Assembly (NCBI RefSeq): GCF_006538365.1
Contig: NZ_BJKN01000001.1
Span: 799,639 to 863,638 of the forward strand
DNA: 64,000 nt
Source: Moorella sp. E308F
GTDB taxonomy: Bacteria > Bacillota > DSM-521 > Neomoorellales > Neomoorellaceae
Reading direction: 5' to 3'
The notes beneath the pieces are model-generated. The model did no database searches. It was not told where the DNA came from and worked only from the letters and a program-made list of their open reading frames with translations. Positions 1 through 64,000 of the stretch are shown piece by piece (positions within the stretch are counted from its first letter, which is position 1; the number at the start of each line of letters is the position of its first letter). A program made the translations under genes and the position numbers.

Positions 1-3
1 TCG

Positions 4-1074
4 ATGGGTATCAGCATCCGGGCTGAAGGACTGCGGGTCAGCAAGGGCGGGCGTGAGGTTCTGGCCGTTGATAACCTGGAAATCGGTCGGGGAGAGGTAT
101 GGGGCCTTATCGGCCCCAACGGTGCCGGTAAAAGCACCCTGCTCCAGGTCCTGGCCTTACTGGAAGAGCCGGATAGCGGCAGCATTTTCTTCGATGGGCA
201 AAAAATCGATTACCACCGGGCTCTCTCCTGGCGCCGGCAGTTGGCGGTGGTTTTCCAGGAGGCCTTGTTACTGGATACGACAGTCTTTAACAACGTAGCT
301 GTGGGCCTGCGTTTCCGGGGTATTCCCTGGCCGGTAGTAAAGGAGCGGGTTGAACGCTGGCTGGAAGTTCTCCGGATCAGCCACCTGGCCGGCCGGCCGG
401 CCAGGCGGCTTTCTGGCGGTGAAGCCCAGCGAGTCAGCCTGGCCAGGGCTTTTGCCCTGGAGCCGCGGGTCCTTTTCCTGGATGAACCCTTTGCCGCCCT
501 GGATGCTCCCACCAGGAGCGCCCTGCTGGAAGAACTCCACCTTATCCTGCGGCAGACGAGGATTACGGCCATTTTTGTTACCCACGATTTTACCGAGCTG
601 CCTTTCCTGGCGGACCGCGTGGCGGCCCTCCAGGGGGGGCGAATTGTCCAGAGCGGTAGCCCGGAAAATATTCTCCGACAGCCGGCCAGTGTGGAGCTGG
701 CAGCCTTTGTCGGCATTACCAACCTCCTGCCGGGTGAAGCGCGCTTAAACGGCAGCGGCCCCGTCCAGGTCCGCCTCCAAGGGGGGATGACCATCCTGGC
801 CGGTACGCGCGTGGGTGGGCGGGTGGTAGCCTGCCTGCGGCCGGAAGAAATAATTATTCAGGGTGTTAATGCTGCTGTGCCACTGGCTAACAACCTGCGG
901 GGGCGGATCAAGCACATTATACCCCAGGGGGGCCTGTATCGGATTGAACTCGACTGCGGCCTGCCTTTGGTGGCCCTGGCCGGGGCTTCCCAGCTGCGCC
1001 AGGGCTGCCTGCAGCCTGGAGGAGAAGTTCTGGCCACCTTCCCGCCGGAAGCCGTGCACCTGATTCCGGCGTAG
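4..1074 (+). CDS. ABC transporter ATP-binding protein, tungstate/molybdate type
   Basis: Cytoplasmic ATPase subunit of an import ABC transporter, most likely for tungstate or molybdate. Visible motifs: Walker A GPNGAGKST (residues 37-45), Q-loop Gln85, signature LSGGE (136-140), Walker B VLFLDEP (156-162) and the switch His194. The last ~120 residues form a TOBE-like regulatory domain of the sort found in ModC/WtpC/TupC ATPases. At 356 residues it has the usual length for an ATPase with one TOBE region. The permease and binding-protein genes are not downstream, so they would have to lie upstream, outside the window. Tungsten supply fits an acetogen with W-dependent formate dehydrogenase, but the metal is inferred; sulfate or another oxyanion is possible. 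Confidence 0.8.
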   Translation: MGISIRAEGLRVSKGGREVLAVDNLEIGRGEVWGLIGPNGAGKSTLLQVLALLEEPDSGSIFFDGQKIDYHRALSWRRQLAVVFQEALLLDTTVFNNVAVGLRFRGIPWPVVKERVERWLEVLRISHLAGRPARRLSGGEAQRVSLARAFALEPRVLFLDEPFAALDAPTRSALLEELHLILRQTRITAIFVTHDFTELPFLADRVAALQGGRIVQSGSPENILRQPASVELAAFVGITNLLPGEARLNGSGPVQVRLQGGMTILAGTRVGGRVVACLRPEEIIIQGVNAAVPLANNLRGRIKHIIPQGGLYRIELDCGLPLVALAGASQLRQGCLQPGGEVLATFPPEAVHLIPA

Positions 1075-1141
1075 TCGGCACTGCCGCATGTCATTGCCCC
1101 TTGACCCGCCGTACTTTATTGTAAGGAAACTGCAAATAAAT

Positions 1142-1257
1142 AAGACCCTTATGCCACTAACGCGGCACCAGCAGAAGGATGAAAATAACGGGCAGGCATT
1201 TGTTTGGAGCGAGCAAAAACAATGCTAGCCTGGAGCGAAGTTATTTTCAGGGTAGAA
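1142..1257 (+). repeat. Structured intergenic repeat, copy 1
   Basis: About 116 bp that recurs at 44852-44965 in the same orientation with roughly nine in ten positions identical. It folds as nested inverted repeats: ACCCT (1145-1149) with AGGGT (1249-1253), GAAAATAAC with GTTATTTTC, and an inner arm GGCAGGCATT with AATGCTAGCC. In this copy the inner arm carries one mismatch and one G.T pair; copy 2 pairs perfectly. The loop and 3' side each carry GGAGCGA. No coding potential is evident. It lies between the ABC ATPase gene and the response-regulator promoter. Function is unknown; it could be a MITE-like element or a structured RNA. Confidence 0.8.
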
Positions 1258-1329
1258 ATGCAGGTAGCGGGGAAACAGCGTCTTTTTTTGGCCTGACTGG
1301 TTGTTTACGAAGATTTGTTTTACTAACTC

Positions 1330-1359
1330 TTGCAGGCTTTTAATTAACTACGCTATAAT
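1330..1359 (+). promoter_or_regulatory. Candidate sigma-A promoter of the response regulator gene
   Basis: TTGCAG (1330-1335), an 18-bp spacer and a perfect TATAAT (1354-1359), just upstream of the start at 1383. The -35 matches consensus at only three positions. The remainder of 1075-1382 holds only the repeat. Confidence 0.5.
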
Positions 1360-1382
1360 AGGCGCGAAAGGCGGTGAGGGCA

Positions 1383-2063
1383 GTGCCCAAGGTGCTGATT
1401 GTTGATGATGAACCGGCGATCCTGGAGCTGGTATCCTTTAACCTGCAACAGGCGGGTTTTACTACCGTCACGGCCAGTGACGGAGCGGAGGCCCTGCAAA
1501 AGGCGGCCAAGGAAAAGCCGGATCTTATTATTTTAGATGTAATGTTACCTAAAGTGGACGGCTTTGAAGTCTGCCGCAGCCTGAGGGCCAGGGGCAATAC
1601 CCCCATCCTTATGCTTACAGCCCGCCGGGAAGAGATAGATCGGGTCCTGGGGCTGGAACTGGGAGCCGATGATTACCTCACCAAGCCCTTCAGTCCCCGG
1701 GAGCTGGTGGCCCGGGTACGCGCTATATTGCGACGGGCGGCAGAAAACATGCGCCAGCCGGACGAAATCATCACCATCGGTGATGTGGTGATTAACCCGG
1801 CCAGCCATGTGGTCACGGTAAAGGGTAAACCCGTAGATTTGACCCTGAAGGAGTACCAGCTCCTGCACCTGCTGGCGGAAAACCGAGGGCGGGTTTTCAG
1901 CCGGGAAGCACTGCTGGAACGCCTCTGGGAAGGTGAATATTACGGCGATACACGTACCATCGATGTTCATATCCGCCATTTGCGGGAAAAAATAGAAGAA
2001 AACCCCAGCAACCCGCAATACATTCTTACCGTCCGGGGTGTGGGGTATAAATTTCGCGATTAA
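1383..2063 (+). CDS. OmpR/PhoB-family response regulator
   Basis: Two-component response regulator of 226 residues. The N-terminal receiver domain (about 1-115) has the acidic pair Asp8/Asp9, phospho-acceptor Asp52 (LILDVMLP context), Thr79 and Lys101. The C-terminal half is a winged-helix OmpR DNA-binding domain (about 128-224). GTG at 1383 is chosen as start because a strong site, AAAGGCGGTGAGG (1367-1379), precedes it; an earlier in-frame GTG at 1374 lies inside that site. No histidine kinase is adjacent: the next gene is convergent comFB. It is therefore an orphan within this window and its target genes cannot be read from context. Confidence 0.9.
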   Translation: MPKVLIVDDEPAILELVSFNLQQAGFTTVTASDGAEALQKAAKEKPDLIILDVMLPKVDGFEVCRSLRARGNTPILMLTARREEIDRVLGLELGADDYLTKPFSPRELVARVRAILRRAAENMRQPDEIITIGDVVINPASHVVTVKGKPVDLTLKEYQLLHLLAENRGRVFSREALLERLWEGEYYGDTRTIDVHIRHLREKIEENPSNPQYILTVRGVGYKFRD

Positions 2064-2345
2064 TTAGCGGTCGTGTCGGGGAGCTTCTTTGACCTTCATT
2101 GTTGCCTGGGTAAGGGCGCGGTAAATATCGGCCCGGTGCTGGGCTTCCAGCATGGCCAGTTTGGAGTAAATTGCGCCTTTTTCCCGGACTGCATAACGGG
2201 GCGGCAACTGGTTTAAAGCCAGGGCTACTATATCGAGACGACAGGTGTCACAGCGGCAGGCTTGAGGCTCTTGGTCCAGGACCTGGTCCAGCAGCTCCCA
2301 TACACAGTCCTCCATATAGTTCTTTAAAAAGAGTTCTTTGGCCAT
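2064..2345 (-). CDS. ComFB family protein
   Basis: A 93-residue protein resembling the late-competence ComFB family. It has a cysteine cluster, CRCDTC, at residues 30-35 and a conserved helical region around MEDCVWELLD. In Bacillus the comFB product lies in the comF operon, but its role is not understood. ATG at 2345 is preferred over an upstream TTG at 2375 because AAAGGTGG lies about 12 nt before it. The gene is convergent with the response regulator and directly abuts its stop codon. It stands alone, without comFA or comFC nearby, so a competence role is not supported by context. Confidence 0.7.
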   Translation of the reverse strand: MAKELFLKNYMEDCVWELLDQVLDQEPQACRCDTCRLDIVALALNQLPPRYAVREKGAIYSKLAMLEAQHRADIYRALTQATMKVKEAPRHDR

Positions 2346-2595
2346 TGGCTTCTCTTTCCACCTTTCAACCGGCAATTATGTTTTTGCTTTTAGCCTAAAT
2401 AATATTCGCCTTAACCATTTTCCTTCCTTCTTTTCCCCTGGATTTAAATATTAAAATAACGCGACTATTACTGGTATACCTACTTGCCCCTCTGGTGAGA
2501 ATAGCTGTAGTCCTCAAAAGAGGAATTAGCGTTGCAATGCCTAATAATACCTAATAATTACTTGGCAAAAAATTTAATTAAGGAGATGCCTTTTT

Positions 2596-3453
2596 TTGGA
2601 TGCCCTGAAAGTGCGGGCTTATGGTAAAATAAATCTGACCCTAAAGGTCCTTGACCGCCGGCCGGACGGTTTCCATAACTTAAGCACCATTTTTCAGGTT
2701 ATTGCCCTGCAGGATACCCTGACCTTCAGCCGGTGCCCTGAGGGTATTAACCTTGAAGTTAAGGGGGCACCTCTTCCGGCCGGTCCCGACAACCTGGTTT
2801 ACCGGGCAGCCGCCTTACTTCAACAGCGGTATGGTTTTCCGGGTGTGCGCATTACCCTCACTAAAAGGATTCCCCTGGCGGCTGGCCTGGCCGGGGGCAG
2901 TAGCGATGCGGCGGCGACGTTACTGGGGCTTAATTACCTGTATAATCTGGGTCTGACACCCGGGCAGTTAGCCCGGGAAGGGGCCAGGCTCGGGTCGGAT
3001 GTACCTTTTTGCGTCCTGGGAGGCACGGCCCTGGGCCGGGGCCGGGGGGAGGAATTATATCTTTTACCGCCGGCTCCCAGGCTCTGGCTGGTACTGGTGA
3101 AACCTCCCTTTGGCGTCAGCACGGCAGCTGTATATCAGGGCTGGGATGCCGCCCCCTCCCGGCAGAACCCGGAACCCCCTGATGAGGAAAAGGCTCTGGC
3201 GGCCTTAAGGGCTGGTGACCGGGAGCAGCTTGTAAGGGCGCTGGGCAATGACCTGGAGATAGTGACCTGCCGGCTGTACCCGGAGGTGATGGCCATTAAA
3301 TTAAGCCTTGTGGCCGCCGGGGCGGAACGGGCTGTCTTGTGCGGCAGCGGCCCTACGGTCTTCGGGGTGGCTCCCGACCGGGAGACGGCCATTAACATTG
3401 CTTCCCGGCTGCGGCAAACTTACCCGGAGACAATAGTAACCTGCACTTTATAG
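2596..3453 (+). CDS. ispE: 4-diphosphocytidyl-2-C-methyl-D-erythritol kinase
   Basis: Phosphorylates the 2-hydroxyl of CDP-methylerythritol with ATP in the non-mevalonate isoprenoid pathway; cytoplasmic. The GHMP-kinase glycine-rich motif PLAAGLAGGSSDAAAT is at residues 93-108, the N-terminal substrate-binding AYGKINLTL at 8-16, and a C-terminal GHMP motif CGSGPTVFG is present. The length of 285 residues is typical. The start is TTG at 2596 behind AAGGAGATG (2580-2588). It begins a co-directional run with the GntR regulator and the nucleotidyltransferase, in an arrangement familiar from Firmicutes where ispE lies upstream of glmU and prs. Confidence 0.95.
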   Translation: MDALKVRAYGKINLTLKVLDRRPDGFHNLSTIFQVIALQDTLTFSRCPEGINLEVKGAPLPAGPDNLVYRAAALLQQRYGFPGVRITLTKRIPLAAGLAGGSSDAAATLLGLNYLYNLGLTPGQLAREGARLGSDVPFCVLGGTALGRGRGEELYLLPPAPRLWLVLVKPPFGVSTAAVYQGWDAAPSRQNPEPPDEEKALAALRAGDREQLVRALGNDLEIVTCRLYPEVMAIKLSLVAAGAERAVLCGSGPTVFGVAPDRETAINIASRLRQTYPETIVTCTL

Positions 3454-3560
3454 GAGGGGCCGCTTGAATGAGCTGAGGGCAGAGGCGCTCTGCCATGGTT
3501 CTGGACGAAGTTTTGCGAGGGGGGGTATATTTGGTAAACGGCTATGACAAAGGTGGTACA

Positions 3561-4271
3561 ATGAAGAATCTCCTCAACGGGAAACTGGAAAACTATAAAC
3601 CCTTACGGGAAATAGTGTTTGAGGCTTTACGGGAAGCCATTATCAACGGCCAGCTAAAAGCCGGCGAAAGGCTTATGGAAGTCCAGCTGGCGGAAGAAAT
3701 GGGTGTCAGCCGGACTCCTGTCAGGGAAGCAATTCGCAAGCTGGAGCTGGAAGGTTTCGTCGTCATGGTCCCCCGCAAGGGAGCTTATGTGGCCGACCTT
3801 TCTACCAAGGATATTGCCGATGTTTTTGAGATTCGTTCCGCCCTAGAGGCCCTGGCCGCCGCTCTGGCCTGCGAACGTATTACGGAAGAAGAGTTGGAAG
3901 AACTGGAACGCCTGTTAATAAAAGTAGCTGATTGTGTAGCGGCCGAGGACCTGGAGGCCCTCATTGTGGTTGACACCCAGTTCCATGATGTCCTGTACCG
4001 GGCCAGCCGTAATGACCGCCTGGTACAAATTATCAATAACCTGCGGGAACAAATCCAGCGTTTCCGTACCACCTCCCTGGGAACGCCGGGCCGGATGCGG
4101 GAAACCCTGGAAGAACATAAACAACTGGTGGAAGCTATTACCGCCCGCAACGTGGAACTTGCCAGGCGCCTAGCCCAGGAACACATCGAAAATGCCGAGA
4201 ATCGGATGATGGAGGCCATCCGGGAAGAAATGCGTGCCAGCAGCAGCCCTAAAAATAAAAGAGGGGGTTAA
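3561..4271 (+). CDS. GntR-family transcriptional regulator, FCD type
   Basis: DNA-binding regulator of 236 residues. An N-terminal GntR winged helix-turn-helix spans about 13-75 (LAEEMGVSRTPVREAIRKLE). An all-helical FCD ligand-binding domain spans about 84-220, with the Asp and His residues that usually bind a metal-assisted carboxylate effector. ATG at 3561 is chosen because AAAGGTGG sits immediately upstream; the reading frame is open further upstream without a better site. FCD regulators typically sense small organic acids. The adjacent genes (ispE, the nucleotidyltransferase, glmU) do not identify the ligand. Confidence 0.88.
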   Translation: MKNLLNGKLENYKPLREIVFEALREAIINGQLKAGERLMEVQLAEEMGVSRTPVREAIRKLELEGFVVMVPRKGAYVADLSTKDIADVFEIRSALEALAAALACERITEEELEELERLLIKVADCVAAEDLEALIVVDTQFHDVLYRASRNDRLVQIINNLREQIQRFRTTSLGTPGRMRETLEEHKQLVEAITARNVELARRLAQEHIENAENRMMEAIREEMRASSSPKNKRGG

Positions 4272-4274
4272 AGG

Positions 4275-5018
4275 TTGGAGGTAGATGCTGTTATCCTCGC
4301 CGGGGATCAAGAAGGCCGGTCCCTGTTACCTGTTGGTTCTCGGCCCATAATTGCCTGGGTGGTGGAAGCTCTCCTGGCTTCGGGCCGCATCCGCAGACTG
4401 GTAGTTGCCGGTCCGCCGGAACTTGCTTCGGCCCTCCCTCCTGATGTTACCCTTGTCCCTGCGGGGCGGACGGCTGTAGACAGCGCCTTGAACGGGGCGG
4501 CAGCCTTTCCGGAAGCCGAATGGCTGCTTCTGGTTACTGCCGATATTCCCTTGCTGAAGCCCGAGGCAGTCAGGGACTTCCTGGACCGTTGCCGGGAACG
4601 GCCGGCCGATTTTTATTACCCCATCGTCAGCCGGGAATGCAATGAGGCCAGCTACCCCGGGGTAGAGCGCACCTATGTCCGCCTGCGCGATGGAACTTTC
4701 ACCGGCGGCAATATGGTTTTAATTAAGACCTCGGCCTTACTTACCTGTGCCCGCCGGGGCCGGGAACTGGTAAGATTGCGCAAGAGCCCCCTGGCTTTAA
4801 GCCGGCTGATAGGTCTTAAGTTTATAGTAAAGTTTTTAACGCACCGCTTAACCATTGCCGAGGCAGAAAAGCATTTCTCCCGCCTGCTGGGAGCCCGGGG
4901 GGTAGGGATAATCTCCCCGTATCCCGAAATCGGTATTGACGTTGATAAGGAAAGCGACCTGGAACTCGCCAGGAGGGTTTTAGGCAGTAGGCCGAAGGAG
5001 TTTTTCGTAGAGGGCTAA
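4275..5018 (+). CDS. MobA-like nucleotidyltransferase family protein
   Basis: A 247-residue protein with a Rossmann-type nucleotidyltransferase fold. The opening VDAVILAGDQEGRSLLPVGS corresponds to the GlmU/MobA-like nucleotide-binding loop but lacks the usual GxGxRM pattern, and LLVTADIPLL supplies the metal-binding Asp. The C-terminal part (about 125-245) is specific to this Firmicutes family. TTG at 4275 follows a GAGGGGG site that overlaps the end of the GntR gene, with only three bases between the genes, suggesting translational coupling. The substrate is unknown; proximity to glmU hints at sugar nucleotide metabolism. Confidence 0.7.
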   Translation: MEVDAVILAGDQEGRSLLPVGSRPIIAWVVEALLASGRIRRLVVAGPPELASALPPDVTLVPAGRTAVDSALNGAAAFPEAEWLLLVTADIPLLKPEAVRDFLDRCRERPADFYYPIVSRECNEASYPGVERTYVRLRDGTFTGGNMVLIKTSALLTCARRGRELVRLRKSPLALSRLIGLKFIVKFLTHRLTIAEAEKHFSRLLGARGVGIISPYPEIGIDVDKESDLELARRVLGSRPKEFFVEG

Positions 5019-5035
5019 CGTCTCCCCCTACGAAA
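5003..5035 (+). other. Stem-loop across the nucleotidyltransferase stop codon
   Basis: TTTCGTAG (5003-5010) pairs with CTACGAAA (5028-5035), extended by GGG/CCC after one mismatch. There is no U-tract, so it is more likely an mRNA 3'-end structure than a terminator. Confidence 0.5.
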
Positions 5036-5123
5036 CAATGAAAATTTATTGGGTGTTATGATGGGGACATATCCCTACCAGAAGGCACCGTTTTTGGCAG
5101 AACCCTGATTTGGAGGAGATCCA

Positions 5124-6506
5124 ATGGCCGAAACAGTTGCCGTTATCCTGGCCGCCGGCCAGGGGAAACGGATGCATTCCCGGCTGCCCAAGGTGCTCCA
5201 TCGTGTAGCCGGGCGCAGTCTTTTAGAACACGTCCTGGCGGCAACCAGGGAAGCCGGCATCGAGGATAACATCATCGTCATAGGCCATGGGGCCGGGGAA
5301 GTCAAAGCAGCCCTGGGAACGGAGCAGAAATACGCCTTCCAGGAGCAGCAACTGGGCACCGGCCATGCCCTGGCCCAGGCCCGGGAGGCTGCAGGGGAAG
5401 CTGCTACTATTCTGGTCCTATGTGGCGATACCCCCCTGATCAGGCCGGCTACTTTAACCGGGCTGTTACAGCAGCACCGGGATACGGGAGCCGCTGTTAC
5501 AATCCTATCGGCCAGGATTGCCGATCCCACCGGCTACGGCCGCATTATCCGCGACGGGCAGGGGCGGGTCAAGGGTATAGTCGAAGAAAGGGATGCCACC
5601 CCGGCCGAGAAGGCGATTAATGAAATCAATACCGGTATTTATTGTTTTGCTGCCGCCTTTCTCTGGCCGGCCTTGACCCGGTTAAAACCTGATAACGACC
5701 AGGGTGAATATTACCTTACCGACGCCGTGGCCCTTGCCGTAAGCCAGGGACTCCGGGTCGAGACGCTTGTTGCCGGGGACGCCGAGGAGGTCCTGGGGGT
5801 CAATGACCGCGCCCAGCTAGCAGCAGCCGGGGCCGTTTGGCGGCGCCGGATCAATGCCGCCCATATGCAGAGCGGAGTAACTATCATCGATCCGGAAACG
5901 ACTTATATAGACGTCACGGTAACCATTGGCCGGGACACAATTATTTATCCGGGTACCTTCCTTGAGGGGAATACTATTATTGGTGCCGGATGCTGCCTGG
6001 GCCCCGGTACTACCATTCGGGACAGCCAGGTAGGTGATGGTAGTACCATAATCCACGCCCTAGTCCTGGAAAGCACTATTGGCCCGGGCTGCCAGATAGG
6101 CCCTTTTGCTTATTTGCGGCCGGGGACTATCCTGGAAGCAGGCGTTAAGGTGGGAGACTTTGTCGAAATTAAAGCTACGCGGGTTGGCCGGGGTTCCAAG
6201 GTGCCGCACCTGACTTACCTGGGTGATGCTACCGTGGGTAGGGAGGTAAATATAGGCGCCGGGACCATTACCTGCAATTACGACGGCCGGCAAAAGTGGC
6301 CGACGATTATTGAAGACGGGGCTTTCATTGGCAGTAATACCAACCTGGTTGCCCCCGTCAGGGTAGGGGCCGGGGCCCTGATAGGTGCCGGCTCTACCAT
6401 TACCGAAGATGTACCGGCCGGGTCCCTGGCCCTGGCCCGGGAAAAGCAGGTTAATTTACCCTCCAGGGGTAAAAAAGGCGAAGAAAAAAGGCAGGAAAAA
6501 AGTTAA
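5124..6506 (+). CDS. glmU: Bifunctional UDP-N-acetylglucosamine pyrophosphorylase / glucosamine-1-phosphate N-acetyltransferase
   Basis: Acetylates glucosamine-1-phosphate and then transfers UMP to give UDP-GlcNAc, the precursor of peptidoglycan and teichoic acids. The pyrophosphorylase half (about 1-230) opens with [12 protein letters not shown] (8-19) and has LCGDTPL. The acetyltransferase half (about 250-450) is a left-handed beta helix of isoleucine/valine-rich hexapeptides ending in [13 protein letters not shown]. Its 460 residues match the family. GGAGGAG precedes the ATG. The C-terminus is a short Lys/Glu-rich tail encoded by an A-rich stretch with repeated AAAAAAGGC units (about 6470-6515). 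prs follows, as in many Firmicutes. Confidence 0.97.
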
Positions 6507-6569
6507 AAAAGGCGAAGTAAATACAGCGTTAAACCTTTCCCCTGGAACCTGGAGGTTATTAAAAAGAAA

Positions 6570-7517
6570 ATGGAAACAGAGAGCGCACGTTTAAAAATCT
6601 TTAGCGGCAATGCCAACCCCGAGCTGGCCCGGGAGATTGGCGCCTACCTGGGCGTACCTCTGGGCGCGGCCAAGGTTAGCCGTTTCAGCGATGGTGAAAT
6701 CAGTATCGCTATCGATGAGAGCGTTCGGGGCGAGGATGTCTTTGTCATCCAGCCCACCTGTGAGCCCGTCAATGATAACCTGATGGAACTTTTAATCTTG
6801 ATTGATGCTTTGCGGCGTGCTTCAGCCTGGCGCATTACAGCGGTGGTACCTTATTATGGCTATGCCCGCCAGGAACGCAAGACCCGGGCCCGGGACCCCA
6901 TCTCGGCCAAGCTGGTAGCCAATTTGATTACTGCTGCCGGTGCCGACCGGGTACTGACCATGGACCTCCATGCGGCGGCCATCCAGGGTTTCTTTGACAT
7001 CCCGGTTGACCACCTGACGGCAGTACCAATACTTGCCGATTATTTCAACAGTAAGGGCTTTGACCGGGCTATAGTCGTCTCTCCGGACCTGGGAGGGGTG
7101 ACCCGGGCGCGAAATTTTGCCGAACGCATCGGAGCCGAAATTGCCATTATCGACAAGCGGCGTCCGGCACCCAATGTGGCTGAGATTATGAATCTCATCG
7201 GTGATGTTAAAAATAAAACGGTCATCATGATCGATGACCTCATCGATACGGCGGGGACCATTTGCCAGGGGGCCGGGGCTTTAATGGAGCACGGCGCCAG
7301 GGCTGTGTACGCCTGCTGTACCCACCCTGTACTTTCCGGGCCGGCCCTGGAACGCCTGGCCGCAGCACCGCTGCAGGAAGTAGTCGTTTGCAATACCATT
7401 CCCGTACCGGAAAGCAAGGAAATGGCCCGGCTGCGGCGCCTTTCAGTAGCCCCCCTCCTGGGCGAAGCCATTATCCGCATCCACAAGGACCTGTCCGTCA
7501 GTAAACTTTTCGATTAG
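6570..7517 (+). CDS. prs: Ribose-phosphate pyrophosphokinase
   Basis: Makes PRPP from ribose 5-phosphate and ATP for purine, pyrimidine, histidine and NAD synthesis. Visible motifs: the metal-binding [11 protein letters not shown] (132-142) and the PRPP-binding loop [10 protein letters not shown] (221-230). The length of 315 residues is standard for class I enzymes. The nearest Shine-Dalgarno, GGAGG at 6551-6555, lies 14 nt before the ATG, which is long; an ATT codon at 6558 is too close to be a better start. The gene ends four bases into the convergent PRC-barrel gene. Confidence 0.97.
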
Positions 7518-8176
7518 TTCCTATCCTCGGGGGGCGGATCGCCGTTTTTTTTGCGGCTAAAGGGCAGGCGTTGGCGGTAACGGTTAAAGACCTCCGCTGC
7601 CCGGCGGGTAACCCCGCAGGCGTCCTGGAAAACTTTGGCGGCACCGGCGGAGGTTTCCTGCCATTTGACGTTTAACAGGCCCCCGGGTTTCTGGAGGAAT
7701 TCTTCGGCCCCTGCCCTGGCTATCAGGGCGTCGCGACCGCAGGTGATGATTTGAGTGGTTTCGAGGCTCCTGGTTCCATGGAGGAGGCCGCTTTTAATAT
7801 CCAGGTAATAAATCTTGCCGTCCTGGGGGTCGAAACGAAAGTCATCTACGGTACCCATGACGGTACCATCCTCTGTAATAACCCTGGCACCCAGCAGGGG
7901 GAGGGGATGTTTGGCCAGGACTTCCAGTTCTGGCAGGGAACTTAATTTCACTACGGCACTGGCCTGGTCTACGGTGACGGCATGGTTACCGACGCTTTTA
8001 ACATGGCTATAAGGGATTACCGGTTGCTCCTTGAACCATCCTTTACGGTCAACAGTGAAAGCAGCAATGATCATTTTTTGCTGGTCAATTAAGAGGCGCT
8101 TGATGCGCCCCAGCTGGTGGCCGTCGGCCAGGCTGACTACGGGCATACCCATGAGCTTCTTGCTGGTATAAAACAT
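7514..8176 (-). CDS. PRC-barrel domain protein
   Basis: A 220-residue protein with two PRC-barrel repeats. The first (about 1-75) begins [18 protein letters not shown] and the second (about 80-160) contains [19 protein letters not shown] basic tail follows and the protein appears cytoplasmic. PRC-barrels occur in photosynthetic reaction centres and the RNA-processing protein RimM, and stand-alone versions in Firmicutes are linked by annotation to sporulation or membrane association, without a known reaction. The start at 8176 is preferred because GGAGGTGAG directly precedes it and the upstream GTG lies inside that site. It is convergent with prs. Confidence 0.8.
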
Positions 8177-8275
8177 CCTTCTCACCTCCCGGCTTATAAC
8201 ATGCTTATTCAGCCGGCAGGGGGTTTATGCTGTTTCCAGGTAGGCTAAACTTAAATACTGAAAGGAGTTGGGAAT

Positions 8276-8896
8276 ATGCAAACCCAGACACTGTTTGTAG
8301 AAGTGCGGCCTGACACTGGTAAACAGACGGCCAGGCGTTTACGCCGGCAGGGTAAATTACCTGGGGTTATTTATGGGAAAAAAGCCGGTAATATACCTCT
8401 GGCCATTCCCCTGAAAGAGCTGGAACGGCTTCTCGCCCGGGAAGGGGAAAATGCTTTACTGAAGGTAATCGTCACCGGGAACGGGAAAGAAAAAGAATTT
8501 GCCGCGGTAATCAGGGAGGTTCAGCGTCACCCCATCAAAGGTGTAATTACCCATGCGGACCTTTACCAGATCTCCCTGGATGAAAAAATCAGGGCTACTG
8601 TACCGGTCATCCTGGAAGGGGAAGCTAAAGGTGTGGAACAAGGCGGTATCCTCCAGTACGGCTTGCGGGAGGTAGAGGTTGAGGGCCTGCCCGCCGACCT
8701 GCCGGAGGTTATAACTATTAGTAACCTTGGCGTGGGAGAACACCTGGAGGTGGCTGACATTAAAGCACCGCCGGGGGTAAAAATTCTTTCCGAACCGGAT
8801 GCCGTAATTGCCACGGTGGTAAGTACCCGGGCCGTGGAAGCTGAAGAAGGCGCTGGAGCGCCGGTGGGAGAAGGAGAAACACCGGTAGCGGAATAA
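8276..8896 (+). CDS. rplY: 50S ribosomal protein L25 / general stress protein Ctc
   Basis: A 5S rRNA-binding ribosomal protein of the long Ctc type, 206 residues. The N-terminal L25 domain (about 1-92) includes TARRLRRQGKLPGVIYG. The C-terminal TL5-like beta domain (about 100-190) includes GVEQGGILQYGLREVEVEGLP. A short acidic tail follows. An AAAGGAG site precedes the ATG. pth follows within a few bases, the conserved ctc-pth-mfd-spoVT order known from Bacillus. In Bacillus ctc is stress-induced; no stress promoter was recognised here. Confidence 0.95.
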   Translation: MQTQTLFVEVRPDTGKQTARRLRRQGKLPGVIYGKKAGNIPLAIPLKELERLLAREGENALLKVIVTGNGKEKEFAAVIREVQRHPIKGVITHADLYQISLDEKIRATVPVILEGEAKGVEQGGILQYGLREVEVEGLPADLPEVITISNLGVGEHLEVADIKAPPGVKILSEPDAVIATVVSTRAVEAEEGAGAPVGEGETPVAE

Positions 8897-8930
8897 GCCG
8901 GTGAAGACAACTGGAGTTGGGGGCGCTAAT

Positions 8931-9506
8931 TTGCCGGTGCAGATGGTGGTGGGCCTGGGCAATCCCGGGCTCAGTTATGAGGCGACCCGGCATAATGCGG
9001 GTTTTATGGTCCTTGATCTCCTGGCCGACGAACTGGGAATTGACTTTAATTCCAGCCAGCACCAGGCGCTCATCGGCCGGGGGATGGTCGGGGAAAGGCG
9101 GGTCCTCCTGGTCAAACCCCAGACCTATATGAATAATAGCGGTCGGGCCGTAGCCCCCCTGGCGCGCTGGTACGGTATCGCCCCGGCTGAAATGGTAATT
9201 GTTCACGATGACCTGGACTTGGCGCCGGGGCGGATGCGTATCAGGCCTGCGGGCAGTTCCGGGGGGCACCGCGGTTTGCAGTCGATTATCAACGCCCTGG
9301 GGACTACGGCCGTACCAAGATTAAAAATAGGTATTGGCCGGCCTCAAGAGGGGCAAAATGTAGTTGACTATGTGTTACAGCCCTTCAGTGAAGATGACTG
9401 GGCCCTGGTGAGCCCGGTCCTCCTGAAGGCGGCCCGAGCCCTCCGTTTCCTCCTGGAAGGAGGGGAACTGGAGGAGGCCATGAATCGTTTTAATATTAAA
9501 CCATGA
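8931..9506 (+). CDS. pth: Peptidyl-tRNA hydrolase
   Basis: Releases tRNA from prematurely dropped peptidyl-tRNA. The family hallmarks are visible near the N-terminus: VVGLGNPGLSYEATRHNAG, with the catalytic His in RHNAG (about 20-24), then VKPQTYMNNSG and IVHDDLDLAPG. TTG at 8931 gives 191 residues, the usual size, with purine-rich GGAGTTGGGGGC upstream. A GTG at 8901 would add ten residues with a poorer site, so the start is uncertain. The stop overlaps the next gene by four bases (ATGA), suggesting coupled translation. Confidence 0.93.
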   Translation: MPVQMVVGLGNPGLSYEATRHNAGFMVLDLLADELGIDFNSSQHQALIGRGMVGERRVLLVKPQTYMNNSGRAVAPLARWYGIAPAEMVIVHDDLDLAPGRMRIRPAGSSGGHRGLQSIINALGTTAVPRLKIGIGRPQEGQNVVDYVLQPFSEDDWALVSPVLLKAARALRFLLEGGELEEAMNRFNIKP

Positions 9507-9910
9507 TTTTTCTTCAAACCTTAATGGCAGGCCTTCTGGCGGCCCTGGTAGCCTGGGGGGTTAATTACGTTCTCCTGGGGCTGAGGTTGAATAATAGAGC
9601 CATCCTCGCTTTTATAGGGCCCTTTGGGGAAGAGACCCTAAAGACTGGCCTGGGCCTTTTGACAGGGGCTTCCCTGGCCGGTGTGCATGCCGTGTTTGGT
9701 TTCGCTGAAGCCGCCTGGGAGCTGGCCAGTACATCTCCGGCCAAAAAACGTGGCAAGCTAAAACCAGCCCTGGCGGCTGTGGCAGGCCATTCTTTTTTTG
9801 GCTTGCTGGTATCCCTGGCTTTCGCTCGTTCCGGCCGGGCCGACGTAGCCCTGGCCACCGATTTCCTGGCTCACCTGGCCTGGAACCGGCTAATTTTAGC
9901 CCTGCATTAA
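9503..9910 (+). CDS. Small PrsW/CPBP-like integral membrane protein
   Basis: A 135-residue hydrophobic protein with about four membrane segments. It carries a condensed set of motifs typical of PrsW-type glutamic intramembrane proteases: EETLK (43-47), FGFAE (65-69), a membrane His96 in GHSFFG, and HLAWN (124-128). PrsW cleaves anti-sigma factors in Bacillus, but that protein is considerably longer. Here the motifs are packed into about half the length, so this may be a minimal member or a non-proteolytic relative. It is coupled to pth through ATGA. The PrsW assignment rests on motif order only. Confidence 0.55.
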   Translation: MIFLQTLMAGLLAALVAWGVNYVLLGLRLNNRAILAFIGPFGEETLKTGLGLLTGASLAGVHAVFGFAEAAWELASTSPAKKRGKLKPALAAVAGHSFFGLLVSLAFARSGRADVALATDFLAHLAWNRLILALH

Positions 9911-9930
9911 TTTTACAATACAATCAAAAC

Positions 9931-9960
9931 TTGACTTCTTTCCCGGGGGCAGAATATAAT
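9931..9960 (+). promoter_or_regulatory. Sigma-A promoter upstream of mfd
   Basis: TTGACT (9931-9936), an 18-bp spacer, TATAAT (9955-9960). The expected transcription start near 9967 lies about 90 nt before the mfd ATG and just before a strong hairpin. Confidence 0.7.
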
Positions 9961-9984
9961 AAATACCGGATGAGGAGTGTTGTG

Positions 9985-10015
9985 AAGAAAAGGCCCTGGA
10001 AAAGGGCCTTTTCTT
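9985..10015 (+). terminator. Terminator-like hairpin in the mfd leader
   Basis: A perfect 12-bp stem, AAGAAAAGGCCC (9985-9996) with GGGCCTTTTCTT (10004-10015), and a 7-nt loop TGGAAAA. The T-rich side is part of the stem, so it could work as a weak terminator or attenuator. It lies only about 20 nt after the predicted start of transcription. Confidence 0.6.
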
Positions 10016-10054
10016 AATCAACAAAGGCTTGTTTGCTGGTTGGAGTGCATATAA

Positions 10055-13000
10055 ATGTATAATTATGGTATATTGCAAATTGTCAGAGATAGTTCTCAAT
10101 TTCACAGCATAGTAAAAGGCTTGAACCAGGGCCTGGCGGAGCAACAGCTCTACGGACTCCCGGAAGGCCTAAAGGGGCTGTGGCTGGCAGCCATGCTCCT
10201 CGATTACCATCCAATCCTGGTGGTTACAGCAGGGAGCGATGAAGCCGGGCGCCTGGTAGCCGACATCGATTCCTTCTGGCCGGGTTCAGGCACCTGCTTT
10301 CTACCGGCGAAGGAACTCCTTCCGGTAGAGGTATACGCCCACAGCCCGGAACTGGAGGGCCAGCGCCTTAAGGCCCTGACGGATATGGTCGGCGGGCGGA
10401 TGCGACTCCTAGTGGTTCCGGTGGATGCTTTGCTCCAGAAGCTGCCGCCGCCGGAAATTTTAAAGGAGGCCCTTCTCTCCCTGGAAATCGGCCAGACCAT
10501 TAATCGCGAGGCTCTCCTGGAGAGGTTAATTGCCCTCGGTTACCGGCGGCAGGAAGTAGTCGAAGCCCCAGGCCAGATGGCCGTCCGGGGGGGCGTTATT
10601 GACATCTATCCCCCGGGTGCCGGGGAACCGGTACGTTTAGAATTATTTGGCGATGAGATTGATTCTCTTCGTTTTTTTAATCCGGATACCCAGCTGTCGG
10701 TGGCAGAGACGCGGGCCGTAACCATCGGGCCGGCCCGGGAGGTTCTCCCTCCCCAGGATATAAAGCCCGGGCTGGAGGCTTTGCAGGCCGAGTTTTCCCA
10801 GACCTATACTGCCTTGCGCAACCGCCAGCCCCAGGCAGCCCGGGAGTTAAAAGAGAGAATCCAGAATTTAATGGCCCGGCTGGAGATGGGAGACTGGCCG
10901 GAAGGTATTGACCAGCTCCAGGCCCTTTTCTACCCGCGTCTGGCCACCCTTTTCGATTACTTCTCGCGCCCACCCCTGGTGGTTCTCGATGACCCGGCAC
11001 GTTTGCAGGAAGAAATGCGCCGGCGGGAACAGCAACGCTTAGGGGTTTTTACCGAAATGCTGGCCGGCGGCCTGGCTTTACCCTCCCAGGGGGAGGCCTA
11101 CCTGGAAACGGATGAATTGGAGCGTCTTTTCAGTTGCCACCAGCGCCTCTATTTTTCCCTCTTACCCCGGCGGGCGCCGGGGACCAGCCCCCGGCAGGCC
11201 ATGGGTGTTGGCGCCCAGTCCATCCCGGCCTTTCAGGGGCGGATGAATTTATTGGTTGACGAACTCAGTCGCTGGCGGCGGGATGGCTACCGTACCATCT
11301 TTATGGTAGCCGACCCGGAGCGGATGGCCAGTTTGCGCCAGGCCCTGGCCGATCAGGGTATAGGCAGCCAGGTTCTGGATGAAGTGGCTGCCGTTCCCGG
11401 GAACGGGCAAATACTTTTTGTGTCCGGACGCCTGCACCAGGGCTTTTCCTGGCCCGAGATGCGGCTGGCGGTACTGGGGGACACGGAAGTTTATGGCGGG
11501 GTTAAAAGGCCGCGACGGCTCAAGGTGGCCATGGAAGGTAGCAAAATCACTTCTTTTAGCGATCTCCGGGAAGGTGATTACGTTGTCCATGTTCACCATG
11601 GCATTGGCCGTTACCTGGGCCTGAAGCAGCTGGAGGTAGGAGGTATTAAAAAAGACTACCTCCTCATCCAGTACGCCGGCCAGGACCGCCTCTATGTGCC
11701 CATTGATCAGGTTTCCCTGGTACAAAAGTACGTAGGGGCCGAAGGTCATGTACCGCGTTTGTACCGCCTGGGAGGCAATGAATGGCATAAGGTTAAGAGC
11801 CGGGTCCAGGAAGCTGTCCAGGCCATGGCCGAGGAATTGCTGGAGCTCTACGCCAAACGGGAGGCTATCCCCGGCTATGCTTTTTCACCCGATACGCCCT
11901 GGCAGCGGGAATTTGAAGAGGCCTTTCCCTATACCGAGACGCCGGACCAGCTCAAGGCCATCGCTGAGGTGAAGGCGGATATGGAGAGGCCCCGGCCCAT
12001 GGACCGCCTTCTCTGCGGCGATGTCGGTTATGGTAAGACGGAGGTGGCCATGCGGGCGGCCTTTAAAGCCGTCATGGACGGCAAGCAGGTGGCCGTCCTG
12101 GTGCCGACAACCATCCTTGCCCAACAGCACTATAATACCTTTAAGGCACGCTTTGAGAATTTCCCGGTAAAGATAGCCGTCCTGAGTCGCTTTTGTTCAC
12201 CCGGGGAGCAAAAGCGGGTTGTTAAGGCTTTAAAAAGGGGCGAGGTGGATATTGTCATTGGCACCCACCGCCTGTTGTCCGGTGATGTCTCCTTCAAGGA
12301 CCTGGGTCTGGTCATCATTGATGAAGAACAGCGCTTTGGCGTGGCCCATAAAGAGAAGTTAAAGAAACTGCGTTACAGCGTCGATGTCCTGACCATGACG
12401 GCTACCCCTATTCCGCGCACGCTGCACATGGCCCTGGCCGGTGTTCGCAACATGAGCCTGATTGAAACACCGCCGGAAGACCGCTTTCCCGTCCAGACCT
12501 ATGTGGTTGAATACAGCCCGGAGCTGGTGCGAGAGGCCATCCGGAGGGAACTGGACCGTGGCGGCCAGGTTTACTTTGTTCACAACCGGGTGGCCGATAT
12601 TGATCGCTTCGCCTATCACGTCCAGCAGCTGGTACCGGAAGCCCGGGTGGGAGTGGGTCACGGCCAGATGGAGGAAAGGGAGCTGGAAAAGATCATGCTG
12701 GACTTTATCGAAGGCCGTTACGATGTGCTTGTCTGTACTACCATTGTGGAAAATGGCCTCGATATCCCCAACGTCAATACCCTAATTGTCGATGAGAGCG
12801 ATAGTTTCGGCCTGGCCCAGCTTTACCAGCTCCGCGGCCGGGTAGGCCGGAGCAACCGCCTGGCCTATGCTTATTTCACCTACCGGCCGGACAAAGTCCT
12901 GGGTGAAGTGGCCGAAAAGCGCCTGGCTGCCATACGGGAGTTTACCGCCCTTGGCTCCGGGTATAAAATTGCCCTCAGGGACCTGCAAATCCGGGGCGCA

Positions 13001-13609
13001 GGGAACCTCCTGGGACCCGAACAGCATGGCCACATGCTGGCCGTGGGCTTTGATCTCTACTGCCAGCTCCTGGAGGAGGCCGTGCAAAAACTAAAACGCC
13101 AGCGTGGCGAAGCCGTACCGGAAACAAGACAGACGGCAGCACCGCCGGCGGCTCCCGTAGAATTAAGCGTGGATACTTTCTTAAGTGACGAGTATATCCC
13201 TGATGCCGCCTTGAAGATGGAAATCTACCACCGCTTAATGGCGGCCAGGGATTTAAACGAAGTCGAAGCTATTGCCAGCGAAATGGAAGACCGCTTTGGC
13301 CGACCGCCGGCCGCGGCGGAAAATCTTTTGGGCCTTGCCCGGGTACGCCTCCTGGCCCAGGAAGTTGGAGTAAGCAGCGTCCACCAGAAGGGCAGGGAAG
13401 TAGAATTGAATTTTGGTCAGCGTCACGACCTGCGGGGCGAAAGGCTGATGCACCTGACCAAGTATTTTCCCCGCAAGCTCTCTTTTTCATCTGCTGGCGG
13501 TTTGACCATCAAGGTGCGAACGGCGGGCCTGGACCAGCAGGGGTTGCTGGCCTTGCTGGAGGATGTCCTGACCAGGATTAAATACCTGGTCGCGGAAGCG
13601 GCGGGCTGA
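10055..13609 (+). CDS. mfd: Transcription-repair coupling factor
   Basis: ATP-driven DNA translocase that removes stalled RNA polymerase and recruits UvrA to lesions. Domains in order: UvrB-like N-terminal region (about 1-350), RNA polymerase-interaction domain with [14 protein letters not shown], superfamily 2 translocase with Walker [12 protein letters not shown] (from about 655) and DEEQRFG (about 755), motif [11 protein letters not shown], and the C-terminal TRCF domain. At 1184 residues it is full length. GGAG at 10042 serves the ATG at 10055. spoVT follows as in Bacillus, but no PrsA-type foldase gene lies between them. Confidence 0.97.
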
Positions 13610-13754
13610 AGCAGCCGTGATGCTGGCCAACAGGGTTTATGTCGGCAGCCAGGTGACTGCCCGGGGGCGAATGGAAGCTTTCCGTAAATTTTAGTATTTG
13701 CCTGGGAGCCGGATTTTATCCATGGTACCAGTTATAGAAAAGGCAGGGAAAAAA

Positions 13755-13785
13755 TGAATAAACCATCCGCGTGGATTATATACTA
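13755..13785 (+). promoter_or_regulatory. Candidate forespore (sigma-G type) promoter of spoVT
   Basis: TGAATA (13755-13760), an 18-bp gap, TATACTA (13779-13785). This is close to the Bacillus sigma-G consensus TGMATA / CATAMTA. Bacillus spoVT is transcribed by sigma-G. The rest of the 13610-13846 gap shows nothing else supportable. Confidence 0.5.
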
Positions 13786-13846
13786 ACATTGAAAGCTAAT
13801 TCTTGAAAGGGTTACCCGGAAAAGGGTAAAGGGGGGATAGATAGCA

Positions 13847-14398
13847 GTGAAAGCAACAGGCATTGTACGGCGTATTGACGATCTAGGACGCGTGGTAATA
13901 CCCAAGGAAATCAGGCGCACCCTGCGGATTCGCGAAGGTGATCCACTGGAAATCTTCGTTGATCGCGAAGGCGAGGTAATTTTAAAAAAATACTCGCCCA
14001 TTGGTGAGCTTGGAGACTTTGCCAAAGAATACGCAGATTCGCTCCATGAAGCTATCGGGCATATAGCCTGTATTGCTGACCGGGACAACATTATTGCGGT
14101 GGCCGGTGCCCCCAAAAAGGAATTCCTGGATAAACCCATTGGTCCTGCCGTGGAAAAGGTCATGGAAGACCGGAAACCTGTCCTGATTAATTCCCCAACA
14201 GAAGAGTGGTTCCCCATTGACGGCGAAGGAGAGGCCTATAAATTTACTGCCGAAGTGATTGCTCCCATAATTGCCGAGGGCGATCCCATCGGGGCGGTAA
14301 TTATCTGTTCCCGGGAGCCGGGTGTGAAAATGGGGGATATGGAGCTGAAGCTGGCCGAGACGGCGGCAGGTTTCCTGGCCAAACAAATGGAACAATAG
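13847..14398 (+). CDS. spoVT: Stage V sporulation protein T, transcriptional regulator
   Basis: Forespore transcription regulator of 183 residues. The N-terminal AbrB-type swapped-hairpin DNA-binding domain (about 1-50) reads KATGIVRRIDDLGRVVIPKE. A GAF-like domain (about 56-180) includes GHIACIADRDNIIAVAGA. In Bacillus it tunes sigma-G-dependent genes for germination and resistance. It starts at GTG 13847 behind AAAGGGGGG. Immediate neighbours are mfd upstream and the YabN-type gene downstream, and a strong terminator closes the gene, so it is probably monocistronic. Confidence 0.95.
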   Translation: MKATGIVRRIDDLGRVVIPKEIRRTLRIREGDPLEIFVDREGEVILKKYSPIGELGDFAKEYADSLHEAIGHIACIADRDNIIAVAGAPKKEFLDKPIGPAVEKVMEDRKPVLINSPTEEWFPIDGEGEAYKFTAEVIAPIIAEGDPIGAVIICSREPGVKMGDMELKLAETAAGFLAKQMEQ

Positions 14399-14399
14399 C

Positions 14400-14426
14400 G
14401 CGGCGCCCAGGCGCCGCTTTTTTTTT
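14400..14426 (+). terminator. Intrinsic terminator after spoVT
   Basis: GCGGCGCC (14400-14407) pairs with GGCGCCGC (14410-14417), followed by nine T residues. Confidence 0.9.
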
Positions 14427-14480
14427 GGCCGGGTGTTGTGGTACAATAAAACGGTATACTTTTCCTGTGAGGCGAGGTAG

Positions 14481-15953
14481 ATGGCAGGCAAGGTTATTAT
14501 CGCCGGCATGGGACCAGGTGACCCGGCCCAGGTGCCGCCGGCAGTCCTGGAGATCCTCAAAGGTGTGGACAAGATATACTTGCGGACAGGGCGGCATCCG
14601 GCAGTAGCGGCTTTAGAAGAGCGGGGATTGCAGTGGGAAACCTTTGATAGCTATTATGATCAGGCGGGAGATTTTGAGGAACTTTACCAGCTGATAGTTA
14701 CTACCTTACTTAATGAGGCCAGAAACAAAGAGCTGGCCTACGTCGTACCGGGACATCCCCTGGTGGCCGAAAGGAGTGTAACCCTGCTCCTGGAAGCTGC
14801 CCCCGCATCCGGAGTAGATACCCGGGTAATACCGGCCATGAGCTGCCTGGATGCCCTGTATGCCACTCTGCGTCTTGACCCCACCCGGGGCTTAACTGTA
14901 ACCGATGCCCTGACTTTGACGGTAGATGGACTGGACCCCGGCCTGGGACTTATAGTTACCCAGGTTTACAACCAGCGGATAGCCTCCGACACCAAATTGA
15001 CCCTTATGGGCCTTTACCCGGATGAATATCCGGTAACGGTGATTCGGGGTGCCGGCCTGCCCGGGGAAGAACAGGTGGCAACGGTACCGCTCTATGCCAT
15101 CGACCGTCTGCCCTGGATTGATCACCTTACCAGCATTTACCTGCCACCCTATCCGGAGGGGCGGGACCGGACCCTGGCGGGGCTGAAAGCCATTATGGCC
15201 AGGCTTCGCGGCGAAGGAGGTTGCCCCTGGGACCGGGAACAGAGTCACCAATCTCTTAAACGTTACCTTATTGAAGAAGCCTATGAAGTCCTGGAAGCCA
15301 TTGATAGCGGCGATATGCATAAACTGTGTGAGGAGTTGGGAGACTTACTGCTACAGGTAGTCTTCCATGCCCGGCTGGCTGAGGAAACCGGCGATTTTAC
15401 CCTGGCTGACTGCCTGGAAGCTATCTGTGCCAAGATGCGTCGCCGCCATCCCCATGTTTTTGGTACGGCTATTTTAAATACAGCCGGGGAGGTGCTGGCT
15501 CGCTGGGATCAAATTAAGGCGGCCGAAAAGAAAAGCAACGGGGAAGAGGAGCCTTCCGTATTAAGTGTACCCCGGGGCCTGCCGGCCCTCATGAAGGCCC
15601 TGAAGATTCAGGAGCAGGCAGCCCGGGTGGGTTTTGACTGGAGTGACGTAACCGGTGTTTGGGCCAAAGTAGAGGAAGAGTTGGAAGAATTAAGAGACGC
15701 AGTGGCCGGTGAAAAGCACCGGAAACAGGCTGCTGAAATGGGAGATGTGCTTTTCGCCCTGGTGAACCTGGCCCGCTGGCTCGGGGTGGAGCCGGAAGCT
15801 GCTTTACAGGCTGCTGTTGCTAAATTTATGCAACGTTTTCAGTATATCGAGAGGAGGGCCCGGCAAAAAGGACTGGATGTTGAAGGGCTTTCCCTGGCAG
15901 AGATGGATGCTTTGTGGGAAGAAGCAAAAAAAATCAAGGAAAATAATAGTTAA
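14481..15953 (+). CDS. yabN: YabN-type tetrapyrrole methylase / MazG nucleoside triphosphate pyrophosphohydrolase fusion
   Basis: A two-domain protein of 490 residues. The N-terminal half (about 1-215) is a SAM-dependent tetrapyrrole (corrin/porphyrin) methylase-like domain with GMGPGDP (9-15) and PGHPLVAE. The C-terminal half (about 235-480) is a MazG NTP pyrophosphohydrolase, with tandem EExxE-type motifs such as EEAYEVLEAI and EELGDLLLQVVFHA. MazG domains hydrolyse non-canonical NTPs or control ppGpp; the methylase activity of YabN has not been assigned. The order yabN-hup-yabO matches Bacillus and related genera. Confidence 0.92.
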   Translation: MAGKVIIAGMGPGDPAQVPPAVLEILKGVDKIYLRTGRHPAVAALEERGLQWETFDSYYDQAGDFEELYQLIVTTLLNEARNKELAYVVPGHPLVAERSVTLLLEAAPASGVDTRVIPAMSCLDALYATLRLDPTRGLTVTDALTLTVDGLDPGLGLIVTQVYNQRIASDTKLTLMGLYPDEYPVTVIRGAGLPGEEQVATVPLYAIDRLPWIDHLTSIYLPPYPEGRDRTLAGLKAIMARLRGEGGCPWDREQSHQSLKRYLIEEAYEVLEAIDSGDMHKLCEELGDLLLQVVFHARLAEETGDFTLADCLEAICAKMRRRHPHVFGTAILNTAGEVLARWDQIKAAEKKSNGEEEPSVLSVPRGLPALMKALKIQEQAARVGFDWSDVTGVWAKVEEELEELRDAVAGEKHRKQAAEMGDVLFALVNLARWLGVEPEAALQAAVAKFMQRFQYIERRARQKGLDVEGLSLAEMDALWEEAKKIKENNS

Positions 15954-16024
15954 TGCAGGAGATTGTTGGATTATAGCGAATAAATGTGAACAAGGGCATA
16001 ACCGATAAGCAGGAGGGATGACAA

Positions 16025-16300
16025 TTGAATAAGATGGATTTAGTTGCCAGCGTGGCAGAAAAAACCGATCTGACTAAAAAAGAAGCTGAAAAGGTAGTCA
16101 GCGCTGTACTGGCCAGCATCGAAGAAGCCCTGGCCCAGGGCGACAAGGTTCAGCTTGTCGGCTTTGGAACCTTTGAGATCAAGGAAAGAGCCGCCCGGGT
16201 AGGGCGCAACCCCCGGACCGGCGAGGAAATCGAAATTGCGGCCACGCGGGTGCCGGTTTTCAAACCCGGCAAGGCATTGAAGGAAGCTGTGGCCAAATAA
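16025..16300 (+). CDS. hup: DNA-binding protein HU
   Basis: Small histone-like nucleoid protein of 91 residues that bends DNA as a dimer. Family motifs: the N-terminal helix [20 protein letters not shown] and the DNA-arm region [20 protein letters not shown] (about 47-66). The start is TTG at 16025 after an AGGAGGGA site. It lies between yabN and the S4-domain gene and is followed by a moderate terminator. Confidence 0.97.
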
Positions 16301-16312
16301 ATGCGGTGAGGG

Positions 16313-16340
16313 AAATCAGGCATCAGGCCTGATTTTCTGT
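16313..16340 (+). terminator. Probable terminator after hup
   Basis: AAATCAGGC (16313-16321) pairs with GCCTGATTT (16327-16335), a 5-nt loop, then TCTGTTT. The T tract is imperfect. Confidence 0.6.
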
Positions 16341-16353
16341 TTGGAGGTCCATC

Positions 16354-16623
16354 ATGCGCCTGGATAAGTTCCTGAAGGTCTCCCGGTTAATCAAGAGGCG
16401 GACTTTGGCCAAGGAAGTGTGTGACGGCGGCGGGGTAGAGGTGAACCGCCGACCGGCCAAGGCCGGTACAGAAGTAAAACCCGGCGATATTATAACCTTG
16501 AAGCTGGGCAACCGCTGGCAGACGGTAGAAGTGCTGGCCACGCCGGAAAGTATAGCTGCCGACCGGGCTAAAGAAACCTACCGGGTTCTGGCTGAAGGCA
16601 AAACTGAGACCGGCGAGCCCTAA
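16354..16623 (+). CDS. yabO: S4-domain RNA-binding protein, YabO/Hsp15 type
   Basis: An 89-residue protein consisting almost entirely of an S4 RNA-binding fold (MRLDKFLKVSRLIKRRTLAK at the N-terminus, with GGVEVNRRPAKAGTEVKPGD following). It resembles YabO of Bacillus and the heat-shock ribosome-recycling protein Hsp15 (HslR). Such proteins bind 23S rRNA or 50S subunits with blocked peptidyl-tRNA. GGAGG precedes the ATG. Its position in the yabN-yabO-yabP-yabQ-divIC cluster supports the YabO name more than any experimental evidence does. Confidence 0.88.
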   Translation: MRLDKFLKVSRLIKRRTLAKEVCDGGGVEVNRRPAKAGTEVKPGDIITLKLGNRWQTVEVLATPESIAADRAKETYRVLAEGKTETGEP

Positions 16624-16628
16624 CTGGA

Positions 16629-16660
16629 TGCATAGCCATGAATGCTTCCTGCTTATACTA
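16629..16660 (+). promoter_or_regulatory. Possible sporulation-type promoter before the SpoIID-like gene
   Basis: TGCATA (16629-16634), 19 bp, TATACTA (16654-16660). It resembles the element before spoVT, with a slightly long spacer. Confidence 0.35.
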
Positions 16661-16688
16661 AGGAAAAACCTGAAAGGCAGGAGCAAGC

Positions 16689-17618
16689 ATGGCGTTAAGG
16701 CGTAAAGTTATAGCAGGTATAGTCGGGCTATTGTTCTTAAGCCACTTTCTGGGAGGTTGCCGGGCACCGGCCAGGCGACCGGCGGCCGAAGAACCCACCA
16801 TCTCCCTTTATGTTAACCAGACCGGCGAGGTTAAAAGGTTAAAAATAGAAGAATACCTGCCCGGCGTAGTAGCGGCGGAAATGGAGCCCACCTGGCCCCT
16901 TAACGCCCTGGCGGCCCAGGCAATAATTGCCCGGACCTTTACTGTGAAAAAGATGCAGGAGGGCGGTGTCAAGGCCCACGGGACCGATGCCTCCACCAGC
17001 GTGGAGGAGTTCCAGGCTTACAACCCTGCCAGGGTCAACGATAATGTTCGCCGGGCAGTAGAAATGACCCGCGGCCAGGTAATAAAATATAAGGGGAACT
17101 ACATCAATGCCTGGTTTTATGCTTCCGGCGGCTCCCGGACGGCTGCTTCAGCCGTAGAAGGGTTAAATTTCCGTCAAGAACCGGCACCGTACATCCAGAG
17201 TGTCCCTGACCCGGGAATGGCCATTACTACGCCGGAGAATAAAAGCTGGACGGCGACCTTCAGTACTGCCGAAGTGGCCGCGGCAGTAAGAAAAGTTACC
17301 GGCCAGGACCCGGGACCTATTACCTCGGTAAGTATTGCCGCCAAAGGCCCTTCGGGCCGGGCTACCCAGTTAAAGGTCGGTAAGCTTACAGTTGATGCCC
17401 CCGCCCTGCGCCTTGCCCTGGGCAATGACCGCCTGCGTTCGACCCTGCTGACGGGTATAACCGCCGGCAATGGTCGGGTAACCTTCAAGGGCGAGGGCTA
17501 CGGCCACGGCGTGGGTATGAGTCAGTGGGGGGCCAAAGCCCTGGCCGAACAGGGCAAATCACCCCAGGAGATTATTAAATACTTTTTTAAAGATGTGGAG
17601 CTGGTCAAGGCCTGGTAG
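16689..17618 (+). CDS. SpoIID/LytB domain lipoprotein
   Basis: Predicted membrane-anchored cell-wall enzyme of 309 residues. The signal peptide ends in a lipobox LGGC (21-24), so it is probably a lipoprotein. The SpoIID/LytB domain starts around 52 with LKIEEYLPGVVAAEMEPTWP, continues with ALAAQAIIARTF and ends with GYGHGVGMSQWGA. SpoIID is the lytic transglycosylase that degrades peptidoglycan during engulfment; Bacillus SpoIID has a membrane anchor rather than a lipobox. It is inserted between yabO and yabP, where Bacillus has no such gene. Whether it acts in engulfment or in vegetative wall turnover is not visible. Confidence 0.85.
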   Translation: MALRRKVIAGIVGLLFLSHFLGGCRAPARRPAAEEPTISLYVNQTGEVKRLKIEEYLPGVVAAEMEPTWPLNALAAQAIIARTFTVKKMQEGGVKAHGTDASTSVEEFQAYNPARVNDNVRRAVEMTRGQVIKYKGNYINAWFYASGGSRTAASAVEGLNFRQEPAPYIQSVPDPGMAITTPENKSWTATFSTAEVAAAVRKVTGQDPGPITSVSIAAKGPSGRATQLKVGKLTVDAPALRLALGNDRLRSTLLTGITAGNGRVTFKGEGYGHGVGMSQWGAKALAEQGKSPQEIIKYFFKDVELVKAW

Positions 17619-17685
17619 CCGGCCAGCTTTTTTATTACTTTTTTACCCTTCTCCTTCATAAAAATAAAGGAGGGGGGATGGCGTT

Positions 17686-17952
17686 ATGGCCGACGGGCAG
17701 CACCAGCTCACCATTATCAACCGGCAAAAACTAGTTATCAGCGGAGTCCTCCATGTTCTTAATTACGATGAAGAAGAAATACTCGTGGAAACAACCATGG
17801 GACTTCTCTCTGTTAAGGGCAAAGATTTTAATATCAGCAATTTGAGCTTAGAGACAGGTAATCTTGAGGCCAGCGGTACCGTAAATAACCTTTGTTATAG
17901 CGAGGGAAAGGGCGCCAGGGGTAAGGGTTTGCTCCAGCGCCTGCTTAAATGA
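17686..17952 (+). CDS. yabP: Sporulation protein YabP
   Basis: An 88-residue protein of the YabP/YqfC family, made of beta-strand repeats. The recognisable core runs from LTIINRQKLVISGVLHVLNY to MGLLSVKGKDFNISNLSLE. In Bacillus YabP is needed with YabQ for cortex formation and is made in the mother cell. GGAGGGGG precedes the ATG. The stop overlaps yabQ by four bases (ATGA), so both are translated from one mRNA. Confidence 0.92.
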   Translation: MADGQHQLTIINRQKLVISGVLHVLNYDEEEILVETTMGLLSVKGKDFNISNLSLETGNLEASGTVNNLCYSEGKGARGKGLLQRLLK

Positions 17953-18410
17953 TCCCTGTACTGGAGCAGTGGCAGATATTTCTGGCGCTGTGCGGGGCAG
18001 GGCTTCTGCTGGCTTTCGCCTTTGATTGTTACCGCGTCGGCCGCTATTTCTGGCGGCCGGAACGTTTGTGCACCCATATAGGCGATGCCTTGTTCTGGCT
18101 AATTTTTACCGTGCTAACCTTTATTTTGCTGATGCTAATTAACTGGGGTGAGATACGGGCCTATGTTTTCCTGGCCCTGGGCCTGGGCTTCGCTCTCTAT
18201 ACCGGTTTCTTAAGCCGGGGAACGCGCCGCCGGTTATACACTGGTGGGCGTCTCCTGGCCGGGATGATAGCCTCCGGCCGCCATTTTATAAGGCAGACAT
18301 TTCTTATTGTTATTATTCCGGGGCGGCTGATTTTTAGGTGGGTAGGGTTCCCTGTCGCAGCCTTGAAACTTTTCCTGCGCCGCCATCACCCTGGTGGTCC
18401 GCCACCATAA
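17949..18410 (+). CDS. yabQ: Spore cortex membrane protein YabQ
   Basis: A 153-residue protein with about four membrane segments (roughly 10-30, 43-63, 68-86 and 110-130) and the YabQ N-terminal pattern ending FAFDCYRVGRYFWRP. In Bacillus YabQ localises to the outer forespore membrane and is required for the spore cortex. It is coupled to yabP. The C-terminal tail is basic and cytosolic by charge. The cluster continues through a small HTH protein to divIC. Confidence 0.88.
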   Translation: MIPVLEQWQIFLALCGAGLLLAFAFDCYRVGRYFWRPERLCTHIGDALFWLIFTVLTFILLMLINWGEIRAYVFLALGLGFALYTGFLSRGTRRRLYTGGRLLAGMIASGRHFIRQTFLIVIIPGRLIFRWVGFPVAALKLFLRRHHPGGPPP

Positions 18411-18458
18411 TTATTTTTACCACCGGGAGGATTTTTTCCCAGAAAGGCGAAATATAAA

Positions 18459-18503
18459 TTTGTCCAATATTTGTCCACAACATGTGCATAACTTGTGGAT
18501 AAA
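18459..18503. promoter_or_regulatory. Cluster of DnaA-box-like sites forming a dyad
   Basis: A perfect DnaA box on the minus strand (TGTGGATAA, 18494-18502), an opposed near-box TTGTCCACA (18471-18479, one mismatch to TTATCCACA), and a weaker TTTGTCCA at 18459. The two main boxes form an inverted repeat of 11 bp with a 12-bp gap. They lie just ahead of the HTH gene and overlap its leader. Confidence 0.55.
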
Positions 18504-18518
18504 CGTGGGGAAAATGGC

Positions 18519-18743
18519 GTGCAGATTGAGATTCGTGGAGCAGAAAAGCTGAGTTTCCGGGAACGCCAGGTGGTGGCTTTGAAAGAAATGGGCCTCAGCA
18601 ATGAGGAAGTAGCGCGTCGCTTGAACTTGAGCACCAGCAGCGTGGCCACCCTTTACCACCGGGCCCGGACCAAAGGCTACCAGGTGGTAATTGTCATGCC
18701 CGGTGACGTCCTGGGGATATTTGCAGGTGAAGAAGATGGGTAA
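18519..18743 (+). CDS. Small LuxR/sigma-like helix-turn-helix protein
   Basis: A 74-residue protein made almost wholly of a LuxR/sigma region 4-like helix-turn-helix: LSFRERQVVALKEMGLSNEE, then VARRLNLSTSSVATLYHRA. It ends with a short hydrophobic strand and acidic tail. No receiver or sensor domain is present. GTG at 18519 behind GTGGGGA is preferred; an earlier GTG at 18495 lies within the DnaA-box dyad. The last eight bases overlap divIC. I recall similar proteins in related clostridia at this locus, but know no function. Confidence 0.7.
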   Translation: MQIEIRGAEKLSFRERQVVALKEMGLSNEEVARRLNLSTSSVATLYHRARTKGYQVVIVMPGDVLGIFAGEEDG

Positions 18744-19080
18744 GGTAGTGCGATTTCCCAAAAAGCGTTCTCATTGGCCAGCTATTTTAGCGGCCATCAT
18801 CGCAATCTATTTTTTATACTCCTTTATTCGTTTGGGCCTGGCACTGTACCAGACCAACCTCCAGATTAAGGCCTGCCAGGAACAGAAAGCAGTTTTAATG
18901 GCCGAAAGCAACCGCCTCCATGAGCAGATTAAAGAACTCCATAACGATAGTTACATAGAGCGGATGGCCCGGGAAGAATTGGGGCTTGTAAAACCCGGGG
19001 AAACAGTAATTATACCGGCGGTACCGGGCCAGGTGCGACCCTATATTCCTCCTCGCCCGGGGCAGCAATTTCGTGATTAA
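18736..19080 (+). CDS. divIC: Septum formation initiator, DivIC/FtsB family
   Basis: Bitopic divisome protein of 114 residues. A short basic cytoplasmic N-terminus is followed by one membrane helix (about 14-34) and a coiled coil (about 37-75, from YQTNLQIKACQEQ to LHEQIKELHND). The conserved end IERMAREELGLVKPGE closes the domain. DivIC/FtsB works with FtsL and DivIB/FtsQ to activate septal wall synthesis. AGGTGA precedes the ATG at 18736, inside the end of the HTH gene, indicating coupling. Position before the S1-domain gene matches Bacillus. Confidence 0.9.
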   Translation: MGKVVRFPKKRSHWPAILAAIIAIYFLYSFIRLGLALYQTNLQIKACQEQKAVLMAESNRLHEQIKELHNDSYIERMAREELGLVKPGETVIIPAVPGQVRPYIPPRPGQQFRD

Positions 19081-19095
19081 AATTCCTCCAGGTTA

Positions 19096-19125
19096 TTGAC
19101 AAATTTCTTAACTCTTACATATAAT
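19096..19125 (+). promoter_or_regulatory. Strong sigma-A promoter of the S1-domain gene
   Basis: Consensus TTGACA (19096-19101) and TATAAT (19120-19125) with an 18-bp spacer, 40 bp before the start codon. Confidence 0.85.
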
Positions 19126-19164
19126 GTGATTAGCTTTAACGAGAACAGGAGGAATAACATTCGT

Positions 19165-19563
19165 ATGTCCATTGCCGTGGGCACCGTAGTGGAAGGAGTG
19201 GTCAGCGGGATCACCAGATTCGGTGCCTTTGTTGAATTACCCGGTGGGCTCACTGGTCTGGTCCATATTTCTGAGGTGGCCGACACCTTTGTGAAAGATG
19301 TAAAGGATTTTATTAAGGAAAAGGACCGGGTAAAGGTTAAAGTCATCAACATTGACGAAAATGGTAAAATAGGCCTTTCTATTAAGCGTGCTGATCCCAA
19401 TTATGACGAAAACCGGCGCGGGCGCCGCCACGGACGGGTTGCTGCGTCAGCTTCCTTTGAGGACAAGTTGGCTCGTTTCTTGAAGGAAAGCGACGAACGT
19501 TTACAGGATTTAAAGCGGCACACGGAAGCCAAACGTGGCGGCCGGGGCGCACGCGGATTTTGA
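19165..19563 (+). CDS. yabR: S1 domain RNA-binding protein, YabR type
   Basis: A 132-residue protein. The N-terminal S1 domain (about 1-72) is typical: VGTVVEGVVSGITRFGAFVE, LVHISEVAD and GKIGLSIKRA. A basic, Arg/Lys-rich tail follows. It probably binds mRNA or the ribosome; Bacillus YabR is not well characterised. The ATG at 19165 matches the MSI.VG opening of the homologue as I recall it. The AGGAGG site is 12 nt upstream, slightly far. A terminator follows. Confidence 0.9.
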   Translation: MSIAVGTVVEGVVSGITRFGAFVELPGGLTGLVHISEVADTFVKDVKDFIKEKDRVKVKVINIDENGKIGLSIKRADPNYDENRRGRRHGRVAASASFEDKLARFLKESDERLQDLKRHTEAKRGGRGARGF

Positions 19564-19575
19564 GGCAAACCAGAC

Positions 19576-19601
19576 GGGCACCTAGGGGTGCCCTTTATTT
19601 T
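19576..19601 (+). terminator. Intrinsic terminator after yabR
   Basis: GGGCACC (19576-19582) pairs with GGTGCCC (19587-19593), TAGG loop, followed by TTTATTTT. Confidence 0.85.
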
Positions 19602-19615
19602 GCAGGTGAGCTGGA

Positions 19616-20581
19616 ATGACATGCTATGCAGCCCTGGATATTGGTTCTAATTCCGTCCGCCTGCTGGTGGGTAAGGTGCAGGGTACCTCCGTGCAGCCCT
19701 TGCGGACCGCACTCCGCAGCACCAGGCTGCTGGCCGGTGCAGTAAACGGGTGGCTGCAGGAGGAAGCCGTCCAGCGGACGGTGACAGCCGTCGCCGAACT
19801 GGCCGCCCTGGCCCGGGACTACCAGCCCCGGGATGTGGTATGCGTTGCTACCAGTGCCGCCCGGGAGGCCCGTAACCCGGAACTTTTGCGGGCCGGGGTG
19901 AGCGATGATGCCGGGCTGGACCTGATCATTATCGACGGCCATACAGAAGCCCGCCTGGCTTACCAGGGCGCCCTGGCAGGCTTTAAGGAGCCCGTCGCCA
20001 ATCCGCTGGTAATCGATATCGGCGGCGGCAGTACGGAACTCAGCTGGCAGGATGAAGACCGGCTACAGCTGGTGAGCGTTAAGGTAGGTGCCGTGCGGGC
20101 CACGGAAACGGCCATGTCAAGGGTGGCTATGGAGACCATGCTGGCCCCTGTGCTCGCCCGAGCACGAAAAGTGCGGCCGGGGCAAATTATTGGAACCGGC
20201 GGCACCATAACTACCGTCGCCGCTTTAGAACTGGGGTTGGAGCATTATCAACCGGAACTGGTTCACGGTATGCTCTTAACTACTGAACAGGTGCAAAGCT
20301 GGCGCCGGCGTCTCGCGGTCATGCCCCTGGCAGAGAGACGGAAGCTTCCCGGCCTGCAGCCGGAACGAGCCGACATCATTGTCGCTGGCGTGACCATCCT
20401 GGAAATTATCCTCGCCGGACTGGTTGCAAGGGATGTGGTAGTTAGCGAGGCCGACCTCCTTTGGGGTTTACTGCTGGCCCGGGCTCGGGGGGAAAAGCTG
20501 GGAAAATATGATATCCCTGGCCCGGCTGGGGGCAGTCATTATGCCACCCATGGCCTTTTATTACCACCCCAGGACCGTTGA
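19616..20581 (+). CDS. Ppx/GppA phosphatase family protein
   Basis: A 321-residue exopolyphosphatase / guanosine pentaphosphate phosphatase of the actin-like ATPase fold. The two phosphate-binding signatures are ALDIGSNSVRLLV (6-18) and VIDIGGGSTELSW (about 137-149); the adenosine-type motif GTGGTITTVAAL is at about 187-198. At this length it is the short, two-domain form without the C-terminal HD domain of E. coli Ppx. Either polyphosphate or pppGpp may be the substrate. It follows the yabR terminator, in the divIC-yabR-ppx order common in Firmicutes. Confidence 0.9.
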   Translation: MTCYAALDIGSNSVRLLVGKVQGTSVQPLRTALRSTRLLAGAVNGWLQEEAVQRTVTAVAELAALARDYQPRDVVCVATSAAREARNPELLRAGVSDDAGLDLIIIDGHTEARLAYQGALAGFKEPVANPLVIDIGGGSTELSWQDEDRLQLVSVKVGAVRATETAMSRVAMETMLAPVLARARKVRPGQIIGTGGTITTVAALELGLEHYQPELVHGMLLTTEQVQSWRRRLAVMPLAERRKLPGLQPERADIIVAGVTILEIILAGLVARDVVVSEADLLWGLLLARARGEKLGKYDIPGPAGGSHYATHGLLLPPQDR

Positions 20582-20634
20582 CGAAGAGGTCAACCACCTG
20601 GCCAAAAACAATAAATTTTGTGAGGTAGAGGGAA

Positions 20635-21036
20635 TTGCGACCGTTAACTTATATCGCCGGCAGGGGCCGGTATCGTATATTCTGCCGGGTATTCGCTACC
20701 AGGGAGGGCTATATAGCCCACCTTATGGGCGGTACCAGACCCCATGTAGGTGCTGTGGCCCTGGGTTTACCGCGGCCAAGCCTAAAAGAAAACTGCATGA
20801 GTGCCACCACTTCGGTATTAACCCTCCTGGGCCATAAGGATGATGAACTGGCCCGCCCGGCGGCAGCGAAGCTCGCGGCCGGTTTGAACGCGCCGGTGGT
20901 GGTAGTTGCCGGGGTGCATATAGATAGGGCCGTTCCTGAAGAGCTGGCTCGCCTGGAGGCTAATACCCGCCGGGCGGTGGAGGGTATCATCAAGGTCTGG
21001 CATCGGGAACTGCAAAGCCGAGGGCCCTCAAAGTAG
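20635..21036 (+). CDS. LpdD-like (prenylated flavin chaperone/proteinase-inhibitor type) protein
   Basis: A 133-residue protein. It matches, from memory, the LpdD-like family: GRGRYRIFCRVF, then GGTRPHVGAVALGLPRPSL, SATTSVLTLLGHKDDELARP and VVVVAGVHIDRAVPEELARL. LpdD accompanies UbiD-type gallate decarboxylase in lactobacilli and is proposed to help load prenylated FMN. No ubiD or ubiX gene is in this window. TTG at 20635 follows GAGGTAGAGGG. The last 47 bp overlap the convergent L,D-transpeptidase gene, an unusually long 3' overlap. Confidence 0.55.
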   Translation: MRPLTYIAGRGRYRIFCRVFATREGYIAHLMGGTRPHVGAVALGLPRPSLKENCMSATTSVLTLLGHKDDELARPAAAKLAAGLNAPVVVVAGVHIDRAVPEELARLEANTRRAVEGIIKVWHRELQSRGPSK

Positions 21037-21946
21037 TTATATCAGCCACTCCGGTGGCCTTTAAGCCATGGTGGAGCTGAAATTCCCTGACGGCCAGTTC
21101 CGTCATCAGACCGTAGTCGCCGTCGGTAGGGCCAAAAAGGTAAAACCCTTTTTCCCGGAGTCTGGCCTGCAGGGTTACTACTTCCGGTGAACCCGAACCT
21201 GGTTTCAAGGGACCGGTCGGCGGGATGTAGGGCCCTTTAACGATTACCGGAGTGCCTACAGGTAACCAGGAATAGATTTCTTCAATATCTTTGTTGTACA
21301 TGCGAAAGCAGCCCGACGAGGCCGCCCAGCCGATAGACCAGGGACGATTGGTGCCATGGATGCCATAGTTACCCCACGGGACATTGAGGCCCATCCAGCG
21401 GGTGCCAAAGGCGCCGCCGGCCTCATAAGCTTTATCGGTAATTTTCCACTCCCCAACCGGCGAAGGGCTGGTATATTTGCCAATGGCCACGGGGTACTGG
21501 CGGAAGACCTGGCCCTCTACCAGGATGGTAAGGACCAGGCGATCGGTATCAACGATAACTATAAGGTTTTTACCCGGTGGCGGGGCCGTCCTGGAAGCGT
21601 TGCTGGAGTTTGCGGCACCCTGGGCCAGGGCCGACCAGGTTGCCGGGTCTACCTGGCCCAGAGGGGCTAACCCCCGGTCTTTCTGGAAGTTAACGACAGC
21701 CCGGTTGGTGGCACTGTCATAAACGCCGCTCATGGGGCCGATGTAATAACCAAGCTGGGCCAGGCGCAATTGGAGGTTGCTGACGTCCGGCCCGCGCATG
21801 GGGGGATGGGTCAGCTTTAACAACCGTTCTTCGTCGTAGCAGGGGCACGGTTCGTGGGCCCAGGCCGCTGCCGGTGCTATAGATAGCATTATAAAAATAA
21901 AGATGACCTGGAAAACTAGGAGCCAGGACAACTTGCGCTGCTGCAA
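20990..21946 (-). CDS. L,D-transpeptidase with two peptidoglycan-binding domains
   Basis: Secreted cell-wall enzyme of 318 residues. A signal peptide covers about 1-30. A peptidoglycan-binding domain follows (about 50-110: GPDVSNLQLRLAQLGYYIGP). The YkuD catalytic domain (about 127-240) has the signature HGTNRP...SSGCFRM with its nucleophilic Cys. A second peptidoglycan-binding domain closes the protein (about 250-312). YkuD enzymes make 3-3 cross-links or attach proteins to peptidoglycan; in Bacillus YkuD is a spore protein. The upstream leader contains paired hairpins. The 3' end overlaps the LpdD-like gene. Confidence 0.92.
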   Translation of the reverse strand: MQQRKLSWLLVFQVIFIFIMLSIAPAAAWAHEPCPCYDEERLLKLTHPPMRGPDVSNLQLRLAQLGYYIGPMSGVYDSATNRAVVNFQKDRGLAPLGQVDPATWSALAQGAANSSNASRTAPPPGKNLIVIVDTDRLVLTILVEGQVFRQYPVAIGKYTSPSPVGEWKITDKAYEAGGAFGTRWMGLNVPWGNYGIHGTNRPWSIGWAASSGCFRMYNKDIEEIYSWLPVGTPVIVKGPYIPPTGPLKPGSGSPEVVTLQARLREKGFYLFGPTDGDYGLMTELAVREFQLHHGLKATGVADITTLRALGFAVPDARP

Positions 21947-21991
21947 TGTATCTCCCTCACAGTAGCTGATTGTAGAGGTACCGTTTATGTC

Positions 21992-22047
21992 GGCGAACCC
22001 TTGAGGGTATTACCCCCGCAAATCAAATGGCGAACACCTCAAAGGTG
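21992..22047 (-). promoter_or_regulatory. Twin hairpin modules in the L,D-transpeptidase leader
   Basis: Two modules 37 bp apart, each GGCGAA on the plus strand followed by a short hairpin: ACCCT-TG-AGGGT (21997-22008) and CACCT-CAA-AGGTG (22035-22047). On the minus strand each hairpin is followed by TTCGCC. They lie 46-101 nt upstream of the L,D-transpeptidase start. No known riboswitch class could be matched by eye. The rest of the 21947-22187 gap shows nothing supportable. Confidence 0.35.
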
Positions 22048-22187
22048 ACTGTCGCGTAATATAGTATTTCCCAGAACCGTTTTCCTTTACAGCCTTCACC
22101 TTGATAACTTGCACCGGGGGTTTAGCCGGCCAGGGTTAGGGGTACATTAATCGGGGAATAAAATAAAAAACTAGGGAAGGTTATTTT

Positions 22188-22619
22188 ATGTGGTTGGCGC
22201 TTTTAATGGCACTGGTTTCAGGTATAGCCATGGCCTTTCAGGGCTCTCTAAATTCGGCCCTGGGAAAAATTATTGGCCTACTACAGGCTACCCTGGTCGT
22301 TCACCTCACGGCCACCCTGACAGTGATTATCCTTCTTTTTACCCCTTTAAGCGGCGGCAGTTTGAGTAAGTTGCTCCACTGCCCCTGGTACCTCTGGCTG
22401 GGAGGCCTCATTGGCGTTCTTATAACTTACGGCGTAGTGGCCAGCATCCCCAGGGTAGGCGTGGCCCTGGCCACCACGGCTATTATTGTCGGCCAGGTAT
22501 CTACCGCCCTGCTAATTGATCATTTTGGTTTATTTGGCCTGGATAAAATGCCCTTTACCTGGTGGAAGGCCGCCGGCCTGGTACTCCTGGCTACCGGCGC
22601 CAGGCTGATGCTGAATTGA
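22188..22619 (+). CDS. DMT-family transporter, DUF606/YdcZ type
   Basis: A 143-residue hydrophobic protein with about five transmembrane helices. The family pattern is present at the start (LVSGIAMAFQGSLNSALGK) and end (WWKAAGLVLLATGARLML). DUF606/YdcZ proteins belong to the drug/metabolite transporter superfamily as half-size units, often acting in pairs; substrates are unknown. GGAAGG precedes the ATG. No partner half-transporter is adjacent. Two tRNA genes follow. Confidence 0.85.
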   Translation: MWLALLMALVSGIAMAFQGSLNSALGKIIGLLQATLVVHLTATLTVIILLFTPLSGGSLSKLLHCPWYLWLGGLIGVLITYGVVASIPRVGVALATTAIIVGQVSTALLIDHFGLFGLDKMPFTWWKAAGLVLLATGARLMLN

Positions 22620-22631
22620 GCCGCCTACCCC

Positions 22632-22660
22632 TTGACAAAAGGGTAAGATTCAGGCATAAT
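22632..22660 (+). promoter_or_regulatory. Promoter of the tRNA-Met/tRNA-Glu operon
   Basis: TTGACA (22632-22637), a 17-bp spacer, CATAAT (22655-22660). Transcription would start about five bases before the first tRNA. Confidence 0.85.
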
Positions 22661-22671
22661 ATCTTCTGCAT

Positions 22672-22748
22672 GGCGGTGTAGCTCAGCTGGTCAGAGCATG
22701 CGGTTCATACCCGCAGTGTCGTAGGTTCGAATCCTACCACCGCTACCA
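22672..22748 (+). tRNA. tRNA-Met (CAT), elongator
   Basis: A 77-nt cloverleaf with encoded CCA. Anticodon CAT (22706-22708) in a seven-base loop over the stem TGCGG/CCGCA, D-loop AGCTCAGCTGGTCAGAGC, T-arm with GGTTCGAATCC. The first acceptor pair is G.U, as in the Bacillus elongator tRNA-Met that I recall. Lacking the C1-A72 mismatch and the three G-C pairs of initiators, it is not the initiator. Confidence 0.95.
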
Positions 22749-22759
22749 TTTTATGATCT

Positions 22760-22834
22760 GGCCCGTTAGTCAAGGGGTTAAGACACCGGTCTTTCAAGCC
22801 GGTAACAGGGGTTCGAATCCCCTACGGGCCACCA
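22760..22834 (+). tRNA. tRNA-Glu (TTC)
   Basis: A 75-nt cloverleaf with encoded CCA. Acceptor stem GGCCCGT/ACGGGCC, anticodon TTC at 22793-22795 in the loop CTTTCAA, T-arm GGGGTTCGAATCCCC. It is 11 nt downstream of tRNA-Met and co-transcribed with it. Confidence 0.97.
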
Positions 22835-22839
22835 GTAAA

Positions 22840-22867
22840 ACCACCCTGAAAAAAGGGTGGTTTTTTT
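22840..22867 (+). terminator. Intrinsic terminator of the tRNA operon
   Basis: ACCACCCT (22840-22847) pairs with AGGGTGGT (22854-22861), followed by six further T residues. Confidence 0.95.
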
Positions 22868-22932
22868 GTCGAAAGATTGTCCGCCACCGCTGCCTGAAGA
22901 TGACAAGATTTTAGCGGAAAAGGGCGTATAAT
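22867..22932 (+). promoter_or_regulatory. Spo0A-controlled type promoter of spoIIE
   Basis: A perfect 0A box TGTCGAA (22867-22873) directly after the tRNA terminator; a -35-like ATGACA (22900-22905) that overlaps a near 0A box TGACAAG (22901-22907); a 21-bp spacer; TATAAT (22927-22932). Bacillus spoIIE and spoIIG promoters are known for over-long spacers of 21-22 bp and 0A boxes over the -35 region. Confidence 0.7.
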
Positions 22933-22964
22933 AGTTGCCAGGTAATGGTAAAGGCGGTGGTTTT

Positions 22965-25007
22965 ATGTCCGGCCAACCCGGAATTCATCCTTACCGGCGG
23001 GAAATCGAACTAACGGCGACAACCCGCCTGGGACTCGACTTTCTTTTCCTGGTGGCGGCATTTTTCCTGGCACGGGGGGTTTTGCTGGAGGAACTTTTCC
23101 CCTTTGGCCCGGCCTCAGTTATTACCGCCGCTGTGCGGCGGCCGCGCCTCCTCTGGCCAGTGGTCTTGATCAGCATGGCCGGCAGCTGGTTCAGCAGCAC
23201 TGCTCCAGTCTACAGCCGCCTGTTCCTTTTTTTATTGCTGGGACTAATTTTTAGCCTTTATCCTGCTTTACGCCGGGGCAGTATCTTAACCCAGGCCACC
23301 CTGGCGCCGGCGACCATTATCCTGGTCAGAGGATTGAGCCTTACTCTCTGGCAGCCTTCCTTTTATGGCTGGATTCAGGTAATCTTTGAAGCCCTTCTGG
23401 CCTGGGGATTGAGCCTCGCGTTTCTCTATGCCTCCATAACCACGCGGCAGGAAGAGCGCCTCCTGGGTGGAGGTCTCTTCCTCGTGGGGGTACTCCTGGG
23501 CCTGCAGGAATGGCGTTTTTTTGATCTTTCCCTGCAGGGCGTGATTAGTCGCTATATCATCCTGCTGGTATCCCTGGCGGGCGGGCCGGGGGCCGGGGCG
23601 GCAGCCGGGGCGGCGGTCGGCTTTTTGCCCAGCCTCTCCCAGCTGGTGACGCCGGCCCTGGCAGGGCTTCTCGCTTTTGCCGGTTTAATTGCCGGTTCTC
23701 TAAAAAGCCTGGGCAAACCGGGGGTTATCAGCGGCTTCCTGCTGGACCACCTGCTTTTAGCCAACTATTTCCTTGGACAAGAAAGTGTCCTGGCGGCTTT
23801 AAAGGAAGGGGTACTGGTCGCCCTGGCCCTGGTAGCTACTCCTTCTTTCCTGATCAACAACCTGCAGAGATTCCTTGCCGCACCGGTAAGCACGCCGGCG
23901 CTTAAAGAAGACCACGGACGGCAGGAGGCATTAAGGAAGGCCTTGAAAAGCCTGGCGCGGAGCCTTAAATTTACCGGTTTTAAGGAAAGTCCCGAGGTTA
24001 CCGTGCGCCAGGTAGCCCGGGCCACCTGCCGTGGTTGCCCGGCCGGCAAGGTCTGCTGGGAATTGGAAGGCGTGCAAATGGTAACCTTGCTGCAGGAACT
24101 ATTACAAAAGGGAAGCCATGGCTGCCTGACAACAGCCGATATACCTGAATGGCTGGCCTCACGTTGCAGCCGTTGCCGGGAACTCCTGGCGGCGTTGATA
24201 AGCGAGGCCAGCAAAATGCAAGTCCTTCCAGCAGAGAACAGCCTGAATACCTGGCTGGCGGCCACCTTTGAAACCCTGGCGGCAATGCTGGTGGAAGGGA
24301 AGGCCAAAGCAGGGGTCGGGGAAGAGGAAGGAAGGGAATCACCGCGGTGGAAGCTCACCGTTGGGACGGCGGCTACGCCCCGCTACAAGGCAGATGTTTC
24401 TGGCGATGCCTGTTTGGTAGCCAACCTGGAACCCGGGAGGCAGCTTCTGGTCCTGGGAGACGGCATGGGCGCCGGGCGGGAGGCTGCTGAAACAAGCTCT
24501 ACCGCCATCGAACTGGTGCGCGACCTGCTGGCAGCCGGCTTTACTCCGGAAAAGACCCTGCGGACCGTTAATATGATCCTCCTGTTAAGAACACCCCAAG
24601 AGAGCTTTACTACCTGCGATCTGACTTTAATCAACTGTGGTAACGGTACGGCTGAATTTTATAAACTGGGAGCGTGTCCCACCTTTATCCAACGGGATGG
24701 CCTGGTCAAAACCTTGAGCAGCCACTCTTTGCCGGTAGGGATCCTGGAAGACCTGCAGTTGGAACCCATGCGCGAAGAGCTGCAGGAAGGCGATTTGCTG
24801 GTCATGGTCAGCGACGGTGTCCTGGAAGCTCACCGGGACATAAACGAAAAGGAAAGATGGCTGGCTAAAGCTTTACAGCGGGTAGGCGATGCCCGGCCTC
24901 AGGAAATAGCCGACCGTCTATTAAAACAGGCACGGGCCCTCGTCGATGGTAAGCCTAGGGATGATATGACAGTCATGGTAGCCAGGATAGAAAGGACGGG
25001 CGTATAA
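22965..25007 (+). CDS. spoIIE: Stage II sporulation protein E, membrane serine phosphatase
   Basis: Membrane-bound PP2C phosphatase that dephosphorylates SpoIIAA to free sigma-F in the forespore and also helps polar septation. The N-terminal third (about 20-310) has about ten transmembrane segments. A central regulatory region contains several cysteines (CRGCPAGKVCWELE). The C-terminal PP2C domain (about 465-680) shows VLGDGMGAGREA, VMVSDGVLEA and RDDMTVMVARI with metal-binding Asp residues. ATG at 22965 follows AAAGGCGGTGG, giving 680 residues, clearly shorter than the Bacillus protein. tilS follows, as in many Firmicutes. Confidence 0.95.
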   Translation: MSGQPGIHPYRREIELTATTRLGLDFLFLVAAFFLARGVLLEELFPFGPASVITAAVRRPRLLWPVVLISMAGSWFSSTAPVYSRLFLFLLLGLIFSLYPALRRGSILTQATLAPATIILVRGLSLTLWQPSFYGWIQVIFEALLAWGLSLAFLYASITTRQEERLLGGGLFLVGVLLGLQEWRFFDLSLQGVISRYIILLVSLAGGPGAGAAAGAAVGFLPSLSQLVTPALAGLLAFAGLIAGSLKSLGKPGVISGFLLDHLLLANYFLGQESVLAALKEGVLVALALVATPSFLINNLQRFLAAPVSTPALKEDHGRQEALRKALKSLARSLKFTGFKESPEVTVRQVARATCRGCPAGKVCWELEGVQMVTLLQELLQKGSHGCLTTADIPEWLASRCSRCRELLAALISEASKMQVLPAENSLNTWLAATFETLAAMLVEGKAKAGVGEEEGRESPRWKLTVGTAATPRYKADVSGDACLVANLEPGRQLLVLGDGMGAGREAAETSSTAIELVRDLLAAGFTPEKTLRTVNMILLLRTPQESFTTCDLTLINCGNGTAEFYKLGACPTFIQRDGLVKTLSSHSLPVGILEDLQLEPMREELQEGDLLVMVSDGVLEAHRDINEKERWLAKALQRVGDARPQEIADRLLKQARALVDGKPRDDMTVMVARIERTGV

Positions 25008-25104
25008 TGTATTTTAATTAAGGAAAAACTCACCAGATGAAGCAGGAAAAAGGCCCGTCATGCCGAAATAAAGGCGATATGAAGACCTTTGAGGGTGGAC
25101 CTTT

Positions 25105-26490
25105 ATGCTCGACCGGGTCCGGCAAACAGTACGGCGATACGGTCTCCTGGTACCAGGGGATAAAGTAGTGGTGGGGGTATCCGGGGGGCCGGATTCCCTG
25201 GCGCTGTTGCACAGCCTGCGGGCGTTACAGGATGAATTTGGCCATAGCCTGCATGTCGCCCATTTAAACCACGGGTTACGGCCGGAGGCGGCTGCCGATG
25301 CCGAATACGTTCGTAAACTAGCAGGGAGATGGGGCCTGCCGGTAACAATAGAGAGCCGGGATGTGGCTGCCTACCAGCGGGAGCACCGCCTATCCCTGGA
25401 GGAAGCAGCCCGGGAAGTACGTTACCGCTTTTTCCTGGAAGTTGCCGCTGCGGTCGGGGCCGGTAAAATTGCCGTTGGCCACCAGGCCGAAGACCAGGCC
25501 GAAACGGTTTTATTAAATCTCCTGCGGGGGAGCGGCCTGACGGGGCTTAAAGCTATGCTGCCCCAGCGCGGCCAGGTTATCAGGCCGTTGCTTTTTATTT
25601 CCCGGGCGGAAATAGAGGACTACTGCCGCCGGCATGGCCTTGAACCCCGCCAGGACTTTACCAACCGGGACGTCACCTTGCGGCGTAATAAAATCCGACA
25701 CCAGTTATTGCCCTTCCTGGCCCGGGAATTTAACCCGGCCATTGTCCGAACCTTAAGCCGGACCGCCGTTATCCTGCAGGAGGAAGAAGAGATCCTGGCT
25801 AATCTGGCCGAAGAAGCCTTTACCAGGATAAAAATACGCCAGGAGCCCGGCTGCCTGGCCTTGGACCGGGAGAAGTGGATATCTCTCCCCCCGGGAATCC
25901 AGCGCCGCGTTTTACGCCTTGCGGCTACCTCCCTGGGGAGAAAGGTAAGCTTCGACCAGGTGGAAGGGGCCAGGGAAATAGCTTTCCGGGGTGGCACCAT
26001 TACCTGGCCGGGGCATTTAAGGGTAGAGGCCGGGGGGGCGGAGTTAATCCTGCTGGTACCGGCAGAAAAGCAACAGGCCATAACTTTTTCCTACCCGCTG
26101 CAGGTACCGGGGTTAACGCCTTTACCAGAGCTGGGTCAGGCCATCCGCGCCGAGCTGGCCGAACCGCCTTCCGTTTTTAAAGGCGGGGAAGATGAGGCCT
26201 GGCTGGACTGGGAAAAAACAGAAAAACCCCTGGTGGTACGTAACTGGCAGCCCGGGGATTATTTCCGGCCCCTGGGTCTTACCGGCAACAAGAAACTCCA
26301 GGATTTTTTCAGCGATATTCATTTACCGGCAGCCAGGCGTCGCCTGGTGCCCTTAATTGTAAGCGGGCGGCGTATTGCGTGGGTGGCCGGTTTACGCCTG
26401 GCCGAAGATTTTAAAATTACGCCGGCAACCCGCTTGGCCCTGCATCTAAAACTGGAACCCTGGCCATGCAAAATTAAAGTAAAAACTTAA
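25105..26490 (+). CDS. tilS: tRNA(Ile)-lysidine synthetase
   Basis: Modifies C34 of tRNA-Ile(CAT) to lysidine so that it reads AUA. The N-type ATP pyrophosphatase P-loop SGGPDS is at 26-31. HxxHGLR-type substrate motif: LNHGLRPEA. A central TilS substrate-binding region and the C-terminal TilS_C domain (about 375-455, starting NWQPGDYFRPLGL) complete the full-length 461-residue form. The spoIIE-tilS-ftsH order is conserved, but the hypoxanthine phosphoribosyltransferase gene (hpt) usually found between tilS and ftsH is absent here. Confidence 0.95.
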   Translation: MLDRVRQTVRRYGLLVPGDKVVVGVSGGPDSLALLHSLRALQDEFGHSLHVAHLNHGLRPEAAADAEYVRKLAGRWGLPVTIESRDVAAYQREHRLSLEEAAREVRYRFFLEVAAAVGAGKIAVGHQAEDQAETVLLNLLRGSGLTGLKAMLPQRGQVIRPLLFISRAEIEDYCRRHGLEPRQDFTNRDVTLRRNKIRHQLLPFLAREFNPAIVRTLSRTAVILQEEEEILANLAEEAFTRIKIRQEPGCLALDREKWISLPPGIQRRVLRLAATSLGRKVSFDQVEGAREIAFRGGTITWPGHLRVEAGGAELILLVPAEKQQAITFSYPLQVPGLTPLPELGQAIRAELAEPPSVFKGGEDEAWLDWEKTEKPLVVRNWQPGDYFRPLGLTGNKKLQDFFSDIHLPAARRRLVPLIVSGRRIAWVAGLRLAEDFKITPATRLALHLKLEPWPCKIKVKT

Positions 26491-26491
26491 A

Positions 26492-26520
26492 TTGCAATCA
26501 TATTTACCGTATGCTACAAT
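26492..26520 (+). promoter_or_regulatory. Promoter of ftsH
   Basis: TTGCAA (26492-26497), a 17-bp spacer, TACAAT (26515-26520); 44 bp before the TTG start of ftsH. Confidence 0.6.
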
Positions 26521-26564
26521 ATATAGCTATAAGATGCAGGGCGGGGTAAGAGGAGGGTGACCCG

Positions 26565-28526
26565 TTGAATCGAATTTTTAAGAACCTGACCGTATATCTG
26601 CTCATAGTATTACTGGCCGTTTCCATCATCAGGTTATCGACGCCAACAGAGCGGGCTGTTGAAGAATGGGATTTGACCCGCTTTTACCAGGCAGTAGATC
26701 AGGGTCAGGTTCAGGAAGTTACTTTAACACCTCATGATAGCATTATTAAAATTGATGGGCTGTTGAAAAATAATACCCGGTTTACAGTCAATGCACCTGC
26801 GGCGGCCAACCTGATTGACAGACTTACCGCGAAGGGGGTCACTGTCAAAGCCCAGCTACCGCCGCAACCACCCTGGTGGACAAATTTACTTGGGAGTTTG
26901 CTGCCGATTCTCCTCCTGGTGGGTCTGGTATTCTTTATGATGCAGCAGACCCAGGGAGGCGGCTCGCGCGTGATGCAGTTCGGCAAGAGCCGGGCGCGGT
27001 TGCATACTGATGAAAAACGCAAGGTCACCTTTAACGATGTTGCCGGCTCCGATGAGGCTAAAGAGGAATTAGAAGAAGTCGTGGAGTTTCTCAAAAATCC
27101 CCGCAAGTTTAATGAACTGGGGGCGAGGATCCCCAAAGGTGTCCTTCTTTACGGTCCTCCGGGGACAGGGAAAACTTTGCTGGCCCGGGCCGTTGCCGGG
27201 GAAGCAGGGGTACCCTTCTTCAGCATCAGCGGTTCTGATTTTGTAGAAATGTTTGTTGGCGTAGGTGCTTCACGGGTACGAGATCTCTTTGAGCAGGCCA
27301 AAAAGAATTCACCATGTATTGTCTTTATTGATGAGATTGATGCCGTGGGTCGCCAGAGGGGTGCCGGTCTGGGCGGCGGTCACGATGAACGGGAACAAAC
27401 TTTAAACCAATTATTGGTAGAAATGGACGGCTTTAATGCCAACGAAGGGATTATTATCATCGCGGCCACCAACCGGCCCGATATTCTGGACCCTGCCCTC
27501 CTGCGCCCGGGGCGTTTCGACCGCCAGATAGTGGTCGATGTACCTGATGTAGTAGGACGGAAAGAAATTTTAAAGGTCCATGTTCGCGGAAAACCCCTGG
27601 ATGATACCGTGGACCTTGATGTCCTGGCGCGGCGGACGCCGGGCTTTACCGGTGCCGACCTGGCCAACCTGGTTAATGAAGCGGCCTTACTGGCTGCCCG
27701 GCGCGGTAAGCGCAAGATCGGCATGGAAGAGATGGAGGATTCCATTGAGAGGGTTATAGCCGGCCCGGAGAAAAAATCCAGGGTTATCAGCGACTATGAA
27801 AAAAGGCTGGTAGCCTTCCATGAAGCCGGGCATGCCCTCCTTGGCCATTATCTGCCCCATACCGATCCCCTGCATAAAGTCTCTATTATCCCCCGCGGGC
27901 GGGCTGGAGGTTATACTCTGCTCCTGCCCAAGGAAGATCGCCGCTATATGACCAAGTCCCAGATCCTGGACCAGGTGACCATGCTCCTTGGGGGGCGGGT
28001 TGCTGAAGCCCTGGTACTAAAGGAAGTCAGTACAGGAGCCCAGAATGACCTGGAACGGGCCACAGAACTGGTGCGTAAAATGATCACCGAGTTTGGTATG
28101 TCCGATGAACTGGGCCCCCTGACCTTCGGCCGTAAGCAAGAAACCGTCTTTTTGGGCCGTGATATAGCCCGGGACCGTAATTATAGCGAAGCAGTAGCCT
28201 TTTCCATCGACAAGGAAGCCCGCCGCATCATTGATGAATGCTACAACCGGGCCAAAGAACTCCTCCAAAAGCATATGGCCGAACTACACCTGGTTGCGAG
28301 GGCATTAATGGAAAAGGAAACCCTGGAAGCCGAAGAATTTACAGCGATTATTGAAGCCTATAACGAGCGCGACCCGGAAGGCAACAAGCAAGAGAACCTG
28401 CCAAAGGAAAGCCAGCAGCCAGTAGCGTCCGGCGGGGCAGGAACTGAAAGCACCACAGGCGATGGTCCCCATAAGGAACTGCCGATCAAATTAACTTATC
28501 TTCATTGTTTGAAAGGAGTATGGTAG
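26565..28526 (+). CDS. ftsH: ATP-dependent zinc metalloprotease FtsH
   Basis: Membrane-anchored AAA+ protease for quality control and regulatory proteolysis. Two N-terminal membrane helices (about 8-25 and 110-128) bracket an extracytoplasmic domain. Walker A GPPGTGKT is at 197-204, Walker [12 protein letters not shown] follows, and the zinc site HEAGH is at 419-423. The 653-residue length is normal. It starts at TTG 26565 behind GAGGAGGGTGA. The C-terminal 50 residues are low-complexity and unlike the catalytic part. Its stop shares one base with the ndk start. Confidence 0.97.
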
Positions 28527-28954
28527 TGGAACGCACCTTTGCCATGATTAAACCCGAGGGGGTGGAACGGGGCCTCATCGGGGCTATTATCAGCAGGTTT
28601 GAGCTCAAAGGCTACCGGATTGTGGCCCTGAAAATGCTGCGGCTAACGCCGGAACTGGCAGCCAGGCATTATGCCGAGCACCAGGGCAAACCCTTTTACC
28701 AGGAGCTTATCAGCCACATTACCTCGGGTCCGGTGGTGGCCATGGTTTTAGAGGGACCCGGTGTTATTGCCGGTTTACGGCAGATGATGGGTCCCACCAA
28801 TCCAAAAGATGCCGTTCCCGGTACCATTCGCGGGGACTATGCCCTTGAGGTGGGCAAGAATGTTATTCATGGTTCGGATTCCCCGGCCAGTGCGGCCCGG
28901 GAAATAGCCCTCTTTTTTACCCCCGGCGAACTGGGGGAAGAACAGGCCGTGTAA
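28526..28954 (+). CDS. ndk: Nucleoside diphosphate kinase
   Basis: Transfers the gamma phosphate between nucleoside di- and triphosphates through a phospho-histidine. The opening [18 protein letters not shown] and the active-site region [11 protein letters not shown], with catalytic His115, are typical; 142 residues is the usual size. GTG at 28526 is chosen because AAGGAG lies seven bases upstream; an ATG at 28520 is too close to that site. The start overlaps the ftsH stop by one base (TAGTG), implying coupled translation. Confidence 0.96.
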
Positions 28955-28990
28955 TCCGGTCTTTTTCTTTAATGGAGGCCTGAAAGCTTC

Positions 28991-29500
28991 ATGAAAGCCA
29001 GTGAACGCCGGCAGAGGATCCTCGAACTTTTAGATAATAACCAGCCCCGCAAGGGCACCGAGCTGGCTGCCCTCCTTGGCGTCAGCCGCCAGGTTATTGT
29101 CCAGGACGTGGCCGTATTGCGGGCGGCAGGATACAATATCCTGGCTACTCCCCAGGGCTATCTCCTACCGGGTCCGGATACCCGTTGCCAGCGTGTTTTT
29201 GCCTGCCAGCATGACCTGGCCGGCCTGGAGCAGGAATTGCAGATAATAGTCGATTGCGGGGGAAAGGTAATTGATGTCGTGGTAGAACACCCCCTGTACG
29301 GGGAAATCCGCGGTTACTTGATGCTCGCCTCCCGTTATGATGTCCAAAAATTTGTCGCCGATTTAAAGGCCAGCGGAGCGCGGCCCCTGTATACCCTTAC
29401 GAACAATGGTGTGCACCTGCATACCGTGGAAGCAGCCAGGGAAGATATTTTAGATATAATTGCCGGCAACCTTGCCAGGGAAGGTTTTCTTCTCGAATAG
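28991..29500 (+). CDS. niaR: Transcription repressor NiaR (YrxA), niacin-responsive
   Basis: A 169-residue repressor of NAD biosynthesis and niacin uptake. The N-terminal winged HTH spans about 5-58 (LAALLGVSRQVIVQDVAVLR). The C-terminal 3H domain contains the namesake histidines in FACQHDL, VEHPLYGEI and HLHTVEA, which bind metal in the family. NAD biosynthesis genes, its usual targets, are not in this window, so its regulon lies elsewhere. A short intergenic gap separates it from ndk. Confidence 0.9.
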   Translation: MKASERRQRILELLDNNQPRKGTELAALLGVSRQVIVQDVAVLRAAGYNILATPQGYLLPGPDTRCQRVFACQHDLAGLEQELQIIVDCGGKVIDVVVEHPLYGEIRGYLMLASRYDVQKFVADLKASGARPLYTLTNNGVHLHTVEAAREDILDIIAGNLAREGFLLE

Positions 29501-29536
29501 TATTAAGGAATGTACGTCAAAGGGTGGTGAGGAGGG

Positions 29537-29887
29537 GTGAAGGTCCTGGACTATACCCTTTATCTCAGTACCGACGACGTCCGGGTGGCCTACCACCTGG
29601 CCCGGGTCCTTAACCAGAAAGGAGGGGGAGCAATCGCTGCCAGGGGGCAGGAAGCCGGCCGGGAAACTGCCGTGGTAGTCCACCTCCTGGACTGGCAGGC
29701 CTTTCCCCTGCTGCGGGTCCTGGAGACGGTCCGTGCAGCTGCCAGGACCTTTAACATTCAGATAAGCAGGGGCGTTTTAGGCCCTGCTCCCGGGGAAGCC
29801 ATCTTGGAAGTAGCGAGGCAGGCTTTACTCCTTGACAGCCCTCCAGTCATTATTGCACCCGAACCTGGTGAGAACGCAAAAGGTTAA
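29537..29887 (+). CDS. Small protein resembling the formiminotransferase C-terminal domain
   Basis: A 116-residue protein of uncertain family. The region VVVHLLDWQAFPLLRVLETV, continuing to SRGVLGPAPGEAILEVARQAL, resembles from memory the C-terminal subdomain of glutamate formiminotransferase, which binds folate. The N-terminal catalytic half is absent. It lies just upstream of fhs, another folate enzyme gene, which makes a one-carbon role plausible but unproven. GTG at 29537 follows a GGTGAGGAGG site very closely, so the exact start is uncertain. Confidence 0.45.
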   Translation: MKVLDYTLYLSTDDVRVAYHLARVLNQKGGGAIAARGQEAGRETAVVVHLLDWQAFPLLRVLETVRAAARTFNIQISRGVLGPAPGEAILEVARQALLLDSPPVIIAPEPGENAKG

Positions 29888-29931
29888 GATATTTGCTTTT
29901 TCTGCTGTTATGAAGCACAAAAATTAATTGT

Positions 29932-29959
29932 TTGTTTTTTGCAAAGAAACGTGTATAAT
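29932..29959 (+). promoter_or_regulatory. Candidate promoter of fhs
   Basis: TTGTTT (29932-29937), a 16-bp spacer, TATAAT (29954-29959). This gives an fhs leader of about 145 nt. Confidence 0.5.
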
Positions 29960-30058
29960 TAGGAATGATAGTCCGGGCAGGTACAGGGTAAGGGGGTTAG
30001 AACTCAAATAAAGTAGCTGGGTCAGCAGGAAATTTGGACTTTGTGTAGAATTTCACTA

Positions 30059-30088
30059 ATATCCACCCGGGTGGATGTACATTTTTTT
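30059..30088 (+). promoter_or_regulatory. Palindrome plus T-run in the fhs leader
   Basis: A perfect 16-bp palindrome ATCCACCCGGGTGGAT (30061-30076), extended by one wobble and one A-T pair, then a five-base gap and seven T residues (30082-30088). It could be an attenuator hairpin or an operator. The Shine-Dalgarno of fhs is a few bases further on. Confidence 0.5.
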
Positions 30089-30109
30089 GAATTGAAAGGA
30101 GTGTTCAAA

Positions 30110-31789
30110 TTGGCCAACATACCCAGCGATATTGAAATCGCCCAGGCGGCCAAAATGAAACCCGTTATGGAGCTGGCCCGGGCTCTAGGCATTGAGGAAG
30201 ATGAAGTGGAGCTATATGGTAAATACAAGGCCAAAATCTCCCTTGATGTCTACCGCCGGCTCAAGGATAAACCCGATGGCAAGCTCATCCTGGTCACGGC
30301 CATTACCCCCACCCCTGCCGGTGAAGGTAAAACGACCACCAGTGTCGGTCTCACAGACGCACTGGCCCGCCTGGGGAAAAAGGTTATGGTTTGCCTGCGG
30401 GAGCCCTCCTTGGGTCCCAGTTTCGGCATCAAAGGTGGCGCTGCCGGCGGCGGTTATGCCCAGGTTGTACCCATGGAAGACATCAACCTGCACTTTACCG
30501 GTGACATCCATGCTGTCACCTATGCCCATAACCTCCTGGCGGCCATGGTCGACAACCACCTCCAGCAGGGCAACGCTTTAAACATCGATCCCAGGACCGT
30601 TACCTGGAGAAGGGTTATTGATCTCAATGACCGCGCCCTGCGCAATGTCGTTATCGGCCTGGGCGGTAAAGCCAACGGTGTCCCCCGGGAGACCGGTTTC
30701 GATATCTCGGTAGCCTCGGAAGTCATGGCTTGCCTGTGCCTGGCCAGCGACCTCATGGACTTGAAGGAGCGTTTCCGCCGTATTGTCGTCGGCTATACCT
30801 ATGACGGCAAGCCCGTAACTGCTGGTGACCTGGAAGCCCAGGGTTCCATGGCCCTGCTGATGAAGGATGCTATTAAACCAAACCTGGTTCAGACCCTGGA
30901 GAACACCCCCGCCTTCGTCCACGGCGGTCCCTTTGCCAATATCGCCCACGGCTGCAACAGTATAACCGCTACCAGGACCGCCCTCAAGCTGGCTGACTAT
31001 GTTGTAACCGAGGCCGGTTTCGGCGCCGATCTGGGGGCCGAGAAGTTTTATAACGTCAAGTGCCGTTATGCCGGTCTCAAACCCGACGTTACCGTCATTG
31101 TCGCCACCGTCCGCGCCCTCAAAATGCACGGCGGCGTACCGAAATCGGATCTGGCCACGGAAAACCTGGCAGCCCTGCGTCAGGGCTTTGAGAACCTGGA
31201 GAAGCATATTGAAAACGTTGGCAAATTCGGGGTACCGGCCGTGGTGGCCATTAACGCCTTCCCCACCGACACGGAAGCTGAATTAAACCTCCTCTATGAC
31301 CTGTGCAACAAAGCCGGAGCCGAAGTGGCCCTGTCCGAAGTCTGGGCTAAAGGTGGCGCCGGCGGCATTGAACTAGCGCAAAAAGTACTTAAAACCATTG
31401 AAACAAAACCGTCTAACTTCCATCCCCTCTATGAACTGGACCTCAGCATCAAAGAAAAGATTAATAAAATCGCCACAGAAATATACGGCGCCGATGGGGT
31501 TAATTACACGGCGGATGCCGACAAGGCCATCGAGCGTTTTGAAGCCATGGGTTACGGCAACCTGCCGGTGGTTATGGCCAAGACCCAGTACTCTCTCTCT
31601 GACGACATGACCAAGCTGGGGCGGCCCCGGAACTTTACCATTACCGTCCGCGAGGTAAGGCTCTCAGCGGGGGCCGGCTTTATCGTCCCCATTACCGGTA
31701 CCATTATGACCATGCCCGGCCTGCCCAAGCGCCCGGCAGCCTGCAATATTGATATTGATGCCGACGGCGTTATCACCGGACTGTTCTAG
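30110..31789 (+). CDS. fhs: Formate--tetrahydrofolate ligase
   Basis: Joins formate to tetrahydrofolate using ATP, the second step of the methyl branch of the Wood-Ljungdahl pathway in acetogens. The P-loop region [11 protein letters not shown] is near 67-77, and [20 protein letters not shown] marks the substrate site. At 559 residues it has the length I recall for the Moorella thermoacetica enzyme. TTG at 30110 is the start, since AAAGGAG (30095-30101) is eight bases upstream and the protein then begins as the known one. A strong terminator follows. It is a single-gene unit. Confidence 0.97.
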
Positions 31790-31819
31790 GGTAGAGCCCT
31801 TGATAATTCCTTGCCTGGA

Positions 31820-31846
31820 CCCCACCCCCCTGCGGGTGGGGTTTTT
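31820..31846 (+). terminator. Intrinsic terminator after fhs
   Basis: CCCCACCC (31820-31827) pairs with GGGTGGGG (31834-31841), loop CCCTGC, then TTTTT. Confidence 0.93.
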
Positions 31847-31873
31847 ACTGCCAGGTGTAGAGAATGGTATAAT
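31844..31873 (+). promoter_or_regulatory. Candidate promoter of folP
   Basis: TATAAT at 31868-31873 with a weak TTTACT (31844-31849) 18 bp upstream, immediately after the fhs terminator. Transcription would begin near 31880, which bears on the folP start codon. Confidence 0.45.
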
Positions 31874-31893
31874 ATATGCGGAGGATGATTTAT

Positions 31894-33087
31894 GTGTCCT
31901 GGCATGAAACCATAGAAATAATCAACATTCCCGATGCAGCAACGGCCCAAAAATTGATGGCGGAGATTGGCGTTGACGCCCGGGGTATTGAGCTGATGGT
32001 GCCCAAGGCCCTGCATTACTGCCTCAAGCTAAAAGATGTACCGGCCAGGGCGGCCAATATCTTAAAACAAGAAATGCTGGCCCGGGGCGGCGAGGCGGCC
32101 ATGGCGGCAGGCGTAGCCGGCTGGTCGATCGAGAAGACCGATGTCCTGCTCTTTGCCACCAGACGCCAGCTGGAGCTTCTGGTAGAAAAGCTGCCCCGGC
32201 AGTATTTTGGCTTAAACAAGCTGGCCGTCGCTATTCAAGCTGCCCTGGACAGATGGGAAAAGACCGGCATTCAGGAGATCAAATGCCCGCGGGGTCCCCT
32301 TGTCCTGGGCCGGCGGACCCTGGTCATGGGAATTGTCAATGTAACGCCGGACTCCTTTTCCGATGGGGGCCTTTTTTATGACCCCGGAGCGGCGGTGGAG
32401 CATGCCCACCGGCTGGTGGAAGAAGGGGCCGACATTATTGATGTAGGTGGGGAATCAACCCGTCCCGGTCACGACCCGGTGCCGGCCGCAGAAGAATGGC
32501 ACCGCCTGGAACCGGTTTTAAAGCGCCTGGTGGCTGAAATCAAAGTTCCTATATCCGTAGATACGTACAAGGCTGTTACAGCCCGGCGGGCCCTGGACCT
32601 GGGAGTTGACATCATTAACGATATCTGGGGTTGCCGGGGTGATGCCGATATGGCCGCTGTTTGTGGCCGCTACCAGGCACCTGTCATTATCATGCACAAC
32701 CAGCAGGGCACCGCATACCGGGATCTAATGTTTGATATCCTCACTTCCTTGCAAGAAAGTATCCGCCTGGCAGAAGAAAACGGGGTACCCCCGGAGAAGA
32801 TTATTATCGACCCGGGCATTGGCTTTGGCAAGGACTTGCAGCAGAATTTGGAAGTAATGGCCCGTTTACAAGAGCTAAAGGTACTGGGCAAACCCATCCT
32901 CCTGGGCACTTCACGCAAGTCAATGATTGGCAAGACCCTCGATCTACCCGTTGACCAGCGCCTGGAGGGAACGGCTGCTACGGTGGCCCTTGGTATTGCC
33001 CATGGGATCGATATAATTCGCGTTCATGACGTCCGGGCCATGGTGCGGGTGGCCCGGATGGCCGACGCCATTGTACGCCGGCGTTAA
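31894..33087 (+). CDS. folP: Dihydropteroate synthase with N-terminal extension
   Basis: Condenses p-aminobenzoate with the pterin pyrophosphate in folate synthesis. The catalytic TIM barrel occupies about 135-397, with NVTPDSFSDGG (from about 149), the GGESTRPG loop and SVDTYKA. About 130 residues precede it; they contain ATAQKLMAEIGVDARGIELM and are not part of the classical enzyme. Similar extensions occur in some clostridial homologues, function unknown. GTG at 31894 is preferred: GGAGG (31880-31884) is well spaced, and an upstream ATG at 31876 would precede the predicted transcription start. Confidence 0.92.
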   Translation: MSWHETIEIINIPDAATAQKLMAEIGVDARGIELMVPKALHYCLKLKDVPARAANILKQEMLARGGEAAMAAGVAGWSIEKTDVLLFATRRQLELLVEKLPRQYFGLNKLAVAIQAALDRWEKTGIQEIKCPRGPLVLGRRTLVMGIVNVTPDSFSDGGLFYDPGAAVEHAHRLVEEGADIIDVGGESTRPGHDPVPAAEEWHRLEPVLKRLVAEIKVPISVDTYKAVTARRALDLGVDIINDIWGCRGDADMAAVCGRYQAPVIIMHNQQGTAYRDLMFDILTSLQESIRLAEENGVPPEKIIIDPGIGFGKDLQQNLEVMARLQELKVLGKPILLGTSRKSMIGKTLDLPVDQRLEGTAATVALGIAHGIDIIRVHDVRAMVRVARMADAIVRRR

Positions 33088-33142
33088 CTTAAACTTAAAG
33101 TTACTCCTATTGCCGTTTAAATATTCTTAAGGTAAAATGGAG

Positions 33143-33161
33143 GGGCAAGAGTGCCCTTTTT
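33143..33161 (+). terminator. Terminator after folP
   Basis: GGGCA (33143-33147) pairs with TGCCC (33152-33156), AGAG loop, then five T residues. A short stem. Confidence 0.6.
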
Positions 33162-33235
33162 GCTTATGCACTTCATTTCTAGACCTGGTGATTGACATGT
33201 TTCGTTTGGCCCCGACCGGGAGGTAATCATTTTTT

Positions 33236-33994
33236 ATGATCCAACCCAAAATAAAAGTTACCAATTTAAATTTTTACTATGGTTCTAAATGGGCTTTAAA
33301 GGATGTTAGCCTGGAAATAAAACCCAATTCCATCACGGCCCTCATCGGCCCTTCGGGGTGCGGTAAGTCTACTTTTTTGCGGACTTTAAACCGCTTAAAT
33401 GACCTTATTGAAGGAGTACGACTTTCCGGGGAAATTCTTTTAGATGGGGAGAATATTTATGCTCCCGATGTTGATGTCATCAACTTACGCAAACGGGTAG
33501 GTATGGTTTTCCAGCGACCCAATCCATTTCCCATGTCTATTTATGATAATGTGGCCTATGGCCCCCGAATTCATGGTATTAAGAACAGAAAAAAACTGGA
33601 CGAAATTGTAGAGCAGAGTCTTAGAGCAGCGGCCCTCTGGGAAGAAGTGGCCGATCGCCTGCGCCAGCCGGCCTTAGGATTATCCGGGGGCCAGCAGCAG
33701 CGCCTGTGCATTGCCAGGCTATTAGCCGTGGAGCCGGAAGTAGTTCTCATGGACGAACCCTCTTCGGCCTTGGATCCTATTTCCACGTTAAAAATTGAAG
33801 AGCTCATCCGTGTCCTTAAAGAAAAATATACCATTGTCATTGTCACCCATAATATGCAGCAGGCAGCCCGCGTTTCCGACTATACCGCTTTTTTCCTCAA
33901 CGGGGAGATGGTGGAATACGATAATACGGAAATCATCTTTACCAGGCCCCGCGACCAGCGGACGGAGGATTATATTACCGGTCGTTTCGGTTAA
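33236..33994 (+). CDS. pstB: Phosphate ABC transporter ATP-binding protein
   Basis: Energises phosphate uptake through PstC/PstA. Walker [10 protein letters not shown] (about 38-46), Q-loop in [11 protein letters not shown], signature LSGGQQQR (about 149-156) and Walker [14 protein letters not shown] are all present; the 252-residue length is standard. The PstB-specific [15 protein letters not shown] follows Walker A. The usual partners pstS, pstC and pstA are not adjacent: only phoU follows. Either the remaining transporter genes are elsewhere, or this pair works chiefly in phosphate signalling. Confidence 0.93.
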
Positions 33995-34096
33995 ATTACC
34001 TCTAATTAAGGGAAAACATTTTTTAACCCATAAAAGTCAGAAAGAGGAAGTGAGGTGAATATAATGGAAGGTAACAAACTTACAGGAGGGCAAGCA

Positions 34097-34768
34097 ATGG
34101 CCATTACAACCAGGCAGGGCTTTCAACATTCCCTGGAAGATTTGCAGCAAAACATCCTGCGCATGGGGAGTATCGTCGAGCAAACCATTGCCAAGTCAGT
34201 AGAGTGCCTGGCCAGGCAGGATGCCCGGATAGCCGCTGAAGTGGTTGGAGGCGATGTTGTTATCGACGAGATGGAGTTACAGATTGAAGATCAGTGTTTA
34301 AAGCTTATTGCCACCCAGCAGCCCATGGCCAAGGATTTACGCAAAATTGCCGCCGGATTTAAGATTATTACCGATTTAGAGCGTATGGCCGATTATTCTG
34401 TTGATATCGCCCGTATTGCCCAGCGTATCCTGGAAACCGGCCAGCCTTTGATCAAGCCCTTAATCGATATTCCCCGCATGGCCGAATTATCCCAGGTAAT
34501 GGTCAAGCAGGCCCTGGATGCTTATGTCAGGGAAGATACAGAACTGGCCTATACGGTAGCCAGAGCGGACGACCAGATCGACATGCTCCACAACCAGGTC
34601 TTCCGGGAACTGCTGGTCTTTATGATGGAAGATCCTAAAACCATTACGCAGGCCACCTATTTGCTCTTTGTCAGCCGTTATCTGGAGCGGATAGCCGATC
34701 ACGCCACCAATATAGCCGAGGAAGCCATTTACCTGGCCACCGGCGAACGGAAAGAGTTAAACGATTAA
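34097..34768 (+). CDS. phoU: Phosphate transport system regulatory protein
   Basis: Peripheral cytoplasmic protein that links the Pst transporter to PhoR signalling and phosphate homeostasis. It has 223 residues, two three-helix PhoU repeats, and the metal-binding E/D-rich patterns (for example VVIDEMELQIEDQCLKLIA and DQIDMLHNQVFRELL). ATG at 34097 is preferred because AGGAGGG lies six bases upstream. It is probably co-transcribed with pstB. No phoR/phoB pair is adjacent; the response regulator at 1383 lies more than 30 kb away. Confidence 0.93.
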   Translation: MAITTRQGFQHSLEDLQQNILRMGSIVEQTIAKSVECLARQDARIAAEVVGGDVVIDEMELQIEDQCLKLIATQQPMAKDLRKIAAGFKIITDLERMADYSVDIARIAQRILETGQPLIKPLIDIPRMAELSQVMVKQALDAYVREDTELAYTVARADDQIDMLHNQVFRELLVFMMEDPKTITQATYLLFVSRYLERIADHATNIAEEAIYLATGERKELND

Positions 34769-34798
34769 AAGCCCCGGGTAAGCTAACCCGGGTCTTTT
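34767..34798. terminator. Bidirectional terminator between phoU and the MFS gene
   Basis: CCCGGGT (34773-34779) pairs with ACCCGGG (34786-34792), flanked by AAAAG and CTTTT, so it has a U-tract in both directions. It overlaps the phoU stop codon and ends next to the MFS stop codon. Confidence 0.85.
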
Positions 34799-36017
34799 AA
34801 TGACCGGGTAACAGTTCCGGGGGCAGCATTTTTTCCGTCTGGATAAAGGTCGCCGTTAAAAAGGTTATCAGTCCTACCAGGACGGCGGCGCCCAGGAAAA
34901 GGGGCAACCGGCCCAGGGTCATGGCCAGGCCAAAGGCCGGGGGTCCCAGGGCGACGCCAAAGAAACGCATGGAACCGTAAAGGCAGGTAATGCCGCCCCT
35001 TTCCTTAGCGCTCACACTGGTTATCAAGGTATTGACTGAGGGCAGGACGATACCTGTGCCGATCCCCATGACCACCATGGCCAGGAAAAAGATATAGATA
35101 TTATCAAAGAAGCCCATAACTATCAGGGCAGCGGTCTCCAGGACCAGGCCGGCAACAACGGTCATCTTCAAGAAGTTGCCGGCCTTTTGTTGCAGGTAAC
35201 TACCGGATAAATAGGAAGTAAGGGCCATGGTAGCCACGGGAATGGCTATGAGCAGACCGATGCTAAGGCCCCGGATGCTATAATTTGCTTCCAGGATATC
35301 AGAGACATAACTCAAAACCCCAAACAAGATAAAAAGAACAACCATTCCGGCCAGGATGCAGGCCACGAGGGACAAGCCCCTGGTCTGGAAAACCTGGCCC
35401 AGGTCGCGGAAATAGGTGCGGAAGGTTACCCTGTTTTTATCTTGCCCCGAAGGTTCTTTAATGAAGAACCACACAGCCAGGCCAATGGGGATGGCCAGGA
35501 AGCCATAGACAAAAAAGGGAGCGAACCAGGCGATGAGGCCGGCAAGGGAGCCGGCAATGGGGCTCACCACCTTTCCCAGGCCGTTGGAAGCTTCCAGCAA
35601 ACCCAGGGTTTTGGTACGCTCCCTGCTCTGGAAGATGTCGCTGGTCAAGGCCATGGCCAGCTGGTACGTACCCCCGGCACCAATACCCTGGAGGATGCGG
35701 CTGCCCAGGATCAGGTAATAAGGGGAAGCCACCAGCCAGGCGGCCAGGCCGGCCAGCAGACCCCCCAGACCGTAAATGATCAGGGCCGGTGCCATAATGG
35801 GCTTGCGGCCATAGGCATCGGACAGGAAACCGGCAAAAGGGATGACCAGGCCGGCTGCCAGGGAAAAGGCTGTTATAAAAAGACTGATCTGGACCAGGCT
35901 GACGTTCAAAGTGGTGCGCATGACTGGTAGCAGGGGAACCAGCATGGAGTTGCCCAGGACCATGATAAACGGTACGGCACACAGGATGGCAAAGGGCAAT
36001 TTTATAGATGGCTGCAA
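34797..36017 (-). CDS. Major facilitator superfamily transporter
   Basis: A 406-residue membrane protein with about 12 predicted helices, of the drug:H+ antiporter type. The motif-A loop reads GFLSDAYGRKPIM and the fourth-helix region has SRILQGIGAGGTYQLAMALT. It probably exports a small molecule; the substrate is unknown. TTG at 36017 follows AGGAGG (minus strand, 36032-36027) and puts the first helix near the N-terminus; a longer upstream frame (to 36095) has no such site. It is transcribed divergently from yqhV. Confidence 0.85.
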   Translation of the reverse strand: MQPSIKLPFAILCAVPFIMVLGNSMLVPLLPVMRTTLNVSLVQISLFITAFSLAAGLVIPFAGFLSDAYGRKPIMAPALIIYGLGGLLAGLAAWLVASPYYLILGSRILQGIGAGGTYQLAMALTSDIFQSRERTKTLGLLEASNGLGKVVSPIAGSLAGLIAWFAPFFVYGFLAIPIGLAVWFFIKEPSGQDKNRVTFRTYFRDLGQVFQTRGLSLVACILAGMVVLFILFGVLSYVSDILEANYSIRGLSIGLLIAIPVATMALTSYLSGSYLQQKAGNFLKMTVVAGLVLETAALIVMGFFDNIYIFFLAMVVMGIGTGIVLPSVNTLITSVSAKERGGITCLYGSMRFFGVALGPPAFGLAMTLGRLPLFLGAAVLVGLITFLTATFIQTEKMLPPELLPGH

Positions 36018-36093
36018 CCTTGAAAACCTCCTAGAAAAGATGCTGCTTCTATTTTCTCTCGGCAGCGCATAAAAAATAATGGGAGGAGATGCC

Positions 36094-36369
36094 ATGTTTT
36101 TCTATGTGCCGGACAAACATGTGCTGGCCATGGCGGCAGTGCGCGTCCTGTCCAGCATGATTGAATTGACGGCAGCCATCCTGATGTTAAAATTAAACCG
36201 GGTTGAAGCAGCTTTAAAAATAAATGCCACCCTGGCTTTTGTTGGTCCGGCAGTTATGATGACGGTGACGGCCCTGGGACTCTGGGGCCTGGCCGGTAAG
36301 ATCCCCCCTGTAAAAATGCTGACCATTATCCTGGGGGTGGGACTCATTTTTTATGGCGTAAAGCGGTAA
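36094..36369 (+). CDS. yqhV: YqhV family membrane protein (DUF2619)
   Basis: A 91-residue protein with two to three hydrophobic helices, resembling YqhV (DUF2619). It opens FYVPDKHVLAMAAVRVLSSM and ends in LTIILGVGLIFYGVKR. In Bacillus yqhV lies beside spoIIIA genes, but its role is unknown; that neighbourhood is not present here. ATG at 36094 follows GGGAGGAG closely. An earlier ATG at 36079 lies before that site and is unlikely. Confidence 0.75.
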   Translation: MFFYVPDKHVLAMAAVRVLSSMIELTAAILMLKLNRVEAALKINATLAFVGPAVMMTVTALGLWGLAGKIPPVKMLTIILGVGLIFYGVKR

Positions 36370-36498
36370 AGATGGTGGGGTAACAGTCGTCTGACCTGTG
36401 AAAAAGTACCGGCGGCAAAGATGTTACCCCCTTCCTGCCCGGGACATAAAGATAAAAAAGCAAGTTAAAAAATAAACATGCAGGAAGGGGCGAAATGA

Positions 36499-37314
36499 AT
36501 GCTGGAAAAATCAACTGCTGCCTGGAATGATATCCTGGAATTTCCAATTGGTGGACGCCAGCAAAAACCCAGGCGGGCAGGATTGACCATGGTTATTGAC
36601 AAGGGCCTGGGGCTTACAGAGTTCAAGGATTTGCTGGAGGTGGCAGCACCCTATATTGATTTTATAAAACTTGGTTTCGGCACCTCTGTCTTTTACCCGG
36701 CGGCTATTTTACAGGAAAAAATTCGCCTGGCACGCTCTTATAGTGTTGATATTTTTCCCGGCGGCACCTTCTTTGAAGTCGCCGTTCTCCAGGGGCGGCT
36801 GAACCTTTACCTGCAAACAGCCAGGGAATTTGGATATTCTTTTATTGAAATCTCCGATGGAACTATTGACATGAGCCGAACTGTGCGGATGGCGGCGGTG
36901 CGTCAGGCCCGGGCGGCAGGTTTTGGCGTCATAACTGAAGTGGGCAAGAAGGACCCACGGGATGCCTTAAGCACAGCCTATCTCCTGAGCCAGATTGCCG
37001 TCGACCTGGAGGCGGGAGCCGACTATGTCATCGTCGAGGGCCGGGAATCAGGTCAGGGAGTCGTCATTTACGACAGCCGCGGGTCTGTCAAAGAAGATAT
37101 ACTGGACAGCCTGCTGGCAGGCATCAAGGAGCCGGAACGGGTCATCTGGGAAGCTCCCCAGAAGCAGCAGCAGCAGGCCTTAATAATGCGCCTGGGACCC
37201 AATGTTAACCTGGGCAATGTCCAGCCAGGGGATGTCCTGGCCCTGGAAGCCCTGCGGGTGGGACTGCGGGGCGATACCTTGAGGACTACCCTGAAGGTGG
37301 CTGAAGTAAGTTAA
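36499..37314 (+). CDS. comA: Phosphosulfolactate synthase
   Basis: Adds sulfite to phosphoenolpyruvate to give (2R)-3-phosphosulfolactate, the first step to sulfolactate and, in methanogens, coenzyme M. The 271-residue TIM-barrel protein shows GLTMVIDKGLGLTEFKDLLE, IKLGFGTSVFYP and IEISDGTIDMS, matching the ComA/YitD family from memory. comB follows after a terminator-like hairpin, which strongly supports the assignment. comC or coenzyme M genes are not present here. In Bacillus the equivalent pathway makes 3-sulfolactate in spores. Confidence 0.9.
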   Translation: MLEKSTAAWNDILEFPIGGRQQKPRRAGLTMVIDKGLGLTEFKDLLEVAAPYIDFIKLGFGTSVFYPAAILQEKIRLARSYSVDIFPGGTFFEVAVLQGRLNLYLQTAREFGYSFIEISDGTIDMSRTVRMAAVRQARAAGFGVITEVGKKDPRDALSTAYLLSQIAVDLEAGADYVIVEGRESGQGVVIYDSRGSVKEDILDSLLAGIKEPERVIWEAPQKQQQQALIMRLGPNVNLGNVQPGDVLALEALRVGLRGDTLRTTLKVAEVS

Positions 37315-37328
37315 GAGTTAAGAAATAT

Positions 37329-37371
37329 GGGAAGCGGGAGCCGGTGGCGGGGTTCCTGCTTCCCGTTTAAT
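37329..37371 (+). terminator. Terminator or attenuator between comA and comB
   Basis: GGGAAGCGGGA (37329-37339) pairs with TCCTGCTTCCC (37354-37364) over 11 bp with one wobble, followed by GTTTAATTATT. Confidence 0.65.
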
Positions 37372-37457
37372 TATTACCTTTAACTTTCGGCGGCAGGAAT
37401 CTGCCCTATCTTTCGCGAATAACTACTGACCGGAAAGAGTTGGAGGTGCGATTGGGT

Positions 37458-38177
37458 TTGGAAATCGATGTCTTTACGGGAATAAATGGTATACCGGATG
37501 AGGCCATTAATAATAAAGCGGTCATAGTAATTGATGTGCTGCGGGCAACGACCACCATTTCGGTGGCCCTGGCGGCCGGTTGCCTGGAGGTAATTCCTGT
37601 CCTAACCCCCGAGGAAGCCATCGATATGCGCGAGCGTCTGGAGGACGAGCGGGTACTCCTTGGGGGTGAGCGCAATGCTTTAAAAATACCGGGCTTTGAC
37701 CTGGGCAATTCCCCCCTGGAGTATACCCCTGAAATTGTTGCCGGCAAAAGGTTGATTATGACCACTACCAACGGCACCAGGGCCATTCGCCGGGCCGCAG
37801 GCGGCCGCCAGGTATTCCTGGGTGCCATGATCAACGCTCCGGCTGTGGCCGGGCTGGCTGCTGCAGCAGCAACGGATATAACCATAATTTGTGCCGGTAC
37901 CAGGGATCGTTTCTCCCTGGAAGATTTTTTGGCAGCCGGGTTACTGGTCGACCGGCTTGCCGGGCTGGGAGAATTTGTCTTGCGCGACGGCGCTCTAACT
38001 GCAAGGGATTATTATTACTGCCACCGGGATGATCCCTCGGCAGCTATGAAAGCTAGTTTCCATGGCCGGCTCCTGGCTGACCTGGGACTGGAAGCGGATG
38101 TAGAATTCTGTTCCCGGGTGGGCGCGATTGATGTCGTTCCGGTGTATGGGGGCGGTATTATTAAAAAGGCCGGCTAA
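37458..38177 (+). CDS. comB: 2-phosphosulfolactate phosphatase
   Basis: Removes phosphate from phosphosulfolactate to give sulfolactate. The 239-residue protein has AVIVIDVLRATTTISVALAA near the N-terminus, LGGERNALKIPGFDLGNSP and the loop MTTTNGTRAI, all characteristic of ComB. TTG at 37458 is preferred: GGAGGTG (37442-37448) is nine bases upstream, and the protein then opens EIDVFTG as expected. An earlier TTG at 37440 overlaps that site. Pairing with comA indicates a sulfolactate pathway. Confidence 0.9.
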   Translation: MEIDVFTGINGIPDEAINNKAVIVIDVLRATTTISVALAAGCLEVIPVLTPEEAIDMRERLEDERVLLGGERNALKIPGFDLGNSPLEYTPEIVAGKRLIMTTTNGTRAIRRAAGGRQVFLGAMINAPAVAGLAAAAATDITIICAGTRDRFSLEDFLAAGLLVDRLAGLGEFVLRDGALTARDYYYCHRDDPSAAMKASFHGRLLADLGLEADVEFCSRVGAIDVVPVYGGGIIKKAG

Positions 38178-38254
38178 CGCCACGTATGGCGTTATTGTCC
38201 CGGGTGCCCTGGCATATATATGGTACAGGACGGCTGGTACAAGGGGCGTATTCA

Positions 38255-38710
38255 ATGAGCGCGACAACGGCGATCCTGTTACTTATTATGTTGCTGGGCA
38301 TCCTGGGTCGCTCTAATGTTATCGCAGCCGCTGCTGCTATTCTTTTACTCCTCCAGTTTACTAACCTGCAAAGAATCTATCCTTTTCTTGAACGCCGCGC
38401 TCTGGAGGCCGGCCTTATTTTTCTGGTGGTTTCCGTACTAGTGCCCTTTGCATCCGGCCGGGTTTCAGCGCGGGATATGCTTGCCTCCTTTGTTTCCTTA
38501 CCCGGTATAATAGCCATCGCCAGCGGGATTATCGCCACCCATATGAACTGCCAGGGCCTGGAATTGCTTCAGCGTTTTCCCCAGATGATGATCGGTATGG
38601 TTATAGGTTCCATTATCGGCGTTGCCTTTTTCGGCGGTATTCCCGTGGGGCCCCTGATGGCCGGTGGTATTGCCGCCCTGTTGGTAAACCTGCTGACCTG
38701 GTTGCGATAA
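38255..38710 (+). CDS. DUF441 family membrane protein
   Basis: A 151-residue integral membrane protein with about four helices. The family pattern is visible in LLGILGRSNVIAAAAAILLL and in the C-terminal GIPVGPLMAGGIAALL. Function is unknown; Bacillus YtwI and E. coli YeaL are relatives. ATG at 38255 follows AAGGGGCG. A small inverted repeat (AACGCC/GGCGTT, about 38176-38193) separates it from comB. It probably forms its own unit before the malyl-CoA cluster. Confidence 0.8.
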   Translation: MSATTAILLLIMLLGILGRSNVIAAAAAILLLLQFTNLQRIYPFLERRALEAGLIFLVVSVLVPFASGRVSARDMLASFVSLPGIIAIASGIIATHMNCQGLELLQRFPQMMIGMVIGSIIGVAFFGGIPVGPLMAGGIAALLVNLLTWLR

Positions 38711-38755
38711 TTTTTTTTCAAACCAGCAGGATTTTTTAATTTCATCAAGAATATA

Positions 38756-38791
38756 TATAATAGCATAAAGAATTGATACCCCTATAGGGTA
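38756..38791 (+). promoter_or_regulatory. Candidate promoter and operator of the malyl-CoA cluster
   Basis: TATAAT at 38756-38761 without a good -35, followed at about +10 by an inverted repeat TACCC-N5-GGGTA (38777-38791). A missing -35 plus an operator-like dyad fits a regulated promoter. Nothing else supportable is seen in 38711-38898. Confidence 0.4.
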
Positions 38792-38898
38792 GGTTTACAC
38801 CATTTGCCAGCCTATTATAGATACAGAGGGGGGATAGCAGGAGGGATTTTGCACGTCGTCTTTCCAACCAAATAAATTTTTGTGGAAGGGACGAAAGT

Positions 38899-40167
38899 AT
38901 GGCTAAGCTATTAGAGTATCAAGGCAAGGAATGGTTACGCAAGGCGGGGATTCCGGTTCCTGTGGGCCGGGCTGCATCCTCGCCGGAAGAAGCGGAACAG
39001 ATTGCGGCGGAGATGGGTAAGCCCGTCGCAGTAAAGGCCCAGGTGCAGGCTGGCGGCAGGGGTAAGTCAGGAGCGGTAAAACTAGTCGACACCCCGGCAG
39101 AAGCCCGGGCGGCAGCAGCATCGATTCTTGGAACGGTAATTAAAGGCTATCCGGTACGCAAGGTCCTGGTGGAAGAGAAACTTAATATCGCCCGGGAATA
39201 TTACGTGACTATTATTGTTAATTCAGCTCGCAATGCCCGCTGCCCCATGATGATGTTCAGCACCGAGGGCGGTATGGACATCGAAAGTGTTCCGGAAGAG
39301 AAGATTTTTAAGCTTTTAATTTCACCCTTAAACGGCCTGGAAGTTTATGACGCTGTCGACATGCTGGTTCAGGCCGGCATCCCCAACGACCAGCTGATGA
39401 CCTTTGCCAATATCTTGGTCAAGCTGTGGAATGCTTATAAAAAGTATGATTGCTTTACCCTGGAAATCAACCCCTTGGTCTTAACCGCCAGCGGGGAACT
39501 GGTGGCGGCCGACTGCAAGATGGAGGTTGACAACAGCAGCGTTTACCGTCACCCGGAAATGGGTATTGAAATTGCCAGGGACTTCCCCCACGAGCCCACG
39601 GAACTGGACCGTATCGGTTGGGGCATTGAAAAGACCGACACCCGCGGTTCCGGTTTCGTCATGAGCATGGGCTTTGACGAGAAAAGTCCGGGTTATATCG
39701 GCTACCATCCCATCGGCGGCGGATCGGCCATGATGGGCATGGACGCTCTGAACAAGGTCAACCTGAAGCCGGCGAACTACGCAGACACCAGCGGCAATCC
39801 GGTTGCTTCCAAAGTGTACCGGGTAGCCAAGGTTGTTCTCTCGCAGCCCAACATTGATGGCTACCTGCTGGGCGGCTTTATGATGGCCAACCAGGAACAA
39901 TGGCACCACGCCCACGCCGTCGTGAAGGCCCTGCGGGAAGTCCTGCCCAAAAAACCCGGTCTGCCCTGTGTGTTACTGCTGTGCGGTAACAAGGAAGAAG
40001 AATCCCTCGCCATTTTACGCGAAGGGTTAAGCAATGTTGAGGGTGCTACCAGGGTGGAGATCTACGGCCGGGAGCATGTTACCGATACTGATTTTATCGG
40101 GCAAAGGTTATTGGCCCTTGTTAAAGAATATCAAGCCGAAAAGCGAAAGCAGGGTGGAAACCAGTGA
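38899..40167 (+). CDS. Divergent ADP-forming acyl-CoA ligase, beta subunit (SucC/MtkA-like)
   Basis: A 422-residue ATP-grasp protein related to succinyl-CoA synthetase and malate-CoA ligase beta subunits. The N-terminal ATP-grasp region is well conserved (LLEYQGKEWLRKAGIPVP, AVKAQVQAGGRGKSGAVKL, LEINPLVLTASGEL). The C-terminal CoA-ligase half is not: the usual NGAGLAM and PANFLDVGG read GGGSAMM and PANYADTSG, and the NIFGGI segment is replaced by GGFMMANQEQWHHA. This suggests a distinct subfamily with a different acyl substrate. Given the neighbours (malyl-CoA lyase and malic enzyme), malyl-CoA/malate is the best guess. The stop overlaps the next gene by two bases. Confidence 0.75.
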   Translation: MAKLLEYQGKEWLRKAGIPVPVGRAASSPEEAEQIAAEMGKPVAVKAQVQAGGRGKSGAVKLVDTPAEARAAAASILGTVIKGYPVRKVLVEEKLNIAREYYVTIIVNSARNARCPMMMFSTEGGMDIESVPEEKIFKLLISPLNGLEVYDAVDMLVQAGIPNDQLMTFANILVKLWNAYKKYDCFTLEINPLVLTASGELVAADCKMEVDNSSVYRHPEMGIEIARDFPHEPTELDRIGWGIEKTDTRGSGFVMSMGFDEKSPGYIGYHPIGGGSAMMGMDALNKVNLKPANYADTSGNPVASKVYRVAKVVLSQPNIDGYLLGGFMMANQEQWHHAHAVVKALREVLPKKPGLPCVLLLCGNKEEESLAILREGLSNVEGATRVEIYGREHVTDTDFIGQRLLALVKEYQAEKRKQGGNQ

Positions 40168-40472
40168 TTGAATTCTGGGAAAGAACAATTAAAGTTACCA
40201 TCGACACCAGCAAGTGCACCGAGTGTGAAACAAAGGCCTGTATCGACGCATGCAAGAAGTTTGCCCGGGGGATGCTGCAGCTCCAGGACGGCGCACCCTC
40301 TGTGGCCCACCTGAGTGAAGATGAAATAAAACGCCGGGGAACAGAATGCCTTGCCTGCGAGTATGAATGCTGGTTCCGCGGCAAGAGCGCCATAAAAATT
40401 GACGTTCCCATTGAAGGAATGGATGAGTACCTGCGCAAGCGGGGCCTGCTTGAAGATAACGCCAACCAGTAA
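40164..40472 (+). CDS. Small cysteine-rich, ferredoxin-like protein between ligase subunits
   Basis: A 102-residue soluble protein with seven cysteines: C18, C21, C26 and C30 (CxxCx4Cx3C), then C62, C65 and C69 (CxxCx3C). The spacing is like iron-sulfur proteins but not the classical CxxCxxCxxxCP ferredoxin pattern. It may hold one or two Fe-S clusters or zinc. The GTG start overlaps the stop of the ligase beta gene (GTGA), and the alpha-subunit gene follows 20 bp later, so it is translated with both subunits and may be a subunit or redox regulator of the ligase. I recognise no named family. Confidence 0.7.
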   Translation: MIEFWERTIKVTIDTSKCTECETKACIDACKKFARGMLQLQDGAPSVAHLSEDEIKRRGTECLACEYECWFRGKSAIKIDVPIEGMDEYLRKRGLLEDNANQ

Positions 40473-40492
40473 AAGGATAAAGAGGGATAAGC

Positions 40493-41389
40493 ATGGGGAT
40501 TTTAATTGATAGAAACACCAAGGTTATTGTTCAGGGAATTACCGGTAGGGAGGGTTCCCTCCGGGCCAAATATATGAAGGATTACGGCACGAAGGTTGTG
40601 GCCGGGACGAGCCCCGGTAAGGGCGGCGAAGAGGTAGCGGGCATTCCCGTCTATCATACCGTCAAGCAGGCCGTAGCCGAACACGGGGAAATTGACTTCA
40701 GCGTTATCTTCGTACCCGGCCGGGCTTTGAAAACAGCGGTTAAAGAAGCCGCCGACGCCGGCGTGAAAAATATCGTCCCCTGCGTGGAATCGGTCCCTAT
40801 CCATGACATCATGGAAATGGTGGAGTACTGCAAGCTGAAGGGGACCAGGCTCATCGGCCCGGGCTCCATCGGCATCATTACGCCTGGAGAGGCGGTAGTC
40901 GGCTGGCTGGGCGGCAATGTAGAATGGGCCAACTCCTTTTTCCGGCCCGGTCCGATCGGTGTTTTCTCCCGCAGCGGCGGCCAGTCGGGTACTATTCCCT
41001 GGATCCTTAAGGAAAACGGTTACGGCGTCAGCACCGTCGTTCACACGGGTACGGAACCGGTCCTGGGGACTTCCTTCGCTGACCTGCTGCCCCTTTTTGA
41101 AGAAGACCCCCAGACGGAAGCCGTAGCGGTATTTTCTGAGATCGGCGGTACCCAGGAAGAAGAATGCGCGGAAGTAATTGCCGCCGGGAAATTTACCAAA
41201 CCCTTCGTCATCTACGTGGCAGGTGCTTGGGCACCGGAAGGCCAGCGCTTCTCCCACGCCTCCAGCATTGTGGAACGGGGCCGCGGTTCGGCCAAGAGCA
41301 AGATGGAAGCCATCCAGAAAGCTGGTGGCTACGTGGCCATGAGCCCCAATGATATCCCGCGTATCCTCAAAAACGTACTCAAGCATTAG
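40493..41389 (+). CDS. Divergent ADP-forming acyl-CoA ligase, alpha subunit (SucD/MtkB-like)
   Basis: A 298-residue protein of the succinyl-CoA synthetase alpha type. The N-terminal CoA-binding domain is recognisable ([27 protein letters not shown]). The phospho-histidine is kept at His255 in SHASSI, where the family normally has GHAGAI. Other motifs have drifted: SRSGTLTYE becomes SRSGGQSGT, and GIGGDPI becomes HTGTEPV, while [12 protein letters not shown] is preserved. Activity is likely retained, but substrate selection probably differs from succinate. It partners the beta subunit at 38899 and lies 13 bp before the lyase gene. Confidence 0.75.
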
Positions 41390-41402
41390 GAGGTAATAAA
41401 CA

Positions 41403-42302
41403 ATGCCTGTAATGCGCTCTGTCCTTTACGTTCCCGGCAATAACCCCAGGATGATTGCCAAAGCACCCACTTTCCCCGCCGATATAATCACCCTCGACCT
41501 GGAAGATTCCGTGCCCCCGGCGGAGAAGGAAAATGCGCGGAAACTTATCCGCGAGAACCTGAAGGCTGTTGGGGCCAACGGGTCGGAGGTATACGTGCGC
41601 ATCAACAACTGGGAGACCGAGATGACCAACGACGACCTGGAGGCCGTTGTTTATGAGGGACTCCACGGGGTTACCCTGGCCAAGTGCGGGCATCCGGACC
41701 ACGTCAAGCGCCTGGACTGGAAACTGGAAGAACTGGAACGCCGCCGCGGTCTACCTATAGGGAGCATTAAGGTTTCCCTGCTCCTGGAAACCGCGAAAGG
41801 TATTATCAATGCCTATGAATCCTGCATCGCCAGCCCGCGGGTGGTCAGTGCCATCTTCGGTGCCGTGGACTACTGCAAGGATATGCGGGTCAAACTGACC
41901 TCGGAAGGCAAAGAGCAGGAATACGCCCGCGCCCATATGGCAGTTGCCGCCCGGGCGGCAGGGGTGGTAGCCATTGACTGTCCGTTTGTTGCCTATCAGG
42001 ATATGGAAGCATTTGAAAAGAGTGTTCTCCAGGGGCGGCAGATGGGATATGAAGGCCGGATGCTGATCCATCCCAGCCAGGTTGAGCCTGCCAATCGTCT
42101 CTACTCCCCGGACCCTGCCGACGTGGAATGGGCCCGCGGCGTCGTAAAAGCCTTTGAAGAAGAAGCCATTGCCCAGGGTAAGGCTGCCATTTCCTACCAG
42201 GGCAAGATGGTCGACACGCCTGTTTACCTCAACGCCAAGGATATCTTGAACGCCTACGAAGAGATCCAGGCTAAAGATGCCGCCAGGAAGAAGAACGCTT
42301 AA
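41403..42302 (+). CDS. HpcH/HpaI (CitE/malyl-CoA lyase) family protein
   Basis: A 299-residue TIM-barrel lyase that cleaves or forms beta-hydroxyacyl-CoA esters. Conserved parts: RSVLYVPGNNPRMIAK, the acidic ITLDLEDSVPP, the metal-binding Glu in LLLETAKGIINAYE and Asp in GAVDYCKDM, and the end signature IHPSQVEPANRLYSP. Family members include malyl-CoA lyase, citryl-CoA lyase and citramalyl-CoA lyase. The flanking CoA-ligase and malic-enzyme genes favour malyl-CoA (glyoxylate plus acetyl-CoA). An AGGAGG site precedes the ATG. Confidence 0.82.
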   Translation: MPVMRSVLYVPGNNPRMIAKAPTFPADIITLDLEDSVPPAEKENARKLIRENLKAVGANGSEVYVRINNWETEMTNDDLEAVVYEGLHGVTLAKCGHPDHVKRLDWKLEELERRRGLPIGSIKVSLLLETAKGIINAYESCIASPRVVSAIFGAVDYCKDMRVKLTSEGKEQEYARAHMAVAARAAGVVAIDCPFVAYQDMEAFEKSVLQGRQMGYEGRMLIHPSQVEPANRLYSPDPADVEWARGVVKAFEEEAIAQGKAAISYQGKMVDTPVYLNAKDILNAYEEIQAKDAARKKNA

Positions 42303-42315
42303 AGGTTGAGATAGC

Positions 42316-42354
42316 GGGGCTGGCGGCCTCCAGGAAAGCTGCCGGCCCCTTTTA
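42316..42354 (+). terminator. Terminator between the lyase and malic-enzyme genes
   Basis: GGGGCTGGCGGC (42316-42327) pairs with GCTGCCGGCCCC (42338-42349), 12 bp with two wobbles, then TTTT. It may cut the cluster into two transcripts or allow partial read-through. Confidence 0.8.
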
Positions 42355-42360
42355 TAACTA

Positions 42361-42400
42361 TACGGTTGCCGGGGAAACCCGGTAGAGGGTGACCCCGTAC
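42361..42400 (+). other. Structured leader before the malic-enzyme gene
   Basis: TACGG (42361-42365) pairs with CCGTA (42395-42399) around a GNRA-type hairpin CCGGG-GAAA-CCCGG (42369-42382) and a small GGG/CCC hairpin, giving a compact three-way junction. No promoter is obvious between it and the preceding terminator. It does not match any riboswitch class I could recall. Confidence 0.35.
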
Positions 42401-42435
42401 CGATATTTAAATATGAAAAAGGGGGACGACAGGCT

Positions 42436-43662
42436 GTGAATACCCAGGAAAGAGCCCTGCAGCTGCATAAGGAATGGCAGGGTAAAATCGAAGTACGGGG
42501 GCGGGTACAGGTCCGGGATGGGACGGATCTTTCCCTGGCCTATACTCCCGGTGTCGCCGAGCCCTGCAAAGAAATCCATAAAGATCCCAAACTCGTTGAC
42601 GTCTACACCCGGCGCTGGAACCAGGTTGCCGTAGTATCCGACGGCTCGGCGGTCCTTGGCCTCGGTAACATTGGCGCCCGGGCGGCCATGCCCGTTATGG
42701 AAGGGAAAAGCCTGCTTTTTAAAACCTTTGCCGGTGTCGATGCCTTCCCCATCTGCATCGATTCCCAGGATGTAGATGAGATTGTCAGGACAGTCCAGCT
42801 CCTGACCCCCACCTTTGGCGGCGTCAACCTGGAGGATATTGCCGCGCCCCGCTGTTTTGAAATCGAGCGACGCCTCAAGGAAACCACTGACATTCCTATC
42901 TTCCACGACGACCAGCACGGTACGGCCGTAGTCGTATTGAGCGGGATTATCAACGCCTGTAAGATCACCAAGCGGGAGCTGGGTGATCTCAAGGTAGTGA
43001 TCAACGGCGCCGGGGCGGCCGGCATTGCCACTGCCAAGCTCCTGCTCAGCGTGGGCGTAAAAGACGTGATCCTCTGCGATTCCCGGGGAATTATCTCCTC
43101 AAAGCGCCAGGACCTCAATGCGGAAAAACAGGAAATGCTCAAGATCACGAACAAAGAAGACCGCAGCGGCACCCTGGCCGACGCCATGGTAGGCGCCAAC
43201 TGCTTTATCGGCCTCTCTGTCAAAGACGCCGTTAATCAGGATATGGTACGCTCCATGGGTAAAGACCCCATTATCTTTGCCATGGCTAACCCCGTTCCGG
43301 AAATCTATCCCGATAAGGCGCGGGAAGCCGGCGCCGCCGTTGTGGGCACGGGGCGGAGCGACTTCCCCAACCAGGTCAATAATGTCCTGGGCTTCCCCGG
43401 CATCTTCCGCGGTGCCCTTGACGTGAAGGCTTCCGATATCAATGAACCGATGAAGATTGCCGCCGCCCATGCCCTGGCCGACCTGGTGGGCGACAGGCTC
43501 TCACCTGATTTCGTCATGCCGGAAGCCTTCGACCTGCGGGTGGCACCGGCGGTGGCAGCGGCCGTAGCCAAGGCCGCCATGGAGAGTGGCGTGGCTCGCG
43601 AGCCGAAGGACCCCGAGTGGGTGAAGAAACATACGGAAGAGCTGATCGGCCTGGCGAAATAA
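42436..43662 (+). CDS. NAD(P)-dependent malic enzyme, short bacterial type
   Basis: Oxidatively decarboxylates malate to pyruvate and CO2. The 408-residue protein has the catalytic tyrosine in [11 protein letters not shown], the lysine in [19 protein letters not shown], the metal-binding [12 protein letters not shown] and [10 protein letters not shown], and a Rossmann coenzyme domain with [16 protein letters not shown]. No phosphotransacetylase domain is fused, unlike E. coli MaeB. Cofactor preference is not evident. GTG at 42436 is the start. As last gene in the malyl-CoA cluster it would pull malate to pyruvate, feeding acetyl-CoA synthesis. Confidence 0.92.
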
Positions 43663-43684
43663 AATCCAGGAACGCTGGTGTTAC

Positions 43685-43702
43685 GACCCCGGGCCCTGGG
43701 TC
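43685..43702 (+). other. Hairpin in the malic-enzyme 3' region
   Basis: CGACCC pairs with GGGTCG around a GC-rich loop, about 25 nt after the malic-enzyme stop codon and before the terminator at 43728. Confidence 0.5.
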
Positions 43703-43727
43703 GCACGCCAGGCGGGAGAAGATGACG

Positions 43728-43761
43728 AGCCGCCCGGAGGAACGCTCCGGGCGGCTTTTTC
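43728..43761 (+). terminator. Intrinsic terminator after the malic-enzyme gene
   Basis: AGCCGCCCGGAG (43728-43739) pairs perfectly with CTCCGGGCGGCT (43745-43756), loop GAACG, followed by TTTTCT. Confidence 0.95.
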
Positions 43762-43791
43762 TGGCCGCGCATGCGCTCCTCCCCTGCCGGG

Positions 43792-43817
43792 TATAATAAC
43801 AGAAAAAAGGCAGGTGG
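43792..43817 (+). promoter_or_regulatory. TATAAT and ribosome-binding site ahead of a small proline-rich frame
   Basis: TATAAT at 43792-43797 without a clear -35, followed by the purine-rich AAAGGCAGGTGG ending at 43817, seven bases before a CTG codon. Confidence 0.35.
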
Positions 43818-43824
43818 ATTTAAA

Positions 43825-43968
43825 CTGGTCAACCGTATCGACTCTCCTGAATATCCGCAGGAAGCGCCGCAGCCCAACAGCGTCCCCCATCCTGCGACCT
43901 CACCACCGGAATTCCCACTGGAAATTAAACCGGCAGCCGATCCCCCGCAGGGGGATTTTCTGTTATAA
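43825..43968 (+). CDS. Possible small proline-rich protein with a CTG start
   Basis: A 47-residue frame rich in Pro, Glu and Asp (for example [18 protein letters not shown]), with no cysteine and no membrane segment, so probably disordered. It has AGGTGG seven bases upstream, a TATAAT before that, and a terminator whose stem encodes its last residues (PPQGDFLL). CTG is the only plausible initiator; it is rare but used. An ATG further upstream (43771) would precede the promoter. The synonymous codon choice resembles the neighbours. No family is recognised, and it may not be translated. Confidence 0.3.
43940..43960 (+). terminator. Terminator upstream of panB
   Basis: ATCCCCC (43940-43946) pairs with GGGGGAT (43950-43956) with a three-base loop, followed by TTTC. 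A TATAAT (43974-43979) just beyond may serve panB. Confidence 0.65.
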
Positions 43969-44041
43969 TAAGCATATAGCTGGTCAATACTTCCAGCTTA
44001 TAGCTTTTATCATGGTAACATATGGAACAAGGAGGGGGAAA

Positions 44042-44851
44042 ATGGCCGCACGCACTAAGATTACCCTGCCCCAGCTCCAGGCCATGAAGGAGCGAGGGGA
44101 GAAGATCACCATGGTAACCACTTATGATTATCCTTCAGCTTTGCTGGCCGACCAGGCCGGCATGGACATGCTGCTGGTAGGCGATTCGTTGGGCATGGTG
44201 GTCCTGGGCTACCAGAGTACAGTACCCGTAACTATGGATGAGATGGTGCATCATACCCGCGCCGTTATGCGGGCCAATCCTGCAGCCCTGGTGGTGGCCG
44301 ACCTGCCTTTTCTTTCCTATCAGGCCAGTGTAACGGACGCCGTTTATAATGCCGGCCGCCTGGTCAAAGAGGGTGGGGCCGATGCCGTAAAGCTGGAAGG
44401 TGGTCGGGCTATGGTACCCATGGTCCGAGCTATAGTCGATGCCGGCATCCCGGTCATGGGTCATTTGGGGTTAACTCCCCAGTCGGTAGTCCAGCTGGGT
44501 GGCTATCGCGTCCAGGGACGGGAGAAAGATGCGGCCGATAGAATTGCCGCCGATGCGGAAGCATTAGTGGAGGCTGGCGTCTTCTCCCTGGTACTGGAAT
44601 GCGTACCGGCGGACCTGGCCCGGCGGATAACGGCGGAATTACCGGTACCTACCATCGGCATTGGGGCCGGGCCTGATTGTGACGGCCAGGTGCTGGTTTA
44701 CCATGACCTCCTGGGCCTCTTTGACCGCTTCCAGCCCAAATTTGTCAAGCGTTATGTAAACCTGGGCGAAGCCATTGTCAAGGCCCTTGCCGATTACCGG
44801 GAAGAGGTCCGCCAAGGGAAATTCCCCGGTGAAGAACACAGTTTCCGGTAA
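44042..44851 (+). CDS. panB: 3-methyl-2-oxobutanoate hydroxymethyltransferase
   Basis: First committed step of pantothenate (hence coenzyme A) synthesis: transfers a hydroxymethyl group from methylene-tetrahydrofolate to ketoisovalerate. The 269-residue TIM barrel shows [34 protein letters not shown] with the metal-binding Asp, and the catalytic glutamate in [14 protein letters not shown] at 44042 follows AAGGAGGGGG; the open frame extends 76 codons upstream but crosses a terminator and promoter. It is separated from panC (63671). The second repeat copy begins right at its stop codon. Confidence 0.95.
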
Positions 44852-44965
44852 AAGACCCTCATACCGCTAACGCGACACATTAGAAGGATGAAAATAACGG
44901 GCTGGCATTTGTTTGGAGCGAGCAAAAACAATGCCAGCCTGGAGCGAAGTTATTTCAGGGTAGAA
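44852..44965 (+). repeat. Structured intergenic repeat, copy 2
   Basis: Second copy of the element at 1142-1257. Nested arms: ACCCT with AGGGT (44957-44961), GAAAATAAC with a GTTATTTC arm, and a perfect inner arm GGCTGGCATT (44900-44909) with AATGCCAGCC (44930-44939). It begins immediately after the panB stop codon and ends about 20 bp before the CvpA-like gene. From AGAAGGATG onward only three differences separate the copies. Confidence 0.8.
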
Positions 44966-44986
44966 TGTATGGAGGGACGCTGTTAG

Positions 44987-45700
44987 TTGCTCAATTACCT
45001 GGACCTGCTTCTATTTCTGCTCCTGGCCCTGGGTGCGTGGCGGGGTTACCGCCTGGGTTTTGTTAACCTGATAGCCGGGTGGATCAGCTACCTGGTGGCT
45101 GGGCTGGCGGCAGCCCTCTATGCCCGGCCCCTGGCTGAAGCCGTGGACCAGGCCTGGCACTTAACCGGTCGCTGGGGCAACTGGCTGGCCCCCCTATTAC
45201 CATTACCCCGGCCGGTTCTCAGCCAGCCCCTGGGTAAGGCTGCCGCCGGACAGCTGGAAATCCTTTTAAACGGCACGCCGTTACCAGGGATGTTAAAACA
45301 AAGCCTGCTGGAGAGCCTGGAGAAGGCTCCCGGAGGTACGGTGGGCCAGGTCCTGGCCGGGCAGCTGGTCTTCCTGCTCCTGGAATTAGTAACCCTGGTG
45401 GTCCTTTTTTACGGCAGTTTATTTCTTTTACGCCGCCTGGCACGCTGGAGCACCATGGGGATAAATATGACCTCTACCGGTTTGCTTAACCGGGGCCTGG
45501 GCCTGGCCCTGGGTCTCCTGGGGCAGGTCTTCTGGTTGGCTTTGCTGGTAGGGATGCTGCGCTATCTCGTGGCCCTACCGGCCATGACGGCAGCTCCGGG
45601 TTTTTTACCCCTGGCCCGGCAGTTCTATAACTCCGGCATGGCCCTCCAGCTGAGCAATTTTTATGACTGGCTGGCCGGACTGTTGCATACCCTAATCTAG
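44987..45700 (+). CDS. CvpA family membrane protein
   Basis: A 237-residue protein with about four transmembrane helices. The N-terminal pattern LNYLDLLLFLLLALGAWRGY with RLGFVNLIAGWISYLVAGLA identifies the CvpA family. In E. coli CvpA is required for colicin V export and for purF-operon related phenotypes; in Firmicutes the role is unclear. TTG at 44987 follows a GGAGGG site at the end of the repeat region. Whether the repeat affects its expression is unknown. The aminopeptidase gene follows. Confidence 0.82.
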   Translation: MLNYLDLLLFLLLALGAWRGYRLGFVNLIAGWISYLVAGLAAALYARPLAEAVDQAWHLTGRWGNWLAPLLPLPRPVLSQPLGKAAAGQLEILLNGTPLPGMLKQSLLESLEKAPGGTVGQVLAGQLVFLLLELVTLVVLFYGSLFLLRRLARWSTMGINMTSTGLLNRGLGLALGLLGQVFWLALLVGMLRYLVALPAMTAAPGFLPLARQFYNSGMALQLSNFYDWLAGLLHTLI

Positions 45701-45768
45701 GGGGTTGGCAAGAGGAAGTTATCAATATGGGGGATTTGCCTCCAGGTTGATAAAAGGAGGAATTACCT

Positions 45769-47199
45769 ATGGCAGAAAAAGAAGAAAGCAGAGGCAAAAA
45801 ACTACAAAAAGAACTGGCTCTCCCTCAGAAGAGTGCCTGGGAGCTTTTAGAAAAGGACACCAGGGAAAAGGTATTTGCTTTTGCCGAGGGGTATAAAACC
45901 TTCTTAAGCCGGGCTAAAACTGAACGAGAAGCCATCCGGGCCGCCCTGGAAGCCGCCCGGGGACGCGGCTTTATTTCCCTGGCTGACCTGCCACCCGGCC
46001 GGGGGTTAAATCCCGGAAGCCGTTTTTACCTGGAATGGCGGGGTAAAGTCCTGCTCATGGGTATAATGGGTACGGCTGATCTGACCGAAGGCGTAAGGCT
46101 GGTGGGGGCCCATGTTGATGCGCCGCGCCTGGACCTGAAACCCATGCCCCTCTATGAAAAAGACGGCCTGGCCATGTTCAAAACCCACTATTACGGCGGC
46201 ATCAAGAAATACCAGTGGACGGCCCTTCCCCTGGCCCTACACGGCGTGATTATGTTAAGGAACGGTCGCCGGGTGGAAGTGGTAATCGGTGAAGACAGCG
46301 CCGACCCCATATTTACCATAAGCGATTTGTTACCCCACCTGGCCAAGGAGCAGATGAAAAAGAATATGGAAGAAGCCTTGAGCGGGGATGATTTAAACCT
46401 GGTGGTAGGCAGCATACCTTATCCCGGCGAAGACGATGTAAAAGATAAAATTCGCCTGGCCATTCTCCAGTTGCTAAATGAACGTTATGGCCTGGTGGAA
46501 GAGGACCTGATTACGGCAGAGCTGGAACTGGTACCGGCCGGGCCGGCCCGGGACCTGGGTTTTGACCGCTCCCTGGTAGGAGGTTACGGCCAGGACGACC
46601 GGGTCTGCGGCTACACGGCCCTGCAGGCCATCCTGGACCTGGAGGGCCCCCGGCATACGGCCCTGGTACTCCTGGTAGATAAAGAAGAAATCGGCAGTAC
46701 AGGTAATACCGGCGCCCACTCCCGCTTCCTAGAATATGCTTTAAGCGAGCTAGCTGCTCGCCTGGGTAATACCAGCATTGTCCACGTGGGCCGGATTATG
46801 GCCAATTCCCAGGCCATTTCCGCTGACGTGACCGCCGGTGTCGATCCCACCTATGAAAATGTCTTCGACATGCACAATGCTTCCCGCCTGGGATACGGCG
46901 TGGTTTTAAATAAGTACTCCGGTTCCCGGGGCAAATACGACGCCAATGACGCCAGTGCCGAGTTTATGGGCCGACTGCGGGACATTTTCAACCAGAATCA
47001 GGTCATCTGGCAGAGCGGCGAAATGGGTAAGGTGGATGCCGGCGGCGGCGGTACCATAGCCAAGTTTTTGGCCTATTTCGGCCTGGATGTGGCCGACTGC
47101 GGCCCGGCCCTCCTCTCCATGCACGCTCCCCTGGAGATAGCCAGCAAGGTGGATATTTATATGGCCTACCGGGCCTACAAGGCTTTTCTAGCCAGTTAA
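45769..47199 (+). CDS. M18-family aminopeptidase
   Basis: Zinc aminopeptidase of 476 residues, cytoplasmic (no signal). Metal and catalytic residues of the M18 family are visible: GAHVDAPRLDLKP (His115, Asp117), VDKEEIGSTGNTGAHS with the catalytic Glu pair, a central Asp in SADVTAGVDP, and a late His in LLSMHAPLEIASK. It probably forms a tetrahedral dodecamer and removes N-terminal residues from peptides, often acidic or neutral. An AGGAGGA site precedes the ATG. It is co-directional with the CvpA-like gene, without a gap promoter being obvious. Confidence 0.9.
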   Translation: MAEKEESRGKKLQKELALPQKSAWELLEKDTREKVFAFAEGYKTFLSRAKTEREAIRAALEAARGRGFISLADLPPGRGLNPGSRFYLEWRGKVLLMGIMGTADLTEGVRLVGAHVDAPRLDLKPMPLYEKDGLAMFKTHYYGGIKKYQWTALPLALHGVIMLRNGRRVEVVIGEDSADPIFTISDLLPHLAKEQMKKNMEEALSGDDLNLVVGSIPYPGEDDVKDKIRLAILQLLNERYGLVEEDLITAELELVPAGPARDLGFDRSLVGGYGQDDRVCGYTALQAILDLEGPRHTALVLLVDKEEIGSTGNTGAHSRFLEYALSELAARLGNTSIVHVGRIMANSQAISADVTAGVDPTYENVFDMHNASRLGYGVVLNKYSGSRGKYDANDASAEFMGRLRDIFNQNQVIWQSGEMGKVDAGGGGTIAKFLAYFGLDVADCGPALLSMHAPLEIASKVDIYMAYRAYKAFLAS

Positions 47200-47246
47200 T
47201 GATTTTTTAAGCAGGAAAAGTAAAATCTCGTGAAGAAAAGATATAT

Positions 47247-47296
47247 AAAAGGCCCTGGTACCTTGAGAGTGGATGGGCGCCAGGTGCTTTTCTTTT
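47247..47296 (+). terminator. Probable terminator after the aminopeptidase gene
   Basis: AAAAGGCCCTGG (47247-47258) pairs with CCAGGTGCTTTT (47280-47291) with two internal mismatches, then CTTTT. The loop is long (21 nt). Confidence 0.55.
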
Positions 47297-47309
47297 AAAG
47301 GGGGCATGG

Positions 47310-47894
47310 ATGGTGGAAAAAATAGTAGATGCCCGCGGGCTGGCCTGCCCGCAACCGGTTATCCAGACCAAAAAGGCCCTGGAAAGTTTGGGGCCGGATG
47401 GAGAGCTGGTTACCATTGTCGATAATGAGGTCGCCCGGGACAATGTTTTAAAACTGGCGCGGAGCCTGGAGTGCGCTACCAGCGTCAGGGAACAGGGAAG
47501 TGAATACTATATCCATATTCGCAAGGAAAGCATACCGGCTACCCAGTTAAGCGTTAATCCGGGCCAGGTATTGCTGGTAACCTCGGCCAGCCTGGGCCGC
47601 GGTTCGGAAGAGCTGGGGAGCATCCTCATGCGCAGCTTCTTTTACAGCTTGAGTGAAACGGAAGTGCTGCCCCGGCGGGTTCTCTTTATCAACAGTGGTG
47701 TCCAGCTCTGCTGCCAGGGTTCACCGGTGCTGGACAGCCTGCTGGCTCTGGAGCAAAAGGGAGTGGAAATCCTGGCCTGCGGCACCTGCCTGGACTATTA
47801 CCACCTGAAAGAAAAATTGTGTGCCGGTAGCGTTACCAATATGTATACCATCATTGAACACCTTATGGCTGCGGAAAAGGTAATTACCCTCTAG
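47310..47894 (+). CDS. yedF: YedF-type selenium/sulfur metabolism protein (TusA plus DsrE-like)
   Basis: A 194-residue two-domain protein. The N-terminal TusA domain (about 1-72) carries the sulfur-handling Cys13 in RGLACPQPV. The C-terminal DsrE-like domain (about 90-190) has VQLCCQGSPVLDSL and ACGTCLDYYHL. This fusion is found mainly in selenium-using bacteria and is annotated as selenium metabolism protein YedF. Selenocysteine enzymes such as formate dehydrogenase fit an acetogen. No selD or selA gene is nearby. Confidence 0.9.
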   Translation: MVEKIVDARGLACPQPVIQTKKALESLGPDGELVTIVDNEVARDNVLKLARSLECATSVREQGSEYYIHIRKESIPATQLSVNPGQVLLVTSASLGRGSEELGSILMRSFFYSLSETEVLPRRVLFINSGVQLCCQGSPVLDSLLALEQKGVEILACGTCLDYYHLKEKLCAGSVTNMYTIIEHLMAAEKVITL

Positions 47895-47898
47895 GGGA

Positions 47899-48846
47899 GT
47901 GGTGACTTTGCTCTGGCAGCGCCGGCGTTACCGGGATGAAGAGCGCCTGTCAGCAGCCCTGGCAGGTTGCCGGGGCAAAATAGCTAAAGGTTTACGACGG
48001 GAGTTGTGCCGGCTGGACGCCCGGGCCCTGGCCGGGCTCCTTGCCGGCCTCTGGCCGCGTCTGGAGGAAGCTACCCGTGAGCAGCTGGCGGCTCTGGCGG
48101 AGGAAGAAGGTTTTATTGAGGCCTGGCTGCGGGACCTGGAACAGGGAAAAGCCGGTGAGAAAGCTAGGGCGGCTACCATCCTGGGCGAGATGGGAGTTAA
48201 ACGTGCCCTTGGCTCCCTCCTCGCGGCCCTGGGAGACCGGGACGAAGGCGTCCAGATGGCAGCAACGGCAGCCCTTATCCGTTTACGTGACCGGCGTTGC
48301 CTGGAACCGTTGCTTACAGCTCTGGCGGAACCCCGGCGCTGGCCACCGGCGCGGGTGGCCGAGGTGTTGCTGGCTTTAGGAACAGACAGTATCCCGCCTT
48401 TGCTGGATCTCCTGGAACGGGGGCCGGAAGACGTTTCCATACGGGTGATAAATATCCTGGGCTGCTTTAAGGATGAGCGGGTCTTACCGGCCCTGGAGCA
48501 CTGCCTTAAGGATGAGAGCGCTGCCGTGCGCAGAGCAGCGGCCATGGCCCTTGGGGAAACCGGCTGCAGCCAGGGCGCGGGGAGTTTAAAGAAGGCACTG
48601 GCCGATCCGGTGGGCGAGGTACGGGCCGCCGCCGCCCGCGCCCTGGGAAGGCTAAAGTGCCGGGATGCCACGGATTTGCTTAAGAGTTGCCTGGCCGATG
48701 CAACCTGGGAAGTCCGCGCAGCTGCCGGCGCGGCCCTCACCGAGCTGGGGGCAGCAAGGGACGAGCAAGAAATGGGAGGAGAACATCTGGATGGACTTGC
48801 AGGTTGGCGATATCGTCCAGACCAGAAAGAAACATCCCTGCGGTAG
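47899..48846 (+). CDS. HEAT-repeat protein
   Basis: A 315-residue helical solenoid made of about six HEAT/PBS-lyase-like repeats (about 90-290), for example VRAAAARALGRLKCRDATDL and VRRAAAMALGETGC. Such scaffolds bind other proteins; no catalytic motif is present. It is unusually rich in Ala, Leu and Arg. The start is ambiguous: GTG at 47899 or 47902, or TTG at 47908, all follow AGGGGAG. The last 56 bases overlap the DUF951 gene in another frame, suggesting translational coupling. Confidence 0.75.
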   Translation: MVTLLWQRRRYRDEERLSAALAGCRGKIAKGLRRELCRLDARALAGLLAGLWPRLEEATREQLAALAEEEGFIEAWLRDLEQGKAGEKARAATILGEMGVKRALGSLLAALGDRDEGVQMAATAALIRLRDRRCLEPLLTALAEPRRWPPARVAEVLLALGTDSIPPLLDLLERGPEDVSIRVINILGCFKDERVLPALEHCLKDESAAVRRAAAMALGETGCSQGAGSLKKALADPVGEVRAAAARALGRLKCRDATDLLKSCLADATWEVRAAAGAALTELGAARDEQEMGGEHLDGLAGWRYRPDQKETSLR

Positions 48847-48976
48847 CGACCAATGGGAGATTTTACGAGTAGGTATGGATTTTCGCCTACGCTGCCTGGG
48901 ATGCGGTCGTTTAATCCTTATTCCTCGTCTAAAAGCGGAAAAGAGCATTAAAAAAGTGATAGCTAAATTGCCTTGA
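48791..48976 (+). CDS. DUF951 family small protein
   Basis: A 61-residue protein with the DUF951 pattern DLQVGDIVQTRKKHPCG, then WEILRVGMDFRLRCLGCGR, containing three cysteines (one CxxC pair plus one in HPCG) that could bind a metal. It resembles small nucleic-acid-binding beta barrels, but the function is unknown. In Bacillus the homologue yyzM sits ahead of yyaF-rpsF; here rpsF follows about 3 kb downstream. GGAGGAG lies eight bases before the ATG, inside the HEAT-repeat gene. The 3' end overlaps the convergent CGGC gene by 14 bp. Confidence 0.85.
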   Translation: MDLQVGDIVQTRKKHPCGSDQWEILRVGMDFRLRCLGCGRLILIPRLKAEKSIKKVIAKLP

Positions 48977-49472
48977 GCAGGGTCAGGATTGGCAGAGTAT
49001 TCCTGGTAGTGGCGGCCTGTTTTTCATACAAATAATGCAAATAATTGAGGTTGAGGAGGCGCTGCCGGCATTCGGTAAGGCTGGGGATGTCATCTGGCTT
49101 TAGAATTACGGTGGAGCAGTGGTAGGCTGTCGCTGCATCAATGTAGCTCCCCATAAGCACCGGTCGGCCCAGTTCATCCTCAATGGCCATTGCCCCGGCC
49201 AAGGCCGTGGGGCAACGGTTGCCAAAAAACATGCAGGAAGGAAAAACGAAATAGTCGACTTTCTCTTGACGAACCATGCGGCGGGCCACTTCCAGGCGGC
49301 CGGTGCCCGGACAACCGGGGCAGGGCTGTATGGCAACGATTTTAGCTTCCGGAAGCTCCCCCAGAGGTCCCTTTTTTTTCTCCACGGCCAGGAAACAGAG
49401 GATATGGGCCTGGTAGCCGGGGCAGCCCCTTTTCCAGTGATCACGGCAGGAAATAATACCAACGCGCAGCAT
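48963..49472 (-). CDS. CGGC-domain-like protein, cysteine-rich
   Basis: A 169-residue protein with several cysteines, some clustered as in CGGC-domain proteins: ISCRDHWKRGCPGY near the N-terminus, AIQPCPGCPGTGRLE and FVFPSCMFFGNRCPT. These could bind metal. A C-terminal helical region follows. Families of this kind are found in anaerobes and are of unknown function. The ATG at 49472 has AAAGGGGTTTC about 7-10 bases upstream. It overlaps the DUF951 gene at the 3' ends. The family assignment is from pattern memory. Confidence 0.5.
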   Translation of the reverse strand: MLRVGIISCRDHWKRGCPGYQAHILCFLAVEKKKGPLGELPEAKIVAIQPCPGCPGTGRLEVARRMVRQEKVDYFVFPSCMFFGNRCPTALAGAMAIEDELGRPVLMGSYIDAATAYHCSTVILKPDDIPSLTECRQRLLNLNYLHYLYEKQAATTRNTLPILTLLKAI

Positions 49473-49797
49473 ATTAAGAAACCCCTTTTACAAAAATTAT
49501 CATTTTAACCAATTGGCCTCGATTTTACCATAACGATAGCAGTTTAGCATATTTTCCTTCAAAAAAATGTCGGAAGGTGGCGGCAGTTCAACAAAATGAA
49601 ACCAGGCTGGGTATAATTACTTCCCGGCTGAAGTAGCTGGAAGCTGGCAATGCCCCGGTCAATGAGGAAGTCGGCTATCCTAGCTGTTTCCGGAGCTGAT
49701 CAAGAAACGGGCCCAAACGATAATAGCTGGCGCTGGCCCGCAGGTCTTTGTTATGATACAATAAACTGGTAATCTCAAATAGACGCTGGTGATAAAT
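49473..49797. other. Intergenic stretch without a supportable gene
   Basis: 325 bp between the CGGC-like gene and the thioesterase gene. A possible -10, TACAAT near 49758, could serve the thioesterase. Short minus-strand frames around 49600-49760 have no start, site or homology I recognise. Confidence 0.5.
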
Positions 49798-50553
49798 TTG
49801 CTGGTCAGTACATACCAGAGGTCCTATGAAGTCCACTATTACGAAACCAATTTTATGTTAGAAGCCTCACCGGTCACCATCCTGGGTTACCTGGAAGAAA
49901 CGGCCACCTGGCATTCAGAAACGGTAGGCAACACCATTGCCAGATTAAACGCCGCCGAACGGGGCTGGGTCGTCTACCGCTACCATCTACAGATGAACCG
50001 CTACCCCCGCTGGCGGGAAAAGATAACCGTCACCACCTGGGTGGAACGCTTCCAGCGCTGTTTCGCTTACCGCAATTTTTACATCCATGATGCCGGGGGT
50101 AACCTCCTGGGCCGGGCCGCGTCCGTGTGGATCTTCCTGGATATCGCCAGCAAAAAGCCCCTGCGGATACCGTCTGAGATAAGTGAACCTTACGGGCTTT
50201 ATCCTGAGGCGGCCATTCCGGAAGGATTTGGCGAGCTACCTGGCCTGGAAACCCCAACTATGATGGCAGCATTTACTGTGGGCGCAGCAGACATAGATAT
50301 CAACCACCATGCCAATAACAAGAGGTATATCCACTGGCTGTTGGAGAGCGTGCCCATGGAGGTTCACCGGCAGGCCTTTCCGTCCACCATTGAGGTTGTA
50401 TATAAAAAAGACGCCCGTTACGGCGATCATATCCTCAGCCAGTGCCAGGAAGTAAAAGCCGGGAAGGGCATCAGGCAGTATCTCCACCGCCTCACCTGCC
50501 CGGAAAAGGAACTGGAATTGACCCTGGCCCGGACATCCTGGCAGGAACGCTAG
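49798..50553 (+). CDS. Acyl-ACP thioesterase
   Basis: Hydrolyses fatty acyl-ACP to release free fatty acids; the plant FatA/FatB type found in many Firmicutes. The 251-residue protein has two hot-dog folds. The first (about 5-125) includes VTILGYLEETATWHSE and the second (about 155-250) includes the Asn/His active-site region DIDINHHANNKRYIHWLLES. TTG at 49798 follows GGTGAT with good spacing; a GTG at 49789 overlaps that site. No lipid-synthesis genes are nearby. Chain-length preference cannot be read. Confidence 0.88.
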   Translation: MLVSTYQRSYEVHYYETNFMLEASPVTILGYLEETATWHSETVGNTIARLNAAERGWVVYRYHLQMNRYPRWREKITVTTWVERFQRCFAYRNFYIHDAGGNLLGRAASVWIFLDIASKKPLRIPSEISEPYGLYPEAAIPEGFGELPGLETPTMMAAFTVGAADIDINHHANNKRYIHWLLESVPMEVHRQAFPSTIEVVYKKDARYGDHILSQCQEVKAGKGIRQYLHRLTCPEKELELTLARTSWQER

Positions 50554-50610
50554 ATCATTTATTGTTACGGTCATATTTTGTGTTCTTCACGGCAAAGGAG
50601 CTTAAGGATA

Positions 50611-50871
50611 ATGCGGGCAGATATAGAAGTCAGGCTCATCCACAACGGGAGGGAATGGATAGCCGGTGATGCTGGTTTTGAGGCCAGGGGTCGCACCCTG
50701 GTTGAGCTGGACCAGAGCATTAAAAACATCCTGCGGAAAAGCGGTAAATTTCAGCAGGGAACAAAAGTAACGGTCCTGATGAAATTTGATTACGAAACCA
50801 TGCCCGATTATGCCCGTGTCCGGCAGTATATGCCTGCCTATTTCAACCGCGTGTTAGAAGTGGAATTATAG
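50611..50871 (+). CDS. Hypothetical protein, 86 residues
   Basis: A small soluble protein with a beta-alpha-beta look: ADIEVRLIHNGREWIAGDAG, then LVELDQSIKNILRK, then TKVTVLMKFDYETMPDYARV. It has no cysteine and no membrane segment. I vaguely recall a DUF of this type in Moorella-related genomes (DUF5395) but cannot confirm it. AAAGGAG precedes the ATG at 50611 by about 11 bases. It is co-directional with the thioesterase gene (57 bp upstream) and the Uma2 gene (downstream). Confidence 0.65.
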   Translation: MRADIEVRLIHNGREWIAGDAGFEARGRTLVELDQSIKNILRKSGKFQQGTKVTVLMKFDYETMPDYARVRQYMPAYFNRVLEVEL

Positions 50872-50947
50872 TAATGGTAAAAGAGGTTATTGGTCACCAA
50901 GCGAAGCGGTAAAATATCTTCAGGCAAAAAGGCGGGAGGTGGCAATA

Positions 50948-51571
50948 GTGAGCCTGGCCCTAAAGGAAATAGCAGTTAGCAAAGATAAGGTTTATACCTA
51001 CGACGATTACTGCCGGCTACCGGAGGGAGCTCCTTACCAGCTCATCGGGGGGGAACTGGTATTGACACCATCGCCGACTTCTTACCACCAGATTATTTCT
51101 ATGAAGCTCGAATTTAAAATGGTCGCTTATGTAACCGCAAAGAATTTAGGTATAGTTTTACATGCGCCTATGGATGTTTATCTCGAGGAAACTGAAACCT
51201 ACCAGCCGGACATTATTTTCATTGCCCGCGACCGGATGGATATTATTAAACCTGAAAAGATCGAGGGCGCCCCGGACCTGGTGGTGGAAATCCTTTCCCC
51301 CACGACAGCCTATTATGACCTGCGCCAGAAATACAAGGTTTACGGAAAACATGGCGTCAAGGAGTACTGGATTATAGATCCCCAGGATAAATCCATTCAG
51401 GTTTTTTCCCTGGTGGAAGGCAAATTTAAACTGGACCAGGAAATTGAGAAAGAAGGAATTGTCCGTTCCGGGGTAATAGAGGGTTTTTGTGTTAATGTTG
51501 TAGATATTTTCTATAATCCTCTTATAGAGGATTATCCCGACGGAAAGCAAGAAAATGGTGGCAGCCAATAA
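50948..51571 (+). CDS. Uma2 family PD-(D/E)XK nuclease-like protein
   Basis: A 207-residue protein of the Uma2 (DUF820) family, a restriction-endonuclease-like fold abundant in cyanobacteria and thermophilic Firmicutes. The opening YTYDDYCRLPEGAPYQLIGG, the metal-binding Asp in YQPDIIFIA and Glu in DLVVEILSP, and the Lys-rich LRQKYKVYGKHGVKEYWIID match the family. Cellular role unknown. GTG at 50948 is preferred because the earlier GTG at 50939 lies inside the GGGAGGTGG site. No cognate methylase or toxin partner is adjacent. Confidence 0.88.
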   Translation: MSLALKEIAVSKDKVYTYDDYCRLPEGAPYQLIGGELVLTPSPTSYHQIISMKLEFKMVAYVTAKNLGIVLHAPMDVYLEETETYQPDIIFIARDRMDIIKPEKIEGAPDLVVEILSPTTAYYDLRQKYKVYGKHGVKEYWIIDPQDKSIQVFSLVEGKFKLDQEIEKEGIVRSGVIEGFCVNVVDIFYNPLIEDYPDGKQENGGSQ

Positions 51572-51781
51572 TTTGCTCCAGGGCTATTTCACAAGGTTTT
51601 CTACCTTCTATAACCCCTCATCTCCCTTTCCCTGGCAAGAAGGACCACGGTCAACACTGCCTTAATCTATCCCTACCCTGCTGGCTGGAGCGGCGGCAGC
51701 CGGCAGGGTAAGAGATAAGATATTATCACCCGCCCTCCAGGTCAGGGGGGGTTATGGTTCCCGACCTAGCAAATCTCAACC
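51572..51781. other. Intergenic stretch upstream of the rpsF promoter
   Basis: Pyrimidine-rich sequence with no gene; only scattered short inverted repeats, nothing supportable. Confidence 0.5.
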
Positions 51782-51810
51782 TTGCCCTCCGGGATCAATT
51801 ATGCTATAAT
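51782..51810 (+). promoter_or_regulatory. Promoter of the rpsF-ssb-rpsR operon
   Basis: TTGCCC (51782-51787), a 17-bp spacer, perfect TATAAT (51805-51810). It gives a leader of about 60 nt. Confidence 0.65.
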
Positions 51811-51823
51811 CAACCAGAAAAGC

Positions 51824-51872
51824 TTCCCTGCTCCACCGGTGGGTGGGGCCATAAGTCCACAGGGAGGAGGTG
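51824..51872 (+). promoter_or_regulatory. Possible S6:S18 autoregulatory leader
   Basis: TTCCCTG pairs with CAGGGAG, which is part of the rpsF Shine-Dalgarno, enclosing a CCACCGGTGG hairpin that contains CCG. S6:S18 autoregulation through a hairpin with a CCG bulge is known for this operon in other bacteria. The match here is structural guesswork. Confidence 0.35.
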
Positions 51873-51879
51873 CTGTCAT

Positions 51880-52173
51880 TTGCGTAATTACGAAGTTGTG
51901 TTCGTAATTAAGCCCGACCTGGAAGCCGAAGCTACGGCAGCAGTGGTGGAGAAATTTACCCGGCTGGTAGCCGACAAGGGCGGCCAGGTTATCGAGGTAG
52001 ACCAGTGGGGCAAAAAGCGGATGGCCTATGAGGTACGCAAGTACCGGGAGGGCTATTATGTCCTCATGAAGTTTAAAGGCACGCCGGTCGTTGCCCAGGA
52101 ACTGGAGCGGGTATTAAAGATTACCGATGAGGTAATTCGCTACCTGATCACGCGTCTGGAAGAAGCCAGCTAA
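51880..52173 (+). CDS. rpsF: 30S ribosomal protein S6
   Basis: Primary component of the small-subunit platform, pairing with S18. The 97-residue protein opens RNYEVVFVIKPDLEAEAT and has the conserved DQWGKKRMAYEVRKYREGYY. TTG at 51880 is the start: AGGAGGTG (51865-51872) is seven bases upstream, and the known N-terminus follows. An upstream frame from 51754 crosses the promoter and is rejected. It leads the conserved rpsF-ssb-rpsR operon. Confidence 0.96.
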   Translation: MRNYEVVFVIKPDLEAEATAAVVEKFTRLVADKGGQVIEVDQWGKKRMAYEVRKYREGYYVLMKFKGTPVVAQELERVLKITDEVIRYLITRLEEAS

Positions 52174-52196
52174 AAGACAGGGGCGGTGGGAGAGGT

Positions 52197-52637
52197 ATGT
52201 TAAACCGGGTAGTTCTAATTGGCCGGCTGACGCGGGATCCCGAACTGCGCTATACGGCCAGCGGTATCGCCGTAACAACCTTTACCCTGGCGGTAGATAG
52301 GAATTATGTCAACCAGCAGGGTGAACGGGGAACAGATTTTATTCGCATCACCGTGTGGCGAAAGCTTGCAGAAACCTGTGCCAACCACTTGAATAAAGGC
52401 CGCCTGGTGGCAGTTGAAGGCCGTCTCCAGACGCGTACCTATGAAACGCCCGATGGCCAGAAACGCCAGGCTACTGATGTTGTAGCCGACGATGTCCGTT
52501 TCCTTGACTGGCCCAAGGATGGAAAGGGCCCGAGCGGGGTTAATCCCGTTGCGGGTATGGGTGCTGATAGCTTCAGCCAGGATTTTAGCGATATTGGCAC
52601 AGAAGTAGATATGGGCGAAGATGATTTACCTTTTTAG
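52197..52637 (+). CDS. ssb: Single-stranded DNA-binding protein
   Basis: Tetrameric protein protecting single-stranded DNA. The OB fold covers about 1-108 ([40 protein letters not shown]). A disordered linker and the acidic C-terminal tip MGEDDLPF, which recruits partner proteins, complete the 146-residue protein. It lies between rpsF and rpsR in the usual order. ATG at 52197 follows a GGGAGAGG site. Confidence 0.96.
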
Positions 52638-52657
52638 GTAAAGGGGTGGAACTGAAT

Positions 52658-52885
52658 TTGGCGCGTGACAAGAAACGTTCCCGGAAACGGGTTTGCAGCT
52701 TCTGCGTCGATAAAATTGAGCAGGTAGACTACAAGGATGTAAACCGCCTCCGCCGTTATATCAGCGAACGGGGCAAGATTTTACCCCGCCGTATTTCCGG
52801 CAACTGTGCCCATCACCAGCGCCAGCTTACTACGGCTATAAAACGGGCGCGGATCCTGGCCCTGTTGCCATATACGGTTGAATAA
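52658..52885 (+). CDS. rpsR: 30S ribosomal protein S18
   Basis: Ribosomal protein binding S6 and 16S rRNA. The 75-residue protein shows [20 protein letters not shown] and [20 protein letters not shown]. An N-terminal cysteine pair, CSFC, suggests the zinc-type C+ variant. TTG at 52658 is preferred over GTG at 52646 because AAAGGGGTGGA gives correct spacing and the family N-terminus. A terminator follows at 52902. Confidence 0.96.
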
Positions 52886-52901
52886 TAAAGGCGAAGTTCA
52901 T

Positions 52902-52928
52902 GAGGGAGGACAGCAACTCCCTCTTTTC
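52902..52928 (+). terminator. Terminator of the rpsF-ssb-rpsR operon
   Basis: GAGGGAG (52902-52908) pairs with CTCCCTC (52917-52923), loop GACAGCAA, then TTTTC. Confidence 0.85.
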
Positions 52929-52970
52929 TATATTCGCTTAATTAATGGATAATAATTGGGTGATAATTTC

Positions 52971-53942
52971 ATGACCGAAGGTAGGGTAGCAGCCCTGGCT
53001 GAAGGGGCCCTCATGGCAGCCCTGACGGTGGTTTTGGTGCTCACGGGCTATTTTATACCCCTTTTTCAGGTATTTACCAATATTATCTGGACGGTCCCCA
53101 TTGTTGTCCTTACCGTACGCCGTAGCTTGCGCCTGGGGGTAATGGCTACCTTTGTGGCCGGCCTGGCTATAGCTTTTTTTACCGGGCCGCTAAATGCGAC
53201 ATTGCTATTTGTCCAGTTTGCCGGGCTGGGACTGGTCTACGGTCACCTTTTTAAAGTTAAGGCCCGGCCAGGCCTGGTGCTGATTGCCGGGGGAGTGGTT
53301 TCCCTCTTTTCTTTGCTTTTGAGCCTGGTCCTGACTTCTAAACTGACGGGATTGCCCCTGGGGGGGCTGCTCCAGGAATTTGAGGCTACAGTCAACTATA
53401 CCATGGAATTTTACCGCCGTACGGGAATGCTGGAATCGGGAATGACTCCGGAGCAGTTCCAGGCCGCCCTGACCGGCATGATCAATCTCCTTAAACTCCT
53501 GTTACCGGGGATTTTAATCTCTGCTTCTATCCTGGCCGCCTTCGTTAATTACCTGGTAGCTGAAAAGGTTCTGCAACGCCTGGGCCTTATTGAGAGGGGG
53601 CTGCCGCCCTTCCGTTACTGGCAGTTACCCTGGCACGCCATCTGGGGGGTAATTGCCGGGCTGGGCCTGTGGCAGTTAGGAGATTATTACGGCCTGGCTT
53701 TTGCCCGCAAGGTAGGGATAAATATCCTTTATGTATATTTGCCCCTGCTGGCGGGTAACGGCCTGGCCGCGGTAAGCTTTATTTTTTACCGGCTGAAACT
53801 GGCTTCCTTTCTCAAGGCGGTGCTGGTTATTGTGGCCATGATCAATCTCCCGATGGCCCTGGTTTCCCTGGTAACCCTGGGTTTATTTGACCCGTTTTTC
53901 AGTTACCGGCGGCGCATCAATTCGCCTGGTGAAGGAGAGTGA
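52971..53942 (+). CDS. DUF2232 (YybS-like) membrane protein
   Basis: A 323-residue protein with about eight predicted membrane helices. It resembles YybS of Bacillus (DUF2232): the opening RVAALAEGALMAALTVVLVL, then FQVFTNIIWTVPIVVLTVRR, and the C-terminal AVLVIVAMINLPMALVSLVT. Function is not established, but the position between rpsR and rplI is conserved in Firmicutes (yybS-yybT-rplI). The usual gdpP (yybT) gene, a c-di-AMP phosphodiesterase, is missing between this gene and rplI. ATG at 52971 follows GGGTGAT. Confidence 0.85.
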   Translation: MTEGRVAALAEGALMAALTVVLVLTGYFIPLFQVFTNIIWTVPIVVLTVRRSLRLGVMATFVAGLAIAFFTGPLNATLLFVQFAGLGLVYGHLFKVKARPGLVLIAGGVVSLFSLLLSLVLTSKLTGLPLGGLLQEFEATVNYTMEFYRRTGMLESGMTPEQFQAALTGMINLLKLLLPGILISASILAAFVNYLVAEKVLQRLGLIERGLPPFRYWQLPWHAIWGVIAGLGLWQLGDYYGLAFARKVGINILYVYLPLLAGNGLAAVSFIFYRLKLASFLKAVLVIVAMINLPMALVSLVTLGLFDPFFSYRRRINSPGEGE

Positions 53943-53948
53943 GGCATT

Positions 53949-54401
53949 ATGAAGGTTATTTTAGTTGCTGATGTCCCCAAACTCGGTAACCGGGGGACAG
54001 TGGTGGAAGTGGCTGAGGGCTACGCCCGCAATTATCTCTTGCCCCGGGGCCTGGCGGTGGAAGCTACTGCCGGGCGTATGAAAGAGTTAAACCTGGAAAA
54101 GAAACGCCAGGAGGAGAAAAAGAGCCAGGAACTGGAACAGGCACGGCGTCAGGCCGGTCTGCTCAATGGTGCTGTGGTACAGGTGACCACCCGCGCCGGT
54201 GATAAGGGCAAACTCTTTGGTTCGGTTACCAATAAAGAGATAGCCCAGGCAATTAAAAACACTTTTCATGTGGATATCGACAGGCGTAAAATAGATCTTA
54301 AAGAACCCATCAAGGCCCTGGGTAGCTATGAAGTTACCCTGAAATTGCATCCTGAAATCCAGGCCCGCCTGCGGGTACAGGTGGTGGCAGAGGGGAGTTA
54401 A
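53949..54401 (+). CDS. rplI: 50S ribosomal protein L9
   Basis: Two-domain large-subunit protein on the flank of the L1 stalk. The N-terminal domain reads MKVILVADVPKLGNRGTVVE with GYARNYLLPRGLAVEAT. A long connecting helix rich in Lys/Glu follows (about 41-75), then the C-terminal rRNA-binding domain. The 150-residue length is standard. The GGAGAG site lies in the end of the DUF2232 gene, seven bases away, so the two are coupled. lonC follows by six bases. Confidence 0.97.
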   Translation: MKVILVADVPKLGNRGTVVEVAEGYARNYLLPRGLAVEATAGRMKELNLEKKRQEEKKSQELEQARRQAGLLNGAVVQVTTRAGDKGKLFGSVTNKEIAQAIKNTFHVDIDRRKIDLKEPIKALGSYEVTLKLHPEIQARLRVQVVAEGS

Positions 54402-54406
54402 AAAGA

Positions 54407-56338
54407 ATGTCCAAAGAGATTTTGCCCGTCCTGGCCAGCGATCGTCATATGTTGGATCGCCAGGTGGCCGCTTTATATGGTGTATTATGTGATATTTACG
54501 GTACGGAGAAAGTAGTTTTAAGGGCCAGCAAGCTGGAAGCCCTGGATTTAATACGTTCCGATGACCTGGCGGCCAGGGTCCTGGCCCTGGAAAAATTGAT
54601 CTATGAAGACCCTACCATCGTTGATTTACCGGCCGAAGAAGAGATACCCCGGATCCTGACCGCCCTGCAGGAAGAAATAGCCGACTTTATTGCCCGGCGG
54701 ACGGTGGAAGAAAAGCTGGAGCAGCGCATTGCCGAAAGGCTGCAGGAGCGCCATGAAGAGTACATCCAGGAGGTTCGCCGCCAGGTTCTAAAGGAAAATA
54801 ACGGGCCGGAAAACGCCCAGACCCTTAAAAAACTGGCTATTCTGGAAAAGATGTCCCAGATAACCTTGTCCCGGACAGCCCTGGAAGCCCTGCGGCCCCG
54901 GCGCCTGGAGGAAATCGTCGGCCAGGATCAGGCCGTGCAGTCAATACTTGCTAAACTCACCTCCCCCTTTCCCCAGCACATGATCATCTACGGCCCGCCG
55001 GGGGTGGGGAAAACGACGGCGGCGCGACTGGCCCTGGAAGAAGCCAAGAAAATAAGCAGCTCCCCCTTTAAACCCGGGGCACCTTTTGTCGAGGTGGACG
55101 GTACCACCCTGCGCTGGGATCCCCGGGAAGTGACCAACCCCCTCCTGGGCTCTGTTCATGATCCCATTTACCAGGGAGCGCGGCGGGACCTGGCCGAGAG
55201 CGGGGTGCCGGAGCCCAAGCTGGGGCTGGTGACTGAGGCTCACGGGGGCATACTCTTTATTGACGAGATCGGGGAAATGGATCCCCTGCTTCTCAACAAG
55301 CTCCTCAAAGTCCTGGAAGACAAGCGGGTAGAATTTGATTCCTCCTACTATGACCCCAGTGACGAGAGTGTTCCCCGCTATATTAAAAAACTCTTTGAGG
55401 AAGGGGCGCCGGCTGATTTTATCCTTATCGGCGCTACGACACGGGAGCCGGAAGAGCTAAACCCGGCCCTGCGCTCCCGGTGCGCGGAGGTATTTTTTGA
55501 ACCCCTCACCCCTGTCCATATCCAGACTATTATCAGGGAAGCCGCTGGCCGGCTGGGGGTCAAACTGGAACCGGCGGTACCGGAACTAATCTCCGAATAT
55601 ACCATTGAAGGCCGTAAGGCCATCAACATCCTGGCCGAAGCTTACGGCCTCAGTCTCTATCAACAGCAGCGGAAAAAGGGCCGCCGGCGCCGGTTGATTA
55701 CAGCAGAACATGTCATGCAGGTTTTAAGAAGCGCCCGCTTGACGCCCTGCGTTACCGTGAAGGCCAGGGATACCCTGGAAGTGGGCCGCGTCATGGGCCT
55801 GGCCGTAGCCGGTTTTGTAGGTTCAGTCCTGGAGATTGAGGCGATGGCCTTCCCGGCCCGGGAACCGGGGAAAGGGAGCATCCGCTTTAATGAAACGGCC
55901 GGCAGCATGGCCCGGGACTCCGTCTTTAATTCCGCTGTGGTATTTCGCCTGCTGACAGGTGAGGATTTATACAACTATGACGTCCACGTCAATATTGTCG
56001 GCGGGGCCAACATTGACGGGCCCTCGGCCGGCCTGGCCATTACCGCGGCCATTATCAGTGCCGTCCAGGAGCGGCCGATGCGCCAGGACATTGCCGTCAC
56101 CGGCGAGATCTCCATCCAGGGGAAAGTCAAGCCGGTAGGCGGCGTACTGGAGAAAATCTATGGCGCCAAGCAGGCGGGCATGAAGATGGTTTTAATTCCA
56201 GCGGAAAATGCAGCCGAGGTACCGGCTGGTCTCAAAGGGATTGCCGTCCAGCCCGTGGAAAATGTAGCCGAGGCCCTGGATTACCTGATGCCGGCGGCCA
56301 GGGCCAGGGGCCGGCGGCGGTCCCGGGCAGGAGCCTGA
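54407..56338 (+). CDS. lonC: ATP-dependent protease LonC
   Basis: Lon-family protease of the spore-former type LonC, 643 residues. The N-terminal region (about 1-165) is a helical, coiled-coil-prone segment rather than a LON domain. AAA+ domain: Walker A GPPGVGKTTAA (from 196) and Walker B GGILFIDEIGEMD. Protease domain (about 455-635): catalytic Ser540 in DGPSAGLAI and Lys583 in VGGVLEKI, spaced as in E. coli Lon. No membrane segment is seen, unlike LonB. It lies between rplI and dnaB, the location I recall for this gene in clostridia. Confidence 0.92.
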   Translation: MSKEILPVLASDRHMLDRQVAALYGVLCDIYGTEKVVLRASKLEALDLIRSDDLAARVLALEKLIYEDPTIVDLPAEEEIPRILTALQEEIADFIARRTVEEKLEQRIAERLQERHEEYIQEVRRQVLKENNGPENAQTLKKLAILEKMSQITLSRTALEALRPRRLEEIVGQDQAVQSILAKLTSPFPQHMIIYGPPGVGKTTAARLALEEAKKISSSPFKPGAPFVEVDGTTLRWDPREVTNPLLGSVHDPIYQGARRDLAESGVPEPKLGLVTEAHGGILFIDEIGEMDPLLLNKLLKVLEDKRVEFDSSYYDPSDESVPRYIKKLFEEGAPADFILIGATTREPEELNPALRSRCAEVFFEPLTPVHIQTIIREAAGRLGVKLEPAVPELISEYTIEGRKAINILAEAYGLSLYQQQRKKGRRRRLITAEHVMQVLRSARLTPCVTVKARDTLEVGRVMGLAVAGFVGSVLEIEAMAFPAREPGKGSIRFNETAGSMARDSVFNSAVVFRLLTGEDLYNYDVHVNIVGGANIDGPSAGLAITAAIISAVQERPMRQDIAVTGEISIQGKVKPVGGVLEKIYGAKQAGMKMVLIPAENAAEVPAGLKGIAVQPVENVAEALDYLMPAARARGRRRSRAGA

Positions 56339-56343
56339 AAACC

Positions 56344-57678
56344 ATGGCAGGCGAACTGGAAAAGCTTCCTCCCCAGAGCCTGGAGGCCGAGCAATCCGTC
56401 CTGGGGGCCATTATGCTGGACCGGGAAGCCCTGCTTACCGTTCTGGAAATCCTTAAAGTCGAAGACTTTTACCGGGAAGCCCACCGTTTGATTTATCGCG
56501 CCATCCTGGATCTCAATGAGCGCGGTGAGGCTGTCGACCTCCTGACGGTGACGGAAGAACTTCGCCGCCAGGGGCAGCTGGAGGTGGCAGGCGGGGCTGC
56601 CTATTTGAGCTCCCTGACGGGCGATGTACCCAGTGTAGCCAATGCCGGCTATTATGCCCGCCTGGTAGCGGAAAAAGCCACATTAAGGGCCCTGGTGCAG
56701 GCAGCCGGGCGCATTACCGAACTGGCCTTAAGTCAGGCCGGCGATGTGGACCAGATTTTAGATGAGGCTGAACGTCTAATTTTTGAGGTGGCCGGGGGTC
56801 GGCGCCGCAGCGGTTTTGTGCCCGTTAAAGATGTCCTGATGCAAACCTTTGCCCATCTGGAGCGTTTAAGCGCTCATAAGGGTGAAGTTACCGGTATACC
56901 CACCTTCCATGACCTGGATAAAATCCTTTCCGGCCTGCAGCCCTCTGATCTCATCATCTGCGCCGCCCGGCCGGGGATGGGAAAGACCTCCTTCTGTCTC
57001 AACATTGCCCAGCAGGTGGCTGTTAAACAAAAGTTGCCGGTGGCCATTTTCAGCCTGGAGATGTCCCGGGAACAGGTGGTGCAGCGTATGCTGGCCGCCG
57101 AAGCCATGGTGGAACAGCACCGCTTGCGGACGGGCTACTTAACCGAAGACGACTGGGCGCGTCTGGTCAATGCCGCCGGCATCCTGGGAGAAGCCCCCAT
57201 CTATATTGACGACACCCCGGCCGTCTCGGCCCTGGAGGTCCGGGCCAAGGCCAGGCGACTGCAGGCGGAAAGCGGCCTGGGCCTGGTGGTAGTTGACTAC
57301 CTGCAGCTTATGCAGGCCCACCGCCGCGTGGACAGCCGCCAGCAGGAAATTGCTATCATTTCCCGGGCCATGAAGGCCCTGGCCCGGGAATTGAATGTTC
57401 CCGTCCTGGTCCTATCCCAGTTGAACCGCGGTGTTGAGCAGCGCCAGGATAAACGTCCGGTCATGGCCGATCTCCTGGAGAGCGGGGCTATTGAGGCCGA
57501 TGCTGACGTGATTATCTTCCTTTACCGGCCCCAGTATTACGATCCCGACACCGATAAAAAGGGGATTGCCGAAGTTATCGTAGCCAAGCACCGCAATGGT
57601 CCTGTAGGAACGGTGGAAATGGCCTTTTTACCTGAATTCACCAAATTTGTCGATCTGGCCCCGGAACCCGTGGCATGA
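56344..57678 (+). CDS. dnaB: Replicative DNA helicase
   Basis: Hexameric helicase (called dnaC in Bacillus) that drives the replication fork. The N-terminal DnaG-interaction domain (about 5-105) opens LPPQSLEAEQSVLGAIMLD. The RecA-like motor (about 180-440) has Walker A ARPGMGKTS near 207-215 and Walker B LVVVDYLQLM. The arginine/histidine sensor region QLNRGVEQRQDKRPVMADLL follows. The 444-residue length is standard; no intein is present. It starts six bases after lonC, suggesting one transcript with rplI. Confidence 0.97.
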   Translation: MAGELEKLPPQSLEAEQSVLGAIMLDREALLTVLEILKVEDFYREAHRLIYRAILDLNERGEAVDLLTVTEELRRQGQLEVAGGAAYLSSLTGDVPSVANAGYYARLVAEKATLRALVQAAGRITELALSQAGDVDQILDEAERLIFEVAGGRRRSGFVPVKDVLMQTFAHLERLSAHKGEVTGIPTFHDLDKILSGLQPSDLIICAARPGMGKTSFCLNIAQQVAVKQKLPVAIFSLEMSREQVVQRMLAAEAMVEQHRLRTGYLTEDDWARLVNAAGILGEAPIYIDDTPAVSALEVRAKARRLQAESGLGLVVVDYLQLMQAHRRVDSRQQEIAIISRAMKALARELNVPVLVLSQLNRGVEQRQDKRPVMADLLESGAIEADADVIIFLYRPQYYDPDTDKKGIAEVIVAKHRNGPVGTVEMAFLPEFTKFVDLAPEPVA

Positions 57679-57782
57679 GTAAAGCCGGAGTTGACATAAC
57701 AGCAGACCGGGGTACTAAAAGCCAGGCTTTCAATAGCGGCGGTTACCAGCCGCTCTAAGGCTATTTGAGGAGGGTCTTAGTA

Positions 57783-58331
57783 ATGACGGAAGTCAACATT
57801 GCCGGTACCCTGCTAAAACTCCTCCAGGGGGATATTGTCGAGCAGGAGGTAGAGGCCATTGTCAATGCCGCCAATACCGGCCTGTGGGGTGGCAGCGGCG
57901 TCGACGGCGCCATCCACCGCGCCGGGGGACCGGCCATAGCAGCAGAGTGCCGCCGCATCCGGGAGGAACAGGGCGGTTGTCCCGTTGGCCAGGCGGTCAT
58001 CACCTCCGGGGGCTTGCTCAAGGCGCGCTACGTTATCCATACCGTCGGGCCTGTCTGGCGCGGCGGACGGCAAGGAGAAGACGAGCTGCTGGCCAGCGCC
58101 TACCGCAGCAGCCTGCAGCTAGCGAGGGAGCGGGGAATAAAATCCCTGGCTTTTCCCTCCATCAGCACTGGAGCCTACCGCTTCCCCGTGGAGCGGGCGG
58201 CCCGCATCGCCCTGGCCACAGTTAAGGATTTTTTAGCTGCCAACCCGGGCATCTTTACCGAAGTACGCTTTGTGCTTTTCTCGCAAGAAATTCTAAATAC
58301 ATATACTAGGGTTTTAGAGGAAGGTTTTTAA
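57783..58331 (+). CDS. Macro domain protein (ADP-ribose-binding/hydrolase)
   Basis: A 182-residue macro domain. Ligand-binding loops are visible: GDIVEQEVEAIVNAANTGLW, where the Asp and Asn residues contact ADP-ribose, and the later SISTGAYRFPVERAA. Such proteins remove ADP-ribose from proteins or act on O-acetyl-ADP-ribose. ATG at 57783 has GAGGAGGG nine bases upstream. The stop overlaps the DUF763 start by one base (TAATG), so the two are coupled. No ADP-ribosyltransferase toxin is adjacent. Confidence 0.9.
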   Translation: MTEVNIAGTLLKLLQGDIVEQEVEAIVNAANTGLWGGSGVDGAIHRAGGPAIAAECRRIREEQGGCPVGQAVITSGGLLKARYVIHTVGPVWRGGRQGEDELLASAYRSSLQLARERGIKSLAFPSISTGAYRFPVERAARIALATVKDFLAANPGIFTEVRFVLFSQEILNTYTRVLEEGF

Positions 58332-59413
58332 TGCGTACCGGTACGGCCAGCCTGCCCCTCCACGGCGGCCACTGCCCGCCCTGGCTTTTTGAACGCATGA
58401 AACGCCTGGGGCCGGCCATCCTGGAGATTATTGTCCGGGAATACGGTCCCCGGGAGGTGTTACGGCGCTTGAGCGATCCGTACTGGTTTCAGGCCTTCGG
58501 TTGCGTTCTGGGCTTTGACTGGCATTCTTCGGGTTTAACTACCACCCTCTGCGGCGCCCTTAAGGAGGGTTTGCGCGGCCGGGAAAAGGACCTGGGCTTT
58601 GTCATTGCCGGGGGCAAAGGTCGTACTTCCCGCCGGACACCGGAGGAAATTGCAACGGCGGCCGACAGATTGGCCCTGACTTCTTTACAACCAGGAGAGT
58701 TAATTTACGCCAGCAGGATGGCCGCCAAAGTCGACAATACGGCCCTCCAGGACGGCTACCAGCTCTACCACCACGTCTTTATCTTCACCTTTGACGGCCG
58801 GTGGGCCGTCGTCCAGCAGGGGATGAATGAAACCACGCGCCTGGCCCGCCGCTACCACTGGCTGGGCGAAGGGCTAAGGGACTTTGTCTGCGAACCCCAT
58901 GCCGCTGTTTGCTGCGACGTGAAGGGTGAGGTGCTGAACATGGTGGCCAGCGAGGGTCAAGCCTCCCGCCAGGTGGTGACGGAGCTGGCCCGGGAGCAGC
59001 CGCAAAAGGTAGTAGCCGAGTTTAACCGCATTCTGGAAAGGGAATTGCCCAACCTCCCTCTCCCCTGGCGTCATGATGTTCCCCGGGCGAGCTACCTCAA
59101 TAAAGCCCTGCTCAAAGTATATGCCGCCCAGCCCCGGGATTTTGCCGCCGTCCTGGGCGTGGAAGGCGTGGGTCCCAAAACCGTCCGCGCCCTGGCCATG
59201 GTTGCCGAGGTGGCCTACGGCGCACCGGCCAGCTTCCGGGATCCGGTCCGGTACAGCTTCAGCCACGGCGGCAAGGACGGCCACCCCTACCCGGTGGACC
59301 GCCGGGTGTACGATCGCTCCATTGCCGTCCTGGAGCAGGCCCTGGCATCAGCAAAGATCGGCCGGACTGATAAGCTTCAGGCCTTGAAACGGCTGGCTAA
59401 AATTTCTCCGTAA
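58331..59413 (+). CDS. DUF763 family protein
   Basis: A 360-residue protein of the DUF763 family, better known from archaea and thermophiles. It opens RTGTASLPLHGGHCPPWLFERM and has a conserved VCCDVKGEVLNMVA. Near 275-295 a helix-hairpin-helix-like VLGVEGVGPKTVRALAMVAE points to DNA binding, followed by SFSHGGKDGHPYPVDR. Nuclease or DNA-repair activity is often suspected, but no reaction is established to my knowledge. It is translationally coupled to the macro-domain gene. Confidence 0.85.
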   Translation: MRTGTASLPLHGGHCPPWLFERMKRLGPAILEIIVREYGPREVLRRLSDPYWFQAFGCVLGFDWHSSGLTTTLCGALKEGLRGREKDLGFVIAGGKGRTSRRTPEEIATAADRLALTSLQPGELIYASRMAAKVDNTALQDGYQLYHHVFIFTFDGRWAVVQQGMNETTRLARRYHWLGEGLRDFVCEPHAAVCCDVKGEVLNMVASEGQASRQVVTELAREQPQKVVAEFNRILERELPNLPLPWRHDVPRASYLNKALLKVYAAQPRDFAAVLGVEGVGPKTVRALAMVAEVAYGAPASFRDPVRYSFSHGGKDGHPYPVDRRVYDRSIAVLEQALASAKIGRTDKLQALKRLAKISP

Positions 59414-59431
59414 AGGTTTTGCCCCTGTGAA

Positions 59432-59469
59432 AAAACGCCACGTAGCGCACTTAAGCTACGTGGCGTTTT
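59432..59469. terminator. Bidirectional terminator between DUF763 and hcp
   Basis: A perfect 15-bp stem, AAAACGCCACGTAGC (59432-59446) with GCTACGTGGCGTTTT (59455-59469), and an 8-nt loop. A- and T-rich ends serve both strands. Confidence 0.92.
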
Positions 59470-59473
59470 ATTA

Positions 59474-60757
59474 TTAACCCAGGATGTCCTTCAGGTCCTG
59501 TTCCGGCGTGGTAGTAGGCTTCAGGTTGTAGTTTTCCTGGAGGACCTTCAGCACATTGGGTGTTAAGAAGGCCGGCAGGGACGGGCCGATGCGGATGTTT
59601 TGAATCCCCAGGTGGAGCAGGGTCAGCAGGATGGCCACTGCTTTCTGCTCGAACCAGGACAGGACCAGGCTCAAGGGCAGCTCGTTGACGCTGCAGTTAA
59701 AGGCTTCGGCCAGAGCCAGGGCTACCTGGATGGCTGAATAGGCGTTATTGCACTGGCCTATATCGATGAGGCGCGGGATGCCGTCAATGTCGCCCAGGTC
59801 GAGGTGGTTGAAGCGGTACTTGCCGCAGCCCAGGGTTAGGACCACGCAGTCCTGCGGCACCTTCTCCACAAACTCGGTGTAGTAGTTGCGGCCCGGCTTG
59901 GCCCCGTCGCAGCCGCCCACCAGGAAGAAGTGGCGGATCTTGCCGGCCTTGACGGCCTCGATCACCTGGCCGGCTATGCTTAAGATAGCCGTGTGATGGA
60001 AACCGGTGGTCAGCTCGCCGCCGGCCTTTTCCTCCAGGGGCGGCAGGGCCTTGGCCTTTTCAATAACCGGCGTAAAGTCGCGGTTTTTAATATGAGTTAC
60101 TCCCGGCAGGCCGGCAATGCCGCAGGTAAACATGCGCTCCCGGTAAGATTCCGCAGGTATTAACACGCAGTTAGTTGTACCCAGGATGGCGCCGGGGAAC
60201 TCGGCAAACTCTTTTTTCTGGTTCTGCCAGGCCGAGCCGTAGTTGCCCACCAGGTGAGGGAACTTTTTCAATTCCGGGTAGGCGTGGGCCGGCAGCATTT
60301 CGCCGTGGGTATACACATTAATCCCCGTACCTTCCGTCTGCTGCAGGAGTTCATAGAGATCCAGCAGGTCATGGCCGGTAACGAGGATGCCCGGTCCTTT
60401 CTTGGTGCCGGTAGAAACCTTCGTCGGGACCGGGGCGCCGAAACGCTCTACATGGGCTTTATCCAATAATTCCATGACCTTGAGGTTCATGGCCCCGACT
60501 TTTAAGGCCATCTCTATATGACGGTTAAGATCAAAGTCGACGTTGGTTAGGGTGGTAAAAAGTGCCTCGTGCATAAAGGCGTCTACTTCTTCGTCCCGGG
60601 CACCCAGTTCCCGGGCATGGTAGGCATAGGCGGCAATACCCTTAAGGCCGATAAGGATGGTATCCTGGAGGCTGGCGATATCTTCGTTCTTACCGCAGAC
60701 GCCTACCCTGGTGCAGCCGGTACCGCCGGCCGTCTGCTCGCACTGGTAACAAAACAT
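59474..60757 (-). CDS. hcp: Hybrid cluster protein (hydroxylamine reductase), short class III
   Basis: Iron-sulfur/oxo cluster enzyme linked to NO and hydroxylamine stress in anaerobes. The N-terminal cluster ligands are Cys3, Cys6, Cys15 and Cys21 (CYQCEQ, GCTRVGVC). Hybrid-cluster ligands appear later in TGHDLLDLYELLQQ, NCVLIPAESY, TCGIAGLPG, GGCDGAKPGRNYYTEF and LGCGKYRF. At 427 residues it lacks the second helical bundle of the ~550-residue forms, as in class III enzymes of thermophiles. No hcr reductase is adjacent. A CRP/FNR-type site lies upstream. Confidence 0.93.
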   Translation of the reverse strand: MFCYQCEQTAGGTGCTRVGVCGKNEDIASLQDTILIGLKGIAAYAYHARELGARDEEVDAFMHEALFTTLTNVDFDLNRHIEMALKVGAMNLKVMELLDKAHVERFGAPVPTKVSTGTKKGPGILVTGHDLLDLYELLQQTEGTGINVYTHGEMLPAHAYPELKKFPHLVGNYGSAWQNQKKEFAEFPGAILGTTNCVLIPAESYRERMFTCGIAGLPGVTHIKNRDFTPVIEKAKALPPLEEKAGGELTTGFHHTAILSIAGQVIEAVKAGKIRHFFLVGGCDGAKPGRNYYTEFVEKVPQDCVVLTLGCGKYRFNHLDLGDIDGIPRLIDIGQCNNAYSAIQVALALAEAFNCSVNELPLSLVLSWFEQKAVAILLTLLHLGIQNIRIGPSLPAFLTPNVLKVLQENYNLKPTTTPEQDLKDILG

Positions 60758-60795
60758 GGTTTCTCCCCCTTTGGTGGAATTCTAAAGACACCTTT

Positions 60796-60838
60796 ATCAT
60801 AAACAAGGGCGCGAAGACAAACTGTGACCTCGGTCACA
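60796..60838 (-). promoter_or_regulatory. CRP/FNR-type operator and -10 of hcp
   Basis: A palindrome TGTGACCTCGGTCACA (60823-60838, TGTGA-N6-TCACA) and, on the minus strand, TATGAT (60801-60796). With a start seven bases past the -10 the palindrome centre falls at -41.5, the classical class II activator position. No good -35 is present. HcpR, a CRP/FNR-family regulator, controls hcp in other anaerobes. Confidence 0.6.
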
Positions 60839-60974
60839 ATTATAAAGCGATTTCATCAAATAATCGGCTGCGTTCTTGTTACAAATCTAAAATGGCACTG
60901 GCAGGAAATCCATATTTGGTGTCGAAAAAAATTTATTACAGTCAGTAATTAACAAAAAAAGGCGGAGGTACGCA

Positions 60975-61991
60975 ATGGATGGCAATTCTCCCCGGCGAGG
61001 CGGGGCTGGATTGGATAAACTGGCAGGAGCTACAACCCAAATTTATGATTTTCATTCTGCAACCGTCCAGCGTACCGGGGATTATTACCATCCGTCGCCG
61101 CAGAGGAATCCGGCCAGGATACCCCATTTACCTGACGGGCCGGTAGGGGAAATTTATCAGGAAGCCCAGGAAGCTCTGAGCGATGTCTATCACCGCTGCC
61201 GCCTGGGGAGTCAGCTGGAGGTTAAAAATATCCAGGAGATAGTAGCCGACTTTCTCAACCGGATGCAGGACAACCAGAACATGTTTTTGCAGATGGCCAT
61301 GCTTAAGGACCTGGACCCTTACTCTGCACGCCACTCTCTGAATGTGACTGTTCTGGCTACCCTCCTGGGTTTAAAACTGGGCCTTTCCCAGAAAGAACTC
61401 CTGGTCATCGGCGTTGGCGCCATGCTCCACGACGTGGGCAAATTGGAAGTACCGCCTGAAGTTTTATTAAAACCGGGCAAGTTAACTGCCGAGGAGTTTG
61501 CTCTTATCAAGAGCCATCCCCAGGCCGGTTATGAGCGGTTGGAGGGCGTGGTAAGCGAAGCAGTTCGCCGGGTGGCCCGGGATCATCATGAACGTTGCAA
61601 CGGCAGCGGTTACCCTAAAGGATTAAGGTGGGAAGAGTTAAGCCTGGCGGCCCGGTGCGTGGCTATCGCCGATGTTTACGATGCTGTAACTACCGACCGC
61701 TGCTACCGCCCCAGGTATCTTCCCCATGAGGGCATGGAATTATTAATGGTAGAAAGCACCATGGGTAACCTGGACCTGAAACTGGTACGAGTCTTTTTGC
61801 AAGCTATTGCCAGTTACCCGGTGGGCACTACGGTGCGGTTAACGACCGGTGAAATAGCCCGGGTAATAGCCCAGGAGCCGGAGGTGCCCATGCGGCCGGT
61901 GGTTGAGGTGCTGCAGCCCCGGCGCCGCGCCGGCGAGGTTATCCGCCTCCTGACCAATCCTTCTGTTTTAATTGTGGAAGCTGAACCCTGA
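60975..61991 (+). CDS. HD-GYP domain protein (cyclic-di-GMP phosphodiesterase type)
   Basis: A 338-residue protein. About 110 N-terminal residues without a known domain precede the HD-GYP region (about 115-290): RHSLNVTVLATLLG, MLHDVGKLEVPPEVLLKPGK, HPQAGYERLEG, RDHHERCNGSGYPKGL and ADVYDAVTTDR. The metal-binding His and Asp residues and the GYP motif are intact, so c-di-GMP hydrolysis is likely. A C-terminal PilZ-unlike region of ~50 residues remains unexplained. GGCGGAGG precedes the ATG. It is divergent from hcp. Confidence 0.9.
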   Translation: MDGNSPRRGGAGLDKLAGATTQIYDFHSATVQRTGDYYHPSPQRNPARIPHLPDGPVGEIYQEAQEALSDVYHRCRLGSQLEVKNIQEIVADFLNRMQDNQNMFLQMAMLKDLDPYSARHSLNVTVLATLLGLKLGLSQKELLVIGVGAMLHDVGKLEVPPEVLLKPGKLTAEEFALIKSHPQAGYERLEGVVSEAVRRVARDHHERCNGSGYPKGLRWEELSLAARCVAIADVYDAVTTDRCYRPRYLPHEGMELLMVESTMGNLDLKLVRVFLQAIASYPVGTTVRLTTGEIARVIAQEPEVPMRPVVEVLQPRRRAGEVIRLLTNPSVLIVEAEP

Positions 61992-62072
61992 TCCATTTTT
62001 GTAAAAACTGTGTACAGGCAGGCCGGCAGGGATATGCTATTACTGGCCAACCTGTATGGCGGGGATGATTGC

Positions 62073-62588
62073 ATGCCGGTAAAGGGGAAAGATTTTACAA
62101 CGGCTTACCTGGGTTTGGGCTCCAACCTGGGTGATCGGGAAGGGCATTTGCAGCGGGCCGTAGCAATACTTACGGCCACCGAAGGGATCGAGGTGGAACG
62201 CCTTTCTTCCTGGTATGAGACGGCCCCGGTGGGCAAGACGGGCCAGGGATGGTTTTTAAACGGAGTGGCCAGGATCAAAACCTCCATGCACCCGCGCGAG
62301 CTGCTGTCGACTGTCCTGGCTATAGAGCAGCGCCTGGGCCGGGTGCGGCGGGAGCGCTGGGGTCCCCGCAACATTGATATTGACATCCTGCTTTACGATG
62401 ATTTAACAGTTAATGAACCCGACCTGCAGATTCCCCACCCCAGGATGCAAGAGCGGGCCTTTGTCCTGATACCCCTGGCAGAAATTGCCCCGGACCTTAT
62501 TTTACCGGATGGCCGGCGGGCAGATGTGGCTGCTAAAGACTGTTTTCCCGGGCAGGAAGTATTGCCGTATAGTGGTTTCAGGTGTTAG
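62073..62588 (+). CDS. folK: 2-amino-4-hydroxy-6-hydroxymethyldihydropteridine pyrophosphokinase
   Basis: Pyrophosphorylates the pterin alcohol before folP acts. The 171-residue protein has GLGSNLGDREGHLQ (about 14-27), ETAPVGKTGQGWFLNGVARI and the HPPK signature RWGPRNIDIDILLYDD. ATG at 62073 is preferred because longer starts (62010, 62034) add residues not seen in the family. folP lies 30 kb away at 31894, so the folate genes are scattered. A hairpin terminator follows before the next gene. Confidence 0.92.
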   Translation: MPVKGKDFTTAYLGLGSNLGDREGHLQRAVAILTATEGIEVERLSSWYETAPVGKTGQGWFLNGVARIKTSMHPRELLSTVLAIEQRLGRVRRERWGPRNIDIDILLYDDLTVNEPDLQIPHPRMQERAFVLIPLAEIAPDLILPDGRRADVAAKDCFPGQEVLPYSGFRC

Positions 62589-62700
62589 AATAAAATTGGG
62601 CGCTACCTTTAAGGAGTGCACGCATTTATCCTTCGATAATACCGGCTTAAAATTATACCGCTTGGATCTATTTAAGACCGAGACGGGTGAATGAGGAATC

Positions 62701-62734
62701 AAGCTTCCGGCAGCTCGTCGGAAGCTTTTTATTT
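62701..62734 (+). terminator. Terminator between folK and the DUF2520 gene
   Basis: AAGCTTCCG (62701-62709) pairs with CGGAAGCTT (62719-62727), a 9-nt loop, then TTTATTT. It lies immediately before the next Shine-Dalgarno. Confidence 0.8.
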
Positions 62735-62751
62735 GGAGGAGCGTCGCAATT

Positions 62752-63816
62752 ATGCGGGTGGGCATAATTGGAGCCGGAGCTGTCGGTACGGGGATGGGCA
62801 TATTATTGCGCCGGCGGGGATACACCATCGCCGGTGTAGCCAGCCGTACCCCTGCTTCAGCCCGGCGGGCGGCAGCAAGGCTGGCCTGCCCGGTCTTTGC
62901 GCAGCCGGAAGAAGTAGCCCGGCAGGCCGACCTGATCTTTATTACCACCAGTGACCAGGCCATCGGCCCGGTGGCAGCCGCCATTGCCTCGAGAAACGGC
63001 TTTCGCCCCGGGCAAACGGTCATTCATATGAGCGGTTCGTTAACTTCAGCCGTCCTGGACCCGGCCCGGCGGGCCGGTGCCCTGGCCTTGAGCCTCCATC
63101 CCCTCCAGTCCTGTGCCGATGCCGACCGGGCGGTGGCCAACCTCCCCGGGTCGGTTTTCAGCCTGGAAGGCGATCGGGAAGCCCTGCCTCTGGGGAAACG
63201 CCTGGTAACCGAACTGGGGGGTGAGTATTTCCTCATCAGCCCCGGGGCCAAACCCCTTTACCATGCGGCCGCCTGCGTCGCTTCCAACTACCTGGTCAGC
63301 CTCATAGATTTAAGTCGCCGGCTCATGCAGGCGGCCGGCATGGAACCGGAGATGGCGGCCCGGGCCCTGGCGCCATTAATTAAAGGCACTTTAGATAATA
63401 TTAATGAAAAGGGAATTCCCCAGGCCCTGACCGGTCCCATTGCCAGGGGCGACTTTGTTACCATCAGGGATCATTTAAAGGCCATGGAAGCCGCTGTTCC
63501 CGAACTGGGCGAGATTTACCGCGCCCTGGGACGCTATACGGCCGACCTGGCCGGCCGTAAAGGCAGCATCGACGCCCGCAAGGTAGCCCTGTTCGGGCAA
63601 ATCCTGGCTACCAAATTTGATGCGATGAGCAGGCGGGCAGAAGATTTTATTTTTAAAGGAGCTGACGGTATTGGAGCTGTTGACAACAATTGCCGCGGTA
63701 CGCAAGTTTGTGGCGGCAGCCAGGCAACAGGGCAAGAGCATAGGCCTGGTCCCGACCATGGGTTACCTTCACGAGGGCCATTTAACCCTGGCCAGGACGG
63801 CCAGGGAGCAGAATGA
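62752..63816 (+). CDS. Rossmann-fold DUF2520 protein, probably frameshifted at its end
   Basis: NAD(P)-binding oxidoreductase-like protein usually found beside panC. Residues 1-15 hold [15 protein letters not shown], a Rossmann loop; the DUF2520 domain spans about 130-290 ([39 protein letters not shown]). The domain ends near residue 300, yet the frame runs on to 354 through 146 bp that encode panC in another frame. Adding one T to the T5 run at 63650-63654 would end it as EDFIF-stop (301 residues) right before the panC ribosome-binding site. A sequencing or real indel is likely. Confidence 0.8.
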
Positions 63817-64000
63817 CGTCGTTATTATGAGCATTTTTGTCAACCCGACCCAGTTTGGCCCCGGGGAAGACCTGGAGCGTTATCCCCGGGACCTGGAAAG
63901 GGATCAAAAGCTGGCTGCTGCCGCGGGTGTCGACGCCATTTTTGCCCCTGCGGTAGCAGAAATGTACCCGCCCGGCTATGCCACCTATGTCCAGGTCGAG
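63671..64000 (+). CDS. panC: Pantothenate synthetase (5' part, cut by window end)
   Basis: Condenses pantoate with beta-alanine using ATP. The visible 110 residues contain the HIGH-type signature [14 protein letters not shown] (27-40), [20 protein letters not shown] and [15 protein letters not shown], diagnostic for PanC. TTG at 63671 is the start, nine bases after AAAGGAG (63655-63661). The gene continues beyond 64000. It overlaps the extended end of the DUF2520 frame. panB lies 20 kb upstream rather than adjacent. Confidence 0.93.

Follow-up and report, generated by a model that had tools for sequence, protein, structure and literature searches.

The Ligase Locus

The window, i.e., the whole stretch of 64,000 nucleotides of Moorella sp. 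E308F DNA that was analyzed, contains a set of forward-strand genes in which a small cysteine-rich gene lies between the genes for the two subunits of an acyl-CoA ligase. The upstream gene, beta (38899..40167), encodes a SucC-like protein of 422 amino acids with an ATP-grasp_2 domain (PF08442, 8.4e-55), and the downstream gene, alpha (40493..41389), encodes a SucD-like protein of 298 amino acids with CoA_binding (PF02629, 4.5e-25) and Ligase_CoA (PF00549, 3.6e-10) domains. Together, beta and alpha have the domains of an NDP-forming acyl-CoA synthetase of the SucCD type, and the putative phospho-histidine of alpha, H255, is present in 125/125 aligned alpha sequences, both with and without an Fe-S gene. 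The gene between them, here called gamma (40164..40472), starts with GTG and encodes a protein of 102 amino acids, which is predicted to be a ferredoxin-like third subunit from its conservation, a structure model, and its similarity to FixX. Alpha is followed by the gene for a CitE/HpcH-type lyase, a predicted malyl-CoA lyase (41403..42302; 299 amino acids; PF03328, 3.3e-46), and then by a gene for an NAD(P)-malic enzyme (42436..43662; 408 amino acids).

The original prediction had described an open reading frame with seven cysteines in two clusters, whose start overlaps the beta stop codon and which is followed immediately by alpha. These features are indeed present: the beta TGA (40165-40167) overlaps the start of gamma within the sequence GTGA, alpha begins at 40493, 20 nt past the gamma stop, and the seven cysteines are C18, C21, C26, C30, C62, C65, and C69. 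The accompanying claim, that the cysteine spacing is foreign to ferredoxins, does not hold. Motif I, C18-x2-C21-x4-C26-x3-C30 (CxxCx4CxxxC), is of the FixX type, and motif II, G59-x2-C62-x2-C65-x3-C69, is a CxxCxxCxxxC motif whose first cysteine has been replaced by G59.

Conservation of Gamma

A scan of one genome per species, covering 84,980 species, found 66 further gamma loci, whose proteins are 33-89% identical (most 48-89%). Because homologues occupy the same place in these 66 other loci, the reading frame is not a product of chance, and the idea of a spurious gene or a fortuitous cluster of cysteines was discarded. The hosts are Moorella and other Bacillota, Desulfobacterota/Syntrophales (Deltaproteobacteria), Actinobacteria, and Chloroflexi, together with single MAGs assigned to Thiobacillaceae, a Nitrososphaeria archaeon, and Pirellulales (Planctomycetes); it should be noted that these taxa are named as in the records and that many of the genomes are MAGs, in which mis-binning is possible. 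The order beta-gamma-alpha is found wherever the contig reaches, with beta upstream at 62/62 loci and alpha downstream at 66/66, the median gaps around gamma are 12 and 20 nt, and a CitE-type lyase gene directly follows alpha at 63 of the 65 evaluable loci. All seven cysteines are invariant in 66 of the 67 sequences, the exception (L065) being a broken MAG gene that retains the second motif only. The sequence TECLACE is, like the cysteines, essentially invariant.

The original prediction had raised the question of whether homologues always lie between SucC/SucD-like genes, and they do so at all loci where the contig allows it to be seen. In profile searches of the wider family (about 1070 genomes, E<=1e-8), every further member adjoins alpha and beta, and no homologue was found in an unrelated context with a known role. 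Located elsewhere than beside the ligase in these genomes are only FixX-type ferredoxins, which are remote relatives of gamma. The notion that gamma is a free ferredoxin of many contexts was consequently rejected, since every match at this threshold in the about 1070 genomes adjoins a ligase. One locus, L182 (4580-4903), has a rearranged motif I, C-x12-C-x3-C-x3-C, and an Asp at the site of the missing cysteine, within the same beta-gamma-alpha-lyase order.

In several divergent relatives, beta continues in frame, past its C-terminus, into a gamma-type Fe-S domain. Such fusions occur in L066 (554 amino acids), L085 (508), L110/L180 (515 in L180), L118 (515), and L119 (511), and the predicted model of the L180 fusion (pTM 0.86) has a beta part that matches SucC. 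An eighth cysteine, three residues before C62, is present in L066, L084, L085, L088, L110, L117, L118, L119, and L180, among which L084 and L117 are unfused. Motif II in these proteins is therefore an ordinary CxxCxxCxxxC, where the main clade has Gly. Within the malyl-CoA clade, only L066, an eight-cysteine form beside a CitE-type lyase, retains the first cysteine of motif II.

The partners of the distant relatives also differ. A citryl-CoA-lyase-like protein is encoded next to alpha in L085 and is fused to alpha in L118; L180 and L181 likewise have a citryl-CoA-lyase-like partner, as judged by eye. In L084 the partner is an HMG-CoA-lyase-like protein, and an HMG-CoA reductase gene lies nearby in L086. 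Because of these citryl-CoA-lyase-like and HMG-CoA-lyase-like partners, the Fe-S module can be said to follow the ligase rather than one particular lyase. Two of these settings deserve mention in their own right. The ATP-citrate-lyase-like ligase-lyase sets of L118 (5868-7565), L180 (5977-6750), and L085 (6086-6775), in which beta carries a C-terminal eight-cysteine ferredoxin-like domain, are possibly a form of ATP-citrate lyase that has not been described. In L084 (5548-10752), from a genome of the same family as the window, the Fe-S ligase genes are flanked by aconitase-type LeuC/LeuD-like genes on one side and by the HMG-CoA-lyase-like gene on the other, a setting that suggests a separate hydroxy-acid pathway.

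A Distinct Clade of Ligases

The ligases that have gamma form a group of their own. Scored with the alpha profile, 148 Desulfobacterota genomes contain nine alphas of 513 bits or more, and the next are at 310 bits or below; in the window's phylum (199 genomes), seven alphas reach 522 bits or more and one reaches 387, while the next do not exceed 326. The Fe-S gene is present with every alpha of the clade (at least 387 bits), i.e., 9/9 in the Desulfobacterota and 8/8 in the window's phylum, and the nearest alphas outside the clade have neither a gamma gene nor a matching four-cysteine motif upstream. Ligase clade and gamma thus co-occur one to one in the sampled genomes, where all close relatives of the ligase are accompanied by gamma. 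In a tree of 125 alphas, the presence of the Fe-S gene corresponds to one change, on a single branch that splits 82 sequences from 43 (support 97/87) and that is recovered in 98% of 200 bootstrap trees; because the position of the root is not fixed, this change may be read as either gain or loss of the gene. As a descriptive measure, the pairwise distances of gamma track those of beta (r 0.84) and alpha (r 0.83) more than those of the lyase (0.74).

SucCD-type ligases without an Fe-S gene do occur next to CitE-type lyases, in L133, L158, L164, and L176. Since these ligases have no such subunit, the Fe-S domain would not be needed for the ligase chemistry as such, and the idea that it is required in any operon of the malyl-CoA type was abandoned. 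Together with L137, L162, and L167, where a SucCD-type ligase also adjoins a CitE-type lyase without an Fe-S gene, they are separated in the tree from the ligases that have gamma and offer natural controls for what the subunit does.

The original prediction had suggested a third subunit of the ligase, and this suggestion now has strong support at the sequence level from the invariant gene order, the fusions to beta, the one-to-one co-occurrence, and the single tree branch. On balance, gamma is best taken to be a third subunit that belongs specifically to this separate clade of ligases. The known enzymes of the NDP-forming acyl-CoA synthetase superfamily are described as alpha plus beta or as fusions of both. 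To our knowledge, succinyl-CoA synthetase and its relatives are iron-free, textbook two-part enzymes. As in SucCD and citryl-CoA synthetase/ATP-citrate lyase, beta of the Moorella ligase is the ATP-grasp subunit and alpha is the CoA-binding subunit with the phospho-histidine, and the best solved relatives of the two are 3ufx and 2yv2, with 6hxq and 6hxj also matching. However, the Moorella ligase adds the ferredoxin-like gamma and scores under the SucC/SucD equivalog cut-offs (NF001913, 263 versus a cut-off of 370 bits; NF004230, 282 versus 336). A search of titles and abstracts found no paper on an Fe-S subunit of SucCD-type ligases. The gene, its conserved cysteines, the gene order, the fusions, and the shared inheritance can be read directly from sequence; metal content, assembly into a complex, substrate, and gating are inferred. 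The picture is that of a branch of the SucCD superfamily with three parts, one of them a putative Fe-S protein, in a family not previously known to carry such a part.

Predicted Fold of Gamma

Gamma is predicted to be ferredoxin-like. Its AlphaFold model is a confident one (pLDDT 90.5, pTM 0.75), and the structural matches of this model are nearly all dicluster ferredoxin domains, the best being residues 133-208 of the [FeFe]-hydrogenase CpI at a Z of 7.2, which is below 8 and weak when taken alone. Foldseek gave no match at E<=0.001, a PDB sequence search gave nothing beyond weak ferredoxin matches, and the Pfam Fer4 models match gamma only below their cut-offs. An hhalign comparison of gamma to FixX-type ferredoxins from within the same bacterial family gave probabilities of 94-97, this being a single comparison that covered the FixX type alone; the FixX model itself (PF05187) gave no match at E<=1.

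The likeness to FixX (Fer4_ETF_QO, PF05187) consists of motif I, the motif II of the eight-cysteine relatives, and the profile similarity. Gamma differs in being found always with the ligase rather than in a FixABC/ETF-QO setting, in having no C-terminal PRGGFG-type motif, and, in the malyl-CoA clade, in having one cysteine fewer. The predicted fold would be that of dicluster 2[4Fe-4S] and 7Fe ferredoxins, but gamma is tied to a ligase and has seven cysteines instead of the eight, in two four-cysteine motifs, of a dicluster ferredoxin. In 7Fe ferredoxins the lost cysteine belongs to motif I; in gamma, in contrast, motif II has lost its initial cysteine.

By analogy with 2[4Fe-4S] ferredoxins, gamma would hold two clusters, one with the four ligands C18, C21, C26, and C69 and another with the three ligands C30, C62, and C65. 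Because its fourth cysteine is missing, the second site would carry a cluster of either the [3Fe-4S] type or the [4Fe-4S] type, the latter with an open iron. It was asked whether another subunit could supply the missing ligand. Only C206 of beta (39514-39516) fits the pattern, being present in 68/68 cases where gamma is without the eighth cysteine, in 2/7 of the eight-cysteine forms, and in 4/35 of the relatives without Fe-S; it lies in the ATP-grasp domain near the conserved INPL motif, so that such a contribution would be speculative.

Probable Place in the Malyl-CoA Pathway

GlcD is encoded in the neighborhood of 38 of the 66 other loci, a count to be read with the knowledge that GlcD-type genes are common in general and that further ones lie elsewhere in the window's genome. 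Other neighbors encode GlcF-like proteins, LldR/GlcC-like regulators, glyoxylate reductase, and TRAP transporters, and the cassette is followed by a malic enzyme gene not only in Moorella but also in several further Bacillota and Actinobacteria. The lyase falls within the HpcH/HpaI-CitE family, and its structural matches are CitE and malyl-CoA lyase structures. The malyl-CoA-lyase-like, malic enzyme, GlcD/GlcF, and glyoxylate reductase neighbors would place the ligase in the malyl-CoA pathway of glycolate/glyoxylate breakdown. Organisms with gamma loci include Moorella and Desulfofustis glycolicus; Moorella sp. HUC22-1 is reported to ferment glyoxylate via malyl-CoA (PMC8092247), and growth on glycolate/glyoxylate is indicated for Moorella and Desulfofustis by that paper and the titles cited there.

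In the proposed pathway, taken in the catabolic direction, the CitE-type lyase would condense glyoxylate and acetyl-CoA to malyl-CoA; the ligase would convert malyl-CoA, ADP, and Pi to malate, CoA, and ATP; and the malic enzyme would convert malate to pyruvate. The ligase itself would be an ADP-forming malate-CoA ligase of SucC-like beta, ferredoxin-like gamma, and SucD-like alpha, with gamma predicted to be a dicluster ferredoxin-like domain docked at the C-terminus of beta. MtkAB, which with malyl-CoA lyase belongs to the serine cycle, shares the predicted reaction and has its gene beside that of a CitE/HpcH lyase, but the Moorella ligase has the Fe-S subunit, its beta falls short of the malate-CoA ligase beta model (NF010647, 189 versus a cut-off of 604 bits), and it probably runs in the ATP-forming direction in anaerobes. 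Among the curated families, none above its cut-off names gamma or gives malate as the substrate of this ligase. Judged from its neighbors, then, and with both subunits below the curated malate and succinate cut-offs, the enzyme is most likely a malate-CoA ligase running towards ATP, and that gamma is an Fe-S-bearing subunit acting in the malyl-CoA pathway is probable. Another hydroxy acid, such as citramalate or methylmalate, might be the substrate, in which case the Fe-S subunit would be real and the pathway wrong. The scores of ligase and lyase, below all curated equivalog cut-offs, leave room for this; however, it is unlikely given the GlcD, GlcF-like, glyoxylate reductase, and malic enzyme neighbors and the growth substrates just cited.

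Possible Roles of the Fe-S Clusters

Neither the ligase step nor the lyase step involves redox chemistry. For gamma, a structural part is therefore most likely, through which the ligase would also respond to oxygen or redox state. The original prediction had likewise named a redox switch, which is possible; the gating itself is proposed tentatively, and we would sooner doubt it than assert it. The clusters might instead be purely structural, serving to hold the domain together and to assemble beta with alpha in a genuine subunit with no regulatory function. The fixed position of gamma, its fusions to beta, the absence of a redox step, and the maintenance of both seven- and eight-cysteine forms would all fit, and this account comes close to an even chance. 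However, one ligand has been lost, and Gly kept in its place, across nearly the whole malyl-CoA clade, which suggests selection on the properties of the cluster. A structural or redox-gating role is in any case likelier than electron transfer. Were gamma the ferredoxin of glycolate oxidation, partnering GlcD/GlcF as FixX partners FixC and docked on the ligase by chance, its FixX-like spacing and profile and the frequency of GlcD nearby would be accounted for; yet its constant partner is the ligase, not GlcD, and the module also accompanies ligases paired with citryl-CoA-lyase-like or HMG-CoA-lyase-like proteins with no GlcD in view. This makes the electron carrier quite improbable.

Still less probable is that an open iron in the three-cysteine cluster binds malate or the CoA thioester in the manner of aconitase and thereby aids substrate recognition. 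In its favor are the nature of the predicted substrate, which is an alpha-hydroxy acid, and the near-universal loss of the first motif II cysteine in the malyl-CoA clade, which would create such a site. However, no open site is apparent from the sequences of the eight-cysteine relatives, including L066, which lies beside a CitE-type lyase, and SucCD-type active sites need no iron to bind dicarboxylates.

A conserved ferredoxin-like subunit in a whole branch would bring a metal cofactor into the substrate-level phosphorylation of anaerobes that degrade glycolate or glyoxylate. It also indicates where ATP is likely to be formed in the malyl-CoA pathway of Moorella and Desulfofustis, for which gamma could serve as a genomic and metagenomic marker. 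Alpha and beta expressed without gamma might yield an unstable or inactive enzyme. A broader idea, which we regard as doubtful, is that of an Fe-S-dependent ligase branch in which a site-differentiated cluster controls or joins the making and breaking of the hydroxyacyl-CoA bond and couples ATP synthesis to redox state, with one module shared by bacterial and archaeal ligases for malyl-, citryl-, and possibly HMG-type hydroxyacyl-CoA. C206 of beta could be linked to such a role.

Other Genes in the Window

Just upstream of the ligase genes, at 36499-38177, a phosphosulfolactate synthase gene (ComA-type, above cut-off) lies beside a 2-phosphosulfolactate phosphatase-like gene, a pair of the sulfolactate or coenzyme M type in a bacterium. 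Farther downstream, the gene at 47310-47894 encodes a YedF selenium-metabolism sulfurtransferase-like protein, also above cut-off.
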